Part shown: positions 1 through 64,000 of the stretch, one piece after another
Numbering within the stretch: the stretch's first letter is position 1
How the letters are laid out: every line of letters starts with the position of its first letter
Assembly: GCA_937899415.1 (NCBI GenBank)
Contig: CALBPI010000070.1
Span: forward strand, 1 to 64,000
Direction: 5' to 3'
From: an uncultured Gammaproteobacteria bacterium
GTDB lineage: Bacteria > Pseudomonadota > Gammaproteobacteria > Steroidobacterales > Woeseiaceae
Length of the DNA stretch: 64,000 bases
Program-made: the position numbers and the translations under genes
The notes under the pieces: generated by a model
Seen by the model: the letters and a program-made list of their open reading frames with translations, nothing else
Told to the model about the DNA's origin: nothing
Databases searched by the model: none

Positions 1-667
1 TGCCGACAAGTTGGCCGACGTCAGTTTTTGACGAGCCGTCGCCCGCTGCGATCCGCACGACATAGACGCCACCCAATTGCTTCACCGATGCGCAGGCCAG
101 TTCTCTGGCGAGTGCCCGGGCGAGCACATCGAACTCGCCGTCGCCGAAGGGCGTCGTGCGCTGACCGCGAAACTGGGGATCGGTGGCCCGGGTCCGAAGC
201 GCACGGCGTTGCGTACCCGTGAGGCTGCCTTGCCAGCGATTGTCGTGGCCGGTGACCCAGGTGCTGGTGCGCGCGTCGAGGGTCCGAAGAACGAGTTGAA
301 TGCCTGACTGGCCCTGCTCAGTGATTTCGAGTCCCACGTAGTAGTCGATGTCCGAGCGGCGGCAGTCGAGCGTCGGATTCATGCCCGTGGGTGCTGCGAG
401 CTGAATACCTGGTACCTGAAGCAGGGCTGCCGACAGCTGGTCCCGCAGGGCAAGCGCCAGTGCATTTGTGCGCGCCGCCGGAGCGCCGTTTTCGAACGCC
501 ACTACGCGAACGTTCTGGCCGCGAAACCGCGGGTGGTCGCGGAACTGGCGCGTGAGCTCCGGCGCAACTTCCTGAGCGACCCAGCTCTCAGCGTCCTGCC
601 AGCGCAGCGCCGCATCGGCAGCGCCTGCGACAAAGAGCGCGCACAGCAGGGTGACCACGCGCAGCAC
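1..667 (-). CDS. Exported protein, CsgG/LpoB-like fold suspected (partial)
   Basis: The gene is cut by the left edge, so only the first 222 residues are seen. I start it at a GTG one base beyond the stop of the ExbD-like gene; no ATG lies nearby. The N-terminus is a short signal peptide (hydrophobic core VVTLLCALFVAGAADA), so the product should be periplasmic. The next part (strand VRVVAFENG, then helix ALALALRDQLSAALLQV, then strand GIQLAA) is laid out like the small alpha/beta domain of CsgG, LpoB and FlgO proteins, but this is a pattern impression, not a family hit. Two cysteines, in DCRRSD and ELACAS, could pair. It is the last visible gene of a tight five-gene operon built around an ExbB/ExbD-like pair, so a periplasmic role in that complex is likely. 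Function unknown. Confidence 0.7.
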   Translation of the reverse strand, partial: MLRVVTLLCALFVAGAADAALRWQDAESWVAQEVAPELTRQFRDHPRFRGQNVRVVAFENGAPAARTNALALALRDQLSAALLQVPGIQLAAPTGMNPTLDCRRSDIDYYVGLEITEQGQSGIQLVLRTLDARTSTWVTGHDNRWQGSLTGTQRRALRTRATDPQFRGQRTTPFGDGEFDVLARALARELACASVKQLGGVYVVRIAAGDGSSKTDVGQLVG

Positions 668-668
668 G

Positions 669-1418
669 TCAGGGCTCCAGCCGGATCTGGCCGTCGCCGG
701 CGATGTAGAGTGCGCCGCCACGGTGTTCACGGACAATCGCGTCGAGCTCGCGTTGCATGTTGGCAGGCAAGGCCACGCCCCAGGTGACGCGGGAGTCGCC
801 TCCGCGTGTCAGACGCAGCGCGCGCAGCACGTCATCCGGGACCGTGCCCGGGTCCATCTCGTGATAGGCATTGGGTAGTGACGCGGGCCAGAAGCTCACG
901 CGCCCGCGGTTGAAGCTCATGCGCAGCGTCGAGGTGTCATCGAGGGCAAACAGGCCGATGGCATTGCGACCCACGAGTCGTGTCAGTGCGGTGTCGGATT
1001 CGAACTGCAGCGTGAAGCCTTCTTGCGGTGGCGGTGGCGGTGGCGATGGCGTTGGCGGTTGGGCCGCCGCCGGCATCGGCTCCGGTGTGACAACAGGCTG
1101 CGGAGAGGTGACGACGGGTGCGGGTGACCGCGTGAGTACAACAACCTCAGGTTCGGGTTCGGGGGTTGGTTCGGGCGCAGGCGCAACGGGCGCTGACACG
1201 GGTTCCGGTTCACGCACCGACTCGGGAGGCACTGTTTCGGCCACAGGCTCGGGCGCGGTTGGCACTGGGCGCGGAATGCTCTGCACAAGCGCGAAGATCA
1301 CGACCAGGCACAGCGCCAGGATCGCCATAAAACGCATCACGTCGGTTTGCAGGTCGGCGGCGCCACCGGCATCGGCGTCGACGCTTCGGCCCATGCCGTA
1401 GCGGTGTGGCACGCGCAT
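669..1418 (-). CDS. ExbD/TolR-like inner-membrane protein with Pro-rich periplasmic linker
   Basis: This 249-residue protein has a short cytoplasmic N-terminus, one transmembrane helix (about residues 30-48, preceded by LQTDVMRF) and a periplasmic remainder. An Asp at the start of the single helix and the place beside a TolQ/MotA-like gene match the ExbD/TolR layout, where that Asp carries protons. Residues about 50-130 are a Pro/Glu/Val-rich linker (many PEP and EPE steps), long enough to reach deep into the periplasm. The C-terminal about 115 residues form a compact domain (FTLQFESDTALTRLVGR to GDGQIRLEP) that I cannot assign. The ATG at 1418 overlaps the upstream stop as TGATG, implying translational coupling; a GTG at 1424 is an alternative start. 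I infer the force-transducing half of a proton-driven complex. Confidence 0.72.
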   Translation of the reverse strand: MRVPHRYGMGRSVDADAGGAADLQTDVMRFMAILALCLVVIFALVQSIPRPVPTAPEPVAETVPPESVREPEPVSAPVAPAPEPTPEPEPEVVVLTRSPAPVVTSPQPVVTPEPMPAAAQPPTPSPPPPPPQEGFTLQFESDTALTRLVGRNAIGLFALDDTSTLRMSFNRGRVSFWPASLPNAYHEMDPGTVPDDVLRALRLTRGGDSRVTWGVALPANMQRELDAIVREHRGGALYIAGDGQIRLEP

Positions 1419-2059
1419 CACCACTCGGGCTCCTGTTCCTCGCGGCGGAGAAAGCGCTCAATGCGCTCCAGCGAGGTGCGCACGCCGGCAACATCCTCGC
1501 GCGCCTCCTGGTCGTAACGCGCCTGCAGGGCCGAGCCGAGCACGATGGCTTTGTACACGCGCATGAGGTAGCCGCCGATGCCGCCGAAAATCGTCGTCGA
1601 CAGCGCGAGCAGGATGCCGCCGTCGACCATGCGTTCGAGCATCTTGAAGGCGCCTTCCTGCACGGACACGTCGGGCTCACCGAGCGCGAAGATCAGCGCG
1701 CTGCGCATGCCGATGGCTGTCCAGATGACGCCGGTGCCAAAGAACAGTGTCGTCCAGATGTCGGTCAGGTGGTCGATCTGAACGATGCGGTCGATGGGGC
1801 CCACTTCATCGAGCAGTCGGCGCAGGCGCCCTAGGCTCGCGAAGAACACGAGCAGCAGCAGCGCAAACACAGGAATCGATGAGCCCAGATTCATGGTGGC
1901 CCAGTCGAACCAGCCCGACAGGCTCGGCACACGGTCGTTTTCGAAAGTGACTACACCGTAGTGCGACAGCGCGAACACGAGGGCGCCGCCGCCGATGAGT
2001 GTGCCGACGGCGCCGCCCGCGAAGCCGCGCAGAAACTGCTGGCGATGCATTGCGGTCAT
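1418..2059 (-). CDS. MotA/TolQ/ExbB-family proton channel protein
   Basis: The 213-residue protein has four predicted membrane helices: about 9-30, 52-74, 98-121 and 148-172. The last two carry the pattern typical of MotA/ExbB domains: a Gly-rich helix (FFGTGVIWTAIGMRSAL), a short loop, then a helix (GGILLALSTTIFGGIGGYLM) with the conserved ALxTTxxG spacing, followed by a charged cytoplasmic tail. Family members form a pentamer around a dimer of ExbD/TolR/MotB and convert proton flow into work on periplasmic partners. It is unusually short and has an extra N-terminal helix compared with ExbB. The next gene overlaps its stop (TGATG) and encodes an ExbD-like protein, which supports the call. 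It is not TolQ itself: no TolA, TolB or Pal gene is nearby. Confidence 0.78.
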   Translation of the reverse strand: MTAMHRQQFLRGFAGGAVGTLIGGGALVFALSHYGVVTFENDRVPSLSGWFDWATMNLGSSIPVFALLLLVFFASLGRLRRLLDEVGPIDRIVQIDHLTDIWTTLFFGTGVIWTAIGMRSALIFALGEPDVSVQEGAFKMLERMVDGGILLALSTTIFGGIGGYLMRVYKAIVLGSALQARYDQEAREDVAGVRTSLERIERFLRREEQEPEW

Positions 2060-2071
2060 CGCCCGTGCGCC

Positions 2072-2599
2072 TTAGCGGCCTGCGGCACAGGCCGTACAGG
2101 TCGCCTCGAGTACGAGCTCGACTTCCTTGAAAAGTCGGTCGGCGCGGTAGTAACCGGCATCATCGCGGCTGACGCGAAGCAGACCGCGTTCCTTGTCGCT
2201 GAGTTCACGCTCCATATCGAGCAGCACCCGGTCACGGCGCGGGCAGGTGTGCGAGCAGGTGTTGTAGTCGCTCGCAAGTGTCATGAACTTCACGTTGAAG
2301 AAGCGGTTGTAGTAGTCCTTGGCCTGGCGCTGGCTGAGCAGTCCTTCGTCCGCGGTCCAGACCAGGAACTCGCTGAACACCCGTTTGTTCTCGGGCCGCG
2401 GATTGCCTTCGGCGGTGGTCAGCAGCGTGTCGAAATAGCCGTTGAATTGAGCGGTGCATCCGGTCGCGAGTTTGTCCTTGACGTGCATGACGGCGGCGTC
2501 GAGGTTGCGTGTTGTCGGACCGTCGCAGGGCGGCGGTGTGGCTGCGCAGCCGCCCAGGAGTGCGACCGCGGCGACGATGAGTGTCGTTTTGAGATTCAT
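2072..2599 (-). CDS. Lipoprotein of the ExbBD-like operon
   Basis: This 175-residue protein has a clear lipoprotein signal: a hydrophobic stretch ending in LLGGC with acylation expected on Cys19. The mature part is mostly helical and cysteine-rich for its size (for example TCSHTCPRR and ATCTACAAG), suggesting disulfides in the periplasm. It ends 12 bases before the channel gene and follows the coiled-coil gene by 9 bases, so all are probably one transcript. I recognise no domain. An anchor or accessory subunit tethering the channel complex to a membrane is an inference from position only. Confidence 0.75.
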   Translation of the reverse strand: MNLKTTLIVAAVALLGGCAATPPPCDGPTTRNLDAAVMHVKDKLATGCTAQFNGYFDTLLTTAEGNPRPENKRVFSEFLVWTADEGLLSQRQAKDYYNRFFNVKFMTLASDYNTCSHTCPRRDRVLLDMERELSDKERGLLRVSRDDAGYYRADRLFKEVELVLEATCTACAAGR

Positions 2600-2608
2600 G
2601 ATCGTTCC

Positions 2609-3427
2609 TTACTGCTCGAGGGGGCTGCGGTAGGGCTTCTCGACACTGCCCGGCGGCGGGCCTGCAATGACGATGTCCTCCGGCGCGTCGCCAAACAGGA
2701 TCGACTTTACGCCGCCAACGACCTCCATCATCTCGGGCGTGATGGCGCCGAATGACTGGTTGAGTTGCTCAATCAGCGTGGCGCGCGCGATCTCCTCGCG
2801 AGTCCGCGCGATGAGTACGCTGGTCTCGTCCATATCGAGGTAGATGTCAGACGCAAGTACGGCCAGTGATTGATCGGCACTGGTATTCGAGGAGGCGACG
2901 AGCTGGTAGTACTGGCGGAATCGCTCGGACAAGCGCATGCCGGAACGACCGCGCAGGCTTGGCGAGGGCGCTGCGGCATTCGTTTTTTGTTTACCGATGA
3001 GCGTTTCCTGCAGGGTCCAGGAGGTCATCTTGGTGCCGATTTCAGAACGCAGGCGTTTCTCGAGACTCAGGCGTGTGTTGTTGACCGTGTGTTCCATATC
3101 GGGAAGGCGCGCTTCCATGATCTCGAGCATCTCGAGGTAGGCGGCGCCGATCTGTTTCGACAGCCGCTGACAGCCCGGGTCGCCTTCGGCACCTTCGCAT
3201 TTGCTGTCGAGGTAGAGCTGCTGCTGCTGGTCGAGCCGGCCAATGACTTCCTGCAGACCGGTTTCCATTTCCTGCGCGACGGCACTCGTCTGGCGTAGGT
3301 CTTCGACCACGGTGGTCGGGAATAGGCGGATGGTGGGGTTGGTGTTGGCGCTGGCCAGGCCCGGAACGAGCAGGGCGACGAAGGCCAGTGCGCGGTGCCA
3401 GGAGATTCGCGCGTGCGTTGCGTACAT
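2609..3427 (-). CDS. Exported helical protein, first gene of the ExbBD-like operon
   Basis: The 272-residue product starts with a signal peptide (charged start, hydrophobic LAFVALLVPGLASA, cleavage after ASA). The mature chain is rich in Glu, Gln and Leu and looks almost wholly helical, with coiled-coil stretches around residues 45-75 and 95-125 and two cysteines in KCEGAEGDPGCQ. The C-terminus is Pro-rich (PPPGSVEKPYRSPLEQ). No family is recognised. It is the promoter-proximal gene of the operon; about 150 bases separate it from the divergent hydrolase gene and should hold both promoters. A periplasmic scaffold role is a guess. Confidence 0.72.
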   Translation of the reverse strand: MYATHARISWHRALAFVALLVPGLASANTNPTIRLFPTTVVEDLRQTSAVAQEMETGLQEVIGRLDQQQQLYLDSKCEGAEGDPGCQRLSKQIGAAYLEMLEIMEARLPDMEHTVNNTRLSLEKRLRSEIGTKMTSWTLQETLIGKQKTNAAAPSPSLRGRSGMRLSERFRQYYQLVASSNTSADQSLAVLASDIYLDMDETSVLIARTREEIARATLIEQLNQSFGAITPEMMEVVGGVKSILFGDAPEDIVIAGPPPGSVEKPYRSPLEQ

Positions 3428-3579
3428 ATCGCCGCTCCCTTTGTGTGAGCTGTGTGTGATGCGTGCGAATGACGCTACGCCCGGGTCGCTGAATAGAACC
3501 TGAACGCTTTGTAGACGCGGCAGAGACTGGCATCGGAATGCCGGTACGGTAGGCTCTGGGTTTCCGAATCAAGCTGCGA

Positions 3580-4476
3580 ATGACTGTGAGCGACTACGAC
3601 ACACCAGACTTGCCACCCGCCGTCGATGCCGAGCGCGTCGAGTTTGAGGGTCGGGCCGGGCGGCAAAGCTACTACCGCGATGGGGAGGGCGCGCCGTTGC
3701 TGCTGTTTCACAGCATCAATGCGGCGGGCTCGGTGTTTGAGGTCAAGCCGATTTTCGAGTACTTCCGCGAGACACGGTGCGTGTATGCGTCGGATTTACC
3801 GGGGTTTGGCTTTTCGGATCGCGGTGATCGCGACTACAGCGTGCGGCTTTACACAGATGCCGTGCACGACCTGGTCGATCAGGTGGCAGGCGACGCGCCC
3901 GTTGATGCTCTGGCGCTCTCGCTGTCTTCAGAGTTTCTTGCGCGTGCCGCCAGCGAGCGACCTGAGCGATTTCGCAGCCTGACCCTGGTGACGCCGACCG
4001 GTTTTTCGCGCGGCGCGGATCAACTGCGCGCTCCGGAAGGGATGACCCGCGAGATGCGCTGGCTCTACAAGGTGTTGACGGTGCCGCTGTGGCGTAAAGG
4101 CCTTTACGGGCAGCTTGTGCGCCCGGGTGTCATACGCTATTTCCTGAAGCGGACCTGGGGCGCGGATACGTTTGACGAAGCGCTCGCAGCCTACGACGAT
4201 CTGACCACGCACCAGCCGGGTGCCGAGAATGCGCCCTATGCGTTTCTATCCGGCAAGCTGTTCAGTCGCGACATCCGCAACGTCTACGAAACACTGCAGA
4301 TGCCCGTCTGGCTGCCGCATGGCACGCGCGGCGACTTCAAGGACTTTCGCGAGGCCGACTGGGCGCGCGCCGCCGACAACTGGCGTGTGCAGGCGTTCGA
4401 AAGCGGTGCGTTGCCGCATTTCGAGGTGTCCGATACGTTCTTCGCCGCAGCTGAGGCATTTCTGGCGCAGGCCTGA
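3580..4476 (+). CDS. Alpha/beta-hydrolase fold protein
   Basis: The 298-residue protein has no signal peptide and shows the alpha/beta-hydrolase order: a strand and oxyanion segment (LLLFHSINAAGS), the strand/turn VYASDLPGFGFSDR, then the nucleophile elbow in ALSLSSEFLAR. The elbow reads L-S-L-S-S rather than the usual G-x-S-x-G, so catalysis may be altered. A C-terminal His in LPHFEVSD lies where the catalytic His usually sits. Related proteins hydrolyse esters, lactones or haloalkanes; the substrate cannot be read from sequence. It is transcribed alone, divergently from the ExbBD-like operon. Confidence 0.82.
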   Translation: MTVSDYDTPDLPPAVDAERVEFEGRAGRQSYYRDGEGAPLLLFHSINAAGSVFEVKPIFEYFRETRCVYASDLPGFGFSDRGDRDYSVRLYTDAVHDLVDQVAGDAPVDALALSLSSEFLARAASERPERFRSLTLVTPTGFSRGADQLRAPEGMTREMRWLYKVLTVPLWRKGLYGQLVRPGVIRYFLKRTWGADTFDEALAAYDDLTTHQPGAENAPYAFLSGKLFSRDIRNVYETLQMPVWLPHGTRGDFKDFREADWARAADNWRVQAFESGALPHFEVSDTFFAAAEAFLAQA

Positions 4477-4502
4477 CCACCGTACGCCACGGCCCGGTCG
4501 CG

Positions 4503-5117
4503 CTAGAACGTATCCGTCAGTGGCGGCTTCGGATACGGCTCAATGTTCTGATGGAGTATCGCGTAGGAGATACCGACCACCCAGGTGACGTAGACGAAGC
4601 CGACGATGCGCTCGTAGGCGCCGATCCAGCTTTCGTTGACGAGCAGGATCAGGGGCACTAGCAGGAACCAGAGTCCAAGGCAGACGGCTGAGAACAGGCC
4701 GATGGACTTGGAGCGGCGCGAGAGGCCGGGTTGCAACATGCCCATGGCGACGCCCGTCAGGCAGGCGGCGATCCAGAGTGGATCATTGGCTTCAGGGCCC
4801 ATCAGTCGCTCCGGGTCGGCCTCTTTGTAGAACCCGGCGATGTACCAGACAGCGAGGCCGCTGAATACGAGCACGATGCGCGCCCAGGGCCACATCCTGC
4901 CGCGGTCGATGCGGCGGAAACCCAGCGCCATGGCGAAGTGTGCGGCGCCGAAGAGTGCGAGTCCGAGCCCGTGCAGGTCACCGTACGTGCCTTGGCTGAG
5001 CTGGCTAATCGGTGTGCGGATCGGGTCCTGACCGCTCAAGATGAGTACCAGGACATGCAACATGGGTGTCAACGCGCCCGCGTAGAGCGCGATTCGAAAA
5101 TAGTAGGTGCCGCTCAC
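4503..5117 (-). CDS. DUF998-family membrane protein
   Basis: This 204-residue protein has six predicted membrane helices and the hallmark of DUF998 proteins near residues 35-42, here PISQLSQG (family form PxSxLS). The biochemical role of the family is not known. The start is a GTG whose codon overlaps the stop of the upstream secreted-protein gene (GTGA at 5114-5117), so the two are coupled. The C-terminus is short and cytoplasmic or periplasmic (NIEPYPKPPLTDTF). Confidence 0.78.
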   Translation of the reverse strand: MSGTYYFRIALYAGALTPMLHVLVLILSGQDPIRTPISQLSQGTYGDLHGLGLALFGAAHFAMALGFRRIDRGRMWPWARIVLVFSGLAVWYIAGFYKEADPERLMGPEANDPLWIAACLTGVAMGMLQPGLSRRSKSIGLFSAVCLGLWFLLVPLILLVNESWIGAYERIVGFVYVTWVVGISYAILHQNIEPYPKPPLTDTF

Positions 5118-5674
5118 TGTTCAAGCTCGCTTGTTTGAGGCGCGTAGGGTGTGGCGATGATGTGATACACGTCGAACCATGATTCGCCGTCATCAAAAGT
5201 CCACTGCTGCGCCCAGGTCCAGCCTTCCTCATCGGGCGGGTAAAACACGATACGTCGTGGCGGGTCAGGCACGGGTTTCACGATGTCCATGATGATCCGG
5301 CCGTCGTCTGCCTGCCTGGCCGTGATGTGTTGCAGGCCCTTCTGACCTGCAGCGGCCCAGACGATTTCCCAGGTCTTGGTGTCGGGGTTGTAGGTGCGCA
5401 GGTTTGTGCCCCAGCCACCGCCGTTGGGCATCCAGAAATCCTGGATGGCTGTGCCGTCACCGATGCACTTGAAGATCCAGCGTGCGCCCTTGCCTTCAAT
5501 CCACCCACTACCGTCGCGTGCGAACGACTCGTCGACGATCTTCCAGTCGCCCACGTACCGACCGAACTGGGCCCTGTCGCCCTCAAGGCAGGCGTTGTCT
5601 GTGTCTGTCTCAGCGTCGGCCCAGGCAGGCGCAGCCCACATCAGGCAGGCGGCTAAGGCAATGGCGTATTTCAT
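5114..5674 (-). CDS. Secreted DUF1579-like protein
   Basis: The 186-residue protein has a good signal peptide (MKYAIALAACLMWAAPAWA) with cleavage before DAETD. The mature part opens with a Trp/Gly-rich block (FGRYVGDWKIVDESF) and alternates strands with many Trp and Asp residues, as in small lipocalin-like beta-barrels of the DUF1579 type that occur alone or next to membrane proteins. No catalytic motif is seen. It is the first gene of a two-gene unit and overlaps the DUF998 gene by 4 bases, so the two may work together at the envelope. Confidence 0.65.
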   Translation of the reverse strand: MKYAIALAACLMWAAPAWADAETDTDNACLEGDRAQFGRYVGDWKIVDESFARDGSGWIEGKGARWIFKCIGDGTAIQDFWMPNGGGWGTNLRTYNPDTKTWEIVWAAAGQKGLQHITARQADDGRIIMDIVKPVPDPPRRIVFYPPDEEGWTWAQQWTFDDGESWFDVYHIIATPYAPQTSELEQ

Positions 5675-5734
5675 CGTGGTTCCCCTCAGTGGCTTTTCGA
5701 GCCGCTTTACGGGGAGAGACTACACCAGGTGGAC

Positions 5735-6463
5735 TCAGGGATTCGGTGCGCCGTAGGTATCCAGCTGTTCACGCAGCCGGCGTGCCCAGACCTGCGCGAG
5801 GCGCCTTACCTCGCTTGCATTACGAACGCGGTTGGATTCTTGCAGGCCGATACCCGTGCTGGCCTCGGCCGCGCGTCGATCAACAGCGCGCGCAAGGATG
5901 GTCTCGGTAATGGAATCACGAAGCTCAAGTACAAGGGTCGCTTCGCCCACCTTGCTGATGAACACGGCGTCGCGGACGCCGGTAGTCTCGGGTGGCACGT
6001 AGGAGACGACGTCGAGTAGCTTGCCGCGGACAAGCAGCACATCAGGGCCCGGCGTGTTGGTGAGTTCGAAGTGCTCACTTTCTGCGAGCGCCTTCACGAA
6101 GGCCTCCGCAATGATGCTACTGAGCGCTTCTTTTTGGCGTTCGGTCACTTCATAAGGGCCGCCGCGCGATCGTGCAGACCAGGTTTTACCTGACTCGCCG
6201 CCCGGCCGAAATTCGATGCCGGCGCCTTGCAGCAGGATTTTGTTGTACTGCGAAATATCGATGCCGGGTCGCGCCCAGGCCTCATCGGACTTCGAATTGG
6301 CGACGGGGTAGAGGCCGTCGAACGTAACTTCGCCGCTTTGGTCGATCGTCGGCGGTGCCGACGTGCACGCCGCTACGATCACCGCGGAAACTGCGGCAGT
6401 CAGAGTCTTGCGAAAACGCGTCGCTCGAAGAATCGCGTTCGTGTCGCGGCAACAATCAAACAT
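5735..6463 (-). CDS. DUF3313-family lipoprotein
   Basis: The 242-residue product has a lipobox (VIVAAC) at about residues 28-33. The mature part follows the DUF3313 pattern: an ISQYNKILLQGAGIEF strand, a helical AFVKALAESEHFELT segment, then PDVLLVRGKLLDV and VLELRDSITETILARAVDRR strands, with the C-terminal helix ending in WARRLREQLD. The family consists of outer-membrane or periplasmic lipoproteins of unknown function with a fold like LpoB/FlgO proteins. The gene follows the DUF481 gene by 18 bases. A second member lies at 17893-18516. Confidence 0.82.
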   Translation of the reverse strand: MFDCCRDTNAILRATRFRKTLTAAVSAVIVAACTSAPPTIDQSGEVTFDGLYPVANSKSDEAWARPGIDISQYNKILLQGAGIEFRPGGESGKTWSARSRGGPYEVTERQKEALSSIIAEAFVKALAESEHFELTNTPGPDVLLVRGKLLDVVSYVPPETTGVRDAVFISKVGEATLVLELRDSITETILARAVDRRAAEASTGIGLQESNRVRNASEVRRLAQVWARRLREQLDTYGAPNP

Positions 6464-6481
6464 CTTGAGTTCCGCAGGTCT

Positions 6482-7498
6482 TCAGAATGAGTAGCCCAGC
6501 GACGTAATGACGCCGTAGTCATTCTTTTCCGCATCGGGAACGATTGGGTCGCTATCGTAACTGTTGTAGAAGCTGACTTGCCAGAACAAGTCGGCAATGA
6601 GCTCCCAGCGGAAGCGCATATCAAACTCCGCACGCACGCGCCCGGTGTCGGTAAGGTTTGGGAAGACCAGCAGGTTGCTGCTGAGATCAAGTTCCGGCGA
6701 GTCGTAGCGGAACCAGTCCCAGTTGATGCCTGCGAAACCCTCAAGCGAGTCCTTGTCGCTCAAGCCGGCGCTGACGTTTTCGCGACTCACCTGCACACCC
6801 CCTGAGACCAGCAGCGACATCGCGTTGGACTGGATCAGGTAGCGCCCGCCGCCGGCGCCCACCGAGGTCCGCAGGTCGAGTCCCAATTCGTCATTGCGGT
6901 CGATGCGAACGACGGCGCCCGTGCCCCAGCGTTTGGGCCACAGCCGCGTATATTCGAAGTCGAGACTCTTTCGTTGGTTCGACTCCACGCCGTCGCTATC
7001 GGAAACGATCACATCGGCATTCAGCGAGTACAGACGCTTCTCCGTGCGTGCCACCAGATCAAACCCGGCATTCAGTTGCTCGACTTCCGTCGACTTGGCG
7101 AAGCTGTAACCGAAGGTCACGCCAGCATCGATACGGTCGCGAGCGCGTTTCTCGATCGGTGTCATGAGAATGACCTCGGCCATCGCGAGCGTCACGGGGC
7201 CCTGAGCGGTTTCCACGACGACGTCGCTGGAAGCCACGGCGGTACTCAATGGACCAAGGAAGCGGGTGCCATCCTCGATCTCCACCTGAATGTCCTGGCC
7301 GCTGACGAGCGTGGCCACCTCATCCCATTCAATGGGAATGGTGCCCGTAGCTGCTGAATCAAATCTGAGCTTGCCGCGCTCCAGTGACTTGAGTTCGCCC
7401 GAGAGTCGATCGCCGTTGCGCATCGTTACGACGTCGGCATGAACCACAGTCGACACGAGTGCGGCGAAGGTGACCAACAGATATCGAGAGTTTTGCAT
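6482..7498 (-). CDS. DUF481-family outer-membrane protein
   Basis: The 338-residue protein has a signal peptide (cleavage near VVHA) and a small N-terminal SH3-like part (VVTMRNGDRLSGELKSLERG, then VEIEDGTRFLGPL) of the type seen before DUF481 domains. From about residue 125 it is a run of amphipathic beta strands ending in an aromatic residue (ITSLGYSF), which fits an outer-membrane beta-barrel. E. coli YdiY is a known member; the transported or bound ligand is unknown. It heads a two-gene unit with the DUF3313 lipoprotein, suggesting a barrel-plus-lipoprotein pair. Confidence 0.85.
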   Translation of the reverse strand: MQNSRYLLVTFAALVSTVVHADVVTMRNGDRLSGELKSLERGKLRFDSAATGTIPIEWDEVATLVSGQDIQVEIEDGTRFLGPLSTAVASSDVVVETAQGPVTLAMAEVILMTPIEKRARDRIDAGVTFGYSFAKSTEVEQLNAGFDLVARTEKRLYSLNADVIVSDSDGVESNQRKSLDFEYTRLWPKRWGTGAVVRIDRNDELGLDLRTSVGAGGGRYLIQSNAMSLLVSGGVQVSRENVSAGLSDKDSLEGFAGINWDWFRYDSPELDLSSNLLVFPNLTDTGRVRAEFDMRFRWELIADLFWQVSFYNSYDSDPIVPDAEKNDYGVITSLGYSF

Positions 7499-7707
7499 GG
7501 CTTGCAGGTGAATTGCGGCGACGAAGCAGAGTTATAGCGGACTATCCCGTATTTTGCTCCTGGTAGACGTCTTCTAGTTCACCGGCGCTGAGCGGCGCTA
7601 TTTGCAATGCGCGATCGTGCGGCGCATGTCTGCACTCGGGGGCCTCCACCCTGAGATCACAAGGGCGGTACGATGAATGCTTCTCAATCAAAGATCGGAG
7701 GCGTTCG

Positions 7708-7965
7708 ATGACAACGCCAACCCCTATCGCGTGCGACCTACATGACCACATCGAGGTCGCCTGCCTCTTTCGCTACGAGCTTGCGATTCAACTGCGGGAT
7801 GGCACCTCGGTGACGGGCAAGGCGTTGACCACGCGTACGCTCGGCGACAAGACTGAGCATCTGCTGCTTGGCACCAAGGGAGATTCGACGTCAGTGCCGC
7901 TGAACGATATTCGCCAAATTGACGTTACGACTCCGGGAGCGCGGTTTTCATCGCTATCACTCTAG
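7708..7965 (+). CDS. rof: Rho-binding antiterminator (Rof/YaeO family)
   Basis: The 85-residue protein matches Rof in length and order: IACDLHDHIEVACLFRYELAIQLRDG corresponds to the family start INCDxYDxLExAC, followed by a small beta-barrel (GKALTTRTLGDKTEHLLLGTKG) and a last strand (SVPLNDIRQIDVTTPGA). In E. coli, Rof binds Rho and reduces Rho-dependent termination. A Shine-Dalgarno-like GGAGGCG precedes the ATG. It is a single gene that converges with the efflux operon, with 8 bases between the stops. Confidence 0.82.
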   Translation: MTTPTPIACDLHDHIEVACLFRYELAIQLRDGTSVTGKALTTRTLGDKTEHLLLGTKGDSTSVPLNDIRQIDVTTPGARFSSLSL

Positions 7966-7973
7966 CAGGCGTC

Positions 7974-9344
7974 TTATTCCCAGCTACCACCCAGCGCGAG
8001 ATTCAGATTAATCCACTCATCAAGTTGCTCGCGGCGGGCCGTGACCACGGCGGCGTCGGCCGACAGTGTGTTGGATTGCACGACGAAGACGTCGAGCAGG
8101 TCTGTTTCGCCTTCTTCATAGCGTAGCTGCGCGAGCTCGAAGGCTCGGTTCTGTGCGTCTGCGGCTTCTTGCAGTGCTTTTACGCGCACGGCAACGACCC
8201 GGTTCTGGTCGAGGCTGTTCTCAACTTCCTGCAGCGCGTTGAGGACGGCTTGCGCATAGGCGGCAATGGCCTGACGCTGCACAGCGCTGGCCGCATCGAT
8301 CTGTGCGCGACGCAGCCCTGCGTCGAACAGTGGGCCAAGCAGAGCCGTGGCGAGCGACCACGTGCCATTGTCGGGGTCGATCGCATCACTGAAATCGAGC
8401 GCGGCGATATCCAGCGCGCCCGACAGGCTGAAGGTTGGTAATCGCGTCGCCTTCGTTGCGCCGACGTCACTAAAAGCGGCCCCAACATCCAGCTCCGCCG
8501 CGACCAGGTCCGGACGGCGCTCGAGCAACGTGCTTGGCACGCCCGCGCTTGGCAGGGCAGGCACTGGCGGCAGATCTGTGCGGCTCTCAAGAGCGTCGGC
8601 TGGATAACGTCCGACCAGCACCTCGAGTGCGCGGCGCGCGAGCCGCTTGCTGCCCTGAGTCTGTGCCAGCGTCGCCCTGGCGGTTGCAAGGTTGGCATTG
8701 GCCAGGGACGCATCGTAAGCATCAGCTGCGCCCAGTTCGCGTTGTGCCGAGACGATGCGCGCTGTCTGCGCCAGCGCGTCGAGCGACTTTTGCGCCACCG
8801 CTTCCTGCAGCTCCGATTCGATGAGCAGGAAATAGGTTTGCGCCACGGTGGCGGCCAGCGAGTACTGCGAGAACACATAGTCTGCTTCCGCCGACGCGGC
8901 CGCGTAAGCCGCCGAATCGCGTGACGCGCGCACACGACCCCAGACATCGAGCTCCCAGCTCAGCGACAGTCCTGAGGCATAGCTGTCAGCGCTGCTTCCA
9001 GCCACGGGGCCAGCTTCGGCGGCGGAGGCCGAATAATTCAGCGCCGGGAACAAGGCGGCGCGCGCCTGGCGCGCCAGCGCCCGAGACTGTTCCAGCCCCG
9101 CAAGCGCGGCCTGTAAGTTTCGGTTATTGGCCTGTGCCTCTACGACGAGTGCTGTCAGCACCGGGTCGTCGAACGCTGCGATCCAGCCAACCTGCACATC
9201 ACCCACAGACTCCTGGGCGACCTGCCAGGCCGGCGGTAACTCGGGCAGGGCCGGGCGGGTGAGCTCAGGCAAGTTCGGCTTCTGGGCAAACGGCGCGCAT
9301 GCCGTCAGAGCCACCGTGCTGGCAAGGAGCGCGAGTCGTTTCAT
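7974..9344 (-). CDS. Outer-membrane efflux lipoprotein (NodT/OprM type)
   Basis: The 456-residue protein is the TolC-like exit duct of the efflux system. It has a lipobox (ALTAC, Cys16), then two repeated outer-membrane-efflux halves: residues about 55-245 (NRNLQAALAGLEQSRALARQ and following helices) and about 270-450 (STLLERRPDLVAAELDV, then the second helical hairpin). The RRPDLxAAE motif is typical of NodT/OprM members. It overlaps the RND gene by 4 bases (ATGA at 9341-9344), as expected for the third gene of an MFP-RND-OMF operon. Length is normal for the family. Confidence 0.93.
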   Translation of the reverse strand: MKRLALLASTVALTACAPFAQKPNLPELTRPALPELPPAWQVAQESVGDVQVGWIAAFDDPVLTALVVEAQANNRNLQAALAGLEQSRALARQARAALFPALNYSASAAEAGPVAGSSADSYASGLSLSWELDVWGRVRASRDSAAYAAASAEADYVFSQYSLAATVAQTYFLLIESELQEAVAQKSLDALAQTARIVSAQRELGAADAYDASLANANLATARATLAQTQGSKRLARRALEVLVGRYPADALESRTDLPPVPALPSAGVPSTLLERRPDLVAAELDVGAAFSDVGATKATRLPTFSLSGALDIAALDFSDAIDPDNGTWSLATALLGPLFDAGLRRAQIDAASAVQRQAIAAYAQAVLNALQEVENSLDQNRVVAVRVKALQEAADAQNRAFELAQLRYEEGETDLLDVFVVQSNTLSADAAVVTARREQLDEWINLNLALGGSWE

Positions 9345-12300
9345 GTCGTGGCCTCCGCCGTGCCGGCAATCTCGGTCGACTTGATGCCGAAGAGCAGTGC
9401 GTAGAGCACCGGCGTGACGAGCAGGGTAATGAGCGTTGCGAAAGAGAGACCGCCCGCGATCACCACAGTCATCGACTGGAAGAAGGCGTCGAAGAACAGT
9501 GGCAAGACGCCGAGCACGGTGGTGAACGCGCCCATCATGACCGGTCGCAGGCGGCTGGCTGCCGACTCGACGAGCGCGTCAAAACGGGGCATGCCGCTCG
9601 CGATCAGGTCGTCCGTGGAATCGACGAGCACCAGCGAGTTCTGGATGAGCAGCCCCGACAGTGACAGCAGGCCCAGGATCCCCATGAACTCGAATGGTAC
9701 ATTCGTCAAGTACAGGCCGTAGGACACGCCGACAATCGCAAGCGGCACGATGGCCCAGATCACGATGGGCTGGCGCAGCGCGTTGAACAAGAACACAACC
9801 ACGAGCACCATCGCGAGCAGACCGATCGGTATCGTCGTGGCGAGGTCGCCCTGTGCCTCGGAAGAGTCGCCAGCCTCACCACCCCAATCCAGAGAGTAAC
9901 CGGCGGGCAGCGGCACGGCTTCGATAAGTGGCTGAATCGTACTCAAGAGGTCAGCGGTAACGACGCCTTGCGCAGGGTCGCATTGGACGGTGATCGTCAT
10001 GACGCGATTGTCTCGAAGGATGCGCGCATCTCGCCACGTCAGTCCCGGCCGATCGATGACCTGCGCAAGAGGCACAGACTGCCCCGTGGTCTTGCTCAGA
10101 ATTGGGATGGCCGGCACGTCCCAGGGTTCGACACGCTCGTTGCTGGGTGCGCGTGACACGATTGGAATTAACTCATCACCTTCGCGGTAGAAACCGCGAG
10201 TGATGCCGTCGAAATTCTCGCCCATGGCTTCGGCGAGGTCTTTGCGTGTGATACCGATACGTTCACCGGCATTCTGCGAGTACTGCGGTGTGAGTACGGG
10301 GACTTGCCGGCGCCAGTCGTCCTTGACCAGGATCGCGCGGCCATCGGCGTGGATGATGGCTTTGGCCTCATTGGCGAGCTGGCGCAGAACCGCGGGATCG
10401 GGCCCGGAAAACTCGGCCTCGATTTTCGAGCCGCCACCGGGACCCATGCGGAATCGCCAGACCTTAGTCTGCCCATCGGGAAATTCGGCGTCGCCGTAAG
10501 CTTGGATTTGCTCAATCAAGCCAGTGTTGAGTTCGTAGGCGCTCGTTTTCACGAGCAGCTGACCATAGTTCGCGCTCGAAGAGGCGGCGTCGTAGACCAG
10601 CATGTAGCGCAGCGCGCCCTTGCCCACGAGCGTGTGCACCGACTCGACGCCCTCAAGATTGCTTACGAACGCTTCCATCCGCTGCATGTCCCTGTTGGTG
10701 CGCTCGATATCAGTGCCCTGTGGCAAGTAATAGTCGACGATAATCTGGGGGGTGGTGGACGCCGGGAAGAAGCCGACCTTAACCTTCCCAAAGACGACGA
10801 TCGCGGACGCGAAAATGGCGACCGTGACGACCAGGGAGATCGTCTTGTTCGCGAGCACGCCGCGGATGAGTTGCTTGTAGGCGCGCATGAATCGCCCCTC
10901 GCTGCTCTCGCCATCCACGACAGGCTTCGTTGGTGATGGAAACAGGTGATAGCAGAGCAGTGGTGTGATCGTGAACGCGAACAACCAGCTCAGGCTCAAA
11001 GCGATCATCACCACCCAGAACAGCGAGTTGGTGAATTCGGCCGTGTCGCCAGGTGCAAATCCAATGGGTGCAAAGGCGATGACGCCTACGAGCGTGCCGC
11101 CGACAAGAGGACGCATATTCTTGCGCGCGACCTCTCTGGCCACCTCCAGCTTGTCGCGCCCCTTGTTGACGCCAACAAGGATGCCGTCGGTGATCACGAC
11201 ACCGTTGTCGACCAGCATGCCCAGCGAGATGATCAGCGCACCCAGTGAAATCCGGTGCATCGGGACACCACCGAGCCACATGAGCAGCAGCGTCGCCGCC
11301 ATGGTCAGCAGTACGGTGAGGCCCATGATGAATCCGGAGCGATACCCCATGAACACGAGCAGGGTCACGAAGACGATGACCAAAGCAGCGACAACGTTGG
11401 ACGCAAAGCTCTGGATGGATTCGTTGACCACCTTGCCCTGATGGTAGTGCTCGTGGAGTTCGACGCCTAGAGGTAACAAATTGCCAAGCGTGGCGAGCTT
11501 CGCGTCAATGGCCGCGCCCAGCTTGACCACGTTATCGCCGGAAAGCGCCGAGACGCCCAGACCAATGGCAGGCTCCCCGTTCCAGCGCACGAACTGCTCG
11601 ACCGGGTCCTCATAACCGCGCGTAACGTTCGCAATGTCTCCGAGACGGGTGATTGTGCCGTTCTGATCGTCGGCAACAAGCAGGCCCTCGATCGCCGCGA
11701 CAGAGTCGATCGCCCCCGTCGGGCTGATTTCGATACGTGAGTCGCCCAGCCGCATGTTGCCGGCGGAGGTCACGGTATTCTGCTGCGAGAGGGTGTCGTA
11801 AAGCGTATTGAGCGATACGCCGAGTGCCGCTGCGCGTTGGCGGGGAATCTCGACGTAGATGACTTCGTCCTGCTCGCCGAGTGTGGCGACCTTGGCTACA
11901 CCACTGACAAGCAGCAGCTCCTTGCGCAGCGACTCGGCGATACTCGCCAACTCGGCCGATGAATAGCCTTCACCCGTTAGCAAGTAGTAGATGCCATACA
12001 CATCACCAAAATCGTCATTGACGATGCTCGAGCCCGCCCCCGGCGGCAGGTCGCGTTGGGCATCATTGACGTAGTTGCGGATCTTCGTCCAGACAACGGC
12101 TAGCTCAGAGCGGCTCTTGGAATACTCGAAGCGAACCTCGACCGTCAATTCCGACATGCCCGCCGTTGACGTCGAGCGCACTGACTTCACTTCGGGCAGC
12201 TGCTGCAGTTTGGCTTCGAGCGGCTCTGTGACTTCGTTCATCACCTCGATCGGGCTGGCACCCGGGTAGGGCGTAAACACCTTGGCGATGCGAATCGTGA

Positions 12301-12418
12301 ACTCCGGGTCCTCGAAACGCGGCATGTTCTTATAGGCAAGCCAGCCGCCCCAAAGGCACAGCGTGGCGACGATCCCGCAAATGAGCGGGTTGCGAATCGA
12401 GAGGACTGCGAGATTCAT
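9341..12418 (-). CDS. RND-family efflux transporter (HAE1-like)
   Basis: The 1025-residue inner-membrane pump has the RND layout: helix 1 (ICGIVATLCLWGGWLAY), a large periplasmic loop, helices 2-6, a second large loop, and helices 8-12. The proton-relay region reads LGMLVDNGVV: only one Asp is present where AcrB has the pair D407-D408, the second position being Asn. This VDN form is seen in a separate branch of drug-exporting RND pumps, so it does not argue for a dead protein. I place the start at ATG 12418 (MNLAVLSIRNP), where RND proteins usually begin, rather than at more distant upstream starts. It lies 16 bases after the adaptor gene and overlaps the outer-membrane gene. Substrate unknown. 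Confidence 0.93.
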   Translation of the reverse strand: MNLAVLSIRNPLICGIVATLCLWGGWLAYKNMPRFEDPEFTIRIAKVFTPYPGASPIEVMNEVTEPLEAKLQQLPEVKSVRSTSTAGMSELTVEVRFEYSKSRSELAVVWTKIRNYVNDAQRDLPPGAGSSIVNDDFGDVYGIYYLLTGEGYSSAELASIAESLRKELLLVSGVAKVATLGEQDEVIYVEIPRQRAAALGVSLNTLYDTLSQQNTVTSAGNMRLGDSRIEISPTGAIDSVAAIEGLLVADDQNGTITRLGDIANVTRGYEDPVEQFVRWNGEPAIGLGVSALSGDNVVKLGAAIDAKLATLGNLLPLGVELHEHYHQGKVVNESIQSFASNVVAALVIVFVTLLVFMGYRSGFIMGLTVLLTMAATLLLMWLGGVPMHRISLGALIISLGMLVDNGVVITDGILVGVNKGRDKLEVAREVARKNMRPLVGGTLVGVIAFAPIGFAPGDTAEFTNSLFWVVMIALSLSWLFAFTITPLLCYHLFPSPTKPVVDGESSEGRFMRAYKQLIRGVLANKTISLVVTVAIFASAIVVFGKVKVGFFPASTTPQIIVDYYLPQGTDIERTNRDMQRMEAFVSNLEGVESVHTLVGKGALRYMLVYDAASSSANYGQLLVKTSAYELNTGLIEQIQAYGDAEFPDGQTKVWRFRMGPGGGSKIEAEFSGPDPAVLRQLANEAKAIIHADGRAILVKDDWRRQVPVLTPQYSQNAGERIGITRKDLAEAMGENFDGITRGFYREGDELIPIVSRAPSNERVEPWDVPAIPILSKTTGQSVPLAQVIDRPGLTWRDARILRDNRVMTITVQCDPAQGVVTADLLSTIQPLIEAVPLPAGYSLDWGGEAGDSSEAQGDLATTIPIGLLAMVLVVVFLFNALRQPIVIWAIVPLAIVGVSYGLYLTNVPFEFMGILGLLSLSGLLIQNSLVLVDSTDDLIASGMPRFDALVESAASRLRPVMMGAFTTVLGVLPLFFDAFFQSMTVVIAGGLSFATLITLLVTPVLYALLFGIKSTEIAGTAEATT

Positions 12419-12434
12419 AGTTGTACCCGCACGC

Positions 12435-13499
12435 CTACTCGGGCTGCCATTCGCGAACCTGCATACCGTCGGCCAGGAAGGAGACACCCGCCGCGACGAT
12501 AGTCTCGTTGCCCTCAAGCCCGCTTGTCACAGTCACGTTGTCCGTAACGTCCTGGCCCAGTGTGACGGCGCGCTTTTGAAGTCGCATGTCATCACCCACC
12601 ACCCAGACGAACCGCTCAGCGCCTTCGGCCAGGATGGCATCGATCGGTACAGCGATGCCTGCCGCTACGATGTCGCCGCTGGTGCCCTTGAAATTGAAGG
12701 TCGAACGCACGGTCGCGGTCATACCGGGTAGGATCAGCAAGCCTTCAGGGGGCGCGAACGTAAAACTGATCTGGTAGGTCTGTGTGCTTGGATCAGCCTG
12801 CCCCGACAATTCGCGAACCACCGCAGGGATTTCCAGCTCCGGTGCGGCGTCGAGAATCACACGGGTGTTAACCGGCTCGAGTTGCGGTATGCGCGCAATA
12901 ATGGTCCCCGGAATATCGATGATGGCCTCGGTCTCACCGCTTTGGAGTACGACGACGGCTTCCTTGGCTTGGACATTCTGAAATTGCTCGATGAGGACGC
13001 GCGATACCCCCCCGGAGAACGGTGCACTGATGATGGTGTCTTCGAGGGCTTTGCGTGCGGTATCGACGGCCGCCTGGCGCACCTCAAGCTGCGTTTGCCG
13101 CTGTTCGAGCACGCTTTGGGATATAGCGTCCTGGTCGCGAAGGCGCTGAGCGCGTCGATATTCAGACTCCGCGTTTTGATATTCGGCCTGGGCTTGAGCC
13201 AGGTTGTTCTCAGCATCGCGTTGGTCGAGCTTCGCGATGATGGCGCCGCGCTCGATTTCCTCGCCTTCGAGGACGTTGAGTTCAACAATTTGCCCCGCAA
13301 CTGGGAAGGTCAGCTCGGCCGATTGCGCGGCACGAACCACGGCCGGAAAGCTCAGGTTTCGATTTTGTGACGCATTGCCGACGGTAATAAGCTTCGCCGG
13401 TCGAATGACTTCAGCCGTTTCCGGTGCTGATGTCTCGCCACATGACGCCAGTGCGGCCGCCGCAGTGATGACGGCTGCCAGCCGCAGATACCCAACCAT
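12435..13499 (-). CDS. Efflux periplasmic adaptor lipoprotein (MFP/HlyD type)
   Basis: The 354-residue adaptor has a lipobox (AALASC, Cys20). Next come the split lipoyl domain (AELTFPVAGQIVELNVLEGEEIERG and the later TIISAPFSGGVSRVLIEQ), a coiled-coil hairpin between them (residues about 95-155, AENNLAQAQAEYQNAESEYRRAQ without the tail), and beta-barrel and membrane-proximal domains to the end. It bridges the RND pump and the outer-membrane duct. Start ATG 13499 gives a proper signal; longer readings upstream lack one. It is the first gene of the operon, divergent from the TetR gene. Confidence 0.92.
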   Translation of the reverse strand: MVGYLRLAAVITAAAALASCGETSAPETAEVIRPAKLITVGNASQNRNLSFPAVVRAAQSAELTFPVAGQIVELNVLEGEEIERGAIIAKLDQRDAENNLAQAQAEYQNAESEYRRAQRLRDQDAISQSVLEQRQTQLEVRQAAVDTARKALEDTIISAPFSGGVSRVLIEQFQNVQAKEAVVVLQSGETEAIIDIPGTIIARIPQLEPVNTRVILDAAPELEIPAVVRELSGQADPSTQTYQISFTFAPPEGLLILPGMTATVRSTFNFKGTSGDIVAAGIAVPIDAILAEGAERFVWVVGDDMRLQKRAVTLGQDVTDNVTVTSGLEGNETIVAAGVSFLADGMQVREWQPE

Positions 13500-13600
13500 G
13501 CTTGCTCTCCCGGTCAAGTTGTTGGCAGGCGTATCGAATTCAACGCCCAACAGTTCTGGCTCGAATTGTAGCGGTTTGCACCGACGAGCTGGGCACAGCG

Positions 13601-13660
13601 TACGCGAAGCAGGCCCAAAATTGTATACACTGTCAGTTCTTGACTGCTTCGGCAACACTG
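13601..13660. promoter_or_regulatory. Divergent promoter/operator region of the efflux operon
   Basis: The 199 bases between the adaptor gene and the TetR gene contain an 8-base palindrome TGTATACA at 13622-13629. Read on the minus strand this gives TATACAAT at 13620-13627, a good -10 element for the efflux operon. TetR-family proteins normally bind such a shared region. The exact operator is not certain; the assignment rests on position and the palindrome. Confidence 0.4.
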
Positions 13661-13698
13661 AGACACGACCGCGTCAGCGGTCCAACGGACGAGATGTC

Positions 13699-14340
13699 GT
13701 GACGACACGTCAACAACACTACTTCACGGAGCGCGCTGAGGGTCACGCTAAGCGTGCGCGAACACGTGCGGCTTTGCTCGACGGTGCCATTTCGGTGGTT
13801 GCACGACACGGTCTTGAGTCGACGACGATTCAAGCGGTGACGCGCGCAACGGGCGTTGCACACGGCACCTTCTACAACCATTTCGATGATCGTGAAGACC
13901 TGCTTGTGTCTGCGGCGATCGCGGTCCTGGACGAGATCAACGTGGGTGTTCAGGCCGCGGCACAGCGTTTCCCGCCCGGGGTGGACCGGCTGGTCATCGC
14001 TGCGGCGAAAACCATCATGGAAGCGGTCTCGATTCGCGAGTTTGGCCATCTGCTGGTCGCTGCGGTGGGCCGATTCCCACAAGTCACCGATCGTATTCGA
14101 CCTAAGCTGCGTGCCGATTTGCGTGCAGCACACGCTGCTGGGGTGGTCCGGGTGGCGCCGACTCGTCTTCTGGACGAACAGATTGGCGCGCTGCTCGGCC
14201 TGGCCATCCAGCGCGTGTTGTCGGGCGGGCAGGTGAGCCGTATTACGCGAGAGACGGCGCATGCCATCTTGCGCCTGTTGGGTCAAACACCGGACGAGGC
14301 GGCTGAGACGGTCGCCAGAGTATTCAAGGTGATGTCATGA
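13699..14340 (+). CDS. TetR-family transcriptional regulator of the efflux operon
   Basis: The 213-residue protein has an N-terminal TetR helix-turn-helix at residues about 20-65 (ARTRAALLDGAI, then STTIQAVTRATGVAHGTFYNHFDDREDLL) and a helical ligand-binding remainder. The start is a GTG with a GGACGAG ribosome-binding sequence six bases upstream; earlier in-frame starts lie inside the divergent adaptor gene. Being divergent from the MFP-RND-OMF operon, it most likely represses that operon and itself until a pump substrate binds. It overlaps the channel gene by ATGA. Confidence 0.87.
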   Translation: MTTRQQHYFTERAEGHAKRARTRAALLDGAISVVARHGLESTTIQAVTRATGVAHGTFYNHFDDREDLLVSAAIAVLDEINVGVQAAAQRFPPGVDRLVIAAAKTIMEAVSIREFGHLLVAAVGRFPQVTDRIRPKLRADLRAAHAAGVVRVAPTRLLDEQIGALLGLAIQRVLSGGQVSRITRETAHAILRLLGQTPDEAAETVARVFKVMS

Positions 14341-15011
14341 GCCTTGCCGATCGCACACCGCGCATCACGGTTGGCTATCCCGGTTTGCTCGCAAGTCTCG
14401 TCTTGATGATGCTGCTTGCGCCCATCGCCGAGCCGGAGGGCTCGCTACGTTTTGCCACGAGTCTGGTGTTTGCCTTTTTGCTGGTGTTCTCCGTCTGGAC
14501 CGTCAGTCACGAAGCGCGCGCTACGATGATCGCATCGGCGTTGGCGCTCATTGTCTTCTTGGGCAGCACGCTCATGGACTGGTTCGATCTCGGACAGACC
14601 TTCGGCGTGTCGATACTTATTGTCGCGTGCCTGTTCTTCGCCTATGTCGCGAGCCTGGTTCTGCGTGATGTCTTCTTGTCGCGGACCGTCACGGCCCAGA
14701 CCATCATGGGCGCGATCTGCGCCTACATCTTGCTGGGCATGTTGTGGGGCTACCTCTATAGCCTTGTCAATGCGCTACAGCCCGGCGCATTCAGCGACAA
14801 CATCGAGGGAACCGGGCTCATCGGCCGCTTTGTGTACTTCAGCATGGTCACGCTGACGACGCTCGGCTACGGCGACATTACGCCCGTGTCGGCGGTCGCG
14901 CGCGGCCTGGCCGTGGTCCAGGCGACGCTGGGACAGGTCTACCTGACGGTGCTCGTCGCGAGACTCGTGGGTATCCACCTGACTCAAAACGGACGACCAG
15001 AGGGCGACTAG
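14337..15011 (+). CDS. Two-pore-domain-like potassium channel (Ion_trans_2)
   Basis: The 224-residue protein has six hydrophobic segments and a potassium selectivity filter, TLGYGD at residues 175-180, followed by a final pore helix (LAVVQATLGQVYLTVLVARLVG). No cytoplasmic RCK/TrkA-N domain is attached. Its ATG overlaps the TetR stop (ATGA at 14337-14340), so it is translated with the efflux regulator. That coupling is unusual; the channel may offset charge or membrane-potential effects of efflux, but this is inference. Confidence 0.88.
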   Translation: MSLADRTPRITVGYPGLLASLVLMMLLAPIAEPEGSLRFATSLVFAFLLVFSVWTVSHEARATMIASALALIVFLGSTLMDWFDLGQTFGVSILIVACLFFAYVASLVLRDVFLSRTVTAQTIMGAICAYILLGMLWGYLYSLVNALQPGAFSDNIEGTGLIGRFVYFSMVTLTTLGYGDITPVSAVARGLAVVQATLGQVYLTVLVARLVGIHLTQNGRPEGD

Positions 15012-15095
15012 CGCCGGGCCAGCAAGCCTTGGACCTTGCCTTGCCGGTCATTCGGCGCGACGATCGAGCCGTGGCCATTGCGGGAGGGGAGTGCG

Positions 15096-16223
15096 GTGCA
15101 CCGACAGACTCGAACAGGCAGCCTGCGCCGAGCCGGCTGGATCATGGCGTGGATCATCACCGGTATCACGTCATTGGCACGGGCCGAAACGCCCCGATTC
15201 GATCCGCTTGATTCTCTGAGCCCAAAGACCTCGCGAGCCGATGCGCTCGCATTACCACTGCAGACGGTCACACTGTCGACCGTTTCGCTGGAACAGGTCC
15301 GCCTGTTCTACGTTGAGGGCATGGGTATGACGTTAACGGGCCCGGTTGTCGTGCCGCGTGACGTCAAAAAGCAGCAACGCGCCCTCTGGGAGATCCCCGA
15401 CACCATTGGCTGGCAGGAATATCACCTGACACGCCACGGCGCGACGATCAGCGATCGGCCCGCGATGTCGGTGCGTGTACTCGTGCTCGACACACCCACG
15501 CCCACGATTCACGCCTCCTGGAATGCGCGCAGCCTGGGCGGCTTTTCGATGGGCTTCCCGAACCGCCAACAGCCCGCGCTCGACGCGCGTATTCGCAAGC
15601 TCGGCTTTGGTGCACTCAATGCACTGGAGATCTACGACGTACCCAGGACCGACGGCTCTCCCTACACGATCCACGAGACGATCTTCAACGCGCCCGATTT
15701 CGTACACGCCGTGGGCATCGACCGCGTGGGCATGCTGCCGCTTGGCGCCGTTGACTCCGAGACCGGGCTCGGTGGCCCCGGCTATTCAGCTCAGGTCGTG
15801 GCCGACAGCGATAACGTGCTCGCGTTCTACACGGAGGTGCTCGGTCTCGAACTGCGGCGAGACGCCGTTTGGCAGAGCGCCGGCGAGGACGGCGCCATGG
15901 CCCTGCCCAATGGCACAGCGTTTCGTTTTTCGATTGTCTTCGCAAAGGGCTACGGCCCAGGCGGTCACTTGCTGTTTGTCGACTACACGAACGGTGAGGG
16001 CATCGAGAACAACGCACCGCCGCGCGTGCCCAACCGCGGCATCGGTATGTGGAGCTTTCCGGTGACCGATCTCGCCGCGGTGGCGCGCCGCGCGGCGGCG
16101 TTCGGCGCCCGCATCGTGCACAAAACGGTTCGCATCGACGATCCGCTGCACGGTGCCGTGCGCGCCATGACGGTGCTCGCGCCCAACGGCTTTCTGGTCG
16201 AGCTTTACGAGGTGGTGCCATGA
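15096..16223 (+). CDS. Exported VOC-superfamily protein 1
   Basis: The 375-residue protein begins at a GTG preceded by a strong GGGAGGGGA sequence. That start gives a classical signal peptide: basic n-region, hydrophobic WIMAWIITGITSLA, cleavage after ARA. The mature part holds two VOC (glyoxalase/dioxygenase-fold) modules, residues about 50-190 and 200-375; strands such as YSAQVVADSDNVLAFYTEVLG and GIGMWSFPVTDLAAVARRAAAFG (each part of a longer run) show the paired beta-alpha-beta pattern. VOC proteins usually bind a divalent metal, but I cannot assign all ligands. Its stop overlaps the start of the next VOC gene, so the two are made together. Reaction unknown. Confidence 0.75.
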   Translation: MHRQTRTGSLRRAGWIMAWIITGITSLARAETPRFDPLDSLSPKTSRADALALPLQTVTLSTVSLEQVRLFYVEGMGMTLTGPVVVPRDVKKQQRALWEIPDTIGWQEYHLTRHGATISDRPAMSVRVLVLDTPTPTIHASWNARSLGGFSMGFPNRQQPALDARIRKLGFGALNALEIYDVPRTDGSPYTIHETIFNAPDFVHAVGIDRVGMLPLGAVDSETGLGGPGYSAQVVADSDNVLAFYTEVLGLELRRDAVWQSAGEDGAMALPNGTAFRFSIVFAKGYGPGGHLLFVDYTNGEGIENNAPPRVPNRGIGMWSFPVTDLAAVARRAAAFGARIVHKTVRIDDPLHGAVRAMTVLAPNGFLVELYEVVP

Positions 16224-17245
16224 GACGTCTTGCGGTCCTCATCACGCTACTCGCGCTTTATGCGGTGGGGCGCGCGGATAGCGCTTCGGAGACGGGCCTG
16301 TCCGGCTGGAGCGAGGCGGTGATTACGACCGTCAGCGTGGACGAATGGGTCGGCTTTCTGACAGAGCACGCGGGCTGGGAGGTTCGCGCGCGGGGACCCG
16401 TCGACGCGGGCCTGCGCGAGCTCTGGCGCTTACCGGAAGACGCGAGCGGTGAGGAGGTCCTGCTGGGCAACACGGGCGCTGACCACGGCTTCATTCGCCT
16501 TGTGGCGCTGGAGCGTGTCTCGCAGGACTGGATTCGCGCCGACACGCGGCCTTGGGACACGGGCGGCCACTTCGATCTCAATCTGCGTGTCCGCGGTTTG
16601 CACGAGCTGCGTAAGGCAATGCTCGCGGCGGGCTGGCAAGGTGACAGTGAACCCATTCAGTTTACGTTCGGACCATTTGAAGTCATCGAGTGGATTGCGC
16701 AGGGTCCGGACGGGGTGCGTCTTGCGGTTATCGAGCGGCTCAAGCCGGAGCTCGAGGGCTGGCCCAACCTCCGGGTTCTGAGCCGCACCTTTAACGCGAC
16801 GCAGACCGTGGCAGACATGGCCACGGCGCGCGATTTCTACGAGAAGGTCCTGGGGATGCAGACCTATCTCGAGCATCGTGGCCCAAGCAATGACGCGGGC
16901 CCTAACGTGTTAGGCCTGCCGCACGATGCCGCGGCGCGCGTCGTGCGCGAGATACGCATCCTGCACCCGCAAGGTGTCAATGACGGCTCGATCGAAATCC
17001 TGTCATTCGAAGGCGCTACGGGGATTGCCGTTGATGACCAGGCCTCGCCGCACAATATCGGGCTCTCGGTATTGCGGTTCCCCGTCGACGATCTCGACGC
17101 AACGATGGGCGCGCTCGAAGCACGTGGCGCGGTGTTCGATGGGCCGCCCGTTTCACTGTCCCTGGCTGGCGTTGGTCACGTAAGCGCCGTGGCACTGCAG
17201 TCGCCCGAAGGCGCTCGGCTCGAGCTCTTTGAGCGATTGCGGTAA
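16220..17245 (+). CDS. Exported VOC-superfamily protein 2
   Basis: The 341-residue protein starts at an ATG that overlaps the previous stop (ATGA, 16220-16223). It has a signal peptide (MRRLAVLITLLALYAVGRA). Two VOC-like halves follow: residues about 30-175 and 185-341. The second half is the clearer one (TVADMATARDFYEKVLGMQTY, then NIGLSVLRFPVDDLDATMGA, ending SPEGARLELFERLR), with a likely metal-binding Glu at the end of LELFE. The first half is more divergent. It is homologous in plan to its neighbour, so the pair probably arose by duplication and may form a heterodimer outside the cytoplasm. Substrate unknown. Confidence 0.75.
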   Translation: MRRLAVLITLLALYAVGRADSASETGLSGWSEAVITTVSVDEWVGFLTEHAGWEVRARGPVDAGLRELWRLPEDASGEEVLLGNTGADHGFIRLVALERVSQDWIRADTRPWDTGGHFDLNLRVRGLHELRKAMLAAGWQGDSEPIQFTFGPFEVIEWIAQGPDGVRLAVIERLKPELEGWPNLRVLSRTFNATQTVADMATARDFYEKVLGMQTYLEHRGPSNDAGPNVLGLPHDAAARVVREIRILHPQGVNDGSIEILSFEGATGIAVDDQASPHNIGLSVLRFPVDDLDATMGALEARGAVFDGPPVSLSLAGVGHVSAVALQSPEGARLELFERLR

Positions 17246-17293
17246 CACGAGGACAATCCGAGCAGGGTGCGCGACTGCCTAACGCTCGGTGGT

Positions 17294-17782
17294 TTACTCC
17301 GCTTCGATCAGCGGCACATACAACGCAAGCTGTGCATTGACGTCGGACTCGAGTTTGGTCTCGAGTTGGTAGAGCCGAGCGACCTTGAGGGGCGGCAGGA
17401 CTCTTCGGAATGCCTTGAGGTGTTTGCGCTGCACCTTGACGAGCTGCGCCTTGACGGCCAGGTAGTCCTCAACAAAACCTTCCGCCATGGGTTCTGTCAC
17501 GGTGCCCGCCCAGTAGGCCTCGAGATAGGTCGCGATAATCTCCGTCTGTTGGTCGCGAACGATATGCATGTCAGCTGCATAGTCGCGGTAAACAGGCCAG
17601 AACGCGGTGTTCTCTTCGTCGGTGAACCGCATTTCCTCGCGCAGGATTTCCTCCTGCGTCGATTGGAGCACTTTGCGGGATTCCGCAAACGAACGAATCG
17701 CAGACTCTGCACGCTCGTCGGCTTGCGTAATCGCAGGCGCCAGGATTTCGACGATCAGCAGGGCGATAGTCATGATGCGCAT
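17294..17782 (-). CDS. Small periplasmic helical protein
   Basis: From the ATG at 17782 the product is 162 residues with a signal peptide (IMTIALLIVEILAPAITQA) and a charged, all-helical mature part. The segment MRFTDEENTAFWPVYRDYA is typical of a widespread family of small exported proteins in which this FT-x-E-E-x-x-x-FWP motif is followed by a helical hairpin; members resemble Spy/CpxP-type proteins in size and composition but their role is not established. A longer reading starting at 17890 would lose the signal peptide. It converges with the VOC pair and is divergent from the DUF3313 lipoprotein gene. Confidence 0.72.
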   Translation of the reverse strand: MRIMTIALLIVEILAPAITQADERAESAIRSFAESRKVLQSTQEEILREEMRFTDEENTAFWPVYRDYAADMHIVRDQQTEIIATYLEAYWAGTVTEPMAEGFVEDYLAVKAQLVKVQRKHLKAFRRVLPPLKVARLYQLETKLESDVNAQLALYVPLIEAE

Positions 17783-17892
17783 GTTGGCTCCCGTCGGTCG
17801 AGACGCGCCTGATATCGTCGCGCCGCTTGTGCCGCCAATGCGATTCGATACACTCAGAACCAATTTCGCGGCGGATGCTGAGGATAGCAAGC

Positions 17893-18516
17893 ATGGTGAA
17901 CCAGCACCCAGGGATCTGCAATACGGCGCGCCGTGTCATTGCGGTCAGCGCGGCGACGCTGGCGGTTATCTGGCTTTCAGGTTGTGCGACCAGCGTTGAG
18001 TCGACGACCTACCGCACGCCACCGGAGAGAAACATCGAGTACGCGCAAGTCGCGACCGATGCGGACTTCAGTCGCTACAGCAAACTGCAACCCGAGCCGC
18101 TGGGGATCTACTTCCCCAAGAATGTGACGTTGCCCGACGCCGACAACCGGCGTATCCGGCAGATCTTCCGCGCGGCGTTCCTGGCCGAGCTCGAAGGCTT
18201 TGAGCTTGTAGGTGAGCCTGGCCCAGGTGTCATGAACGTCCAGGGCTCGCTGATCGACATGCGCAGCGGCGCCGGGGTCATTCCCCAGCTTCGGCGTGGC
18301 ATCAACGAACTCGCCACGCCGGGAAAGATCGTCTTCCTCATGGAGATGCATGATTCGGAGACGGGACGCACGCTCGCCCGCGGTGCGGACAGTGCGGCGG
18401 CGCCCGTGCTAGCCACCGAAGCCGGTATGGAGACGGACTGGGACAGCGTCGAGGTCGCGGTTGCCCGCTGGGCCCGGCTGTTTCGTCAATTCCTCGACCA
18501 AAACCTCGCGCGCTAA
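17893..18516 (+). CDS. DUF3313-family lipoprotein, second copy
   Basis: Start ATG 17893 has GAGGAT upstream and gives a 207-residue protein with a lipobox (WLSGC, about residue 31). The mature part matches DUF3313: DFSRYSKLQPEPLGIYF, FRAAFLAELEGFELVGEPG, VMNVQGSLIDM, then IVFLMEMHDSETGRTLARGAD and a closing helix VARWARLFRQFLDQNL. It is a paralogue of the protein at 5735-6463, with the same strand and helix order but low identity. It precedes the sigma-factor gene on the same strand and may be co-transcribed with it. Confidence 0.8.
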   Translation: MVNQHPGICNTARRVIAVSAATLAVIWLSGCATSVESTTYRTPPERNIEYAQVATDADFSRYSKLQPEPLGIYFPKNVTLPDADNRRIRQIFRAAFLAELEGFELVGEPGPGVMNVQGSLIDMRSGAGVIPQLRRGINELATPGKIVFLMEMHDSETGRTLARGADSAAAPVLATEAGMETDWDSVEVAVARWARLFRQFLDQNLAR

Positions 18517-18598
18517 GAAAAACCGCCGACGTAGCGACAGAATCTCCCGCCCGGGGCGACTGAAGCCGAAACGGGTTGATCACCTCGGTACCCTAGAC

Positions 18599-19114
18599 TT
18601 GGCTTTCGAAGCACTGATTCGGCAATACGGCGATATGGCCTGGCGTATCGCGCTCTCGCACGAGCGCAACGCGGCCATTGCCGAGGAGCTCTACCAGGAG
18701 ATCTGTTTCGCACTGTGGCAGGCGCGCGAGCGTATCGCTGAGGCAGACAGTCCGCGCGCGTTTGTCGCGCGCGTTGCCATGAACCAGGCCGTATCGCATG
18801 TGCGCCGTGAGGTCCGCCAGCCGGATGTGGTCGCTGACGCCGACGCTGAATCGCGGCCAGGAGACGCGGGCGTCGACGACGCCATCGAACGATTCGAGCA
18901 GCAACAAAAACTGCTGGCTGCCGTCCAGGACCTGCCTTTGAACTGGCGCTTGCCCGTGACGCTGACGCTTGAGGGCTTAAAGCCCCAGGAAATCGCCTAC
19001 GTGATGGGTACCAGTGCCAACACGATCTCGATGCGCCTCTCGCGCGCCAAGAAAGTCCTGCGGGAGCGCATGGCGGATACACCCGATAATAACGGTGAAC
19101 CCGATGAAACCTGA
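18599..19114 (+). CDS. ECF RNA polymerase sigma factor
   Basis: The protein carries sigma region 2 (LAFEALIRQYGDMAWRIAL, then EELYQEICFALWQARERI) and region 4 (LPLNWRLPVTLTLEGLKPQEIAYVMGTSANTISMRLSRAKKVL as separate helices of a helix-turn-helix). The start is uncertain. There is no ATG or GTG in frame near the expected N-terminus; a TTG at 18599 gives 171 residues and begins just before region 2.1, while a TTG at 18461 inside the previous gene would add 46 residues of basic sequence. I prefer 18599. It overlaps the next gene by 11 bases, an arrangement typical of sigma/anti-sigma pairs. Confidence 0.8.
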   Translation: MAFEALIRQYGDMAWRIALSHERNAAIAEELYQEICFALWQARERIAEADSPRAFVARVAMNQAVSHVRREVRQPDVVADADAESRPGDAGVDDAIERFEQQQKLLAAVQDLPLNWRLPVTLTLEGLKPQEIAYVMGTSANTISMRLSRAKKVLRERMADTPDNNGEPDET

Positions 19115-19652
19115 AGACACGTTGCACGAATTTAATGAGCTCTGGCAAGCGCTGCCTGATGAACAACGTCAGGCGCGACCTGTGGCCGACGTCGATCGGC
19201 GCCGACGCCGCCAGCAGCTCTACCTGATGACCGAGCTCGCCGTCTCGACGATTGGCAGCATTGTCGGCGCGGTGCTCATTGCCAACGGCTCGATCGCCAT
19301 CGGCATCGCAGCGATCGCCTACTCACTGTTTGGCGGCGTACTGGGGTGGTGGACTCGTTCCGGCAACCTGAGCGCCCTGTCGACGAGCGTATCGGCGCGG
19401 TTGGATTCGCTGCAGGCCATGTACCGCGCACGACGCAATCACAACGCCGCAGGGGTGGCGATGTTTGCCGTGGCCATTGGGTTCTACCTCTATGTGCGCG
19501 GCGCGCAGGCTGCACCACTTTCCGGCGTCGATGTGAGCATCCTGCTGGCGCTTGCGGGGATGGCCGCGTTTTACCTGCACCGAACGGTCCGATCGCAACG
19601 CGATCTCGCAGAACACACCGCGCGCGTCGGCACGCTTAGCGAGGACGCCTGA
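19104..19652 (+). CDS. Membrane protein, candidate anti-sigma factor
   Basis: The 182-residue protein starts inside the sigma-factor gene. Its first 50 residues are cytoplasmic and charged (LHEFNELWQALPDEQRQ, then VDRRRRRQQ), followed by four membrane helices (about 51-68, 70-84, 115-130 and 140-155). No zinc-binding anti-sigma motif (HxxxCxxC) is present. The position, overlap and membrane anchoring suggest that its N-terminus holds the sigma factor, but I see no sequence proof. It converges with the dehydrogenase-like lipoprotein gene. Confidence 0.65.
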   Translation: MKPEDTLHEFNELWQALPDEQRQARPVADVDRRRRRQQLYLMTELAVSTIGSIVGAVLIANGSIAIGIAAIAYSLFGGVLGWWTRSGNLSALSTSVSARLDSLQAMYRARRNHNAAGVAMFAVAIGFYLYVRGAQAAPLSGVDVSILLALAGMAAFYLHRTVRSQRDLAEHTARVGTLSEDA

Positions 19653-19662
19653 CCCAGCGGCG

Positions 19663-22263
19663 CTAGTTGCAGCCGCTGAGCGCAGTGATCCAGTCGGAGA
19701 CCAGGGTGACGCCGTCCGCGTCGACGACATTTGACCCAAGCGGTGGCATCGCGTGAATGTCGCGACGCTGCATACGTTCGACGACCAGTGACGTCGCCGC
19801 ACTGCCTGGGTTGATGAGCTCTGCACCCGCGATCCCCAAATCACCTTGTAGCGGCGTTGCCGCGCACGCGTTGGTGTTGGCAAGCGCCGTGTTGTAACGC
19901 AAGTCCATCGTCGACGGTGTCGGACCGTTGGGTCGGTGGCAGCCTGCACAGTTGCTGTGCAAATAGGCGCGGGCGCGGTCATCGAGGCTGGCACCCGAGT
20001 CGGCCGGGTCTGCGAGTGCATCAAGGCCCGCCACAGGGCCGGGCAAGGCGCTGCTAAACATCATGACGTGTTCAATGGTCTCGAGCTGGTTGGACGTGCG
20101 GCCCGTTTCTGGATAGGTGAAGGGCTTGTTGAGCTGCGCGATTTCCGGTCCCAACGCGCGCCCTGCGGCAGCCGTGTGACAGGCCATGCAGCCTGACTCG
20201 GACGGGTAGATCCAGTCCTGGCCATTGATGTTGACCACCTTGCCGCCGCGCACGCGCGTGGCTTCGGTTTGCGCCGTATTCCACTCGTAGGTGTAGCCCG
20301 CCCAGACGCCATCGGGATGGCGCATGAGATGTCGTGTCTCGACAAGCGCGCCGCCCAGGCGGAAGTTCTTCACGATAACGGTGCCCTCGGGGAATTCGAA
20401 GTCACCGCCTGCGTTGATGTCGATCGTCGCGCCGTTGGGCAGGCCGATGTAGCGGTCCTTGACCGCGCCGTCCGACCAGAATGGGGCATTGAGGTCGTAG
20501 GGCAGCAAGCCAGAGTAAGGTTGGGTCACATCGCTCGAGTCCACGCAACCCGTCGCCGAGAGCTGGTCAGGGATCGTGTCCAGAACGGGCGCGCCCGCCG
20601 GATCGAGTCGCCGAACGCGGCCCTGGCCCGTGCTGCCGTTGATGTTGACGACATAGATCTCGTTGTCGGGTCCGTAGGCCATCGCCGTCGGATTGATGCT
20701 CGAGTTGATGAGCTGATCGTTCGTGTAGCCGCCCTGGCCGTCGGGTTGCGCGGCCCAGAAGCGACCTGAACCGTAGTCGGAGAAGATATAGCGACCGACA
20801 AGACTCGGTATGGCGCTGCCGCGGTACACCTGGCCACCGGTAATTGAGTTGCCGAGGCTGTGGCCGTACTCCGTGACAGGGTCCGTGAGATTCAGCCCTG
20901 CGCAGTCGCCCGCGTTGCCTGTGTTGGACGTGCCTTCCTTGCAGCGCCAGCCATAGTTGCCCCCGAGCTCCACGAGGTCGACTTCCTCAACGGCGTTCTG
21001 CCCAACATCTGCGAGCCAGAGGTCGCCGTTATCGGGGTCGAAGGTCCAGCGCCAGGGGTTGCGAAAGCCCCAGGCAAAGATCTCGGGGCAGTTGGCGGCG
21101 TTGCCTGCGACCCCGCACTTCGGGTTGGCCGCAAAGGGGTTATCAGCTGGGATGTTGTAGTCGGCGCCTGTGCCGTTCACATCGATCCGCAGCATCGCGC
21201 CGAGCAGCCGCGTGTTGTCCTGCGAGCGTGCGAGCGGGTCATTGCCGCTGCCGCCATCACCCAAACCGATGTAGAAGAAGCCGTCGGGGCCAAACGCGAT
21301 GTCACCGCCGTTGTGGTTGTCGAAGTCCTGGTTCACCTGGAGCAGGATCTGTTCCGACGTGCCGGCACCCGGCGCATTGATGTCATCAACGATGAGGCGC
21401 GAGATCACCGTGCGCATGTTCGGGTTGCTGTTCTGGATCGTGTAAGAGAGAAAAACCTCGGGCGTGTTGGGGTAGTCGGGGTGGAAGGCCATACCCAGGA
21501 GGCCGCCTTCGGAGTTAGTGCGGATCGCGCGCGTATCGGTCAGGTCGTAGTACTCCGTCGCCGCAGTCGGATTGTTGCTCGGGAAGGTCATGATCTGACC
21601 GGGTTTCTGCAACAGGAACCAACGATTGCCACCGGGTTCAAGAAGCAGCTTGGTCGGCTGGGAAAAACTCGACAGCGACGGGTAGGGATCCGTGATGGAC
21701 ACGCTGGCATCGTCTGTCGGTCGCGCCGGCGCGACGCAGGTTACATTGTTGGGTCGCGTGTCGAGACCGAACAGGCCCGCTACGATATCGTCGTCGATGA
21801 TCGTACCTGTCGCCGTGGCCTGGCTGATCGTGGCGTTAGTGGGCGCGCTCAGTGTGACCGTAAATGTCTCGTCGCCTTCGGTTTGCGCGTCGCCGACAAT
21901 ATCGATGGCGATGGTGGCTTGTGTCGTGCCGCCCGGAATCTGCAGTGTGCCGCTGACGGCGGTGAAGTCGGAGCCTTCGCTTGCCGAGCCAGCGGTGGTG
22001 GCGTAGTCGACGCTCGCATCAGCCACACTGCCGCCCGCGGGTACCGACGCCGAGGCGGAAACGGTGAAGTTGAGCGTGGTGACGCCTGAATCGCCTTCGG
22101 TGATCGAGGCGTCGCTGATCGCGAGCGTCGGATTGACGGAAACCGGTGTGGGCGCAGGATCACCACCGCCGCCACCGCCGCAGGCCGCGATGAACAGGCA
22201 GTAGATCCATGCAAAACGCTTGTAGGTTCCCAGTGTGGCAGGTTCGGAACATTCGCTGAACAT
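19663..22263 (-). CDS. Calx-beta / sugar-dehydrogenase propeller / diheme lipoprotein
   Basis: The 866-residue lipoprotein (lipobox FIAAC, then a Gly-rich spacer) has three parts. Residues about 45-165 are a Calx-beta domain (ITEGDSGVTTLNFTVS to FTVTLSAPTNATIS). Residues about 190-560 are a glucose/sorbosone-dehydrogenase-type beta-propeller (GGLLGMAFHPDYPNTPEVFLSY, GDIAFGPDGFFYIGLGDGG, WGFRNPWRWTFD). Residues about 575-866 resemble SO2930/HNE_0200-type diheme proteins (LLPYDLNAPFWSDGAVKDRY) with two heme motifs, CMACH and CAGCH, and a possible Met ligand in AMPPLG. Such enzymes oxidise sugars or alcohols with PQQ and pass electrons to heme c. I expect an outer-membrane-facing dehydrogenase that passes electrons to its own hemes; the substrate and PQQ use are inferred. 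A GAGGGG ribosome site precedes ATG 22263. Confidence 0.85.
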   Translation of the reverse strand: MFSECSEPATLGTYKRFAWIYCLFIAACGGGGGGDPAPTPVSVNPTLAISDASITEGDSGVTTLNFTVSASASVPAGGSVADASVDYATTAGSASEGSDFTAVSGTLQIPGGTTQATIAIDIVGDAQTEGDETFTVTLSAPTNATISQATATGTIIDDDIVAGLFGLDTRPNNVTCVAPARPTDDASVSITDPYPSLSSFSQPTKLLLEPGGNRWFLLQKPGQIMTFPSNNPTAATEYYDLTDTRAIRTNSEGGLLGMAFHPDYPNTPEVFLSYTIQNSNPNMRTVISRLIVDDINAPGAGTSEQILLQVNQDFDNHNGGDIAFGPDGFFYIGLGDGGSGNDPLARSQDNTRLLGAMLRIDVNGTGADYNIPADNPFAANPKCGVAGNAANCPEIFAWGFRNPWRWTFDPDNGDLWLADVGQNAVEEVDLVELGGNYGWRCKEGTSNTGNAGDCAGLNLTDPVTEYGHSLGNSITGGQVYRGSAIPSLVGRYIFSDYGSGRFWAAQPDGQGGYTNDQLINSSINPTAMAYGPDNEIYVVNINGSTGQGRVRRLDPAGAPVLDTIPDQLSATGCVDSSDVTQPYSGLLPYDLNAPFWSDGAVKDRYIGLPNGATIDINAGGDFEFPEGTVIVKNFRLGGALVETRHLMRHPDGVWAGYTYEWNTAQTEATRVRGGKVVNINGQDWIYPSESGCMACHTAAAGRALGPEIAQLNKPFTYPETGRTSNQLETIEHVMMFSSALPGPVAGLDALADPADSGASLDDRARAYLHSNCAGCHRPNGPTPSTMDLRYNTALANTNACAATPLQGDLGIAGAELINPGSAATSLVVERMQRRDIHAMPPLGSNVVDADGVTLVSDWITALSGCN

Positions 22264-22378
22264 GTCGTGTCCCCTCGACAGTTACTCGCACGTTGTACCG
22301 CGAGGCTAGCAAATGTCTTTGGGACCTGTGTCTCAGTTTGTGCGTTTGTCGCTGTATGGAGACGGTTCTCGCGTGAGA

Positions 22379-22747
22379 TCAGAGCAAGCTGCGGATGTGG
22401 GCGATTCGGCACGCCAGTTCGTTCTCGAGCGCGTCCAGTTCTGAGAGCAGCAGTTCGCGGTGTTCCGTCTCATCCTCACGCGCCTTCATGAGCGACTTGA
22501 GTTCGCTGAGAGCAGACTTGAGGCTGGGTGCAGTCTCAAGCACATCCGTTTTCCGACCCTTGCCATCCGTAGCGGTTTTTTGCACCTGCGGAAACTCGTA
22601 GCTGCGACTGACGGGCAACAATGAGCCCTCCTTGCGCTTGTAGACAATGCGCAAGGTGTCGACACCCGCCAGACTGTTAACCATGTAAGTGCGGATTTCG
22701 CTGGGATTGAGAATGCCCATGTCGTTTAGCTGCGGGTACTGGCTCAT
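22379..22747 (-). CDS. DUF3461-family protein
   Basis: The 122-residue soluble protein matches DUF3461 from end to end: start SQYPQLNDMGILNPSEIRTYMVN, a central TLRIVYKRKEGSLLPVSRSYEFPQ block, and a C-terminal coiled coil (LKSALSELKSLM, ELLLSELDALENELACRIAHI). The family is common in gammaproteobacteria and its role is unknown. It stands alone with its own upstream region (22748-22899), where I see no clear motif. Confidence 0.87.
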   Translation of the reverse strand: MSQYPQLNDMGILNPSEIRTYMVNSLAGVDTLRIVYKRKEGSLLPVSRSYEFPQVQKTATDGKGRKTDVLETAPSLKSALSELKSLMKAREDETEHRELLLSELDALENELACRIAHIRSLL

Positions 22748-22899
22748 GTCGGTTCGAACTCCCTGGGATCGCGAGATGCAGTCGCACGGTCTGCGCCGTG
22801 TCCCGCGTCATTCTGCAGGGTCTTGAGGCGCATGCCAAACGTCAAGGACCGCGCTGACACAAACGTCGGCGCGGCCCTGCGGTTCTATCCGGGCGGCGG

Positions 22900-24096
22900 T
22901 CAGGCGGCTACGGGTGGTGCAGGCTTGCGGTGATCAACGCCACCCGGCACGTAGCAGGCCACCGTTGGGACGGGGTTCGTCACCATGGCCACATCCGCGA
23001 AGCCGGCACTTTCGGCGCCTGACTCAACCGCGCTGCAGACTTGCGCGGCTTTGGGCTGGTTCGTCACACAGCGCAGCATCCCGTACTCGGCGTTGACGCG
23101 TGCACCTGCGATGCCTTCGCTTTGCTCGTTGGCCGCAAAGCGGCCGTAGGTGACGGTGAAACCCGGGGCGCCCGAGTCAAGCAGGAACTCCATGAGCTCG
23201 GGGCACTGCTCGCGCGGCGCGATGGCCGACAGCCTCACCTGGTCACGCAACAGCGGCCGTTCAGCGGCGAGATCGTCAATACCGACCCCGCGACCGCCGC
23301 TGCCGACATCGAACACGGCCTGGTCGCGCCAGTGCGAGTGGCCGCTCAGGTGGTCGATCGCGTTGATGATCTGCTGCATGTTGGCCTGGTAGTGGTGGTG
23401 CGACACGCGCGACGCCAGGTGGAACATGCCGCGGTCAATGACCATGCGGTACATGAAACCGCGACCCGGCAGGTGCAGCTCGCCGGCCTTGGCCATGGCA
23501 TCGAAGACCTGGTCCGCGTCGCTTTCGTCGGCGATCACCATGAGCACTTCCTGCTCGTGTTCCTTGGTGATGCGCAGCCAGCCCAGGCGGTCGCGCAGGC
23601 CCCGGCCTTCGCCGTAGTAGACGATGGGGCCGTGCGCGCCTGCACTGATGGCCGCCTTGCTGACACGGTCAGAGAGCTTGTGCCCGACCGTGCAGTAAAT
23701 GATGTTGAGATTCTCGGTGAGCTTGTGCCCCGACTGGGCCGCCGGTGTGTCATCGCGGGACGGCCAGACATTGAATTCTGAGCCGAAGTAGGCGTGGGCG
23801 CAGGGGGGCGAGTACAGCGCGCCCGTCGCCTGCTGGGGCAGTCGTGCGCGCTCGACGAGCGTGCGCTCGAGGTGTGGTACTTCGTCGTTGGGTGCGAGCA
23901 GGTGCACCATGGTCTTGGCCGGGCTGATCGGCGGCACGAAGCGCTGCCACCAGTGCTCGCGAAGCAGCGTGCCGCGGGCCTGCCAGATGATGGCGCTGCT
24001 GTCAGGCGCTTGCAGAACGGCATCGGTGATGCGGTCAACACCCGCAGAGGGCAGCACCGCGGTCACCATCGAAACGGCGTGGTCTTTGCTAAACAT
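22900..24096 (-). CDS. Triple PII-like signalling protein
   Basis: The 398-residue protein contains three PII-like units. The middle one (residues about 128-235) is clearest: LNIIYCTVGHKLSDRVSKAA, then GAHGPIVYYGEGRG, then a T-loop-like region and KEHEQEVLMVIADESDADQV with the family ending AGELHLPGRGF. The first (about 8-100, starting VTAVLPSAGVDRITDAV) and third (about 285-385, VRLSAIAPREQCPELMEFL) keep the beta-alpha-beta order but are more divergent. PII proteins bind nucleotides and control membrane transporters. The gene overlaps the DUF1538 transporter gene (TGATG at 24094-24098), so regulation of that transporter is the natural inference. The uridylylated Tyr of GlnB is not evident. 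Confidence 0.8.
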   Translation of the reverse strand: MFSKDHAVSMVTAVLPSAGVDRITDAVLQAPDSSAIIWQARGTLLREHWWQRFVPPISPAKTMVHLLAPNDEVPHLERTLVERARLPQQATGALYSPPCAHAYFGSEFNVWPSRDDTPAAQSGHKLTENLNIIYCTVGHKLSDRVSKAAISAGAHGPIVYYGEGRGLRDRLGWLRITKEHEQEVLMVIADESDADQVFDAMAKAGELHLPGRGFMYRMVIDRGMFHLASRVSHHHYQANMQQIINAIDHLSGHSHWRDQAVFDVGSGGRGVGIDDLAAERPLLRDQVRLSAIAPREQCPELMEFLLDSGAPGFTVTYGRFAANEQSEGIAGARVNAEYGMLRCVTNQPKAAQVCSAVESGAESAGFADVAMVTNPVPTVACYVPGGVDHRKPAPPVAA

Positions 24097-26015
24097 CAGT
24101 TGGCATCCGCTGGTGCGAGGGTTTCCACGGTCTCATCGACCTTGCGTTGTGCGCGTCGCTGCACGCGCTGCGTGTACAAGCCGACACCCAGGACCGTGAG
24201 GATCGGGCCGACCGAAGCCAGCGCCAGGATGCCGAAGCCGTCGGAGACGCCGGGAATGTTGGCGCCGACGCCGAGACCCATGGCGAGAACGAGCGGCACC
24301 GTGATGGGGCCCGTGGTCACGCCCGCGCTGTCCCAGCTGAAGTTCACGAACTCGTCGGGTGAGATCCAGGTGAGCACCAGCACGAGCAGGTAGGGCGGGG
24401 CCAGCATCCAGAACAGGGGTATGCCGTAGGCCATCTTGAAAATGCCGGCGGCGATACCGCAGCCCACGCCAAAAGCAACGCTTTGCATCAGGAGTTTCTT
24501 GCGGAACGCGCCCACCGTGATGCGCTCGACGGTGTCGCCCAGCGCGTTGAGTGCAGGTTCCGCGAGCGTAGCGCCGTAACCGAGGAAGAAGGCGAAGCAA
24601 ATGGCCACGACCTTGCCCGCATCGGCGCCGAACAACGGGCCCTCGATGTGGTTGAGGCCCCAGGGGAAGATCTCCGCGAAAGCAACGGGTACGTTGCTAC
24701 CGAGCTGCCCGCCGAGCGGTGTCAGGCCCAGCGCAATACCCGCGCCAAACAGAATCATGCCGACGAATGCGAAGGTCACACCTACGCCGACGTCATTTCG
24801 CGGCTGCAGTCGCTGGCGCAACACAATGCGCAGGACGAAGTAGAGGAACACGCAGAGCGGAATAATGGCGCGCAGGGCATCGGTAAACGCCGTCTTCGCG
24901 GTGGCATCGAGCGCGATCGTCGTGTCCCAGCTTTCGCTACTCGTAAACGTGAAGTCACGACGGTAGGGCTTGGTGATGACCATCTCGGGCTCAAGCACTT
25001 CGATCTTGCCGTTGACTAGGCGTGCGTTGCCGCCGTGCATAGCGAGTTCGTAGCCGTCAGGTAGCTCGCCGGAATCGAGGTAGGCCTGAAACTCCGCATC
25101 CGTAATCGGCTCGAGCGATTTCTCGATCTCGATGACGGGCTCGGCTGTGACATCTACGGCAGCGGCGACCGTGGTGTCGCCGCGGTAGTTGGGGCCGCCC
25201 CAGTAGTCGCCAGCCGTGTGGTGGTACATGGCCAGCATCAACACGGCCAGAATCGGGAACAGCGAGGCCAGGGTGACGATGCCAAAACCCGAGTTGCCGC
25301 CACCCGAGTCGCCGCTGACCACACGGCACACGCCGATACCCAGCGCCAGCACGAGCGGCACGGTGACCGGTCCTGTCGTGACTGCGCCGCAGTCCCACGC
25401 GAGTCCGAGTACGTCGGAGAGCAGGGGCACCTGGCTGAAATAGAATGACAGGCTCAGCAAACCGGCGACCGCGGGGATGGCCAGGTACTTGAGTGGCCAC
25501 ATAAAGAAAAAGCGCAGGACGCCGAGCATGACGGCGACACCCACACCCACACCGACGGCGCTCACGAGCTGGCCTGAGAAATCATTGAGCAGGCTGTAGA
25601 GCAGGGGCGCCTCGGCGGGCTTCACTCCGGCACCAGCCGCCTTCAGCACAGCGATCGCAGGTTCCGCGAACGTGGCGCCTGCGCCGAGCAGAAAGGCGAA
25701 TACCAGGATCACGGGCATGCGGCTGTTCTTGGGCAGCACACTGCCGATCTCCTCGCCCAGTGGCATGAGCCCAAGACGCAGACCTTCCATGAAGAACATG
25801 AGCCCAACGGCGACCACAAAGATGCCGAAAGCGATCATTCCCGCGTAGGCGATGGGCAGCTGCAGGATCAGCAGCTGGAATACGATCAGGTAAACGACAA
25901 TAAACCAGATGCCTTCCACCTGGTTCATGAAGTTGCGCTTCACGTACGGCCACAGGATACGCAGTGAGTCGCGCAGTCCAAGCTGGTAGCGCGGGTTATC
26001 AGGGACACCGGCCAT
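24096..26015 (-). CDS. DUF1538-family membrane transporter, duplicated
   Basis: The 639-residue membrane protein is an internal duplication. Each half has about six helices and a signature loop: GAGATFAEPAIAVL near residue 115 and GYGATLAEPALNALG near residue 485, plus a second repeated motif (DVLGLAWDCGAVTTGPVTVPLVLALG and FSWDSAGVTTGPITVPLVLAMG in shortened form). A soluble insert of about 110 residues (245-355) divides the halves. DUF1538 proteins are thought to be transporters because of this repeat symmetry, but no substrate is established. The gene is followed at once by the triple PII-like gene with a one-base overlap, implying post-translational control. Confidence 0.87.
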   Translation of the reverse strand: MAGVPDNPRYQLGLRDSLRILWPYVKRNFMNQVEGIWFIVVYLIVFQLLILQLPIAYAGMIAFGIFVVAVGLMFFMEGLRLGLMPLGEEIGSVLPKNSRMPVILVFAFLLGAGATFAEPAIAVLKAAGAGVKPAEAPLLYSLLNDFSGQLVSAVGVGVGVAVMLGVLRFFFMWPLKYLAIPAVAGLLSLSFYFSQVPLLSDVLGLAWDCGAVTTGPVTVPLVLALGIGVCRVVSGDSGGGNSGFGIVTLASLFPILAVLMLAMYHHTAGDYWGGPNYRGDTTVAAAVDVTAEPVIEIEKSLEPITDAEFQAYLDSGELPDGYELAMHGGNARLVNGKIEVLEPEMVITKPYRRDFTFTSSESWDTTIALDATAKTAFTDALRAIIPLCVFLYFVLRIVLRQRLQPRNDVGVGVTFAFVGMILFGAGIALGLTPLGGQLGSNVPVAFAEIFPWGLNHIEGPLFGADAGKVVAICFAFFLGYGATLAEPALNALGDTVERITVGAFRKKLLMQSVAFGVGCGIAAGIFKMAYGIPLFWMLAPPYLLVLVLTWISPDEFVNFSWDSAGVTTGPITVPLVLAMGLGVGANIPGVSDGFGILALASVGPILTVLGVGLYTQRVQRRAQRKVDETVETLAPADAN

Positions 26016-26096
26016 TCGCCGCTACCTCGTTACATCGTCCCCCGGGCTAGCGGCGGTTTACCGTAATGCTTTAACGAGAGGTGAACTGAAACGTCT

Positions 26097-27074
26097 CTAG
26101 AACAGCTTGTGCGCGCCCAGCGCGTCGTCGCCGTCCGTGCTCGACAGTGCATGCGTGTAGTGCGCGCGCAGCGTGTCGGCACCCGTACTCGGCGTGGCAT
26201 CGGCATCGTAGCGTTTGGCGTCGGCGTCCCAGACAAGCATTGACTCCGTTGCGTAGTAATGGCCGATGCGGGCGAACTCGGCTTTGGCCGCGAGGGCGGG
26301 AATCACGCGCGACAGCGGCGCCAGCAGAGCAATGGCCACGCGAAACAGCGTAACGGGCACGCGCCTGAAGGTCGCGGGCTTGCCAGCCAGTTCGAACAGC
26401 AGATTGCCCTGATCGAGCGGTGTCACCGCCGCGCCTGGCCCGCCGATGGGCAAGACGGCATTTCGGCGTCCGGCGTCGTCGATACTGTCAACCAGGTAGC
26501 GCGCGAGGTCGCGCTCACTGATCGGCTTGCACGCGGTCTCGGTACCCGTGCCGAACACAAGAAACGCTTTCCCGTCGCGAATGCGCGCCACCTGTCCCGA
26601 GATAGATTTGAAAAATGCGGTTGGGCGGATAATCGTGTAGCCCACTCCTGATGCCATGAGCTCTCGCTCGAAGGCGAGCTTCGCATGCTGGAAGGCCAGG
26701 CGTGGCTTCTGGACACAGAGGGCGGACAACAGGACGAATCGCGACACGCCGAGCGCCGGCGCCAGGTCCAGCAGATTGCGATTGGCGCCGTAGTCGACAC
26801 GCTGCGCGTCATCAGGCGCACCGTTGCGCGAGGCCAGGCACGACACAATGGCGTGCGCATGGATATCAGCTAACGCGTGTTGCAGCGTCGCCGCGTCGGT
26901 CACTTCCGTGACCCGGACTTCGCAGTGCTCAAGTACGTCGGCACCAACGTGGCCGGGATGCGCTCGGACCAGCGCAATCACGTGATAGCCCTCGGCCACG
27001 AGCGCCGCTGCCACGTGTTGGCCGATGTAGCCTGTGGCGCCCGCGAGAACCACGGTCTGTTTCAACGCTGCCAT
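26097..27074 (-). CDS. BciA-like NAD(P)-dependent reductase (atypical SDR)
   Basis: The 325-residue protein has a Rossmann motif GATGYIG at residues 12-18 and a sequence strongly like BciA-type divinyl (proto)chlorophyllide 8-vinyl reductases: VDYGANRNLLDLA, RFVLLSALCVQKPRLAFQ, YTIIRPTAFFKSISGQVARI and the C-terminal YYATESMLVWD. BciA reduces the 8-vinyl group in (bacterio)chlorophyll synthesis. No other pigment gene is in the window, so the true substrate may differ. Start ATG 27074 is chosen because it lies ten residues before the Rossmann motif; ATG 27086 is an alternative. It is divergent from the small coiled-coil gene with 31 bases between starts. Confidence 0.8.
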   Translation of the reverse strand: MAALKQTVVLAGATGYIGQHVAAALVAEGYHVIALVRAHPGHVGADVLEHCEVRVTEVTDAATLQHALADIHAHAIVSCLASRNGAPDDAQRVDYGANRNLLDLAPALGVSRFVLLSALCVQKPRLAFQHAKLAFERELMASGVGYTIIRPTAFFKSISGQVARIRDGKAFLVFGTGTETACKPISERDLARYLVDSIDDAGRRNAVLPIGGPGAAVTPLDQGNLLFELAGKPATFRRVPVTLFRVAIALLAPLSRVIPALAAKAEFARIGHYYATESMLVWDADAKRYDADATPSTGADTLRAHYTHALSSTDGDDALGAHKLF

Positions 27075-27105
27075 ATCGCGCAGCATGCCACGGTACACTG
27101 CGACG

Positions 27106-27594
27106 ATGAATCGAAACGTTTTGTCATGGGTTCTGGGGCTGGTGCTGGCCGCCGGTGTGGTTGCGATCTGGGCGTCGAGAGCCCCGTCGGAGGCACCGCC
27201 GCCGGAGCGGCCTCCATCAACAGAGACGGAACCCGAAACCGGGGCGTCCGAATCGGCGGCAATACCCGCATCCACCGAGGCGGCCACTGCGGGCGTTGCG
27301 ACCTACAGCATTGCCGAGCTGGAGCAAGCGTTGCAGCTCGCCACAGAGCGGCGTGAGCAAGCTGAGCAGGTCCTGGATGAATCCGAGGCCGACGTGGAAC
27401 GGCTCGAGGCCTTTGTCGCCGAGATTCGCGCGCGCGGCGAAGACCCGGCCGACTACGCCGATGAGGGCCTTGAACAGTTCCAGCCGGCCTTCATGCGCTA
27501 TCAACGCGCGTTTGCGGTTTTTGAGGAAGCCGAGTTGGTCGAGCAGGCCGCTCAAGATGCGCTTGCAGAGGCGAGGGCCGCAGCAAACCCTTGA
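27106..27594 (+). CDS. Single-pass membrane protein with coiled coil
   Basis: The 162-residue protein has one membrane helix (SWVLGLVLAAGVVAIWA, about residues 7-23), a Pro/Glu/Thr-rich linker (about 25-65), and a charged helical region from residue 68 (YSIAELEQALQLATERREQAEQ shortened here to its start) to the end that should form a coiled coil. I recognise no family. It lacks a clear cleavage site, so it is probably anchored in the inner membrane facing the periplasm. It is transcribed alone. Confidence 0.65.
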   Translation: MNRNVLSWVLGLVLAAGVVAIWASRAPSEAPPPERPPSTETEPETGASESAAIPASTEAATAGVATYSIAELEQALQLATERREQAEQVLDESEADVERLEAFVAEIRARGEDPADYADEGLEQFQPAFMRYQRAFAVFEEAELVEQAAQDALAEARAAANP

Positions 27595-27595
27595 G

Positions 27596-27628
27596 AAAAA
27601 GCCCGCACGCCAGGGCGGCGTGCGGGCT
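27596..27628 (-). terminator. Rho-independent terminator of the secreted hydrolase gene
   Basis: A perfect 12-bp stem (AGCCCGCACGCC at 27600-27611 with its complement at 27617-27628) and a 5-base loop is followed, on the minus strand, by a run of Ts (the five As at 27596-27600). It lies 23 bases after the hydrolase stop. On the plus strand the hairpin follows the coiled-coil gene stop directly but has no T run, so it acts mainly for the minus strand. Confidence 0.85.
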
Positions 27629-27650
27629 ATCAGGGCTTAGCGCCGCCGGG

Positions 27651-29114
27651 CTATTCAGGCGGGCACAATCCTGTGCGCAGGATGTCGGGCGTCTGGCCTG
27701 TGGAACCCACGGTGTAACGGCAGCCATAGGCCGGGTTCGCTACGGTTGCGGGATCAAGTACATCGTCACCCTCAGGGCGGATGCCCTCGTTAACCCAGAG
27801 CACGAGATCGTCGAACGTCTGTACGAGTTCCTCTGCCGAGAATTCGCAGTGACCAATGGCGCGCGTCGCACGCTGCACGAGCAGGTCATCGCGGCCCCAG
27901 AATGCAGCCTCCTGCGCGTAGATCTGCTGCATCTTGAAGGGCACAAACAGATCGCCGAGCGTGTGCACGCTGAGTACGGGGATCGAAATGAAGCCCGTGA
28001 GTTCAGGGATGCGCTGCAGCTGCAGGAATCGCCGACGGTTGACGTTGCGGTCGCGACCGACGCGCAGCACGAGTTCGTTGAGGATGGCCTCAGCCGAGCT
28101 CTGACCTGGGTCACCATCGAGCTGGAACTGCCGGCGGCGGTTCTCGTAGATGTTGCCCGACACGACGCCGTCAACGGTGCCGTCCGCGCCCCAGAAGCTC
28201 ACCAGCAGCGGCTGGAACACCGGGAAGCCCTGTTCGAAGATCGGCCGTTCGCCACCAGAGATCACGCGTAGCAGGTTCTTCAGATTTTCACCCTGCGGTG
28301 AGAGCTGTGCCGGGAAGCCCGCGCCGTTGTTTGCGAACAGCGTGCCGATCGTCAGCGGTAGTGTCGTCACCGCGTAATTGTCGGGCGGCGGGAACTGCGA
28401 CTGCACGAGTGGATTCACCTCGGCAGCCAGTGCTTCGGCACCAAACTGGTAGTCCGCAAAGTACTCGAACAGCTCGACGTCACCCATGACGCCGCACAGC
28501 GGTGCCGCACCGTCGTATTTGACACCCCCTGAAAGTGCGCCCAGCACACGGACAAAGCGGCGGCACAGACGGCCGCGACGACCTTCCGGGCAACGGTAGT
28601 TCGGGAACATCTCGATAGCTGCGCCCGTGACGTGGCCACCCATGGAGAAGCCGGTGATCAGGGTGCGGTTCGGCTGACCGACTTCGCGCGCAAAAATTCG
28701 TGCCAGGCGGTTGGTGCTTTCCACGCCGTCTTTAACGTCATAGCAATTTTTCGAGTAGCTCGAAGCCGCCCACGCATAGCCGCGCAGCAGGAAGTAGTCG
28801 CGCAATGGCGGATTGTCGACGGTCAGCGGAACGAGTGCGCCCGTGGCTTCGTCGGCGATACAGCCGCGGAAGCCATGCGCGTACATGACGAGATCGCCGT
28901 TCCAGTTGACGGGCACCTCGTAGCGGTAGATTGCTCCGTGGCTGTCGATGTCTTCGACAATGGTTTCGGTGAGACCCGGGATCGGGTCAAAGGATCCGGA
29001 TTCGCCGATTGGAAAGACACGATCGTCTTGCGGGACGCCGGGTTGGTGGCTTGCAGTCGCCGATACGGCGACGAGGCAAGCGGCTGCGGCAAGCAGCCTC
29101 GCTCTTGTTAACAT
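27651..29114 (-). CDS. Secreted alpha/beta-hydrolase
   Basis: From ATG 29114 the product is 487 residues with a signal peptide (RLLAAAACLVAVSATA). It has a hydrolase core: YAHGFRG (oxyanion region, residue 79), nucleophile elbow GFSMGG with Ser157, a probable acid in HTLGDLFVP and the His in AIGHCEFSAEE. A large insert after the elbow contains paired cysteines (YRCPEGRRGRLCRRF, PLCGVMGD), suggesting disulfide bonds in a secreted enzyme. It looks like a tannase/feruloyl-esterase-like or peptidase-like hydrolase; the substrate is unknown. A strong terminator follows. Confidence 0.8.
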   Translation of the reverse strand: MLTRARLLAAAACLVAVSATASHQPGVPQDDRVFPIGESGSFDPIPGLTETIVEDIDSHGAIYRYEVPVNWNGDLVMYAHGFRGCIADEATGALVPLTVDNPPLRDYFLLRGYAWAASSYSKNCYDVKDGVESTNRLARIFAREVGQPNRTLITGFSMGGHVTGAAIEMFPNYRCPEGRRGRLCRRFVRVLGALSGGVKYDGAAPLCGVMGDVELFEYFADYQFGAEALAAEVNPLVQSQFPPPDNYAVTTLPLTIGTLFANNGAGFPAQLSPQGENLKNLLRVISGGERPIFEQGFPVFQPLLVSFWGADGTVDGVVSGNIYENRRRQFQLDGDPGQSSAEAILNELVLRVGRDRNVNRRRFLQLQRIPELTGFISIPVLSVHTLGDLFVPFKMQQIYAQEAAFWGRDDLLVQRATRAIGHCEFSAEELVQTFDDLVLWVNEGIRPEGDDVLDPATVANPAYGCRYTVGSTGQTPDILRTGLCPPE

Positions 29115-29159
29115 AATTTTCCCCCGTACGCGGCCGGTATCCCCCCGGATGTGGCCACG

Positions 29160-29171
29160 GTGCTTAAGCAC
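29160..29171. promoter_or_regulatory. 12-bp palindrome upstream of the secreted hydrolase
   Basis: GTGCTTAAGCAC is a perfect palindrome lying 46 bases before the hydrolase start, in the 140-base gap after the GGDEF-EAL gene. Size and place fit an operator for a dimeric regulator. No regulator can be named from the sequence. Confidence 0.3.
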
Positions 29172-29254
29172 GTTCGCGCACATCATAACGTGTTGTCATG
29201 GGCCCGCAACACAGCGGCCCGTGCGACACGAGCTGCGGTAGCTGCGACAGAGAC

Positions 29255-32200
29255 TTAGCTGGCCTGGAAAAACGGCGTTGGGTTGGCCCCGTCGCGAATG
29301 TCGGCGCGGGCGCCGAACAAGGCAGCGAATTGATCGGCGGGGACGGGTTTGCCGAGCAGGAAACCCTGAACCTCATCGCAACCCAGTCGCGCGAGGCACT
29401 TGAGTTGCGCCTCGGTCTCGACGCCTTCTGCAACGACGGACAAGTTCAGGCCGTGGGCCATGGCAATGATCGCTGCACAAATGGACTGGTCTTCATCGCT
29501 GGTCGTGATGTCGCTGATAAATGCGCGGTCGATCTTGACGGTGTCGAGCTGGAAGCGACGCAGATAGGCGAGCGACGAGTAGCCCGTGCCGAAGTCATCG
29601 ACGGACAGGTGGCAGCCCATGTCACGAAGCGCTTTGAGCGCGGCGCGCGTCTGAGGTGCGTCCTGCATGATCACGGACTCGGTGAGCTCCACATGAATGA
29701 GGCTCGGGTCGATGTCCACCTCTGCGGCAGCAGACTGAATGGTGCGCGCGGGGTTGCCGGTTCGAAACTCCACGCTCGACACATTGACCGCCACAGGAAT
29801 CACGGGCTGGGAGAACTGGTGCCAGATGTCGATCTGGCGTGCGACTGCGTCGATAACCCACCGACCGATCGACTCGATCATCCCTGTTTCTTCCGCGAGC
29901 GCGATGAACCTGTCAGGCATCACGAGTCCGCGCGTCGGGTGCTGCCAGCGAATGAGCGCTTCGGCACCTGTCAGCATCTGACGCTTGATGTCGAACTTGG
30001 GCTGCAGGTGCAGCTCGAACTGGTCTGAGAGGATCGCCTGGCGCAGATCGCGTTCAAGCGTGAGCCTTTCCTTGATGCGCTCAGCGATGTCGTCGGAGTA
30101 CACCAGGCAGCGGCCATTGCCGTCGGTGCGGGCGGCGTGCGCGGCGGCCTGTGCATTCTTGACGAGTGCATCGGCACGGTTGCCGTGGGCTGCGTACCAG
30201 GCCACCCCGACGTTGGTCATGAGTGCGATGCGTTCGCCCTCATCGACTAGGGTCTCGGAGAACCGCTGCACGATATGACCGCCCAGTCGCTCAGCCCGCT
30301 TGCCCGCATTCGCGCCGGCGATGACGACCGCAAACTCGTCGCCGTTAAGGCGCGCCGTCTCAAACAACGTAAGATCGTGGCAGGTACTCGCCACGGTATG
30401 CATGAGTCGGTTGGCGAGCGCCTTCAAGACACGATCGCCGGCACTGTGGCCCAGGCTGTCGCTGATGCGCTGTACGTGGTTGAAGTCGACCGCCAGTATG
30501 GCAACGGTGCCCTCCGAATTGCTGTGCATTTCGATCGCCGTGCGCACCTGCTCAAGGAAGCGCTTGCGGTTGGACAGTCCCGTCACCGGGTCGCTGTGCG
30601 CCAGACGTTCCATTTCGGCGTCGCGCTCGACCTTGCTCCGGTACCAACGCAGCGACAGCCAGGTTGTGAGTGCCAGCAGCAGTGCGTAGCCCGTGTAGGC
30701 CCACCAGGTCGCCCAAGGCGCCGGATGAACGCGCAACGTGAGCAACACGGTGTCGGGTCCCGGGACGCCGGCCGCACTAATGGCGCGCGCGTGCAGTCGG
30801 TACTCACCCTGGGTCAGATTGGTGTAGGTGAAGCGCCGCGCAGTCACAGGTGACACCCAGCCCGCATCGAAGCCTTCGAGTCGGTAGGCGATGCGGTTCT
30901 TCGCGGGATCCACGTAGTCCGGAACGGCCAGCTCAAAGGTAATGATGTCCTGGTCGTGTTTGAGATCGAGCTGCTCCAGGCCTTGCAGCGTCGTCGCGCC
31001 GGCGTAAGCCTGGTTGTCGATTTCGATGGCCGCGAGTCGCACCGACGGTGCCGCGACATCTTCGGAGACGCGCACCGGGATGAACGCGTTAAAGCCGCCC
31101 GCGCCGCCAAAGTACAGTCGCCCGTCAGGGCCGCGATGATGCGCGCCGAAATTGAATTCTTCGCCCTGCAGTCCGTGCCGCGTGTGGAACTTGCGAACCG
31201 AGAGAGTCTTCGGGTCGAAATGCATGAGGCCACTGTTCGAACTCAGCCAGAGGTGGCCACGTGCGTCGGGCTCGATGCCATAGATCACGTTGTCCGACAG
31301 CCCGTCACGCATGGAGATATTGCTGAAGCGCGGACTGGTCAGGTGCGAACCGTCGAGCGGCAGTACGTCGAGGCCGCGTCCCGCGGTGCCGATCCAGAGT
31401 CGTTGCGTGTCCGCATCGTGGTAAACCGCGTAGAGCCGGTTGGCGCTTAGCGTCCTCTCATCGTTTTCACTGGAAAGAAACTGCGTGGTTTTCGCTTCGA
31501 CCGTGTCGTGGAAGAACAGACCGTCGCCATCGGTCGCAAACCAGAGCCCTGTACCGCCATCGCCCACGATCGCTGTAACGCGTGACTGCGCCAGCGTACT
31601 GCCATCTCCGAGACCGCTGTCGAGTCGGTCGACGGCGCCTGTCGCAGCATCAATCCGGTTCGCACCGCCACCGAAAGTACCGACCCAGATCGCACCATCA
31701 ATCGTCTCGAACAGCGACATGACGCCGGCGGCCGAGAGTGTGGCCGGGTCCGCGGGATCGTGCGGGAAGCGCGTGATCTGGCCCGAATCGAGTGCTACCT
31801 CGAGCACGCCATTGGCCATCGTGCCGACCCAAAGCCGGCCGCGGCTGTCGAGCAACAGCGACATGGTTCGCAAACCCGCAAACGTGTCGCCGAACAGCGT
31901 TTCAGCCGGTGTGAGCTCACCGGTCTCAAGCGTGAGTCGCTGCAGCCCTTTACCCATGGTGCCGATCCAGACGTGACCGCGACCGTCGGCGGCGAAAGCC
32001 ACAATGACGCTGTCGGCAAGATCGGACATGCTGTGCAGGCCGAGGGTCCAGCTGCGCGGGTTCCATGCGGCGACGCCTGCACCGCGCGTACCCACCCAGA
32101 GCACGCCGCCCCGATCCTGGAACAGCGTCATGACGTAGCTGCTGCCCAGGCTGCGGGCGTCGTCACGCCGGTTGGCGTAGGTCGTAAAGCGGTTCGCGTT

Positions 32201-33154
32201 TCGGTCGAGCAGACTCAGACCGCCTGCCGTCGCCACCCAAAGTCGTCCATCCGAGTCTTCGAGGATGTCGCGGACGTAGTCGTTGGCCAGTGCGCCCGGG
32301 TTGTCAGCATCGGCGCGATAGCGGCGCAACGTGCCCGATTCGCGGTCGATGGCATTGAGGCCGCCTTCATAAGTGCCCGCCCAGATCACGCCGTCCGACG
32401 TCTCGTGCACGGCAATTACGGTGTTGTCGGAAAGACTCGTGGGGTCGTCTGCATCGTTGACCCAGCGGCGCATGGCACGGCTGCCTGTCTCGCGTGCGTA
32501 AAGGCCTGCACTCGTGGCGAACCACTGCGTACCGCCGGCAGCCTCGATGATGTCGAAGACGGTCGCCGTTGTGGGAATCGCAATGGCCGGGTTCGGATGG
32601 TCGAAGCGTTCGACCTCGCCCGAGGCGACATCGATGCGGTTGAGCCCCGCGTCCCTGGTGCCAACCCAGACGGCACCGCGGCTATCGATATCGAGACTGC
32701 GCACCGCATCGCTCGACAGGCTGTTCGCGTCATCGGCGTCGAATCGGTAGTGCGTGAATTGGGCGGTTTGCTGATCGAAACGGGCTACGCCGCCGCCATC
32801 GGTGGCCAGCCACAGGTCGCCCTGGGTGTCGATCTCGATATCCCAGATGTAGTCATTGTTGAGACCGCCTGGCGCCCCGCGGTCGTAGACAAAGCGCTCC
32901 ACGGTACTGCCGTCGTAACGGTTCAGTCCGCTCTCGGTGGCAACCCAGATAAAGCCGGCGGGGTCCTGTGTGACGCGCGTGACGGTACCTTGCGAGAGAC
33001 CGTCCTCGATGGAGAGGTGGTCGAAAACCATGCGCTGGCTCGCAGTCTGCGAGTAAGCCGCTGACGCGGCGGCAAGACACAGGGTGAGCGTCACCAGGGC
33101 GTAGACGGACCCTGTCGCGCGTTGCCTTACGGCGCTGTGTCGTGAGCGGTTCAT
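29255..33154 (-). CDS. Propeller / Y_Y_Y / GGDEF / EAL transmembrane receptor
   Basis: The 1299-residue protein has a signal sequence and a long periplasmic sensor made of about fourteen Reg_prop repeats (for example GFIWVATESGLNRYD, GDLWLATDGGGVARFD), then a Y_Y_Y domain (near 720-800), one membrane helix (about 812-830), a GGDEF domain (about 848-1010) and an EAL domain (about 1040-1290). The cyclase signature reads NGDEF at 937-941, so cyclase activity is doubtful. The phosphodiesterase motifs are complete: EALIRW at 1065, NVSS, ELTES, DDFGTGYSSLAYL, KIDRAF, AEGVET and QGFLLGKP. I expect a ligand-sensing c-di-GMP phosphodiesterase. The ligand is probably an extracellular polymer or its breakdown product, by analogy with propeller sensors elsewhere. 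Confidence 0.92.
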   Translation of the reverse strand: MNRSRHSAVRQRATGSVYALVTLTLCLAAASAAYSQTASQRMVFDHLSIEDGLSQGTVTRVTQDPAGFIWVATESGLNRYDGSTVERFVYDRGAPGGLNNDYIWDIEIDTQGDLWLATDGGGVARFDQQTAQFTHYRFDADDANSLSSDAVRSLDIDSRGAVWVGTRDAGLNRIDVASGEVERFDHPNPAIAIPTTATVFDIIEAAGGTQWFATSAGLYARETGSRAMRRWVNDADDPTSLSDNTVIAVHETSDGVIWAGTYEGGLNAIDRESGTLRRYRADADNPGALANDYVRDILEDSDGRLWVATAGGLSLLDRNANRFTTYANRRDDARSLGSSYVMTLFQDRGGVLWVGTRGAGVAAWNPRSWTLGLHSMSDLADSVIVAFAADGRGHVWIGTMGKGLQRLTLETGELTPAETLFGDTFAGLRTMSLLLDSRGRLWVGTMANGVLEVALDSGQITRFPHDPADPATLSAAGVMSLFETIDGAIWVGTFGGGANRIDAATGAVDRLDSGLGDGSTLAQSRVTAIVGDGGTGLWFATDGDGLFFHDTVEAKTTQFLSSENDERTLSANRLYAVYHDADTQRLWIGTAGRGLDVLPLDGSHLTSPRFSNISMRDGLSDNVIYGIEPDARGHLWLSSNSGLMHFDPKTLSVRKFHTRHGLQGEEFNFGAHHRGPDGRLYFGGAGGFNAFIPVRVSEDVAAPSVRLAAIEIDNQAYAGATTLQGLEQLDLKHDQDIITFELAVPDYVDPAKNRIAYRLEGFDAGWVSPVTARRFTYTNLTQGEYRLHARAISAAGVPGPDTVLLTLRVHPAPWATWWAYTGYALLLALTTWLSLRWYRSKVERDAEMERLAHSDPVTGLSNRKRFLEQVRTAIEMHSNSEGTVAILAVDFNHVQRISDSLGHSAGDRVLKALANRLMHTVASTCHDLTLFETARLNGDEFAVVIAGANAGKRAERLGGHIVQRFSETLVDEGERIALMTNVGVAWYAAHGNRADALVKNAQAAAHAARTDGNGRCLVYSDDIAERIKERLTLERDLRQAILSDQFELHLQPKFDIKRQMLTGAEALIRWQHPTRGLVMPDRFIALAEETGMIESIGRWVIDAVARQIDIWHQFSQPVIPVAVNVSSVEFRTGNPARTIQSAAAEVDIDPSLIHVELTESVIMQDAPQTRAALKALRDMGCHLSVDDFGTGYSSLAYLRRFQLDTVKIDRAFISDITTSDEDQSICAAIIAMAHGLNLSVVAEGVETEAQLKCLARLGCDEVQGFLLGKPVPADQFAALFGARADIRDGANPTPFFQAS

Positions 33155-33199
33155 GCCATCCCATTCCCAGGGCGCGGGTTCATTCCCGCGCGCCGAAAC

Positions 33200-35098
33200 C
33201 TACTCGTGTGGTGTCCTGCGGGTCGCGTCCTGCGGCGCTGCTGTGGGATCCACACGCTGCCCCCTGATGTAGCCTTGTCCCCAGATGTATCCCTGGCCCC
33301 AAACGTAACTTTGAGCCCAGACATAGCTTTGGCCCCAGATGTAGCCCTGGCCCCAGATGTAGCCCTGCCCCCAGATGTAGCCCTGTCCCCAGACGTAACC
33401 GTCCGATTCCGTGTAATGCGTGCCCTTGGCGTCGACCCAGTAGAAGGAGCCGTCCTCGGCAACGCGCACAGGCCCCACGGGGTGCTGCACACCGTCTTCG
33501 TCCACAAGAACATCATTGCCCTGGTTGGCGCAACCCTCAGCCTTGCTCATGGCGGCGAGATCCGCACGTACGACGCCAGCACCCTGGCGCAGTACACTCT
33601 CAATGTCGGTGCCGTTCTGATTGCTGACGGGCTGTGCCGAATCAATAAGGCGGCATTTCACATCGTCGGGCGACAGCCCCGGATTCATCTCAAGCAACAG
33701 TGCAGCGACGCCGCTCACAACGGCTGCCGATTGCGAGGTGCCCGACATCGCAAAGTGGCTCTGATTCCAGTGCTGCGAGTCCGGATTGCCGAGTGCAATC
33801 GAAGACTGCGACGGCATGCGACCAATGATGTGGCCTCCCGGTGCGATCACTTCAGGCTTTACGAAGCCGGCCGGCGTCGGCCCTGCGCCTGAGAACGTTG
33901 TGACAAAGTCGTCAGTCGGGTCCTTGGGCGTGTAGTTATCGCTGGTCGCGCCCACGGTGATAATCTGCGGCACGTTGCCGGGCACACCGATAGAAAAGTA
34001 GTTGCTACCGTCGTTGCTGGCCGATGCCACCACGACAATGCCCGCGTCCCAGGCCGCCATGACGGCTTGCGCCAGCGGGTCCTGCCAGTAGTACGAGCTC
34101 GGTGCTGCACTCAGTGAGAGGTTGAGCACGCGAATCTTGTGTTGCTCGCGGTTCGTGACCGCCCAATCGATGGCGCGAATCACGCTGGCGTAGGTGCCTT
34201 TACCGTCTGCGTCGAACGCGCGGAGTGCGACGATGCCGGCACCGGGTGCGATGCCTTCGTAGCCCGAATTGTCGAATGCCCAGCGGTTGCTCGCCGCAAC
34301 ACTGGTGACATGCGAGCCGTGACCCGAGTCGTCGCCGACGCCCGTTTTCACGATGGCTGTGGCGCCCGTGGTGTCGACCTCGGCGCGCAGGCGCATGTCG
34401 ATACCGTTGAACATCCACGAGTCCCAGATGCCCGAGTCGACGACAGCGATCGTGACGCCAAGGCCTGTAATGCCCATGGCATGCAGCTCGCGCGCGCCGA
34501 CCTGGTCGGCGTAGGCGGTGTAAGCGCCTGCATCGGCCGAGACGTTCTCGTTGTCACCGAACAGGCCCTGCTGGCCCGCATCTTTGGTGTTGGACAAGTC
34601 GGTCAGGAAGGCGTAGGTGAGCGCCGATATATCCTGCCAGCCGCTCGACGTCGTGGCCGAAGACGTAGCGGACCCGGCCAGCACGTCGCTCGCGGCAGCG
34701 ACCTGCTGGGTTTCCGTTCCGGGTTCGTTACTGTGCTCGGACGTGTCGTTGTCTTTGTCTTTCTTTTTCTTTTTTTTCTTTTTCTTCTTTTTGTCTTTCT
34801 TTTTGCCGCTGGTCTCGACTGGTGTGTCGGCGAACACGGAGACGGATGGCGCCGCCTGCAGTGCAGCAACTTGCTCAGCGGTCAGGTCCGCATCGATCGC
34901 GTTGATGATGGCAAGTTCACCAATCATGAGGCCGTCGACGTCGGCAACCAGCTGCGCGGCAGTGGCCACGGAATCCGCAGAGACGATGTAGCGTGTGGTC
35001 TCGGGAGGTGCGGCATCGTGGTTGAGATGTGTCGTGCCCAGCACGGCTGCCGTAGCGGCGGCGAGAGCGATGACGATGCGGCGTTGTCGTTGTGGCAT
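33200..35098 (-). CDS. Subtilisin-like S8 protease with Lys tract and C-terminal repeats
   Basis: The 632-residue preproprotein has a signal peptide, an I9-like propeptide (about 33-95), then a strikingly basic tract (residues 99-117, nearly all Lys with a few Asp). The catalytic domain (about 200-500) has Asp221 in VVDSGIWD, His260 in DSGHGSHV, the oxyanion Asn362 in SASND and Ser455 in SGTSQSAAV. All triad residues are present, so it should be active. Residues 567-614 are eight six-residue YIWGQG-like repeats. The protein is exported; the Lys tract may bind a polyanion or act as a processing site, and the repeats may be a sorting or binding module. A CRP-type site lies 131 bases upstream. 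Confidence 0.92.
   Translation of the reverse strand: MPQRQRRIVIALAAATAAVLGTTHLNHDAAPPETTRYIVSADSVATAAQLVADVDGLMIGELAIINAIDADLTAEQVAALQAAPSVSVFADTPVETSGKKKDKKKKKKKKKKKDKDNDTSEHSNEPGTETQQVAAASDVLAGSATSSATTSSGWQDISALTYAFLTDLSNTKDAGQQGLFGDNENVSADAGAYTAYADQVGARELHAMGITGLGVTIAVVDSGIWDSWMFNGIDMRLRAEVDTTGATAIVKTGVGDDSGHGSHVTSVAASNRWAFDNSGYEGIAPGAGIVALRAFDADGKGTYASVIRAIDWAVTNREQHKIRVLNLSLSAAPSSYYWQDPLAQAVMAAWDAGIVVVASASNDGSNYFSIGVPGNVPQIITVGATSDNYTPKDPTDDFVTTFSGAGPTPAGFVKPEVIAPGGHIIGRMPSQSSIALGNPDSQHWNQSHFAMSGTSQSAAVVSGVAALLLEMNPGLSPDDVKCRLIDSAQPVSNQNGTDIESVLRQGAGVVRADLAAMSKAEGCANQGNDVLVDEDGVQHPVGPVRVAEDGSFYWVDAKGTHYTESDGYVWGQGYIWGQGYIWGQGYIWGQSYVWAQSYVWGQGYIWGQGYIRGQRVDPTAAPQDATRRTPHE
33257..33400 (-). 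repeat. Eight 18-bp tandem repeats coding YIWGQG units
   Basis: The 144 bases encode eight consecutive hexapeptides (consensus G-Y-[IV]-W-G-Q) with small changes: two units begin with Ser instead of Gly, one has Ala for Gly and one Arg for Trp. The 18-bp units stay in frame and differ mainly at third bases, so the repeat is under protein-level selection and is not a CRISPR or transposon trace. Confidence 0.93.
34745..34804 (-). repeat. Lysine-coding purine tract in the protease gene
   Basis: About 60 bases are almost purely A/G on the coding strand and encode a run of Lys and Asp residues (99-118) between the propeptide and the catalytic domain. The reading frame is continuous through it. 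Such homopurine runs can slip during replication, so length may vary between strains. Confidence 0.85.
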
Positions 35099-35228
35099 GG
35101 CGCAGGGTCCCTGATGAATGGTGCGACGCTGGCGTCCTGCCGGCGCTAACTGTCTGTGATTTGCGACGCATTACAGCAGTTGGCGCATGTCTACGGCCTA
35201 GACGATGTCGTTAATCGCCGGATTTGAG

Positions 35229-35244
35229 TGTGACTCGAGTCACA
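35229..35244. promoter_or_regulatory. CRP/Vfr-type operator
   Basis: TGTGACTCGAGTCACA is a perfect 16-bp palindrome and an exact fit to the CRP consensus TGTGA-N6-TCACA. It lies in the 266-base gap between two divergent genes: 131 bases before the protease start and 121 before the LCAT-family lipoprotein start. It could serve both. The rest of the gap shows no gene. A cAMP-receptor-type protein is the likely ligand; FNR-type sites (TTGAT-N4-ATCAA) do not match. Confidence 0.75.
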
Positions 35245-35364
35245 TAAGGGGCCGGTTAAATGTTGCAGCCGTTACGAGCTTTGCCGATCTATGTCTCTGT
35301 GCAAGCAGCGGTTTCGCCTGTTTTAATGTCGCAACAGGGTCCGACAAGCAGCGGGGGCGAGCGG

Positions 35365-36789
35365 ATGAGAAAGACCGGGACGATCGTGATTGCAATGGCC
35401 GCGTTGGCCGGATGTGCGAGCCGCGGGCCGAACACCGATTTCCTCGCGATCAACTATCAGCGTACGGCCCAACTTGAGGGGCCCGACCGCAACCCTGTGC
35501 TCGTGATCCCGGGGCTGCTGGGGTCGACGCTGCGAGACACGCGCACTAATGAGTTTGTCTGGGGCGGGTTTGAGGACGTATCCGTCAATCCGAATCAGCC
35601 CGAGGGACTACGCGCCCTGGCCTTGCCCGCATCGCCATCATTGGACGGGCGGGTCTCCGACGACGATGGCGTGGAGCCCACCTGGGTGCTCGCACGGGCG
35701 CGCGTCAAAGTGCTGGGCCTGCCCTTCAACCTCAACGTGTACGCGGGCATCCTGCAGGCGCTGGGCGCAGGCGGTTATCGCGACGAGTCCCTGGGAACCG
35801 CAGGCGCGATTGACTATGGCCCCGATCACTTCACCTGCTTCCAGTACCCTTACGACTGGCGCCGCGATATCGTCGAGTCCGCGCAACGGCTGCACGACTA
35901 CATTGCAGACAAGCGCGCCTACGTAAAAGGGGAATACGCGACGCGGTTTGGCATCGAGGACGCGGATGTGCGCTTCGACATCGTCGCACACTCGATGGGC
36001 GGACTCGTCGCGCGCTACTTCCTCATGTACGGCGATGCGGATCTGCCTGCGGATGGCAGCCTGCCCGAGCTGACCTGGGCAGGTGCACGCTTCGTGGACC
36101 GCGTCATTTTGGTTGGCACCCCCAACGCGGGCTCGGCCTTGTCGTTTCGCAATCTCGTTAACGGCTGGTCGTTAGGGTTCCTGCAGCCCACCTACACGGC
36201 AGGCCTGCTCGGCACCTACCCATCGGTGTATCAACTCATGCCACGCAACGCTGCCACGCCCGTCGTGTGGCGCGACACGGGTGAGCCTGTGGGCGATCTT
36301 TACGCGCCGTCGCTCTGGCAGGCGCAGGGCTGGGGGCTGTCATCAGCCCAGGCCGACGCCGAGCTTCGACTGTTGTTACCCGGCGTCACGGACTCGGGGC
36401 AGCGTGCGGCCATCGGCCGTGAGATGCAGGCGCGGTTGTTGCGCCGGGCGAAACAGTTTCACCGCGCCATTGATCGCGAGGCGCCTTTACCCGAGGACCT
36501 GTCGCTCATGCTCGTCGTGGGTGACGATCGCAGCACGGCGGCTGTCATTGGTGCGCCGCGAGGTGGCGGCAAGGTGTCAATCGTTGCCACGGGCGACGGC
36601 GATGGCACCGTGCTCAGGTCCAGCGTGTTGCACGACCAGCGCCGAGCAGACGACTGGCGGCCGACGCTACGTTCGCCGCTCGACTACGACACTGCGCTGT
36701 TCCTACCCGAGACGCACACGCACCTGACCGACAGCCCGACCTTCACGGACAACATCCTGCACTGGCTGCTCGAGGACCCGCGAGACTAG
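35365..36789 (+). CDS. LCAT/PDAT-family acyltransferase or lipase lipoprotein
   Basis: The 474-residue protein starts at ATG 35365 after a GGGGGCGAG ribosome site and has a lipobox (AALAGC, Cys17). The mature part has the lecithin:cholesterol acyltransferase layout: PGLLGSTL (oxyanion, 49-56), a Trp/Tyr-rich lid with YPYDWRR (161-167), the nucleophile in AHSMGGLVARYF (Ser210), an Asp in TGDGDGTVL and His in LPETHTHLTD. Family members move or hydrolyse acyl chains of lipids. An outer-membrane or surface lipid acyltransferase/lipase is expected. It probably shares the CRP-type site with the divergent protease. Confidence 0.87.
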   Translation: MRKTGTIVIAMAALAGCASRGPNTDFLAINYQRTAQLEGPDRNPVLVIPGLLGSTLRDTRTNEFVWGGFEDVSVNPNQPEGLRALALPASPSLDGRVSDDDGVEPTWVLARARVKVLGLPFNLNVYAGILQALGAGGYRDESLGTAGAIDYGPDHFTCFQYPYDWRRDIVESAQRLHDYIADKRAYVKGEYATRFGIEDADVRFDIVAHSMGGLVARYFLMYGDADLPADGSLPELTWAGARFVDRVILVGTPNAGSALSFRNLVNGWSLGFLQPTYTAGLLGTYPSVYQLMPRNAATPVVWRDTGEPVGDLYAPSLWQAQGWGLSSAQADAELRLLLPGVTDSGQRAAIGREMQARLLRRAKQFHRAIDREAPLPEDLSLMLVVGDDRSTAAVIGAPRGGGKVSIVATGDGDGTVLRSSVLHDQRRADDWRPTLRSPLDYDTALFLPETHTHLTDSPTFTDNILHWLLEDPRD

Positions 36790-36800
36790 CCCGCGGGTCC
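36774..36800. terminator. Stem-loop between convergent genes
   Basis: GGACCCGCG at 36774-36782 pairs with CGCGGGTCC at 36792-36800 around a 9-base loop that includes the LCAT gene stop. No T run follows on either strand, so classic Rho-independent termination is doubtful; it may protect mRNA ends or end transcription with Rho. Confidence 0.4.
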
Positions 36801-36819
36801 CCGATCAATCAGCCTATCC

Positions 36820-39800
36820 TCAGCGTCCCGGCGTCCAGGGCACCTTGGCCGCGTTCATGGCGGACTTGAGCGCCGCGTAGTCTCGGTCGATGCGCCCGAG
36901 TTCGGCGACGATATCATCGTACTGCGCGCGCGCGATGCGGTAGCTCTCGCGTTGCGCCGGCGTCGGGCCGTAAACCGTTGACGTCGGTGCGAAGCGCGCG
37001 TGCCAGAGGCGCATGTACACGCTCATCTCCTCCCAGGCGTGGTAGATGTCACGCGTCGGGTGCGACATCAGGCGCTCTTTCTGATCCTGGAGCCGGTCCT
37101 GGAGTGCCACGGCAGTCGCGTAGAGGCTGCCATCGGTTGTGGCGCGCTTGAGCGTCATCTTCGCAGCACCGAGTTCCTCGTGCAGGCGGGTGATCGACTG
37201 CTCGCTGCCATCGGCGGCGCTCATGAGTTCTTCGAGCTGCTGCTCAAAGATCACGCGGTCTTGCTGACTCGAGCCCGGCAGCACCGGGTCGGGCCGGATC
37301 GATACGACCTCGATCGCCTGCTCCTGGCCCAGGTCGGTGCTCACGCCGTCGACGCGGCGTGCCATGCTGACGGTGTAGTTGCCGGGTGCGACCATGACGC
37401 CTGCGCCGGGCTCAAACTCTTTCTCGAGCTCGCGCGGTGTCCAGGCCTGCAGCGACGGGTAACGCAGGTTCCAGGCGACGCGATGGAAGCCGGCCTTGGC
37501 CGGGCCTTCGATGCGTCGCACGACGGCACCGTCACTGTCGCGCACCGTGAAGATGATGGCGGGCTTGTCTTCGCGTTGCTCGTCGAGAAGGCTCTCGAAG
37601 CTCGGGAAGCTGACGTCCTCGTTTTCTTTTTCGAGTTCCTTCTCTTCCTCGCGGCGGGCTTCTTTAGCCGTCTGAACGTCTTCGGCGAGGTAGTAGGTCA
37701 GCAAGGCGCCGAACTCGGGGTTCTTGCCCACCCAGAAATTATCGCCATTGGAAGACTGGCAACCGTTGCTGCCGCAGCCAAGACCACGCTTCGGCACGTA
37801 CCAGGGTGCCGGGCGCACAGGGAATAGCACGCTGCCGTTCTCGAGAGCGTCGGCCGTGACGTCACGCAGTGCCGAGTAGTCGTCGAGCACGTAGAAGCTG
37901 CGGCCGAATGTGGCACCCACGAGGTCGTTCTCCCGCGTCTGAATGGCCAGGTCGCGGAAGGCGATGTTGGGCGCGCCGCCTTTGAGCTTGGTCCAGGTGC
38001 CGCCGCCGTTAACGGTGAAGAACACACCGAACTCTGAACCGACGAACATCAGCTCAGGCTTGACGTGGTCCTGGACCACGCGCCAGAGCACATGCCGGTC
38101 GGGCAGGTTGTTCGAGATGCGTGTCCAACGACGGCCGCGGTTCTCGCTCTTGTAGATGTAGGGCGCGAAGTCGCCGTTCTTGTGGTCGTCGACGACGACG
38201 TACACTGTGTCTGCGTCGAACAGATCGGCTTTGATGTCATTGACGAAGTAGCGTGCGCCAACGCCGGGCAGACGCTCGACGCGCCGCCACGTGGCGCCAC
38301 CGTCTTCTGTGACCTGAATCAGGCCGTCGTCGGTGCCCGCGTAAATGACATCGGCGTCGGCAGGCGACTGCGAGATATTGACGATCGTGTTGAACTCGGA
38401 CATCGCGTAGAAGTCCCAGGGCGCGTCGTAGCTCCAGGTGCGGCCCATGAGCGGTGCGTCGACACGACGCTCGTTGCGCGTCAGGTCACCCGAAATAGCG
38501 CGCCAGCTGTCGCCGTAGTTGTCGCTGCGCCAAACGCGCTGCGAGGCGAAGAAGATTGTCTTCGAGTCGTGCGGGCTGATGAGGATGGGCGCGTCCCAGT
38601 TGTAACGATCGGGTGCCTCGCCTTCCGCGGCCTGCGGTTTGATGTAGACCTGTTCACCCGTGCGCCGGTCGTAACGGACGAGGTTGCCCTGCTGCCACTC
38701 GGCGTAAACGATGTCGGCGTTGTTGGGGTCAACCGCAGACTGGTGGCCGTCACCGAACAGCGTGACGAACCAGTCGCCGTTGGTGATGCCGTGCGCATTC
38801 ACGGTGCGGCTCGGGCCACCCATTGAGTTGTTGTCCTGCGTGCCGCCGTAGACGTTGTAGAAGGGCGTGTCGTAATCGACGGCGACCTTGTAGTACTGCG
38901 TGATCGGCAGGTTCGAGACGTAGCGCCATTTTTCGCCGCCGTCATAACTCTCGTAAATGCCACCGTCCGTGCCTGCGAGCAGGTAGTGCGGGTCGTCGAG
39001 GTCGAAGGCCAGCGCGTGGTGGTCGGAGTGGCGCGTCCGCCCGGGGACCTGTGAGAAGGTTTTTCCACCGTCTTCTGTGATGTGCATGCGCACGTCCATC
39101 TGGTAAACGCGGTCCTTGTCGAACGGGCTGGCGAAAATCTCCTGGTAGTAGTGCGGTCCGGTACCGCTCGAGAGGTAGTCGTTGCGCTTTTCCCAGGTTT
39201 CGCCGCCATCCAGCGAGCGCCAGAAGCCACCCGTGCGGTTGGCAAGCTCGATCGTCGCGTAGACGATGTCGGGATCGACGGGTGACACAGCGACGCCGGT
39301 CTTGCCCATGGTCTCCTTGGGCAGACCCTGGGTCAGCTCGCGCCAGGTCTCACCGCCGTCGAACGACTTGTGGATGCCCGTGCCCGGGCCACCGTCGAGC
39401 AGGGCGGCAACGCTGCGCAGCCGCTGCCAGGAAACGGCGTACATGACATCGGGATTACGCGGGTCGAGATGAACCTCGGAGACACCCGTGTAGTCATCAT
39501 CGGTGTCGTCGTTGCCGAGACCCTCACCCAGTACCTTGGTCCAGTTCTCGCCGCCGTCTGTGGTCTTGTAGAGACCACGGTCACCGCCGCCCGACCAGAG
39601 CGGACCCTGAGCCGCAACGAACACGGTGTTGGAGTCGCGGGGGTCGATGCGGATCATGCCGATGCGCTCGGAGTCCTCGAGGCCCGTGTTCTCCCAGTTT
39701 TTGCCCCCGTCTCGGCTCACGAAAACACCAGAGCCGTAACCGACGTGGCGTCCCGAGACGTTTTCGCCCGTGCCGACCCAGATCACGTCGGGGTTGTTGG

Positions 39801-40101
39801 GATCGATGGCGACAGCGCCTACTGAGTAGCTGTCCTCATTGTCGAAGATCGGCGTCCAGGTGGTGCCCCGGTTTTCAGTCTTCCAGACCCCGCCCGAGCC
39901 CACGGCGACGTACCAGGTGCTGGCGTTCTCGGGGTGGATGGCAATGTCGGCGATGCGGCCCGACTTGAGCGACGGGCCGATGGAGCGCCACTCGAGACCC
40001 TTGAAGGTGGCTTCGTTGAAGCCGGGGCCGGAGTCGTCGTCCTGGGCGGAGACGGAAACGGACAGGAACAGGCCGAGCACGGTCGCAAGCCAGTAGCGCA
40101 T
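36820..40101 (-). CDS. Secreted BNR/sortilin-type beta-propeller protein
   Basis: The 1093-residue protein has a signal peptide (YWLATVLGLFLSVSVSA). About 700 residues of propeller follow with many BNR/Asp-box style repeats (SRDGGKNWENTG, KTTDGGENWTKV, SFDGGETWREL, TVNGGGTWTKL), typical of the VPS10/sortilin and glycosyl-hydrolase-like group. The last about 250 residues include a beta-sandwich-like part (PAIIFTVRDSDGAVVRRIEGPAKAG in part) and a helical end. No catalytic sialidase residues are evident, so binding or scaffolding is more likely than hydrolysis. The function in bacteria is unproven. It ends convergent to the LCAT gene. Confidence 0.85.
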   Translation of the reverse strand: MRYWLATVLGLFLSVSVSAQDDDSGPGFNEATFKGLEWRSIGPSLKSGRIADIAIHPENASTWYVAVGSGGVWKTENRGTTWTPIFDNEDSYSVGAVAIDPNNPDVIWVGTGENVSGRHVGYGSGVFVSRDGGKNWENTGLEDSERIGMIRIDPRDSNTVFVAAQGPLWSGGGDRGLYKTTDGGENWTKVLGEGLGNDDTDDDYTGVSEVHLDPRNPDVMYAVSWQRLRSVAALLDGGPGTGIHKSFDGGETWRELTQGLPKETMGKTGVAVSPVDPDIVYATIELANRTGGFWRSLDGGETWEKRNDYLSSGTGPHYYQEIFASPFDKDRVYQMDVRMHITEDGGKTFSQVPGRTRHSDHHALAFDLDDPHYLLAGTDGGIYESYDGGEKWRYVSNLPITQYYKVAVDYDTPFYNVYGGTQDNNSMGGPSRTVNAHGITNGDWFVTLFGDGHQSAVDPNNADIVYAEWQQGNLVRYDRRTGEQVYIKPQAAEGEAPDRYNWDAPILISPHDSKTIFFASQRVWRSDNYGDSWRAISGDLTRNERRVDAPLMGRTWSYDAPWDFYAMSEFNTIVNISQSPADADVIYAGTDDGLIQVTEDGGATWRRVERLPGVGARYFVNDIKADLFDADTVYVVVDDHKNGDFAPYIYKSENRGRRWTRISNNLPDRHVLWRVVQDHVKPELMFVGSEFGVFFTVNGGGTWTKLKGGAPNIAFRDLAIQTRENDLVGATFGRSFYVLDDYSALRDVTADALENGSVLFPVRPAPWYVPKRGLGCGSNGCQSSNGDNFWVGKNPEFGALLTYYLAEDVQTAKEARREEEKELEKENEDVSFPSFESLLDEQREDKPAIIFTVRDSDGAVVRRIEGPAKAGFHRVAWNLRYPSLQAWTPRELEKEFEPGAGVMVAPGNYTVSMARRVDGVSTDLGQEQAIEVVSIRPDPVLPGSSQQDRVIFEQQLEELMSAADGSEQSITRLHEELGAAKMTLKRATTDGSLYATAVALQDRLQDQKERLMSHPTRDIYHAWEEMSVYMRLWHARFAPTSTVYGPTPAQRESYRIARAQYDDIVAELGRIDRDYAALKSAMNAAKVPWTPGR

Positions 40102-40172
40102 GAGGATCCCCCAAAAAAGTGTGCGCCGAGTATAGCCAGCGCGGCGGTGCCAGGCACCTGTTGTCGGCAGGA

Positions 40173-42245
40173 TCAGTAGGCGTAGCGCAGCGTCAGGTAG
40201 AGGTTTCGGCCTGTGGCATCGATGCCCGAGCCATGTACGCGGTAGCGCGCGTCGAGCAGGTTGTCGACGCCAGCCGCAATCTGCCAGCCGGCCACATCCT
40301 GCCAGCTCACGCGCGCATCGACCGAGACCCAGCCCGCCGTGCCCGCGGGATCGATGCGCGGGTCTCGGATATCGCGTGCGCTGAGGCGGTTCTGTTCCCG
40401 CGAAAAGTTGACCCAGCCTTCGGCCGTGAAGGCATTGCCGGCATAGTCGATGCCCAGGCGGCCCGAGAGGGGCGGGATACGGTCGCCCGGCTCGGCGGGG
40501 TCGTCGAATTCGCGTTGTTCACCCCGCGTGTAGTTGAGTACCGCGTGTCCCGACAAAGCGCCGGTCAGCGCCCAGCGGCCGCCGGCCTCGACGCCGTAGA
40601 TGTCGGCGCGCTCGCCGTTCTCACTGCGCACCACGTCGCGGCCGGACAGTGTCACGTCGCCTGTCAGCACCGACGTAATGCGTTCGTCGTAGCGCAAGGT
40701 GTAGGCGACGACCTCGAACTGGTCGCGGGCGCGGCGATAGCGAAAGCCAATATCGGCGTGCTGCACGCGTTCTGAATCGAGTGTGGTGTTTGGCACGTTA
40801 AAGCGGTTGCCGGGGCGCTCGCCCAGCGTGCCCAGATCGAAGACGTTGGGCGCTCGAAAGCCGCGACCCGCGTTTGCGACGAATTGCCAGGCGTCGGTGA
40901 TCGCAAAAATCCAGCCGATGTCGGCACCGATATCCGTGACACTCAGCGAGGCGGCCGCGGTGGCTTGCGCCTCGGGAAGCGTGACGCGCGCGCGACTGAG
41001 CCGAACGCCCGCGTTGATCGTGTGGCGCGCTGTGAAGTCGTGGGCGATATGGGTGTAGAGACTCGATTGCCGCACACGCGCACCGTCGGGAAAACGGGGC
41101 GCAAGGACCTGTGCGGTACCGTCATTGATGTCCGTCTCAAAGCGGCTGCTGTCGACACGGTCATCGTAGTGTTCGGCGCCCACAAGCCACGAACCTCGTT
41201 CTGTGTCCCGGCCAGCGCTCAGCGTGAGTCCGAAGAGATCGCTGGCATTGCGCTCACGGCGCCGCAACGGGCTGCCGAAATCTCGGGTGGCGCGGTCGTC
41301 GTCGATACGCTGCCAGGCGGCGTCTGCACGCCAGTCAAGATTCAGCCAGCCGGTATCGCGCTCGAGCCGGCCGTGCAGAAACGTGCGTCGGTCAGGCTCG
41401 AAGCGAAACTCGGATGATGCTGGTTCCGTATGTCCGAACCCGGGCACCAGCTCATCCACGCGCGGAGTTTCAGGTTGCTCGGCGTATTGCAGGTCGATGG
41501 CCCAACGCCAGACATCGCTCGGTTGGCCGGCCAGCGCCAGTCGTGCCCCGAGTGCACTGTAGTCACTGGGCCCAATGCGGTCGCCGCCACCGACGCGACG
41601 ATTTCCGGCGGTGAGGTAGTCGGCACTGGCGATGGCGGCGAGCGTCGGTGCGCCGATATTGACGGTGCTGCGAATCGAGCGCATGAGTTCGGCACTGTCG
41701 AAGGACAAGCCGACGTCGCCCGTGACCCGCGTGCCGATGTCAGAAAACTCAGGTTGGCGCGTGACCACCTGGATGGCGCCGCCGACTGCATCGGTACCGT
41801 ACAAGGCGGCCGGTGTGCCGCGAAGCACTTCGATCCGATCAACCGCCGTCACCGGCACAAGCGCAAGGTATTGCGTGGGCGCGCTTCGGAACAACGCGTT
41901 GTTGAGCCGTATGCCGTCAACCAGGTGCAACAGCGCCGAGCCACGCAGGCCGCGAATGATGGCCGCGCCTTGTCCCGGCGTCGTCTGCTGCAGGTAGACA
42001 CCGGGCGCGGTTACAAGTGCATCGGTGACCAGTTTGTCCGACGCGGCGATACCGCCATCGATGACGGTGAGTGATGGTGCAACACTGCTCGTGGTCGCGG
42101 GACGCCGTGTCGCGGTCACAACGATCTCATCGAGGTCGTCCTGCGCATGCGCAGGGTTCGCCATCGGCCCCATGGCGGCCATGGCAAGTGCGCCCGCCAA
42201 CGCTGCCCCGCGCCTGAATGCTCGCGTCTTTGTTACTGGAGTCAT
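40173..42245 (-). CDS. TonB-dependent outer-membrane receptor
   Basis: The 690-residue protein has a signal peptide (ending PAHA), a TonB box (DEIVVTATR, about residues 38-46), a plug domain (VTDALVTAPGVYLQQ, AAIIRGLRGSALLHLVDGIRL, VDRIEVLRGTPAALYGTDAVGGAIQVVT in pieces) and a 22-strand barrel closing with an aromatic end (LYLTLRYAY). It resembles BtuB/FepA/heme receptors; the ligand (siderophore, heme or cobalamin) cannot be fixed. No Fur box is visible in the 92-base gap upstream. It follows rhlE on the same strand. Confidence 0.92.
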   Translation of the reverse strand: MTPVTKTRAFRRGAALAGALAMAAMGPMANPAHAQDDLDEIVVTATRRPATTSSVAPSLTVIDGGIAASDKLVTDALVTAPGVYLQQTTPGQGAAIIRGLRGSALLHLVDGIRLNNALFRSAPTQYLALVPVTAVDRIEVLRGTPAALYGTDAVGGAIQVVTRQPEFSDIGTRVTGDVGLSFDSAELMRSIRSTVNIGAPTLAAIASADYLTAGNRRVGGGDRIGPSDYSALGARLALAGQPSDVWRWAIDLQYAEQPETPRVDELVPGFGHTEPASSEFRFEPDRRTFLHGRLERDTGWLNLDWRADAAWQRIDDDRATRDFGSPLRRRERNASDLFGLTLSAGRDTERGSWLVGAEHYDDRVDSSRFETDINDGTAQVLAPRFPDGARVRQSSLYTHIAHDFTARHTINAGVRLSRARVTLPEAQATAAASLSVTDIGADIGWIFAITDAWQFVANAGRGFRAPNVFDLGTLGERPGNRFNVPNTTLDSERVQHADIGFRYRRARDQFEVVAYTLRYDERITSVLTGDVTLSGRDVVRSENGERADIYGVEAGGRWALTGALSGHAVLNYTRGEQREFDDPAEPGDRIPPLSGRLGIDYAGNAFTAEGWVNFSREQNRLSARDIRDPRIDPAGTAGWVSVDARVSWQDVAGWQIAAGVDNLLDARYRVHGSGIDATGRNLYLTLRYAY

Positions 42246-42337
42246 GCGAACGGCGGGCTGTGGCCTGTCTGGTCTCTGGATGGGTTGCCGACGGTAGCGC
42301 GCCGGGGACGATCCCGCCAGCGCCCGTCGAATCGGTA

Positions 42338-43618
42338 TCAGGCGCTCTTGCGCCGGGCGGGCCGGCGCCGGCGTTTCTTCGCGGCCGGCGCTTTTACCTT
42401 GGCAGGGGTCTTCTTTTTCCGACCACTGCTTCGGCGTGGCTTGCCGCGCTGGCCGACCTTGCCGGCTTTCGGTTGCGGCGCGGCACGCGGGTCCGGCTCG
42501 AAACCGGCTACGACTTGGGTCTCGACCTTAGTACCGAGCAGCTTTTCGATATCGCGCAGGAGCTTATGTTCATCGACGCAGACGAGCGACACGGCGTGTC
42601 CGTCCTTGCCGGCCCGCGCCGTGCGCCCGATCCGGTGCACGTAGTCTTCAGGCACTTCCGGAAGCTCGAAGTTCACCACGTGAGGCAGTGTGTCAATGTC
42701 GAGCCCGCGCGCCGCGATGTCCGTGGCGACCAAGACCCGGACCTTGCCGGCCTTGAAGTCCGCCAGTGCGCGCGTGCGCGCGCCCTGTGACTTATTGCCG
42801 TGGATGGCGGTGGCTTGGAGCCCGTCCGTGGTCAGGGCCTGCGCAAGTCGGTTGGCACGGTGCTTGGTGCGCACAAACACGAGCACCTGGCGCCAGTTCC
42901 CGTCGCCAATGCACCAGGACAGCAGTTCGCGTTTGCGGCTGCGATCGACGGGGTGCACGACCTGGCTCACGCGCTCTGCGGTCGTGTTGCGCGGCGCGAC
43001 TTCCACTTCCACGGGATCGCGCATGAAGCTGCCCGCGAGGCGGCGAATGTCCTTCGAAAAAGTCGCCGAGAACAACAGGTTCTGCCGGCGTTCGGGGATC
43101 AGCGCAAGCACTTTGCGGATGTCGCGAATGAAGCCCATGTCGAGCATGCGGTCTGCCTCGTCGAGCACCAGCATTTCGACGGCCGACAGGTCAATCGTTT
43201 TTTGCTCAGCGTGGTCGAGCAGGCGCCCCGGTGTGGCCACGACGATGTCCACGCCCTTGCGCAGTTTCGCGGCCTGCGGTCGGAAACTCACACCGCCGAA
43301 GATCTGAATCGAGCGTAGCGGCAGGTGGCAGCCATAATCTCTGACACTCTGCGTGACTTGCGCGGCCAGCTCGCGCGTGGGCACGATGATGAGCGCGCGG
43401 ACGCGGCGCTCGCGACCTGGCGTTTCTGACAGGCGCTGCAGTAGCGGCAGCGTGAATCCAGCGGTCTTTCCCGTGCCCGTCTGGGCGCTGGCGAGGACGT
43501 CGCGTCCTGCCAGGACTGGCGGGATGGCTTTACGCTGGATGGGTGTGGCTTCGCTGTAGCCCTCGTTTTGGACAGCACGAAGCAATTCGGCCGTGAGGCC
43601 GAGTTCCTGGAACAACAT
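42338..43618 (-). CDS. rhlE: DEAD-box RNA helicase, RhlE-type
   Basis: The 426-residue protein has all DEAD-box motifs: Q motif ([13 protein letters not shown]), I (AQTGTGKT), Ia (PTRELAAQ), II (DEAD), III (SAT), IV (VLVFVRTKH), V ([12 protein letters not shown]) and VI ([10 protein letters not shown]). After residue about 365 comes a Lys/Arg/Pro-rich tail ([16 protein letters not shown] and onward) that binds RNA. RhlE helicases help ribosome assembly and RNA decay and are often cold-induced. Start ATG 43618 fits the family N-terminus. The leader is long (see the promoter at 43764-43793). Confidence 0.92.
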
Positions 43619-43763
43619 GGGTGTTCTCTCCGAATCGTCTGACCCGCAGCGCACTGTGGGTACGCACGGTTCGGCCCAGACTGGAATTCTCTCGGGTATG
43701 CCCCGTTAGCAAGACTGCGTAGCGGGGGGTTGGCGCAGACCAAAGTACGCCAAGCGGGGCGGA

Positions 43764-43793
43764 CTCTAACAGAATTGGCGTCTAGGTACTCAA
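43764..43793 (-). promoter_or_regulatory. Possible sigma-70 promoter for rhlE with a long leader
   Basis: On the minus strand TTGAGT (43788-43793) and TTAGAG (43764-43769) are 18 bases apart, a fair -35/-10 pair in an AT-rich patch. Transcription from here would leave an untranslated leader of about 135 bases before the rhlE start, as is common for cold-inducible helicase genes. The match is moderate. Confidence 0.35.
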
Positions 43794-43819
43794 TCTAATT
43801 CAATTATTTACGGCTGCCT

Positions 43820-44287
43820 CTACGACCCGGGTCGAGGTGGGCGGTGTCGTGCCAGGTAGCGGTCGAGGCCGTTGGCGAAGGCCTGTTTCTCACGTTGGCC
43901 GAATGCCGGCGGGCCACCGCGCGTGTCGATGCCGCTCGCGCGCATCGTGTCCATGAAGTCGCGCATGTTGAGCTTGGCACGAATGTCCTCGGCCGTATGC
44001 ACCTCGCCACGCGGGGTCAGCGCTTCTGCGCCGCGCTCGATGACCTCGGCGGCCAGCGGGATGTCAGCCGTGATGACGAGGTCGCCGTGTTCTACACGCC
44101 GCACGATCTCGTTGTCGGCAACGTCGAAGCCGGCGGGTACCTGCAGCATCGTGATATTAGGCGCGCGCGGTACGCTCAGCGATTGGTTGGCCACGAGCGT
44201 GAGCTGAACACCCGTGCGCGTCGCGGCTCGGAACAGAATCTGCCTGACCACGAGCGGGCAGGCGTCGGCGTCGACCCAGATCGTCAA
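43820..44287 (-). CDS. yaiI: YaiI/YqxD-family protein (UPF0178)
   Basis: The 155-residue protein matches E. coli YaiI nearly end to end: [10 protein letters not shown] at the start, [60 protein letters not shown]. It has a PIN-like fold and unknown role. The conserved N-terminus requires a TTG start at 44287, seven bases after the stop of the DUF885 gene, so translation is probably coupled to it. Earlier starts lie inside that gene and give a non-homologous extension. Confidence 0.85.
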
Positions 44288-44294
44288 TGCGGGC

Positions 44295-46049
44295 TCAATC
44301 GAAGTCGACGTCCGCGTAGGGATTCGGGCCGCCCGCGTCGATCCAGGCGTCAAGCTCGTCGGACAGCACCGACAAAGGCACGGAACGCAACGCGAGGATG
44401 GTGTCGTGGAAGTAACGCTGATCAAAGGCCGTCCCGAGTTCTGCCTCGGCGCGGGCGCGTTTGTCGCGGATCAGGATCTCACCGAGCTTGTAGGACAAGG
44501 CCTGGGCCGGCCAGGAAATATAGCGGTCGATCTCGGTCGTCACTTCACGCTCCGATAGCGCCGCGTTGTCGCGCAGGTAGGCGAGTGCCTGCTCGCGTGA
44601 CCAGCCGTAATGGTGCACGCCCGTGTCGATCACGAGTCGGCAGGCGCGCCACATCTCATAGGTCAGCTGCCCGAACTTTTCATAGGGTGTCCGGTAAATA
44701 CCGATCTCGCCGCCCAGCCATTCGACGTAGAGTCCCCAGCCTTCGCCGTAGCCGGAAAAGTAATTATTGGCGCGAAACTCGGGCACGTCTCCGGGGGCTT
44801 CGCTTGCGATCGCAAACTGCAGTGAATGACCTGGTGAGCACTCGTGCAGCGTCAGCGCCGGAATCGTGTAGAGCGGGCGTTGCAGCAGGTCGTAGGTGTT
44901 CATGAGGCAACGACCGTAGCCACCGCGGCCCGCCGTGTAGGTTGGCGCGATCTCGTCGGGCACGGGCTCAATCGTGTGACGCTGGCGCGGCAGGAATCCG
45001 AGGACGTCATGGATGCGACCGGCCATCCGCTTGTCGACGTAGGCGGACACACCCATGAGCTCATCGGGTGTCCTGGCGTAGAACTGCGGGTCGGTACGCA
45101 GGAACTCAAAGAACTCTGGTATCCCGCCGTCGAACTCCAGGTCTTCAATGATCGTGAGCATCTCCGCCCGTATGCGTGCGACTTCGGAGAGCCCCCGTTG
45201 GTGAATGGCTTCGGGTGTCAAATCCAGCGTTGTGTACTGGCGGATCTGTGCGCGGTAGAACGTGGCGCCATCAGGCAGGTCTCGAGCCGCCAGAGTGGTG
45301 CGCGCGTTGGGCAGGTATTCGTCCTGCATGAACGAAAGCAACTCGGCAAACGCCGGTATCACGGCCGTCTCGATGGCCTTCATGACCGCATCGCGGGTGC
45401 GCGCCTGCTCCTCGGCAGTCATGTTGTTCGGGAATCGCGCGACCGCTGCGGCGAATGGGTTTTGCACGCCTTCCCGCAGGAAGGCGACGATGGAACCGTC
45501 GCGCCCTTGCAAGGTTACGGCAGGCGGCGTGTAGCCTCTGGCGAGCCCGGCGCGCATGTTGGCAATGTGCTGATCAAAGTAGCGCGGCAGGTCGTTAAGC
45601 CGGTTCACATAGCGTTCGTAGCTTTCGAGATCTCCGAAGCCGCGACGGGGTGCGAGATAGCTCCAGAAGAACGAGTCTGAGTTCAGCGGCGCTTCGTAGG
45701 TTCGAAAGCGCGCGTCTTCGGCAGCCGACGTGACGATCTGCTCGAACACGGCCGCGTTGATCTGCTCCTCGGGGCTCAGCGCGTCGCGCGGGATTTGTGC
45801 CAACGCGGCCAGCGCCTCGTTCCAGTAGGCAAGCCGCTCGGCGTAGGCTTCGGGCGAGACGTCCGGGTAGCGTGCGCCGGCCACCCATCGACCAGAATCG
45901 TCACGCTCGCGGCCTTGTTGTTCCTGACGCCAGGCGTACTCGTCTTCATAAAGTGCTATGAGTCGGGCGTCCGCATCGCCGCCGGCGTCTGGCAGCGTGG
46001 TGCATGCGCTGGTAAGTAGCGTCGCGAGCAGCAGGGCGATTCGTGGCAT
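44295..46049 (-). CDS. DUF885-family lipoprotein, metallopeptidase-like
   Basis: The 584-residue protein has a lipobox (LLTSAC, Cys16) and the DUF885 body. The likely active site is [10 protein letters not shown] (His402, Glu403, His408), the family variant of a zinc-peptidase helix, with a downstream Glu in [13 protein letters not shown]. Members are predicted carboxypeptidase-like enzymes; few are characterised. I use ATG 46049 because it gives the lipoprotein signal; the start at 46133 does not. The yaiI gene follows closely. Confidence 0.87.
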
Positions 46050-46160
46050 GACTGGGGTCCGTGGCGGGCAGGCAGGGCAGACCATACGCCACCTCAGGAT
46101 GCGCCGCCAAGCTGGGTACGACGCGATAAACACACGCCCCGGACAGGGCCCGGTGCCGCG

Positions 46161-47183
46161 TCAGTGTTGCGGCATCGCCGCTCTCGCAGAAAGCAGTCGG
46201 TCCTCGGGCTCGCTCTGGATACCCAGGTTAATACGCGCGAGGCGGCGTGCCAGCTTCGGGTCGGGCAACACATCCAGGTAGAAGCGCGTCATCTCGCGCG
46301 AGTGAGCCCAGTCCTCTTCAGCGATCCAGGCGCGAAACTGCTGGTCTGCGTGTGCAATGGCAGTCTCAAGATCAGGCTCGTGACCGGTCGGGATGCCGAC
46401 AATCATCTTGCGCACCGACAACGCCAGCGCCTCGGGCCCCTCGGCGAGAACGCGTGTCGCATCGTCAATCCGGTCCTGGGCAAGCAGTACATCGACGAGT
46501 GCTGCGCGCACTTGCGTGCGGTCGGCGAGCGCCAACGACTCCGTGTAATGCGCCACAGCGGCTTCGGGATCCGATGTTGCGGTGGCGTCGCCGGCAACGC
46601 TCAGCGTCCAGGCGAGCACTTCGGCGTCCGCCCGTTCACGTTTCGTGCCCAGCAAGACCGCTTCGATCTGGCGCTGCGCCCTAAGCGTGTCGCCTCGCGC
46701 GATATCAACGCGGGCGTGACAGGTCGTCGCGACCAGCAGGCTTACGTGACGCAGTTCCTGGCACGCTGTGGCCGCATCCTCGTCCGCACCCTGGACCAGG
46801 TACAGGGACGCGAGCTGCAGCCACGCCTCATCATTGTCGTAATCGCGGGAGATCACGTCGCGGAGCAGTGTCTCCGCCAGCGTAAAATCGTGGCGTGCCT
46901 GTGACACAACCGCGGCGTCGATCAACTCAAGCAGCGTCGGGTCGCCAAGGTGGGGCTCAAGCTCTGCCCAGGCGGCCTCAAGATGCGCGTCGTCGCCTGT
47001 GACGCGAAAGGCGGTGAGGCGTGACTGGATGCGCGTGTGATCGGGCTCCGGATGCGCGTCGTGATGCGCGCCATCGTGGGTGTTAGCGTGTTTGAGATCG
47101 TGGGCGCTGGCAGGCAGTGTCGCTGCGGCCAGGAGCAGTCCCGCGCACAGCGCGACAGCCCCGCGGTAATTCAGTGTGTTCAT
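46161..47183 (-). CDS. Exported TPR-like protein with His-rich N-terminus
   Basis: The 340-residue protein has a signal peptide (LCAGLLLAAATLPASA) and begins its mature chain with a His/Asp-rich stretch (HDLKHANTHDGAHHDAHPE, residues about 28-46) that could bind zinc, copper or nickel. The rest is helical repeats of TPR type (AETLLRDVISRDYDNDEAWLQLASLY shortened; AVAHYTESLALADRTQVRAAL). It is the third gene of the DUF4331 operon, after a strong intergenic hairpin. A metal-handling or complex-building role is inferred from composition and context only. Confidence 0.75.
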   Translation of the reverse strand: MNTLNYRGAVALCAGLLLAAATLPASAHDLKHANTHDGAHHDAHPEPDHTRIQSRLTAFRVTGDDAHLEAAWAELEPHLGDPTLLELIDAAVVSQARHDFTLAETLLRDVISRDYDNDEAWLQLASLYLVQGADEDAATACQELRHVSLLVATTCHARVDIARGDTLRAQRQIEAVLLGTKRERADAEVLAWTLSVAGDATATSDPEAAVAHYTESLALADRTQVRAALVDVLLAQDRIDDATRVLAEGPEALALSVRKMIVGIPTGHEPDLETAIAHADQQFRAWIAEEDWAHSREMTRFYLDVLPDPKLARRLARINLGIQSEPEDRLLSARAAMPQH

Positions 47184-47204
47184 AACGGTCTCTCAGGTAG
47201 GGGC

Positions 47205-47248
47205 CGCCCCGGGGGCTCTGGGGGAGCGACAAGCGCGCCCCCGGGGCG
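47205..47248. terminator. Intergenic 12-bp stem-loop in the DUF4331 operon
   Basis: CGCCCCGGGGGC (47205-47216) pairs perfectly with GCCCCCGGGGCG (47237-47248) around a 20-base loop. It lies between the Ig-like lipoprotein gene and the TPR gene on the minus strand. There is no T run, so it may reduce read-through or stabilise the upstream mRNA rather than stop transcription fully. Confidence 0.5.
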
Positions 47249-47254
47249 ACAGGT

Positions 47255-47770
47255 TTACTCCGCGAGCAAGTCCGCGAAGTCGTCTTCGTCTGCGTCCTGA
47301 GCAAACTCGACGGCGTTGATCAACGTGGGTGTTTCCACGTCCGTTGATGTGAAGGTGTCACGCGCGAACTGCTGCAGCGAGCGCTGTTCGGCAACCACGC
47401 TCAGCAGAAAGTCGACACGGGCCACCTGACCGAGATCGTCGGTGGCAACCACCGAAACCGTGGTCTCGCCGGTGACATCAAGCTGTGGCGTCACTACGAG
47501 AGAACCAGAACCCCGCTCATTGCGAACCAGGAGTCCGTTTTCGGGGACGATTTCCGGTCGGTCGGCGCTCGCCACGACCGTCACGCTGCTCGGCCGCTCG
47601 TCTGCGACAGAGAAGCTGATGGGCGTGCTCGCGCCGTTGGCATCGATGCTCTGATCCGCGATGTCGCTGATCATTGGCGCAGCGTTGACGGCCGTGGCGT
47701 CTCCGGAGCCGCCGCCGCACGCAGCGGTCAGCGACACCAGCGAGGCCACTAAGAGGAATTTCATTTTCAT
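47255..47770 (-). CDS. Small Ig-like lipoprotein
   Basis: The 171-residue lipoprotein has a lipobox (SLTAAC, Cys18) followed by a Gly/Ser spacer. Residues about 32-128 look like one bacterial Ig/cadherin-like sandwich (ISDIADQSIDANGASTPISF, then TVSVVATDDLGQVARVDFLL). The last 40 residues are acidic (FAQDADEDDFADLLAE). It lies 21 bases after the DUF4331 gene in the same operon, so a surface partner of that protein is likely. Confidence 0.78.
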   Translation of the reverse strand: MKMKFLLVASLVSLTAACGGGSGDATAVNAAPMISDIADQSIDANGASTPISFSVADERPSSVTVVASADRPEIVPENGLLVRNERGSGSLVVTPQLDVTGETTVSVVATDDLGQVARVDFLLSVVAEQRSLQQFARDTFTSTDVETPTLINAVEFAQDADEDDFADLLAE

Positions 47771-47791
47771 GGTGAAGCCTTCTCTTACCGG

Positions 47792-49417
47792 TCAGTTCTT
47801 GGGCTGCGGCAGCGGCGCGCCGACGGGGGAGCCCGGGTAGGGCGTCAGCAGGTACGGGAAGCTCGCATCGAGGTCCGTAGCCTGCAGCGGGGCGCCATCG
47901 GTGAACGAGACGGTACCGACCGGCGCGTCCGCAGGATCGCAAAGGCCGAGGTTGACGCCTGTGCCGTTCTCACCGAGAGGCAGGTCGTGGCAGAGCGCAC
48001 CCATGACCACGCGCAGTGCGATGTCGACGCTGTCGTCACCCGGGCGGCGGCCGTTGGGGAACCCAGCCAGGTCGCCAGCGGCAACACCGAGCGGATGCTG
48101 TGCTTCACGAACGGTCGGCGCGATGGCCGTGTTCAGTCGGAGCATTTCTCCAGGCGCGACGTTGGCGGGCTGGTTCAGACCCGGGAAGCCTGTCAGGAAG
48201 GCGGTGACCAGGTCATTGCGCGGGAAATTCGAAGGCGCGAGGTTGTCGAAGGGGACGAACTCGGGAATGGCTTCACCCAGGATCTCGTTGACGGCGTCGC
48301 GGAACAGCGCGTCGAGGATCAGCGGCAGGCCGGGGTTCGTCACGAAGGGCAGGAATTGATCGTCGTCCTTGGGCTCACTGGAGTTGAAGCGGTCCTTGCT
48401 TTCGAAGCCGACCACAAGCTCATTGACGAGCGGTGCGGACAGGCGCGACACCTGGGTCCAGGCGCCACCGCTGATTTCCGGTTTCAGGAACGTCGGCCGC
48501 GGGTTCAGAATATTGAGCTGGCGCAGGCTGGAGGTTGTCCACGCGCCGATCACGGATTCATCACCCTGTGTCAGGCAGTCCTCATGCAGCTCCAGCGCAA
48601 TCGAGGTGACGTTGTTGCGGGCCAGGATGTTGCGCTCCGGGTCTTGCGTGACGCCGCCGGGGAAGCCATCGCCGTCTCCAGCGCCGGCGCTGCTGTCACC
48701 TTCGATCGGAACGAAGTTCACGAGGTCGAAGACTTCGCCCAGGCTCAGCTTGAACGCTTCGTTGCGTTGGCCGACAAAGACGCGGCCGGGAATCGAGCAA
48801 CCCGGAACGCTGATGTCGTGTACGAAGCTGTCGGCGTAGGCGGTGTAGCCGCCAGGGCCGCCAAAGGTCTTCGTGCCCGAGTAGTCGAAGGGCTTGCCGA
48901 AAGCCTTGTCACCGGTTGCCACGTTGGTCGCCGTCCTGCGACGGCCACGACGACGATCACCTTCAATCAGTGTGACCGTGTAGGTCTCAACATGGTTCAG
49001 GCCCGGTGCACCGTTGGCGTCGATCGGTGCGATGTTGCGCAGGACACTGGAAATTTCTGTGCCATCAACATTGAGTCGAATCGGTCCGCCGGCGGGGAAG
49101 GCGTCTTTGAAGCGAAACTGGAAGGTCAGGTCTTCACGGCTGTCGCCATCATTGTCCACGTGGATTTCGTAGAGCGCCTGGCTGTCCAGCGGGAAGTAGT
49201 GGGGACCGCCGTAGGCGGCTTGCACGGGCAGGTAGTTCGCGATCAGGGTCACGAAGTCTTCGCGGCCCGGCTCGTAACTCTTGAACAGGTAGAAGTCGGT
49301 GCCGTCTGCCTGGGGGTACTTGGTGACAAACGGTGCCTCTCGGTGACTCGACGCCATCGCGGTGCAGGTTGCTGCGATCGCAATGACCGTGCCGAGGCAG
49401 GTCAGTGTGCGTTTCAT
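47792..49417 (-). CDS. DUF4331-family exported protein
   Basis: The 541-residue protein starts at ATG 49417, which gives a signal peptide (LGTVIAIAATCTAMA) and the family start SSHREAPFVTKYPQADGTDFYLFKSYEPGR (given here in two joined motifs, SSHREAP and ADGTDFYLF). Further conserved segments are ALYEIHVDNDGDSREDL, VFVGQRNEAFKLSLGEVFDLVN and ARNNVTSIALELHEDCL (parts). DUF4331 proteins are secreted, contain many Asp/Asn loops and probably bind calcium; no activity is established. It is the first gene of the operon driven by the minus-strand CGATCC-N18-TA promoter. Confidence 0.87.
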   Translation of the reverse strand: MKRTLTCLGTVIAIAATCTAMASSHREAPFVTKYPQADGTDFYLFKSYEPGREDFVTLIANYLPVQAAYGGPHYFPLDSQALYEIHVDNDGDSREDLTFQFRFKDAFPAGGPIRLNVDGTEISSVLRNIAPIDANGAPGLNHVETYTVTLIEGDRRRGRRRTATNVATGDKAFGKPFDYSGTKTFGGPGGYTAYADSFVHDISVPGCSIPGRVFVGQRNEAFKLSLGEVFDLVNFVPIEGDSSAGAGDGDGFPGGVTQDPERNILARNNVTSIALELHEDCLTQGDESVIGAWTTSSLRQLNILNPRPTFLKPEISGGAWTQVSRLSAPLVNELVVGFESKDRFNSSEPKDDDQFLPFVTNPGLPLILDALFRDAVNEILGEAIPEFVPFDNLAPSNFPRNDLVTAFLTGFPGLNQPANVAPGEMLRLNTAIAPTVREAQHPLGVAAGDLAGFPNGRRPGDDSVDIALRVVMGALCHDLPLGENGTGVNLGLCDPADAPVGTVSFTDGAPLQATDLDASFPYLLTPYPGSPVGAPLPQPKN

Positions 49418-49460
49418 GGGGTTGTGCTCCTTGCGGATTGTTAATGGAATTGCAAAGAGC

Positions 49461-49488
49461 GGTACGCAGCCGCCGCTAGACTGGATCG
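49461..49488 (-). promoter_or_regulatory. ECF-type promoter of the DUF4331 operon
   Basis: On the minus strand CGATCC (49483-49488) is followed by exactly 18 bases and then TACC (49461-49464), about 45 bases before the DUF4331 start. The spacer ends in GGCTGCG, the same seven bases as in the opposite promoter. The form is close to the TGATCC-N18-TA promoters of RpoE/ChrR-type (ECF11) sigma factors. Confidence 0.7.
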
Positions 49489-49535
49489 AAAAAATATCGT
49501 TCCGGATCAAAATTTTTTCGCGGGCACGACAATTT

Positions 49536-49565
49536 CGATCCAAACCAATCCAGGCTGCGTATCTA
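49536..49565 (+). promoter_or_regulatory. ECF-type promoter of the sigma-factor/cupin operon
   Basis: On the plus strand CGATCC (49536-49541) is followed by 18 bases ending GGCTGCG and then TATCTA (49560-49565), 47 bases before the sigma-factor start. It mirrors the minus-strand promoter of the DUF4331 operon, so the sigma factor most likely drives both its own gene and that operon. Confidence 0.7.
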
Positions 49566-49611
49566 CACAAAGCGCGGCAGTCCGTACGCATGCATTTGCT
49601 ATAGTCGCGGC

Positions 49612-50217
49612 ATGGACCAGCCCACGGTGCAAGACGGGTACAACGAGGCCGGCAGCGAGCTCGACACGCGGTGCGTGGCCTGGGTCACCGCGATGGCGGC
49701 GGGCGACGAGCAGGCTTTGGAGTCGCTCTACGACGCCACGCTGTCAAAGCTGTTTGGTGTCGCCCTGAGCATCGTGAGCGACCGCGCGCTGGCCGAGGAG
49801 GTGGTTACTGATGCTTACCACGCGGCGTGGACGAACGCTGGCAACTACGATGCCGCGCTGGGTCGTGTCATGACCTGGTTAGCCTCGATTTGTCGCAATC
49901 GTGCGCTCGACGCACTGCGGCGCGAAGCCTCTGCCGCGAGACGGCATGAGACCGCGGCTACATTGGAAATACCGGATGATGCGGCGGCACCAGAGCAACT
50001 GCTTTCGGTTCTTGAGGACGGCCACGAGATTCGCCGTCTCTTCGAGGCCCTGCCCGGCGACGACCGCCAGCTGATCGCGCTGGCTTATTTTCGCGGCTAC
50101 AGTCAACAGCAGATTGCCGAGCTGACGGCGTTACCGCTGGGGACCGTGAAATCAAGGATGCGGCGTGCCCTGTCTACGCTGGCGCGCGCGGCATCACCTG
50201 ACCTGGCTATGAGTTGA
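49612..50217 (+). CDS. ECF sigma factor, RpoE/ChrR (ECF11)-like
   Basis: The 201-residue protein has sigma region 2 (LESLYDATLSKLFGVAL, then AEEVVTDAYHAAWTNAGNYD, MTWLASICRNRALDALRR) and region 4 (LIALAYFRGYSQQQIAEL, then LPLGTVKSRMRRAL). The cupin protein gene follows after 7 bases, the pairing seen for ECF11-type factors such as Rhodobacter sphaeroides RpoE with ChrR, which answer to singlet oxygen. Its own promoter carries the CGATCC-N18-TA motif, indicating autoregulation. The signal here is not known. Confidence 0.88.
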   Translation: MDQPTVQDGYNEAGSELDTRCVAWVTAMAAGDEQALESLYDATLSKLFGVALSIVSDRALAEEVVTDAYHAAWTNAGNYDAALGRVMTWLASICRNRALDALRREASAARRHETAATLEIPDDAAAPEQLLSVLEDGHEIRRLFEALPGDDRQLIALAYFRGYSQQQIAELTALPLGTVKSRMRRALSTLARAASPDLAMS

Positions 50218-50224
50218 ACGAGAC

Positions 50225-50674
50225 GTGAGCGAACCTGACGACAAGCCTTTGCCCGCTGCGGTAGCCGGTGCCATCACCGATGCCATTGCGCCTGTCGTGC
50301 CTGACGCGCACGCGGCCGCGCGTATAAAGCGGCGCTTGTTGGAACGCGTGCGTGGTGACGACGCTGCCGCTGATCTCGTCACTGTGTCCGGTACGTCAGA
50401 CGACTGGATTGAGACCAGCCCCGGCAACCAGGTTAAGGTGCTTCGAAGCGATGATGAAAGCATGTCGATTCTCGTTCGACTCGAGCCTGGCACGACATTC
50501 CCCGCGCACTACCATCCCGTCGAAGAGGAAACCTACGTCGTGGAAGGGGAAACCTATTTTGGTGACATCCACCTCAAGGCGGGCGATTACCACGTAGCGC
50601 CCCAAGGAAGTTCGCACGGCGAGGTGCGCACCGAAACGGGTTGCGTCCTGTTGATCCGCAAGGGCCCCGACTAG
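50225..50674 (+). CDS. Cupin protein, ChrR-like anti-sigma partner
   Basis: The 149-residue protein starts at GTG 50225. Its C-terminal half is a ChrR-type cupin with the metal-binding pattern HYHPVEEETYVVEGE (two His and a Glu) and a later His in SSHGEV. The N-terminal 60 residues contain a helix RIKRRLLERV, like the linker before the cupin in ChrR, but the zinc-binding anti-sigma domain of ChrR (HxxxCxxC) is missing. It may still hold the sigma factor through that helix, or only sense a signal. Its stop overlaps the stop of the MscS-like gene on the other strand. Confidence 0.8.
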   Translation: MSEPDDKPLPAAVAGAITDAIAPVVPDAHAAARIKRRLLERVRGDDAAADLVTVSGTSDDWIETSPGNQVKVLRSDDESMSILVRLEPGTTFPAHYHPVEEETYVVEGETYFGDIHLKAGDYHVAPQGSSHGEVRTETGCVLLIRKGPD

Positions 50675-51723
50675 TCGTCGTCGGCCTTGGCCCTGATCAG
50701 CGCTTCGGCCTCGGCAAGTCGCGCCCGCAAGGCGTCACGCCGCGTCTGAAGGGCAGCTCTCGCGTCGTCATCGGTGTCGACGGCTGCCTTGCCGTTTGCG
50801 GCCAGCAACGCCGCCTCAAGCTTCTGCAGGTCCTTGCGTAACGATTCGACGGAGGCGGCATCCTCGGCCTTGTCGAAGGCAACATCCTCGCCCTGGGTGC
50901 GCGCGGGAGCGGGCTGCCGCCGTTTTGTTACGGGAATCACACTTCGCTGCGGGTCGAGTGCGCGCGTCGTCATGAAATTGGGCGAGACGATTTCAATGCC
51001 CCCATCGTGCAGGGCGTCCAGCATTGCCTCGCGCAGCCGCGAGCGTGCCGAGATGAGGCTCTTCACGTCTTCAAGCAGACCAGCGACACGATAAACGATG
51101 GAAAAGTCGCCGAGTTCACGCACTTGTACAAAGCCATCCTTGAGCCCAGCCACATGCGTGGCCTCACGCAGCAGCTTGACGACGCGGCGGTGACCGACGT
51201 CATAGCCGAGTGACACCTCTGCGGTAATGATCGTCCCCGAGGCGCGAACCACCTGCATGGGCTGCGTCACCATGTAAAGGTTGGGCACCGTGACGAGATC
51301 GCGAAACTCGGTCTGAATTTCGGTGTGCAGCAAGTCCATTTCGGTGATGCGACCCGTGAGGTCAGCGACCGTGATGAAGTCGCCGGGACGTGCATTGCGC
51401 ATCACGCGCAGCATGACCCCCGCCATGATGTTGCCGATAAACGTTGTTGAGGACAGGGCGATGGCGGCACTGAGCAAAATGCCTATGAGGCTCAGCAGCT
51501 GACCACGCAGGGCGTCTGTGATCGGTAAGGCCACGATGATCGTGAGCCCGCCGGCAAACGTGAGTGCCAGCATGATGAATTGAAAGCGGAACTGCGCGCT
51601 GGGGTCATCACGCCAATGGCGTCGCAGGACCCAATTCGTCAGACCCAGCAGCGCCAGGACGGCGGCCACGGTGGCGAGTAGAGGCACAAAGCCGGTCAGC
51701 ACCCCAATTACGTCGTTTTGCAC
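50671..51723 (-). CDS. MscS-family mechanosensitive channel
   Basis: The 350-residue protein has about four membrane helices, the last being the pore-lining one (LLSAAIALSSTTFIGNIMAGVML), followed by the MscS beta domain (RPGDFITVADLTGRITEMDLLHTEI in part, TVPNLYMVTQP) and a cytoplasmic domain with VSLGYDVGHRRVVKLL. The C-terminal 80 residues are an extra coiled coil (AASVESLRKDLQKLEAALL; RRDALRARLAEAEALI). The start is a GTG at 51723. Small MscS channels release solutes on osmotic downshock. Confidence 0.9.
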   Translation of the reverse strand: MQNDVIGVLTGFVPLLATVAAVLALLGLTNWVLRRHWRDDPSAQFRFQFIMLALTFAGGLTIIVALPITDALRGQLLSLIGILLSAAIALSSTTFIGNIMAGVMLRVMRNARPGDFITVADLTGRITEMDLLHTEIQTEFRDLVTVPNLYMVTQPMQVVRASGTIITAEVSLGYDVGHRRVVKLLREATHVAGLKDGFVQVRELGDFSIVYRVAGLLEDVKSLISARSRLREAMLDALHDGGIEIVSPNFMTTRALDPQRSVIPVTKRRQPAPARTQGEDVAFDKAEDAASVESLRKDLQKLEAALLAANGKAAVDTDDDARAALQTRRDALRARLAEAEALIRAKADDD

Positions 51724-51900
51724 CTCGAAGCCCCTGCGCCTCCCCTCTGATTCAAGAGCTTAACGCGGCCTCTGCGCACACTCCACGTGCCGCGGCGCCG
51801 TTGTGATGAGTCGGTCACCTGCGCGTGATCCTTTCGTGAACATTGGGCCCCACTGTGTCCCGGCACTGTTCACAACCCCCACACGCAAGGGAGCGCAATC

Positions 51901-52659
51901 ATGAAACTGTTTCAATTCAAGGGCCGTCGACTGGCCAATGTGGCGGCCGTCATTGCCGTCGCGATCATCACCCTGCCGTCGGCCTCGGCCGACCGCACCT
52001 TCTTTGGCGGCGAGACCTACCGGATCACGATCACCAACCTGACCACGGGTCAGCCGTTCACGCCGCCCGTTATCGCTGTGCACAACCCGCGCGCCAACGT
52101 GTTCGCGCTGGGCACGCCGGCCAGCGAAGGCGTGCGTCAGATCGCCGAGAACGGCAACAACGCGCCGCTCGTCGCTGCGTTGTCGGCTAGCCCCGACGTC
52201 AGCGAAGTGATTGAAGGCACGGCGCCCATCGTGCCGGCGGCCAACCCGGGTGGTACGCCGTTCGACAGCCAGGCCACGTTCGAATTCACAACACAGACGC
52301 GTCGCACCCACATCTCGTTTGTCAGCATGCTGATCTGCACAAACGATGGCTTTACGGGCATCAACACGATTCGCCTGCCGCGAAACAGCACCACGATCCT
52401 CGCGCGCGGCTACGAGACGCGCACCGAGCAGAACACCGAGGATTTCGCGGACATCGTGCCGCCGTGCCAGGGCCTCATTGGCGTGTCGTCGGACGACGCA
52501 GGCACGGGTGAAAGCAACCCGGCGCTGGGTGAGAACGGCATCGTGATTCCGCACCAGGGTGTCGTGGGCGACAACGATCTCGTCTCGCGCGTCCACAACT
52601 GGGCTGATCCGGTCGCCAAGATCGTCATTGAGCGTGTTCGGTCTGATCGCCGCTACTGA
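51901..52659 (+). CDS. Secreted spondin-domain protein
   Basis: The 252-residue protein has a signal peptide (VAAVIAVAIITLPSASA). The mature chain fits the bacterial Spond_N type: TYRITITNLTTGQPFTPPVIAVHN, then ASEGVRQIAENGN, and HISFVSMLICTNDGFTGIN with paired cysteines (Cys at CTNDG and PPCQG). The fold binds metal and glycans in animals; the bacterial role is unknown. It is transcribed alone and ends in a strong terminator. Confidence 0.87.
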   Translation: MKLFQFKGRRLANVAAVIAVAIITLPSASADRTFFGGETYRITITNLTTGQPFTPPVIAVHNPRANVFALGTPASEGVRQIAENGNNAPLVAALSASPDVSEVIEGTAPIVPAANPGGTPFDSQATFEFTTQTRRTHISFVSMLICTNDGFTGINTIRLPRNSTTILARGYETRTEQNTEDFADIVPPCQGLIGVSSDDAGTGESNPALGENGIVIPHQGVVGDNDLVSRVHNWADPVAKIVIERVRSDRRY

Positions 52660-52691
52660 TCTCCACGCTCTTGATCAAAGCGGTCAGACGA

Positions 52692-52722
52692 GGTGGCCCC
52701 GCACCAGCGGGGCCGCCTTTTT
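52692..52722 (+). terminator. Rho-independent terminator of the spondin-domain gene
   Basis: GGTGGCCCCGC (52692-52702) pairs with GCGGGGCCGCC (52707-52717, one G-T pair) around the loop ACCA and is followed by five Ts (52718-52722). It lies 33 bases after the stop. Confidence 0.9.
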
Positions 52723-52744
52723 CATTTGTGCGACCATACGCACT

Positions 52745-53509
52745 ATGTCGCAAGCCATTCTCAACGTCTTCACCATCTCCCACTACTGCGAGAAAGCGCG
52801 GTGGGCGTTTGACTATCTCGGCGTGCCTTACCGTGTGCAGGTGCTGGCACCGGGTGGGCACCTCAAGCTGGCACGAGAGCATGGACTGCGGCGCGGTGGC
52901 TTGCCGTTCTTGCTGACGGATGCGGGTCCCGTGCAGGGTTCGGCCGAAGTCGTGACCTGGGCCGAGCAGGCGGCGCCAGCTGATGGCCCTGTGCTCTCGA
53001 CAGACGCGACCCGCGACACCATTGCAGACATCGAACGCCGGCTCGACGAGGTTGCGGGCGTGCACTCACGTCGCCACTTTTACTCCGAAGCGATCCTGGC
53101 TCAGCCCAAGGCGGTGCGTTCGATCTTCTTGCGGGAGCAGCCACTGCTGCAGCGGCTCAAGCTGTTTGCTGCCTGGGGCACGATTTGCACACTGATGGCG
53201 CGCGGCATGGACCTGGGACCCGCGCAACGCAAGGACAGCCGAGACATTCTGGAACGTGAGTTCGATTGGCTCGACGGTTTGCTGTCAGACGGACGGCCGT
53301 ACCTGGCCGGCGACCAGTTCTCACGCGCAGACCTTACAGCGGCGAGTCTGCTGGCGCCCGCAGTGCGGCCGCCCGATCATCCCTTGCACGGCGTGATCGT
53401 GTCGCCGCCGCTGCATGACGCCGACGTCGCGCGCTGGGCGGAGCGCTCCACAGCGCGCTGGGTGTGCGCGATGTACGCGCAATACCGCGGCCAGAAGCCC
53501 GCTAGCTGA
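52745..53509 (+). CDS. Glutathione S-transferase-like protein
   Basis: The 254-residue protein starts at ATG 52745. The N-terminal thioredoxin-like domain (LNVFTISHYCEKARWAFDYLG, shortened to its Ser/Cys active-site turn SHYCEKARW) is followed by a helical domain with YLAGDQFSRADLTAASLLAP, the family N-capping and hydrophobic staple motif. The Cys14 area suggests a Cys-type or omega/beta-like GST. It sits after the spondin terminator and overlaps the UspA gene on the other strand by 8 bases. Confidence 0.87.
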   Translation: MSQAILNVFTISHYCEKARWAFDYLGVPYRVQVLAPGGHLKLAREHGLRRGGLPFLLTDAGPVQGSAEVVTWAEQAAPADGPVLSTDATRDTIADIERRLDEVAGVHSRRHFYSEAILAQPKAVRSIFLREQPLLQRLKLFAAWGTICTLMARGMDLGPAQRKDSRDILEREFDWLDGLLSDGRPYLAGDQFSRADLTAASLLAPAVRPPDHPLHGVIVSPPLHDADVARWAERSTARWVCAMYAQYRGQKPAS

Positions 53510-54428
53510 CGACGGGACTCAGGAAGCCCGGTGGCTTGACGGCCATGATGGCGCAGTCGATCCGCCCCAGGATGGCTTCGGCTGTGTTGCCGATGAAGTA
53601 GCCCGGAATCCCCGTGCGGCCAACGGTGCCCATGACGACTAGCTGTGCGTCGATGGTGGTCGCGAGCTGGGGTACCACGGCCCGTGCGGCGCCTTCGATC
53701 AGGTGGCGCTCGGGCTCATGCGCCCCGTCAAGCGAGGGGCAGTCTTTCGCGACCACGGCGGCGAGCCAGGTCTGGTGCACGGCGCGTTCGGCACGAACGA
53801 GCTCATCGACTTTGACGGCAGGCAGACCGGTCCGCGACGAGCGCAGCGTGTCCTCGCCCTGCAAGCGCCACGCGTGTGTGACGTGCAGACGCGCGCCTTC
53901 CATACTCGCGAGCGACGCGGCCATTTCCAGCAGCTGGCGGTTGAGGGCGTCGTTGCCGGTGTTCTCCGGGCGGTAATCGATTGCGACCAGGATGCGTTCG
54001 TACCGCGCGGGTCCGGCATCGCGAACCAGCCAGACGGGGCAGGGACACTTGCGCAGCAGTTTCTTGTCGAAAGGACCCAGTGTCTCAGCCGCCGATGCAG
54101 TCGGCTCCGTGGCTTTGATGACGAGGTCGTAACCGTGCACGACCACCGCGCGAATCACATCGATCGGCGTCGCACCCGCGATCAGTTGCGTGTGAATGTC
54201 CGGCAGGTAGTTGGGTGCTTGTGACACGAGGTGGCGCAGCTCTTCGCGCGTGACATTGGCGAGGGCCTCGCGCAACGCGTCGTTGGCGATGGGGCCGAGC
54301 TCTGGCGCCACGGCCACGACGGTGAGCTTGGCGCGATTGCGTGCGGCCAGAGAGGCAGCGCGATTCAGGGCGGCCTTATTGTCCGCATCGGGTTCGACGA
54401 TCAACGCGATGTTGGCGAATCGCTTCAT
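53502..54428 (-). CDS. Tandem universal stress protein (UspE-like)
   Basis: The 308-residue protein has two Usp domains: residues 1-140 (ANIALIVEPDADNKAALNRA, LVIKATEPT, KCPCPVWLVRDA) and 141-308 (RILVAIDYRPENTG, LEMAASLASMEGARLHVTHAW, LVVMGTVGRTGIPGYFIGNTAEAIL). The second half keeps the ATP-binding GTxGRxG-x9-GNT/AE motif; the first is degenerate. UspE-like proteins act in stress survival. The Kef-type antiporter gene follows upstream on the same strand. Confidence 0.92.
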   Translation of the reverse strand: MKRFANIALIVEPDADNKAALNRAASLAARNRAKLTVVAVAPELGPIANDALREALANVTREELRHLVSQAPNYLPDIHTQLIAGATPIDVIRAVVVHGYDLVIKATEPTASAAETLGPFDKKLLRKCPCPVWLVRDAGPARYERILVAIDYRPENTGNDALNRQLLEMAASLASMEGARLHVTHAWRLQGEDTLRSSRTGLPAVKVDELVRAERAVHQTWLAAVVAKDCPSLDGAHEPERHLIEGAARAVVPQLATTIDAQLVVMGTVGRTGIPGYFIGNTAEAILGRIDCAIMAVKPPGFLSPVVS

Positions 54429-54539
54429 GGTGTTGTCCTCAGGACAGTGTGCTCACCGTTATTGTCGCTCAACGTATGTCTTATTTAGGAGGCCTCTAAG
54501 TTCGCCTTTACCGAATAATCATTCGTTTGCCACGAAGCG

Positions 54540-56171
54540 TCAGGCGCCGGCGTTATCTTTCTGCGGCGTGGGCGAGACGTCGGCGAAGGCCTCCACGTGT
54601 GCGGCGAATGCCGTCCCGGCTTCGGTGTACATGTTGTAGACCGTACTGGCGCCATGCGCCCGCAACGCCTCGGCCTCGTCGGGCAGCTTTGCCAGAGCCG
54701 CCTTAAGTCCCCGGAATTCAGCCTCCTCAAGCCGGCGCAACACGGACAGCGTCGTGCGTAGCTTCGGCAGCGCCAGCAGGACCTGCTCCAGGCGGTGGGT
54801 CGCCTGGACACGGTCCCAGAAATCGGCGTCGCTGGGGTCGCCGAGCATGACGCGCCGGCCGGCTTCAACATGATTGCGTGCCGTCACAGGATCGATATCG
54901 ATCCCCACGACGGCGTCTCCAGCCGTGCGGCGCACCTCGTCATAGGCCGCGGTACCGACACCGCCCATGCCGACGATAACAATGCGCGCGTCGCCGATGT
55001 CCAGCAGCCGATCATCGGGCAGACGTTCGACGTGTTGGTAGCGCCGCAGTGCGTGCCCGAACCGAACGTAGAGTGCGTGCGTGCGTGTATTGAGCAGGGC
55101 GGCGAGCACGAAGGACAGCGACAGCGAAACGGCGATCACAGCGAGCCATTGCGCGCCGATGAGACCCAGCGAGGCGCCGATAGCAGCCACGATGAGCCCG
55201 AACTCACTGTAGTTCGCGAGATTGGTGGCCGCCAGCAGCGCGGTGCGCGCACGCAGACGAAAGCGCGTGAGCAGCATGAAGAACCCGGTTGCCTTGAGTA
55301 GCACAAATGGCGTGAGCGCTGCGCCGATGAGCGCCGTCTCGGCATTGAGCCCGCCCCCGAGACCGATCGAGACAAAGAACGCGACCAGGAAGAGGTCCTT
55401 GAATCCCAGCATGCGTTTGGCGAGCTCATCGGCCTTGGGATGATTGGCAATGAGCACGCCCAGCACGAGTGCGCCCAGGTCGCCCTTGAGTTGCACAAGC
55501 TCGAAGACCTCGGCGCCGCCCAACGCAAGCAAAAAACCGTACAGCACCATGAGTTCGCCGTAGCCCACGCGGTCGAGCAGTGCCGTCAGCACACGCCGCA
55601 GCGGGATCAGGATCAGAAGCAGCAGCGCCAGTGCGGAGGGCAGCTTGCCCGACGATACGGCCAGAAAAACAACGGCCGCAATGTCCTGGATGATCAGGAT
55701 GCCGATGGCCACCTGACCGTGCAGGGCATTCATTTCGCCGCGTGCTTCGAGTGCCTTGACGGCAAAGACGGTGCTCGAAAAGGACAGCGCGAAGGCCAGT
55801 AGCGCAACGCCGGGCGTATGCAGTCCGTCAAAGACACCGAGCCCTGTCATCGCGAGCAACAGAATGCCGACAGCCGCCACGGCAACGGTCGTGATCATGT
55901 GGACGCTGCCCACAAGCCAGACCTGCGGCCGGGATAGCGTACTCAAGTGGATCTTGAGCCCGACCGTGAATAGCAGCAGCGTGATACCGAGGTCGGAGAG
56001 CTCCTCAATGAGTGGACCTGTGGCCACGCCTTGTGTGGCGAGCATGAAGCCGGCGGCCAGGTAGCCGACCAGGGGTGGCAGGCGCAGCCATTGCGCTGCG
56101 AACCCGAGCGCAAACGCAAGTGCGAGGACGGAGACGTCCCCGAGATTGACGGCTACCCACTCGAAGTCCAT
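54540..56171 (-). CDS. Kef-type monovalent cation/proton antiporter
   Basis: The 543-residue protein has a CPA2 antiporter domain (residues about 8-375; ten or more helices, with the conserved VAIGILIIQDIAAVV ion-binding helix and GALVLGVLIANHP) and a C-terminal Rossmann TrkA-N domain (RIVIVGMGGVGTAAYDEV, residues about 410-530). The layout is that of YbaL/KefB-like proteins. Start ATG 56171 fits the first helix. It probably exports K+ or balances pH. A hairpin at 56217-56253 precedes it. Confidence 0.9.
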   Translation of the reverse strand: MDFEWVAVNLGDVSVLALAFALGFAAQWLRLPPLVGYLAAGFMLATQGVATGPLIEELSDLGITLLLFTVGLKIHLSTLSRPQVWLVGSVHMITTVAVAAVGILLLAMTGLGVFDGLHTPGVALLAFALSFSSTVFAVKALEARGEMNALHGQVAIGILIIQDIAAVVFLAVSSGKLPSALALLLLILIPLRRVLTALLDRVGYGELMVLYGFLLALGGAEVFELVQLKGDLGALVLGVLIANHPKADELAKRMLGFKDLFLVAFFVSIGLGGGLNAETALIGAALTPFVLLKATGFFMLLTRFRLRARTALLAATNLANYSEFGLIVAAIGASLGLIGAQWLAVIAVSLSLSFVLAALLNTRTHALYVRFGHALRRYQHVERLPDDRLLDIGDARIVIVGMGGVGTAAYDEVRRTAGDAVVGIDIDPVTARNHVEAGRRVMLGDPSDADFWDRVQATHRLEQVLLALPKLRTTLSVLRRLEEAEFRGLKAALAKLPDEAEALRAHGASTVYNMYTEAGTAFAAHVEAFADVSPTPQKDNAGA

Positions 56172-56216
56172 GGCGGGCGCCAGCTTACCGCACCCCTGAC
56201 TGGGGCGTTGACAGTA

Positions 56217-56253
56217 CACCGCCGCGGCGAGTGGGGGTCTCGCCGCGGCGGTG
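56217..56253. terminator. 15-bp stem-loop after the MddA-like operon
   Basis: CACCGCCGCGGCGAG (56217-56231) pairs perfectly with CTCGCCGCGGCGGTG (56239-56253) around a 7-base loop. On the minus strand it starts 8 bases after the stop of the 45-residue membrane protein. No T run follows, so it may act with Rho or as an RNA-protecting hairpin. Confidence 0.6.
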
Positions 56254-56261
56254 CGTGGGGC

Positions 56262-56399
56262 TCAGAGCAAGTGGTAAAAGACCACAGGGGCGGCCATCCA
56301 GAGCAGGCCCTTGATGAAAAAGAACCAAAAGCCGATGGCGCCGAAGCGTTTCAGCCAGGCGGGCAAGGGCCGCCCATCGGCCATCGTCGCGGCCGTCAT
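56262..56399 (-). CDS. 45-residue single-pass membrane protein
   Basis: This short frame (start ATG 56399, stop 56262-56264) overlaps the stop of the methyltransferase gene by 4 bases (ATGA) and encodes a 45-residue protein. It has a polar N-terminus (TAATMADGRPLPAWLKRFG) and one hydrophobic helix (IGFWFFFIKGLLWMAAPVVF). The coupling and good hydrophobic pattern support a real small protein. I recognise no named family; it may be a partner of the membrane methyltransferase. Confidence 0.7.
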   Translation of the reverse strand: MTAATMADGRPLPAWLKRFGAIGFWFFFIKGLLWMAAPVVFYHLL

Positions 56400-57166
56400 T
56401 GCCGCGCCTCGGCCAGCGTGCTCTCACTGGCGCGACGGAACAGGCGCCTGATTGAGGGTATGAGCGCGGGGACACGCTTCTTGTAGTCCCTGTATTCCGG
56501 GTGTGCGTTGGTGAGATCGCGTTCCTCGAACTGAATTGCCACGAGGATGTAACCGGTGGTGAGCAGGGCGAAAACGAGGTGTGCGACCGTCATGACGGGC
56601 GTGGCCCAGAAGATGATCAGCCAGCCGACGTAGATCGGATGACGCACAACGCGATAGATCGCGGGCTGTACGAACTTGAGCGGCTCGGGCTCACGGCCGC
56701 GGAATGCCGCCCAGCTCTGGCGCAGGCCGAACAGGTCGAAGTGATTAATGGCGAAGGTGGCGTAGAGCAGGATCGTCCAGCCGAGGCCGCACAGACCCCA
56801 GGCGATGGCCTGACCCGTCGGATTCGATATCGACCAAATGACGCCGCCCATGGGCTCCCAGAGCGCGAACAAGAGGAACATCGCGAGGCTCGAGAAGAGA
56901 ACGTACGTGCTGCGCTCGGCGGCGGCAGGCACGACGCGTGTCCACCAGCGCTTGAAGGCCGGCCGCGCCATGACGCTGTGCTGTACCGCGAAGATGCCCA
57001 GCAACAGGGCGTTAATGAACAGGGCCGTACCCAGGGGGGCTTCAGGCACCGAATCAATCGATTTTGGTACGATGAAATTGCCGATGAAGCCAATCGCGTA
57101 CAGGAAAGACGCGAAAAAGACGGCGTAGCTGAACAGGCCGTAGGCCAGGAATGCAATGCGTTTCAT
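56396..57166 (-). CDS. MddA/NnrU-like membrane methyltransferase
   Basis: The 256-residue protein has six or so membrane helices and the isoprenylcysteine-methyltransferase-like C-terminal motif (YRVVRHPIYVGWLIIFWATP, then AIQFEERDL, EYRDYKKRVPALIP). The N-terminal half (FAVQHSVMARPAFKRWW, ERSTYVLFSSLAMFLLFALWEP) is characteristic of MddA, the methanethiol S-methyltransferase that makes dimethyl sulfide, and of NnrU-related proteins. I lean to MddA but the substrate is not proven by sequence. Start ATG 57166. A 10-bp palindrome AAAGCGCTTT lies at 57211-57220 upstream. Confidence 0.78.
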   Translation of the reverse strand: MKRIAFLAYGLFSYAVFFASFLYAIGFIGNFIVPKSIDSVPEAPLGTALFINALLLGIFAVQHSVMARPAFKRWWTRVVPAAAERSTYVLFSSLAMFLLFALWEPMGGVIWSISNPTGQAIAWGLCGLGWTILLYATFAINHFDLFGLRQSWAAFRGREPEPLKFVQPAIYRVVRHPIYVGWLIIFWATPVMTVAHLVFALLTTGYILVAIQFEERDLTNAHPEYRDYKKRVPALIPSIRRLFRRASESTLAEARQ

Positions 57167-57321
57167 GTCGTTGTCCTCTTTGTCGGTTGTTTGCGTTAAC
57201 TGTTGATAACAAAGCGCTTTTGAAGCGTGGGGACAGTGTGGGTCAGGCCCGGTCACCAGTCATGACCAGCCTCTGACCCTTTGCTGACGGTGTGATGACC
57301 GATGGCTGATCGAGGCGTGGG

Positions 57322-59694
57322 GTGACAGAAACGGGGTCAGCGCGCTACCGGTTCGGGGACTGCGAACTCGATGTCGGTACACGGGAATTGAGAAGGGGTG
57401 GCGAGCCTGTGCCCCTGCAGCCGCGCGTGTTCGACTTGCTCGTGTTCCTCATCGAGCAGCGCCATCGCGCCGTAGACAAGGACGAGATTCAGGACGCCGT
57501 CTGGGCCCCCATGATCGTCTCCGAGACGGCGCTCACGCGCGCGATCATGAAAGCGCGTCGGGTCGTGGGCGACGACGCTGACACCCAGAGGGCCATCCGC
57601 ACGGTGCATGGCCACGGCTACCAATTCGTAGCGCCACTCGCGGACGCGGGGGCGCCGCCTGAAATCGAGGCGCCGCCAGAAGCGGTAGAGCCCGTTGCCG
57701 CGGCAGCAGGCCCACGCCGGGCGGGACTGGCGCTGGCGGCCCTGACGATCGTGGCCATTGTCGCTGTCGCGCTCTGGCCCAGTGCGCCCGGCGATGCGGC
57801 TGCCGTTCGCGTGGCCGTTCTGCCTATCGCGAATGACACCGGTGATGCCGAGTACGATTGGGCACGGCTGGGCCTGATGGGCCTCGCCCATGACTACTTC
57901 ACCGATATCGATGTCGTTGACACGGTGGCGACCTCGGATGTGGTGCGTTTTGTCGACAACTCGGGATGGTCGGGTGCTATCGACAGCCCTGACGCGCTGG
58001 ATCAGGCGGCCCGATTGCGCCGCGCGTTTGGCGCGAGCCATGTCCTGTTTGCGTCGCTCGAGGCGCACGTGGGCGGCTTGCGATTGAGCTATACGCTTGT
58101 GGGCGCCTCTGGCCCACGCGCCGAGACGACCATGGTGTCGTCGCAAAGTACGCCACTCGTGCGTGGCATGGTCACGGGCGTCAGCAACTTGCTCGGGGGG
58201 CGCCGCTACGCGCCCGATGGCGTGACGGAAGCCATCGACCAAGACCCGTTCATCAACGAGGCCTACGCCCGCGCCGTGGCTACGGCGCTTGAGGGACGAT
58301 GTGCTGAGGCCGCACCGCTATTTGATGTCGTGCTGGCACGCAATGAGGCACTGGATCGCGCGCGCATGCTGGGTGCGGGCTGCAGGTTTGAGCTTGGGGA
58401 GTCGGCCGTGGCACAGGCCGCGTTCGAGGAACTGTTGCAGCGCGACAGTGTCGCGGCCGACGCCGGGCTGCGCGCTGAGGTGTTGCAGCGCCTGGGCAAG
58501 CTGCACCACCGCGGTGGTCGCCACGACGAAGCCGAGTCGGCCTATAACGAAAGTCGTGCAACCGCCGAAGCCGCCGGGGACAAGGAAGCGCTGGGTCGTG
58601 CGCTGATCTCGGCTGCTGTACTGGCCAAGGACCGGCGTCAGTTCGATACCGCGCGCGATCTGCTGTCGCATGCGACGCTTGAGTTTCGGCAGCTCGAATG
58701 GCAGGTGTTGCCGGGCCAAATCGCCTCAACGCTCGCCAACATCGCGATGAATGATGGCGCGCTGGATGCCGCCGAGCAGCATCTCGACGACGCACTGGCG
58801 AGCTTCCGTGCGTTGGGCGATCGCGCCAACGAAGCCAAGATGCTCAACAACTATGGCTTCCTGCGTCGTCTGCAGGGTCGCTTCAGCGAGGCGGAGCCGC
58901 TGCACTTGCAGTCACTCGAGATCCGCCGTGAGATTGGCGACCGCGTGGGGCAGGGCCGGATCCTCAACTTCCTGTCGATCCTCTACCAACGCGAAGGGCG
59001 GCACGAGGACGCGCTTACCGCGGCCGATGAGGCCGTTACGATTGCGCGTGAAGCTGACGATCAGTTGTTCCTGGCGACGGGCCTGGCGCAGCGCGGCGCT
59101 GCAGAGCGCGCGCTGCAGCGCTATGAGACCTCAATCGCCACCTACGCCGAGGCGGGCGATATCTTCATGCAGATTGAAGATGTATCCCGCGCGCTGCAGG
59201 TGCGGTTGCGGCTTGCACGCATCGACATCGAACGCGGTGATACCGACAGCGCAGGGATACGCGTTGCCGACGTGCTCGACACGGCGCTGGCGGCCGATCT
59301 GCCGGAGCCGGCTATTGAAGCGATGCGCTACGCGGGCGATTTGGCGTGGAAAGAGGATGATACGGCAACGGCGCGCGACTATTTCGAACGCGGCTTGGCG
59401 CATGTCGAGCAGACGGGTTTCGAGAGCATGCGCTATCCGCTCGCCCAGCGTCTAGCGTCGATCTACCTCGATGTGGGCGAGCTGGATGAGGCGGCTTCAA
59501 TGCTTGGGTTCCTCGTGGAGCAGGAACCCAGCGTCTATAACCTGACCCTACAAGCGCGGTACGCGCACCTGACCGGGGACGCGGCGCAGGCCGTGACCTT
59601 TATGTCGGAAGCCAAGACGCTCGCTGGCGACGCCTGGGCCGAGGACAACGAACAGCTGTTGACAGAGTACCGAACGCTGGCCGCGCAGCGATGA
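57322..59694 (+). CDS. CadC-like transmembrane regulator with TPR sensor
   Basis: The 790-residue protein starts at GTG 57322. It has an OmpR-type winged helix (RFGDCELDVGTRELRRGGE, LLVFLIEQRHRAVDKDEI, AIRTVHGHGYQFVAPL; residues about 8-105), one membrane helix (LALAALTIVAIVAVALW, about 136-152), a TolB/FlgO-like segment (VRVAVLPIANDTGDAEYDW) and about ten TPR repeats (370-780). This is the CadC/ToxR plan with a periplasmic TPR sensor that binds proteins or peptides. The target genes are unknown; no operon partners are seen. Confidence 0.88.
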   Translation: MTETGSARYRFGDCELDVGTRELRRGGEPVPLQPRVFDLLVFLIEQRHRAVDKDEIQDAVWAPMIVSETALTRAIMKARRVVGDDADTQRAIRTVHGHGYQFVAPLADAGAPPEIEAPPEAVEPVAAAAGPRRAGLALAALTIVAIVAVALWPSAPGDAAAVRVAVLPIANDTGDAEYDWARLGLMGLAHDYFTDIDVVDTVATSDVVRFVDNSGWSGAIDSPDALDQAARLRRAFGASHVLFASLEAHVGGLRLSYTLVGASGPRAETTMVSSQSTPLVRGMVTGVSNLLGGRRYAPDGVTEAIDQDPFINEAYARAVATALEGRCAEAAPLFDVVLARNEALDRARMLGAGCRFELGESAVAQAAFEELLQRDSVAADAGLRAEVLQRLGKLHHRGGRHDEAESAYNESRATAEAAGDKEALGRALISAAVLAKDRRQFDTARDLLSHATLEFRQLEWQVLPGQIASTLANIAMNDGALDAAEQHLDDALASFRALGDRANEAKMLNNYGFLRRLQGRFSEAEPLHLQSLEIRREIGDRVGQGRILNFLSILYQREGRHEDALTAADEAVTIAREADDQLFLATGLAQRGAAERALQRYETSIATYAEAGDIFMQIEDVSRALQVRLRLARIDIERGDTDSAGIRVADVLDTALAADLPEPAIEAMRYAGDLAWKEDDTATARDYFERGLAHVEQTGFESMRYPLAQRLASIYLDVGELDEAASMLGFLVEQEPSVYNLTLQARYAHLTGDAAQAVTFMSEAKTLAGDAWAEDNEQLLTEYRTLAAQR

Positions 59695-59695
59695 A

Positions 59696-60364
59696 CTAGG
59701 CGCGTGCCGTCGCCGCTGCCAACACAAAGTCGAACTCAGCAATCAAACCGCCGTCCTCGAGCGCCGTCATTTTCATGAGTAGCCGCTCATCGTAGATGCT
59801 GTCGTCGGCGTTGCCAGCTTCGCCCGGGAAATAGAGCTGCGTGGTGAGTTGCGCCGTGCCCGGACCTTGCAGCTTCACGTGAATGTGAGGTGTGCGGCTG
59901 ATGCCGAAATCCGTGTAGGGAGCCGGCTTGATGGTCTCTACGCGGAACCGGCCTTGCGCGTCGGTGAACTGGTGGCCGCGCAACGTGAAGCCCTTGTTGT
60001 CATAGATGCCGTCGGCATCGCAGCTCCACACATCGATCACAGCACCCGCGACGGGCCGGCAGTCCGTGGTCAGAATCCTTCCTGCAATTAAAAGCGCCTG
60101 GCCCGCTGTGCCGGACTCGCGCAGGTTTGCCCGCTTTGGCGTGTTTGGCGTGTAGTAGGGCCCCTGGGTTTGCGCACGCGTCGCTGCGCTGTCTTTGCAG
60201 GCGGGCGTGGGCGCAAGCAGTCCTGCGGACTCCGGATAGGCGTAGCCGTGGTCGGTCTCGCGCGTTTTCGCGAATAGCCACGCTGCGCCGCCGGCCGCCG
60301 TTGCGGTCACAACCCCTGCAGCTCCGCCGACGCATTTGATGAGGCGGCGACGATTGAGACTCAT
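59696..60364 (-). CDS. Intradiol ring-cleavage dioxygenase-like protein
   Basis: The 222-residue protein has a Tat-like signal (LNRRRLIKCVGGAAG, then AAGGAAWLFA). The mature part matches the protocatechuate/catechol dioxygenase core: QGPYYTP (Tyr ligand), LIAGRILTTDCRPVAGAVIDVW, CDADGIYDN (second Tyr), and RTPHIHVKL (two His) for Fe(III). It is shorter than catalytic beta subunits and exported, which fits the large group of secreted intradiol-like proteins whose substrates are mostly unknown. Converges with the CadC-like gene. Confidence 0.85.
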   Translation of the reverse strand: MSLNRRRLIKCVGGAAGVVTATAAGGAAWLFAKTRETDHGYAYPESAGLLAPTPACKDSAATRAQTQGPYYTPNTPKRANLRESGTAGQALLIAGRILTTDCRPVAGAVIDVWSCDADGIYDNKGFTLRGHQFTDAQGRFRVETIKPAPYTDFGISRTPHIHVKLQGPGTAQLTTQLYFPGEAGNADDSIYDERLLMKMTALEDGGLIAEFDFVLAAATARA

Positions 60365-60448
60365 GAGGTATAGCTCCCGGAAATGGCGCGTTCATGCCAT
60401 GACGAACAGGCTAACACGCTGACCTTCGGATTCGAGTGCTGTGTCACG

Positions 60449-60476
60449 TGCACACCTGCGTTTCAGCACGTATCAT
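60449..60476 (+). promoter_or_regulatory. Candidate promoter of the DUF6607 gene
   Basis: TGCACA (60449-60454) and TATCAT (60471-60476) are 16 bases apart and resemble a sigma-70 pair. The expected transcription start falls inside the Fur-type box, which would explain repression. Confidence 0.4.
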
Positions 60477-60479
60477 CTT

Positions 60480-60498
60480 AATGAGAATGGTTCTTATT
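60480..60498. promoter_or_regulatory. Fur-type operator
   Basis: AATGAGAATGGTTCTTATT is a near-perfect inverted repeat that matches the common gammaproteobacterial Fur box AATGAGAAT-n-ATTCTCATT in 17 of 19 places. It lies 50 bases before the DUF6607 gene and just after the candidate -10 element, so iron should repress that gene. Confidence 0.7.
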
Positions 60499-60547
60499 CG
60501 CGTTGCATTCGGCATGACGTCGACAGCTGCACGCAGGGAGCGCACAC

Positions 60548-61726
60548 ATGACCCTATTTCGAATTCTGTTTTTGAGTGTTCTGACGCTGGCCCTGAGCGC
60601 CTGCGCAACGACGGAAGCCCCGGAGGCGCCAGCGGTCGCTGACGCTGAGCCGGAGGCGACCAGGCCGACGACCGAACGACAGTTCACCTTCAGTTGGTCG
60701 TTCGTCGATGGCGATGCCATGGCGCCGCGCGGCGGCATGACAACGGGCACGCCCGTGTCACTGGACACGGCGCCAGGTGTCGCCTGGGCGGCGTTGCAGG
60801 CGCCAGAATTAACTGCGCAGGAGCGCGACCGCCGCGCTATCGTCGCCATGGCGGGCGGCTATCGCGCAAGTTTCGACTTCATCGAAACAGCGGGCTTTAC
60901 GTCGGACTACGAACCGTCTCGCCCCTACCGGTCCTGGGGCACCGAAAAAGTGTACGTCGTTGCCGATACGCCCGACTTCGTCAGCCTCCAGCATATTCTC
61001 GTGATGTTCATGGTGGGTGAGAACGGCGAGACGATGGGGCCGTTCGTCATCAAGCACTGGCGTCAGGACTGGCAGTTCGAACCTGAGACCTTTCATGAGT
61101 ACCAGGGCGGAGACAGCTGGGCCAGAACCGAGATGGATGCAGAAACCGCGCGTGGCAGCTGGAGCCAGACCGTGTGGCAGGTGGACGATTCGCCGCGCTA
61201 CGCCACGATCGGACGCTGGCAGCACGATGCGGCCATGTCCTTCTGGGAAGGCGAGGCCACGCTGCGACCGCTGCCGCGACGTGAGTACAGCGTGCGCGAC
61301 GATTACGACGTACTGCGCGCCGTAAATCGTCACATCATCACGCCGACAGGTTGGGTGCACGAAGAGCAAAACGACAAGCTCGTGATGGGCGACGTGCCGC
61401 GCATCATCGCGCGCGAGGCCGGTCTCAATCGCTACGAGCGCATCACTGATCATGATTTCACCGCTGGCGACGAATACTGGGAGACGACCGCTGCATTCTG
61501 GGCGGATGTGCGAGCGTCCTGGCAACGCGTCCACGACGAGCACGATGCATTCGTGTTCAAGGCACAGGCCGATGACGGCATTCTGTTCGGCAAGCTCTTT
61601 GAGTACGCCGGAAAGCTGGAGGCTGATGGCGACTACAACGCAAGCGCCGCGCAGTCGTTTATTGATGCCGCAATGGCGGCACACCTCTCATTGGATGGGT
61701 CAGCCGAGGCGACCGCAGGGTACTGA
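60548..61726 (+). CDS. DUF6607-family lipoprotein, iron-repressed
   Basis: The 392-residue protein has a lipobox (TLALSAC, Cys18), a Pro/Glu/Ala spacer, and a conserved body: RASFDFIETAGFTSDYEPS, SWGTEKVYVVADTPDFVSLQH shortened, FVIKHWRQDWQFEP, YEYWETTAAFWADVRASW-like end. It matches the DUF6607 group, which is of unknown function. The Fur-type box upstream suggests a role in iron acquisition. It stands alone, between the intradiol gene and SorA. Confidence 0.8.
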   Translation: MTLFRILFLSVLTLALSACATTEAPEAPAVADAEPEATRPTTERQFTFSWSFVDGDAMAPRGGMTTGTPVSLDTAPGVAWAALQAPELTAQERDRRAIVAMAGGYRASFDFIETAGFTSDYEPSRPYRSWGTEKVYVVADTPDFVSLQHILVMFMVGENGETMGPFVIKHWRQDWQFEPETFHEYQGGDSWARTEMDAETARGSWSQTVWQVDDSPRYATIGRWQHDAAMSFWEGEATLRPLPRREYSVRDDYDVLRAVNRHIITPTGWVHEEQNDKLVMGDVPRIIAREAGLNRYERITDHDFTAGDEYWETTAAFWADVRASWQRVHDEHDAFVFKAQADDGILFGKLFEYAGKLEADGDYNASAAQSFIDAAMAAHLSLDGSAEATAGY

Positions 61727-61796
61727 TTCGGGGTCGTGCCGTTCTCCGACCTGGCGTTCGCGGTAACATTCGGGTCTGGATCGAACGGACGGCACG

Positions 61797-63041
61797 GTGA
61801 GCGACAGACCCAAGAATCCCGGGCGGCGTAGCTGGCTTCGCGCCGCAGGTGCGGCCGCGGCATGGCGCTCGCTTGGCTTGGCCGTTCCGCATTGGCGCTT
61901 GATTCCCGCCGGGCTTCTGCCTGTGGTGGCGCAAGCCGGGACCGATGAACTCGAGCGGTACGGCAAGTCCGAGTTGCGACTGCTCAACGATCGTCCGCTA
62001 AACGCCGAGACGCCGGCACATCTGCTCGACGATGCAGTAACACCGGCGGCGCGCCACTTCGTTCGCAACAATGGCTACGTTCCCGCGGCTGCGACCGATG
62101 CCAACGCCTGGTCGATCCAGGTGCACGGTGAAGCCTGTGCCGCGCCGCGCTCGGTGACCGTCGGCGAGCTGAAACGCCGCTTCAGACAGGTCACACTACA
62201 GCTGCAATTGGAGTGCGGCGGCAACGGCCGCGCCGAGTTTCGGCCGCGCGCCAGCGGCAATCCCTGGACCACGGGCGCAATTGGCTGCGCGCAGTGGCGT
62301 GGCATCCGCGTGGCGGACTTGCTCGACGACGTGGGGATGACCGATGCTGCCGTGTACGTTGCCTATCGCGGTGCCGACCGACACCTGTCGGGTGCGTCTG
62401 ACAAGGACCCCATCTCGCGCGGCGTGCCTGTGGCCAAGGCGCTTGAGCCCGAATCGCTGCTGGCCTTCGAAATGAATGGTGCCCCCATTCCGTTGCTGCA
62501 CGGTGCGCCCGCGCGGCTGGTGTTTGGCGGCTGGCCCGCGTCGACTAGCGGCAAGTGGGTGAACGAGCTGTTGATCCGAGACCGCGTTCACGACGGCGCA
62601 AAGATGGGCGGCAAGGCTTACCGTATGCCTTGCGAGCCGATGGCGCCCGGCGCCAAGGCTAAGGACGACGCCATGTGCATTATCGAGTCGATGCCCGTGA
62701 AATCGCTGATCACGTTTCCGGAATCGGGAAGCACGGTGCAGGCAGGCAACCGTTTCGAGGTACGAGGACACGCTTGGGCCGGCGACGATCGCGTCAAAAA
62801 AATGCACATCTCGACAGACTTTGGTGCCACCTGGCAGCGCGCGCGCCTCAGCCGTCCGGCCAACCGCCTCGCCTGGCAGCATTTTCGCGCCGAGTTGACG
62901 CTCGACACGCGGGGCTATTACGAGGTCTGGGCGCGCGCGACAGATGCGCAGGGTGTGATGCAACCCATGCTTGTGCCCGGCTGGAACCCCAAGGGTTATC
63001 TCAACAATGCTTGCCATCGCATCGCGGTGCAGGTGACCTGA
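61797..63041 (+). CDS. sorA: Sulfite dehydrogenase molybdopterin subunit (SorA-like)
   Basis: The 414-residue protein starts at GTG 61797 with a twin-arginine signal (GRRSWLRAAGAAAAW). It has the sulfite-oxidase fold: the Mo-coordinating Cys140 in LQLECGGNGR, substrate-site residues in GAIGCAQWRGIRVADLL, and a C-terminal dimerisation domain (SLITFPESGSTVQAGNRFEVRGHAWAGD in part). It oxidises sulfite to sulfate in the periplasm and passes electrons to the c-type subunit whose gene overlaps its stop (TGATG). Related enzymes may use other S-oxides. Confidence 0.9.
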   Translation: MSDRPKNPGRRSWLRAAGAAAAWRSLGLAVPHWRLIPAGLLPVVAQAGTDELERYGKSELRLLNDRPLNAETPAHLLDDAVTPAARHFVRNNGYVPAAATDANAWSIQVHGEACAAPRSVTVGELKRRFRQVTLQLQLECGGNGRAEFRPRASGNPWTTGAIGCAQWRGIRVADLLDDVGMTDAAVYVAYRGADRHLSGASDKDPISRGVPVAKALEPESLLAFEMNGAPIPLLHGAPARLVFGGWPASTSGKWVNELLIRDRVHDGAKMGGKAYRMPCEPMAPGAKAKDDAMCIIESMPVKSLITFPESGSTVQAGNRFEVRGHAWAGDDRVKKMHISTDFGATWQRARLSRPANRLAWQHFRAELTLDTRGYYEVWARATDAQGVMQPMLVPGWNPKGYLNNACHRIAVQVT

Positions 63042-63382
63042 TGCGCGCTGTATTGATTGTGTTTGTGTTGCTGCCCTGGGTGCCTCTCAAGGCAGAGACG
63101 CCAAAGGTCGATCCAACGTCGGGCCTTGTCGTCGCGCCGGGCTGGCAAATGGTGCAAGCGCACTGCAGCGCCTGCCATTCGTTGAAACTCGTAACCACGC
63201 AACGCGGTGATCGCGAGTACTGGCTGGGGTTGATTCGCTGGATGCAGAAGACGCAGAACCTCTGGGAATTGCCACCGGCTGTAGAAACGCAGGTGTTGGA
63301 TTACCTGTCAAAGCACTACCGCGAAGACGACTGGGGTCGTCGGCCACCGTTGCCTGCGCGGCTTTTGCCCGACACGCCCTGA
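63041..63382 (+). CDS. sorB: Cytochrome c subunit of sulfite dehydrogenase (SorB-like)
   Basis: The 113-residue protein has a signal peptide (RAVLIVFVLLPWVPLKA) and one heme motif, CSACH at residues 42-46, with a possible axial Met68 in RWMQK. Its size and direct coupling to the molybdopterin gene (overlap at 63041) identify it as the electron-accepting subunit. Confidence 0.88.
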   Translation: MRAVLIVFVLLPWVPLKAETPKVDPTSGLVVAPGWQMVQAHCSACHSLKLVTTQRGDREYWLGLIRWMQKTQNLWELPPAVETQVLDYLSKHYREDDWGRRPPLPARLLPDTP

Positions 63383-63438
63383 GCCGACTATAGTCAGGGC
63401 CGGGAATCGCGTACGACAACAACACCAAGGGGTACGCA

Positions 63439-64000
63439 GTGTCGATAGTTAGCGAGTTGCGGCGACGCAATGTGTTCCGCGTAGCAACCGCATATGCCGT
63501 TGTCGGCTGGCTCATTCTTCAGATAGCAGATGTCGTGCTCGACTTCGCCGGTGCGCCGGAGTGGACGGGCAAAGCGCTCATCGCCCTGTTGCTGATCGGC
63601 TTCCCGGTTGCCGTCGTGCTGTCCTGGGTGTTTGAGGCTACACCGGAAGGCGTGCGTCGTGACGATGGTCAAAGTCGGCCCGATCGCGTGCGTGCGCAGC
63701 GACTGAACACGCTCACCATTGCCGCGGCGCTCGGGGTTGCGGGCCTGTTTGCCTGGCAGCAGTTTGGCGCGCCGCCTGCTGCTGTAGCGACTTCGCCGAC
63801 GGGCGACGCAACCGCGCAAGCGCTGCCCGTCACATCATCGCTGAACGTGGATGCGGCTTCGATTGCTGTCCTGCCGTTTGCCGATTTATCCCAGCTTGGC
63901 GACCAGGACTATTTTTCTGACGGCATAGCTGAGGAAATTCTCAACGTGCTCGCAAACGTTGAGGGTCTCGCGGTTGCGTCACGCACGTCCGCGTTTGCAT
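63439..64000 (+). CDS. Membrane protein with TolB/FlgO-like domain (partial)
   Basis: The gene is cut by the right edge; 187 residues are visible from a GTG at 63439 with AAGGGG upstream. It starts SIVSELRRRNVFRVATAYAV, the usual opening of a large family of three-helix membrane proteins: helices at about 14-34, 45-65 and 92-107, a linker, then SIAVLPFADLSQLGDQDYF-SDGIAEEI, a TolB/FlgO-like module normally followed by TPR repeats. Full members are 500-900 residues and often act in signalling. What follows here is not seen. Confidence 0.85.
   Translation, partial: MSIVSELRRRNVFRVATAYAVVGWLILQIADVVLDFAGAPEWTGKALIALLLIGFPVAVVLSWVFEATPEGVRRDDGQSRPDRVRAQRLNTLTIAAALGVAGLFAWQQFGAPPAAVATSPTGDATAQALPVTSSLNVDAASIAVLPFADLSQLGDQDYFSDGIAEEILNVLANVEGLAVASRTSAFA

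Follow-up and report, generated by a model that had tools for sequence, protein, structure and literature searches.

Two described kinds of ECF sigma factor system come closest to the locus analysed here. In the ECF11 RpoE–ChrR systems, exemplified by Rhodobacter sphaeroides, PSPTO_1043 of Pseudomonas syringae and RpoE2 of Shewanella oneidensis, an autoregulated sigma gene is followed by a gene for a ChrR-type cupin, the regulon includes the phr/cfa photo-oxidative genes, and the promoters follow the consensus TGATCC-N16-CGTA, published from ChIP-Seq (PMC5507510) and from mapped transcription starts (PMC4336711). In the ECF18/ECF19 SigK–RskA systems, the sigma factor is paired with a membrane anti-sigma factor and serves a small regulon of exported proteins. 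We analysed a 64,000-nucleotide stretch of DNA (the window) in which a sigma–cupin operon and an operon headed by a DUF4331 gene diverge from a 195-base gap, and we found likenesses to both kinds of system. A gene order of sigma factor and then ChrR-type cupin, with apparent autoregulation, and sites of the form TCGATCC-N16-CGTA, which fit the GATCC and CGTA elements of the published consensus, recall ECF11; a best match to SigK and a small set of exported targets recall SigK–RskA.

Both strands of the gap carry CGATCC, exactly 18 bases and then TA, as a sequence-only reading of this DNA had reported: on the minus strand CGATCC lies at 49488–49483 and TA at 49464–49463, and on the plus strand CGATCC lies at 49536–49541 and TA at 49560–49561. 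Since GGCTGCG closes both spacers, each site can be written more precisely as TCGATCC-N16-CGTA (minus strand, 49489–49463; plus strand, 49535–49561). That reading had also drawn attention to the shared spacer end, which is present in both window sites; comparison of related loci indicated, however, that GGCTG is not kept in relatives and that CGTA alone is conserved. The minus-strand site supplies the candidate promoter of the DUF4331 operon (−35 CGATCC at 49483–49488, TCGATCC with 49489; −10 CGTA at 49463–49466, 16 bases after the −35), and the plus-strand site that of the sigma–cupin operon (−35 CGATCC at 49536–49541, TCGATCC with 49535; −10 CGTA at 49558–49561, from the pattern scan and the leave-one-out profile). 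From TA to the start codon there are 45 bases for DUF4331 (ATG at 49417) and 50 for sigma (ATG at 49612); counted from the −35 elements, the offsets are 72 and 77, with leave-one-out p values of 0.04 and 0.01, respectively. A minus-strand TGATCC at 49504–49509 was considered as a further promoter and rejected, as no CGTA lies 16 bases on.

Surveys of 60 relatives, 369 genomes of the class and 398 genomes of the phylum, sets that overlap slightly, found DUF4331 in 8, 31 and 22 of them, respectively, and we compared the window locus with the DUF4331 loci of these genomes. An ECF sigma gene, often divergent, lies near DUF4331 at 32 of 51 loci (fetched stretches of 3–11.5 kb), against a chance expectation of about 2 of 51 derived from the 13 ECF-like matches in the window genome (~0.04 per 11 kb). 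These linked sigma genes have a cupin or an RskA-type anti-sigma gene directly 3′, and a TPR gene usually lies 3′ of DUF4331. In an unbiased count of hexamer–gap–tetramer words, TGCATC(C)-N16-CGTA ranked first, with up to 18 of 54 upstream regions, at 14 loci; GCATCC-16-CGTA occurred in 17 of the 54, at 13 loci, where shuffling gave a maximum of 3–5. With a position weight matrix trained without the locus being tested and a threshold of p ≤ 0.02, the motif was recovered before 31 of the 47 DUF4331 genes and, for linked sigma genes, before 19 of 33; none of the 27 TPR and 8 lipoprotein genes had it. The family consensus is TGCATCC-N16-CGTAT, with a −35 of TGCATCC of which the window CGATCC is a variant; this is why the DUF4331-side site of the window scores no better than p = 0.04 when matched to the family profile.

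The closest orthologous locus is that of genome G023, whose sigma factor is 53% identical to that of the window. Its gap keeps the genes and both promoters, as TGCATCC-N16-CGTA at the same offsets of 72 and 77, and is otherwise diverged from the window gap. The sequence-only reading had named loss of the motifs from such gaps as evidence against it, and this comparison speaks for the motifs. The two promoters of a locus also tend to share their −35 variant (both have TCGATCC in the window, TGATCC in L079, ACATCC in L093 and TGCATCC in most other loci, with L077 and L082 as exceptions), which is what a single sigma factor reading both promoters would produce. Autoregulation is not universal, since the linked loci L080, L081, L087, L197, L200 and L206 have no recognizable sigma-side site. 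The order of targets can also shift: at L106, around 5096–5122 (G043:C80:9095–9121), TGCATCC-N16-CGTA faces not DUF4331 but a frame between DUF4331 and sigma, which looks like a TPR protein.

These comparisons bear on whether GC-rich DNA merely happens to hold two copies of CGATCC-N18-TA. Taken by itself the short pattern is weak evidence, with 4 matches to YGATCC-N18-TA in the window against 1.5 expected. GATCC-N16-CGTA, however, has 30 copies in the 3.94-Mb window genome, nearly all of them in sequence that a simple codon score marks as likely to be coding, and the density of the 28 others predicts about 0.0014 copies in the 195-base gap, both strands counted, where two are observed. Recovery of the motif by word-pair counting without prior knowledge and the retention of both sites, with unchanged offsets, in the G023 gap also speak against coincidence, and the orthologous conservation refutes it; we regard a chance origin as scarcely credible.

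Copies elsewhere are few. Scanning the whole window genome for TSSATCC-N16-CGTA yielded three sites, of which two are the gap pair and the third lies inside a reading frame of ~1000 codons or more. The sole two TGCATCC-N16-CGTA sites in about 4 Mb of G023 are the divergent DUF4331/sigma pair, and two of the three exact family sites in G054 are at the DUF4331/sigma locus. Tallies made by hand from the scan list gave 36 exact sites for the 19 genomes that have DUF4331. Of these, 19 belong to the DUF4331/sigma locus and 17 lie elsewhere (0.9 per genome); the 22 genomes lacking DUF4331 contain 33 (1.5 per genome). Because the off-locus count in DUF4331 genomes is no higher than this background, the sigma factor appears to act locally and mainly on one divergon, within a search by strict patterns that would miss degenerate promoters. 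Strong support for the earlier proposal, an autoregulated sigma factor that mainly serves a single operon, comes from synteny, from promoter pairs at kept offsets and from the almost complete lack of further sites in two genomes.

The sigma factor itself (49612–50217, plus strand, 201 aa) consists of sigma-70 regions 2 and 4 (Sigma70_r2 and Sigma70_r4_2) without other domains. Its best matches are to SigK (M. tuberculosis SigK, PDB 4nqw; NCBIfam PRK09646), although its score against the NCBIfam SigK model, 128 of 226 bits, is below the curated cut-off. In a tree of the sigma factors, RskA-linked members grouped together (98/88) and cupin-linked members did so weakly (71/72), with the window sigma among the latter; the analysis neither established nor rejected a union of the two (AU p 0.29). 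A contig scan for related ECFs returned distant ones only, in Microbacterium. On present evidence we file the window sigma under neither ECF11 nor ECF19, because its best match is SigK, the family −35 is TGCATCC, RskA_C proteins follow the sigma factor at sister loci, the cupin lacks HxxxCxxC and the tree neither unites nor separates the two groups. The likeness to RpoE/ChrR noted in the sequence-only reading stands for the promoter form and is not supported for the pair proper: the sigma factor scores better against SigK, the cupin has no zinc domain, no ChrR of the window genome or G023 exceeds the NCBIfam cut-off, and sister loci carry RskA-type proteins. Compared with ECF11, the −35 and the near-single-operon extent of the regulon also differ. 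Unlike SigK–RskA systems, the window has a soluble cupin as partner and no adjacent RskA.

Could the gap hold real ECF promoters that are read by another ECF sigma factor of the same cell, for example an ECF11 RpoE? GATCC-N16-CGTA does fit the published ECF11 consensus, and the window genome offers 13 ECF-like matches. Neither there nor in G023, however, did a ChrR-family anti-sigma factor exceed the NCBIfam cut-off. This speaks against recognition of the gap sites by a separate, canonical ECF11 system, and no canonical ECF11 pair was found. Moreover, the sites sit exactly in the gap of the sigma gene and accompany it in many genomes, and both genomes contain almost no other copies. We consider recognition by a different sigma factor quite unlikely.

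The presumed regulator of the sigma factor is a ChrR-type cupin (50225–50674, plus strand) of 149 aa, with a single Cys and a Cupin_7 match of 9e-20. All four metal ligands of ChrR, His, His, Glu and His at 141, 143, 147 and 177 (PMC6852236), are present at the ChrR spacing, as H, H, E and H at relative positions 0, 2, 6 and 36, and are conserved in nine of nine homologues. Unlike ChrR, the window cupin lacks the HxxxCxxC zinc anti-sigma domain; no upstream frame could encode it, the domain is absent from all nine homologues compared, and the NCBIfam ChrR model aligns over positions 106–191 only (24.6 bits; cut-off 124.5). A short helical N-terminus is predicted before the barrel: single-sequence structure prediction gave two helices and then a beta barrel, weakly (mean pLDDT 52), and the second helix (P-D-A-H-A-A-A-R-I-K-R-R-L-L-E-R-V) in the model appears, by eye, to resemble helix 4 of class I anti-sigma domains. 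An RskA-type membrane anti-sigma gene replaces the cupin at L043, L044, L081, L083–L087, L090, L102, L106, L195–L198, L200–L204 and L206. The window genome also encodes a tandem double Cupin_7 protein with a stronger Cupin_7 match than the window cupin (C60:166846–167475; L209, L211), and G023 (C23) has a similar double match.

Close to the sigma gene lies a further promoter-like element. The extended −10-like TGCTATAGT (49597–49605, plus strand), six bases before the sigma ATG, scores highest of the extended −10 candidates over the 140 bases upstream, with p about 0.02 in the window and in G023 each; it sits within TTTGCTATAGTC-CGGCATG, which is identical in G023. At L078 and L080, too, a similar element lies before the sigma gene. 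TGCTATAGT could be a housekeeping promoter giving a leaderless or near-leaderless basal transcript. Were it the main source of sigma, DUF4331 would be the only true target and the plus-strand ECF site minor. The perfect conservation of TGCTATAGT in G023 and the higher frequency of the motif before DUF4331 genes than before sigma genes fit that arrangement, but in the window the sigma-side site outscores the DUF4331-side site and its offset is kept in G023, and we judge it improbable, if less so than recognition by another sigma factor.

We favour the explanation that the divergent pair are the autoregulated promoters of this ECF sigma factor, with the cupin as its putative regulator and the DUF4331 operon as main target, and hold it with considerable confidence. 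Related bacteria carry the same promoter pair, and from this recurrence it is very probable that the sigma factor activates itself and DUF4331 and little else. All support for the circuit is computational; computed directly were the two sites and how well they are kept, the linkage of the genes and the rarity of further sites. We infer recognition by this sigma factor, anti-sigma action of the cupin, a basal promoter and a signal, which would combine as follows. The conserved extended −10 would supply basal sigma, which the cupin, occupying the position of ChrR or RskA, would keep inactive. A cytoplasmic signal at the HxHxxxE...H metal site of the cupin would release it. Free sigma with RNA polymerase would then read TCGATCC-N16-CGTA rightwards into its own gene and the cupin gene, amplifying itself, and leftwards into DUF4331, lipoprotein and TPR genes, an exported operon that would be essentially the whole regulon. 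The earlier description of a 'defined stress regulon' is not supported.

More tentatively, and with somewhat less than even confidence, the loci together may represent a dedicated one-operon ECF circuit with DUF4331 as conserved output and two exchanged regulators: either the membrane protein RskA, responding to an envelope signal, or a soluble cupin that lacks the zinc anti-sigma domain and acts via its short helical N-terminus, a form for which we found no counterpart among described ECF regulators. For the exported DUF4331 family the locus supplies a conserved and testable regulator, and the sigma factor or its signal offers a route to learning the role of DUF4331. Membrane RskA and soluble cupin, acting on sigma factors with nearly the same promoter and the same target, form a natural comparison.

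The DUF4331 protein (47792–49417, minus strand, 541 aa) matches PF14224 over its full length (6e-130), with an N-terminal export signal followed by ASSHREAP and with invariant columns in the alignment. Its profile had no match in the PDB, and a single-sequence structure prediction was unusable (pLDDT 33.6). We found no paper naming DUF4331 in the literature searched, outside which lay the 2021 ECF reclassification (Casas-Pastor et al.), and its linkage to sigma genes may have been noticed before. Two genes on the same strand are likely to share its operon: one for a small putative lipoprotein (47255–47770) with a lipobox-like LTAAC, also found 3′ of DUF4331 at the G023 locus and at several others, and one for an exported TPR protein (46161–47183), a neighbour kept in most loci, without an ECF-type motif of its own. 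Metal binding by the TPR protein, suggested by its His-rich start, was rejected, as homologues lack that start. On the sigma side of the gap, shortly downstream, a gene for a Spondin-domain secreted protein (51901–52659) has no CGTA-type motif before it. Elsewhere in the window genome, CGCGATCC-N16-CGTAT (L143; C7:7797–7821, minus strand) lies ~20 bases ahead of where an exported TPR protein probably starts, and the sigma factor may have a second target there.
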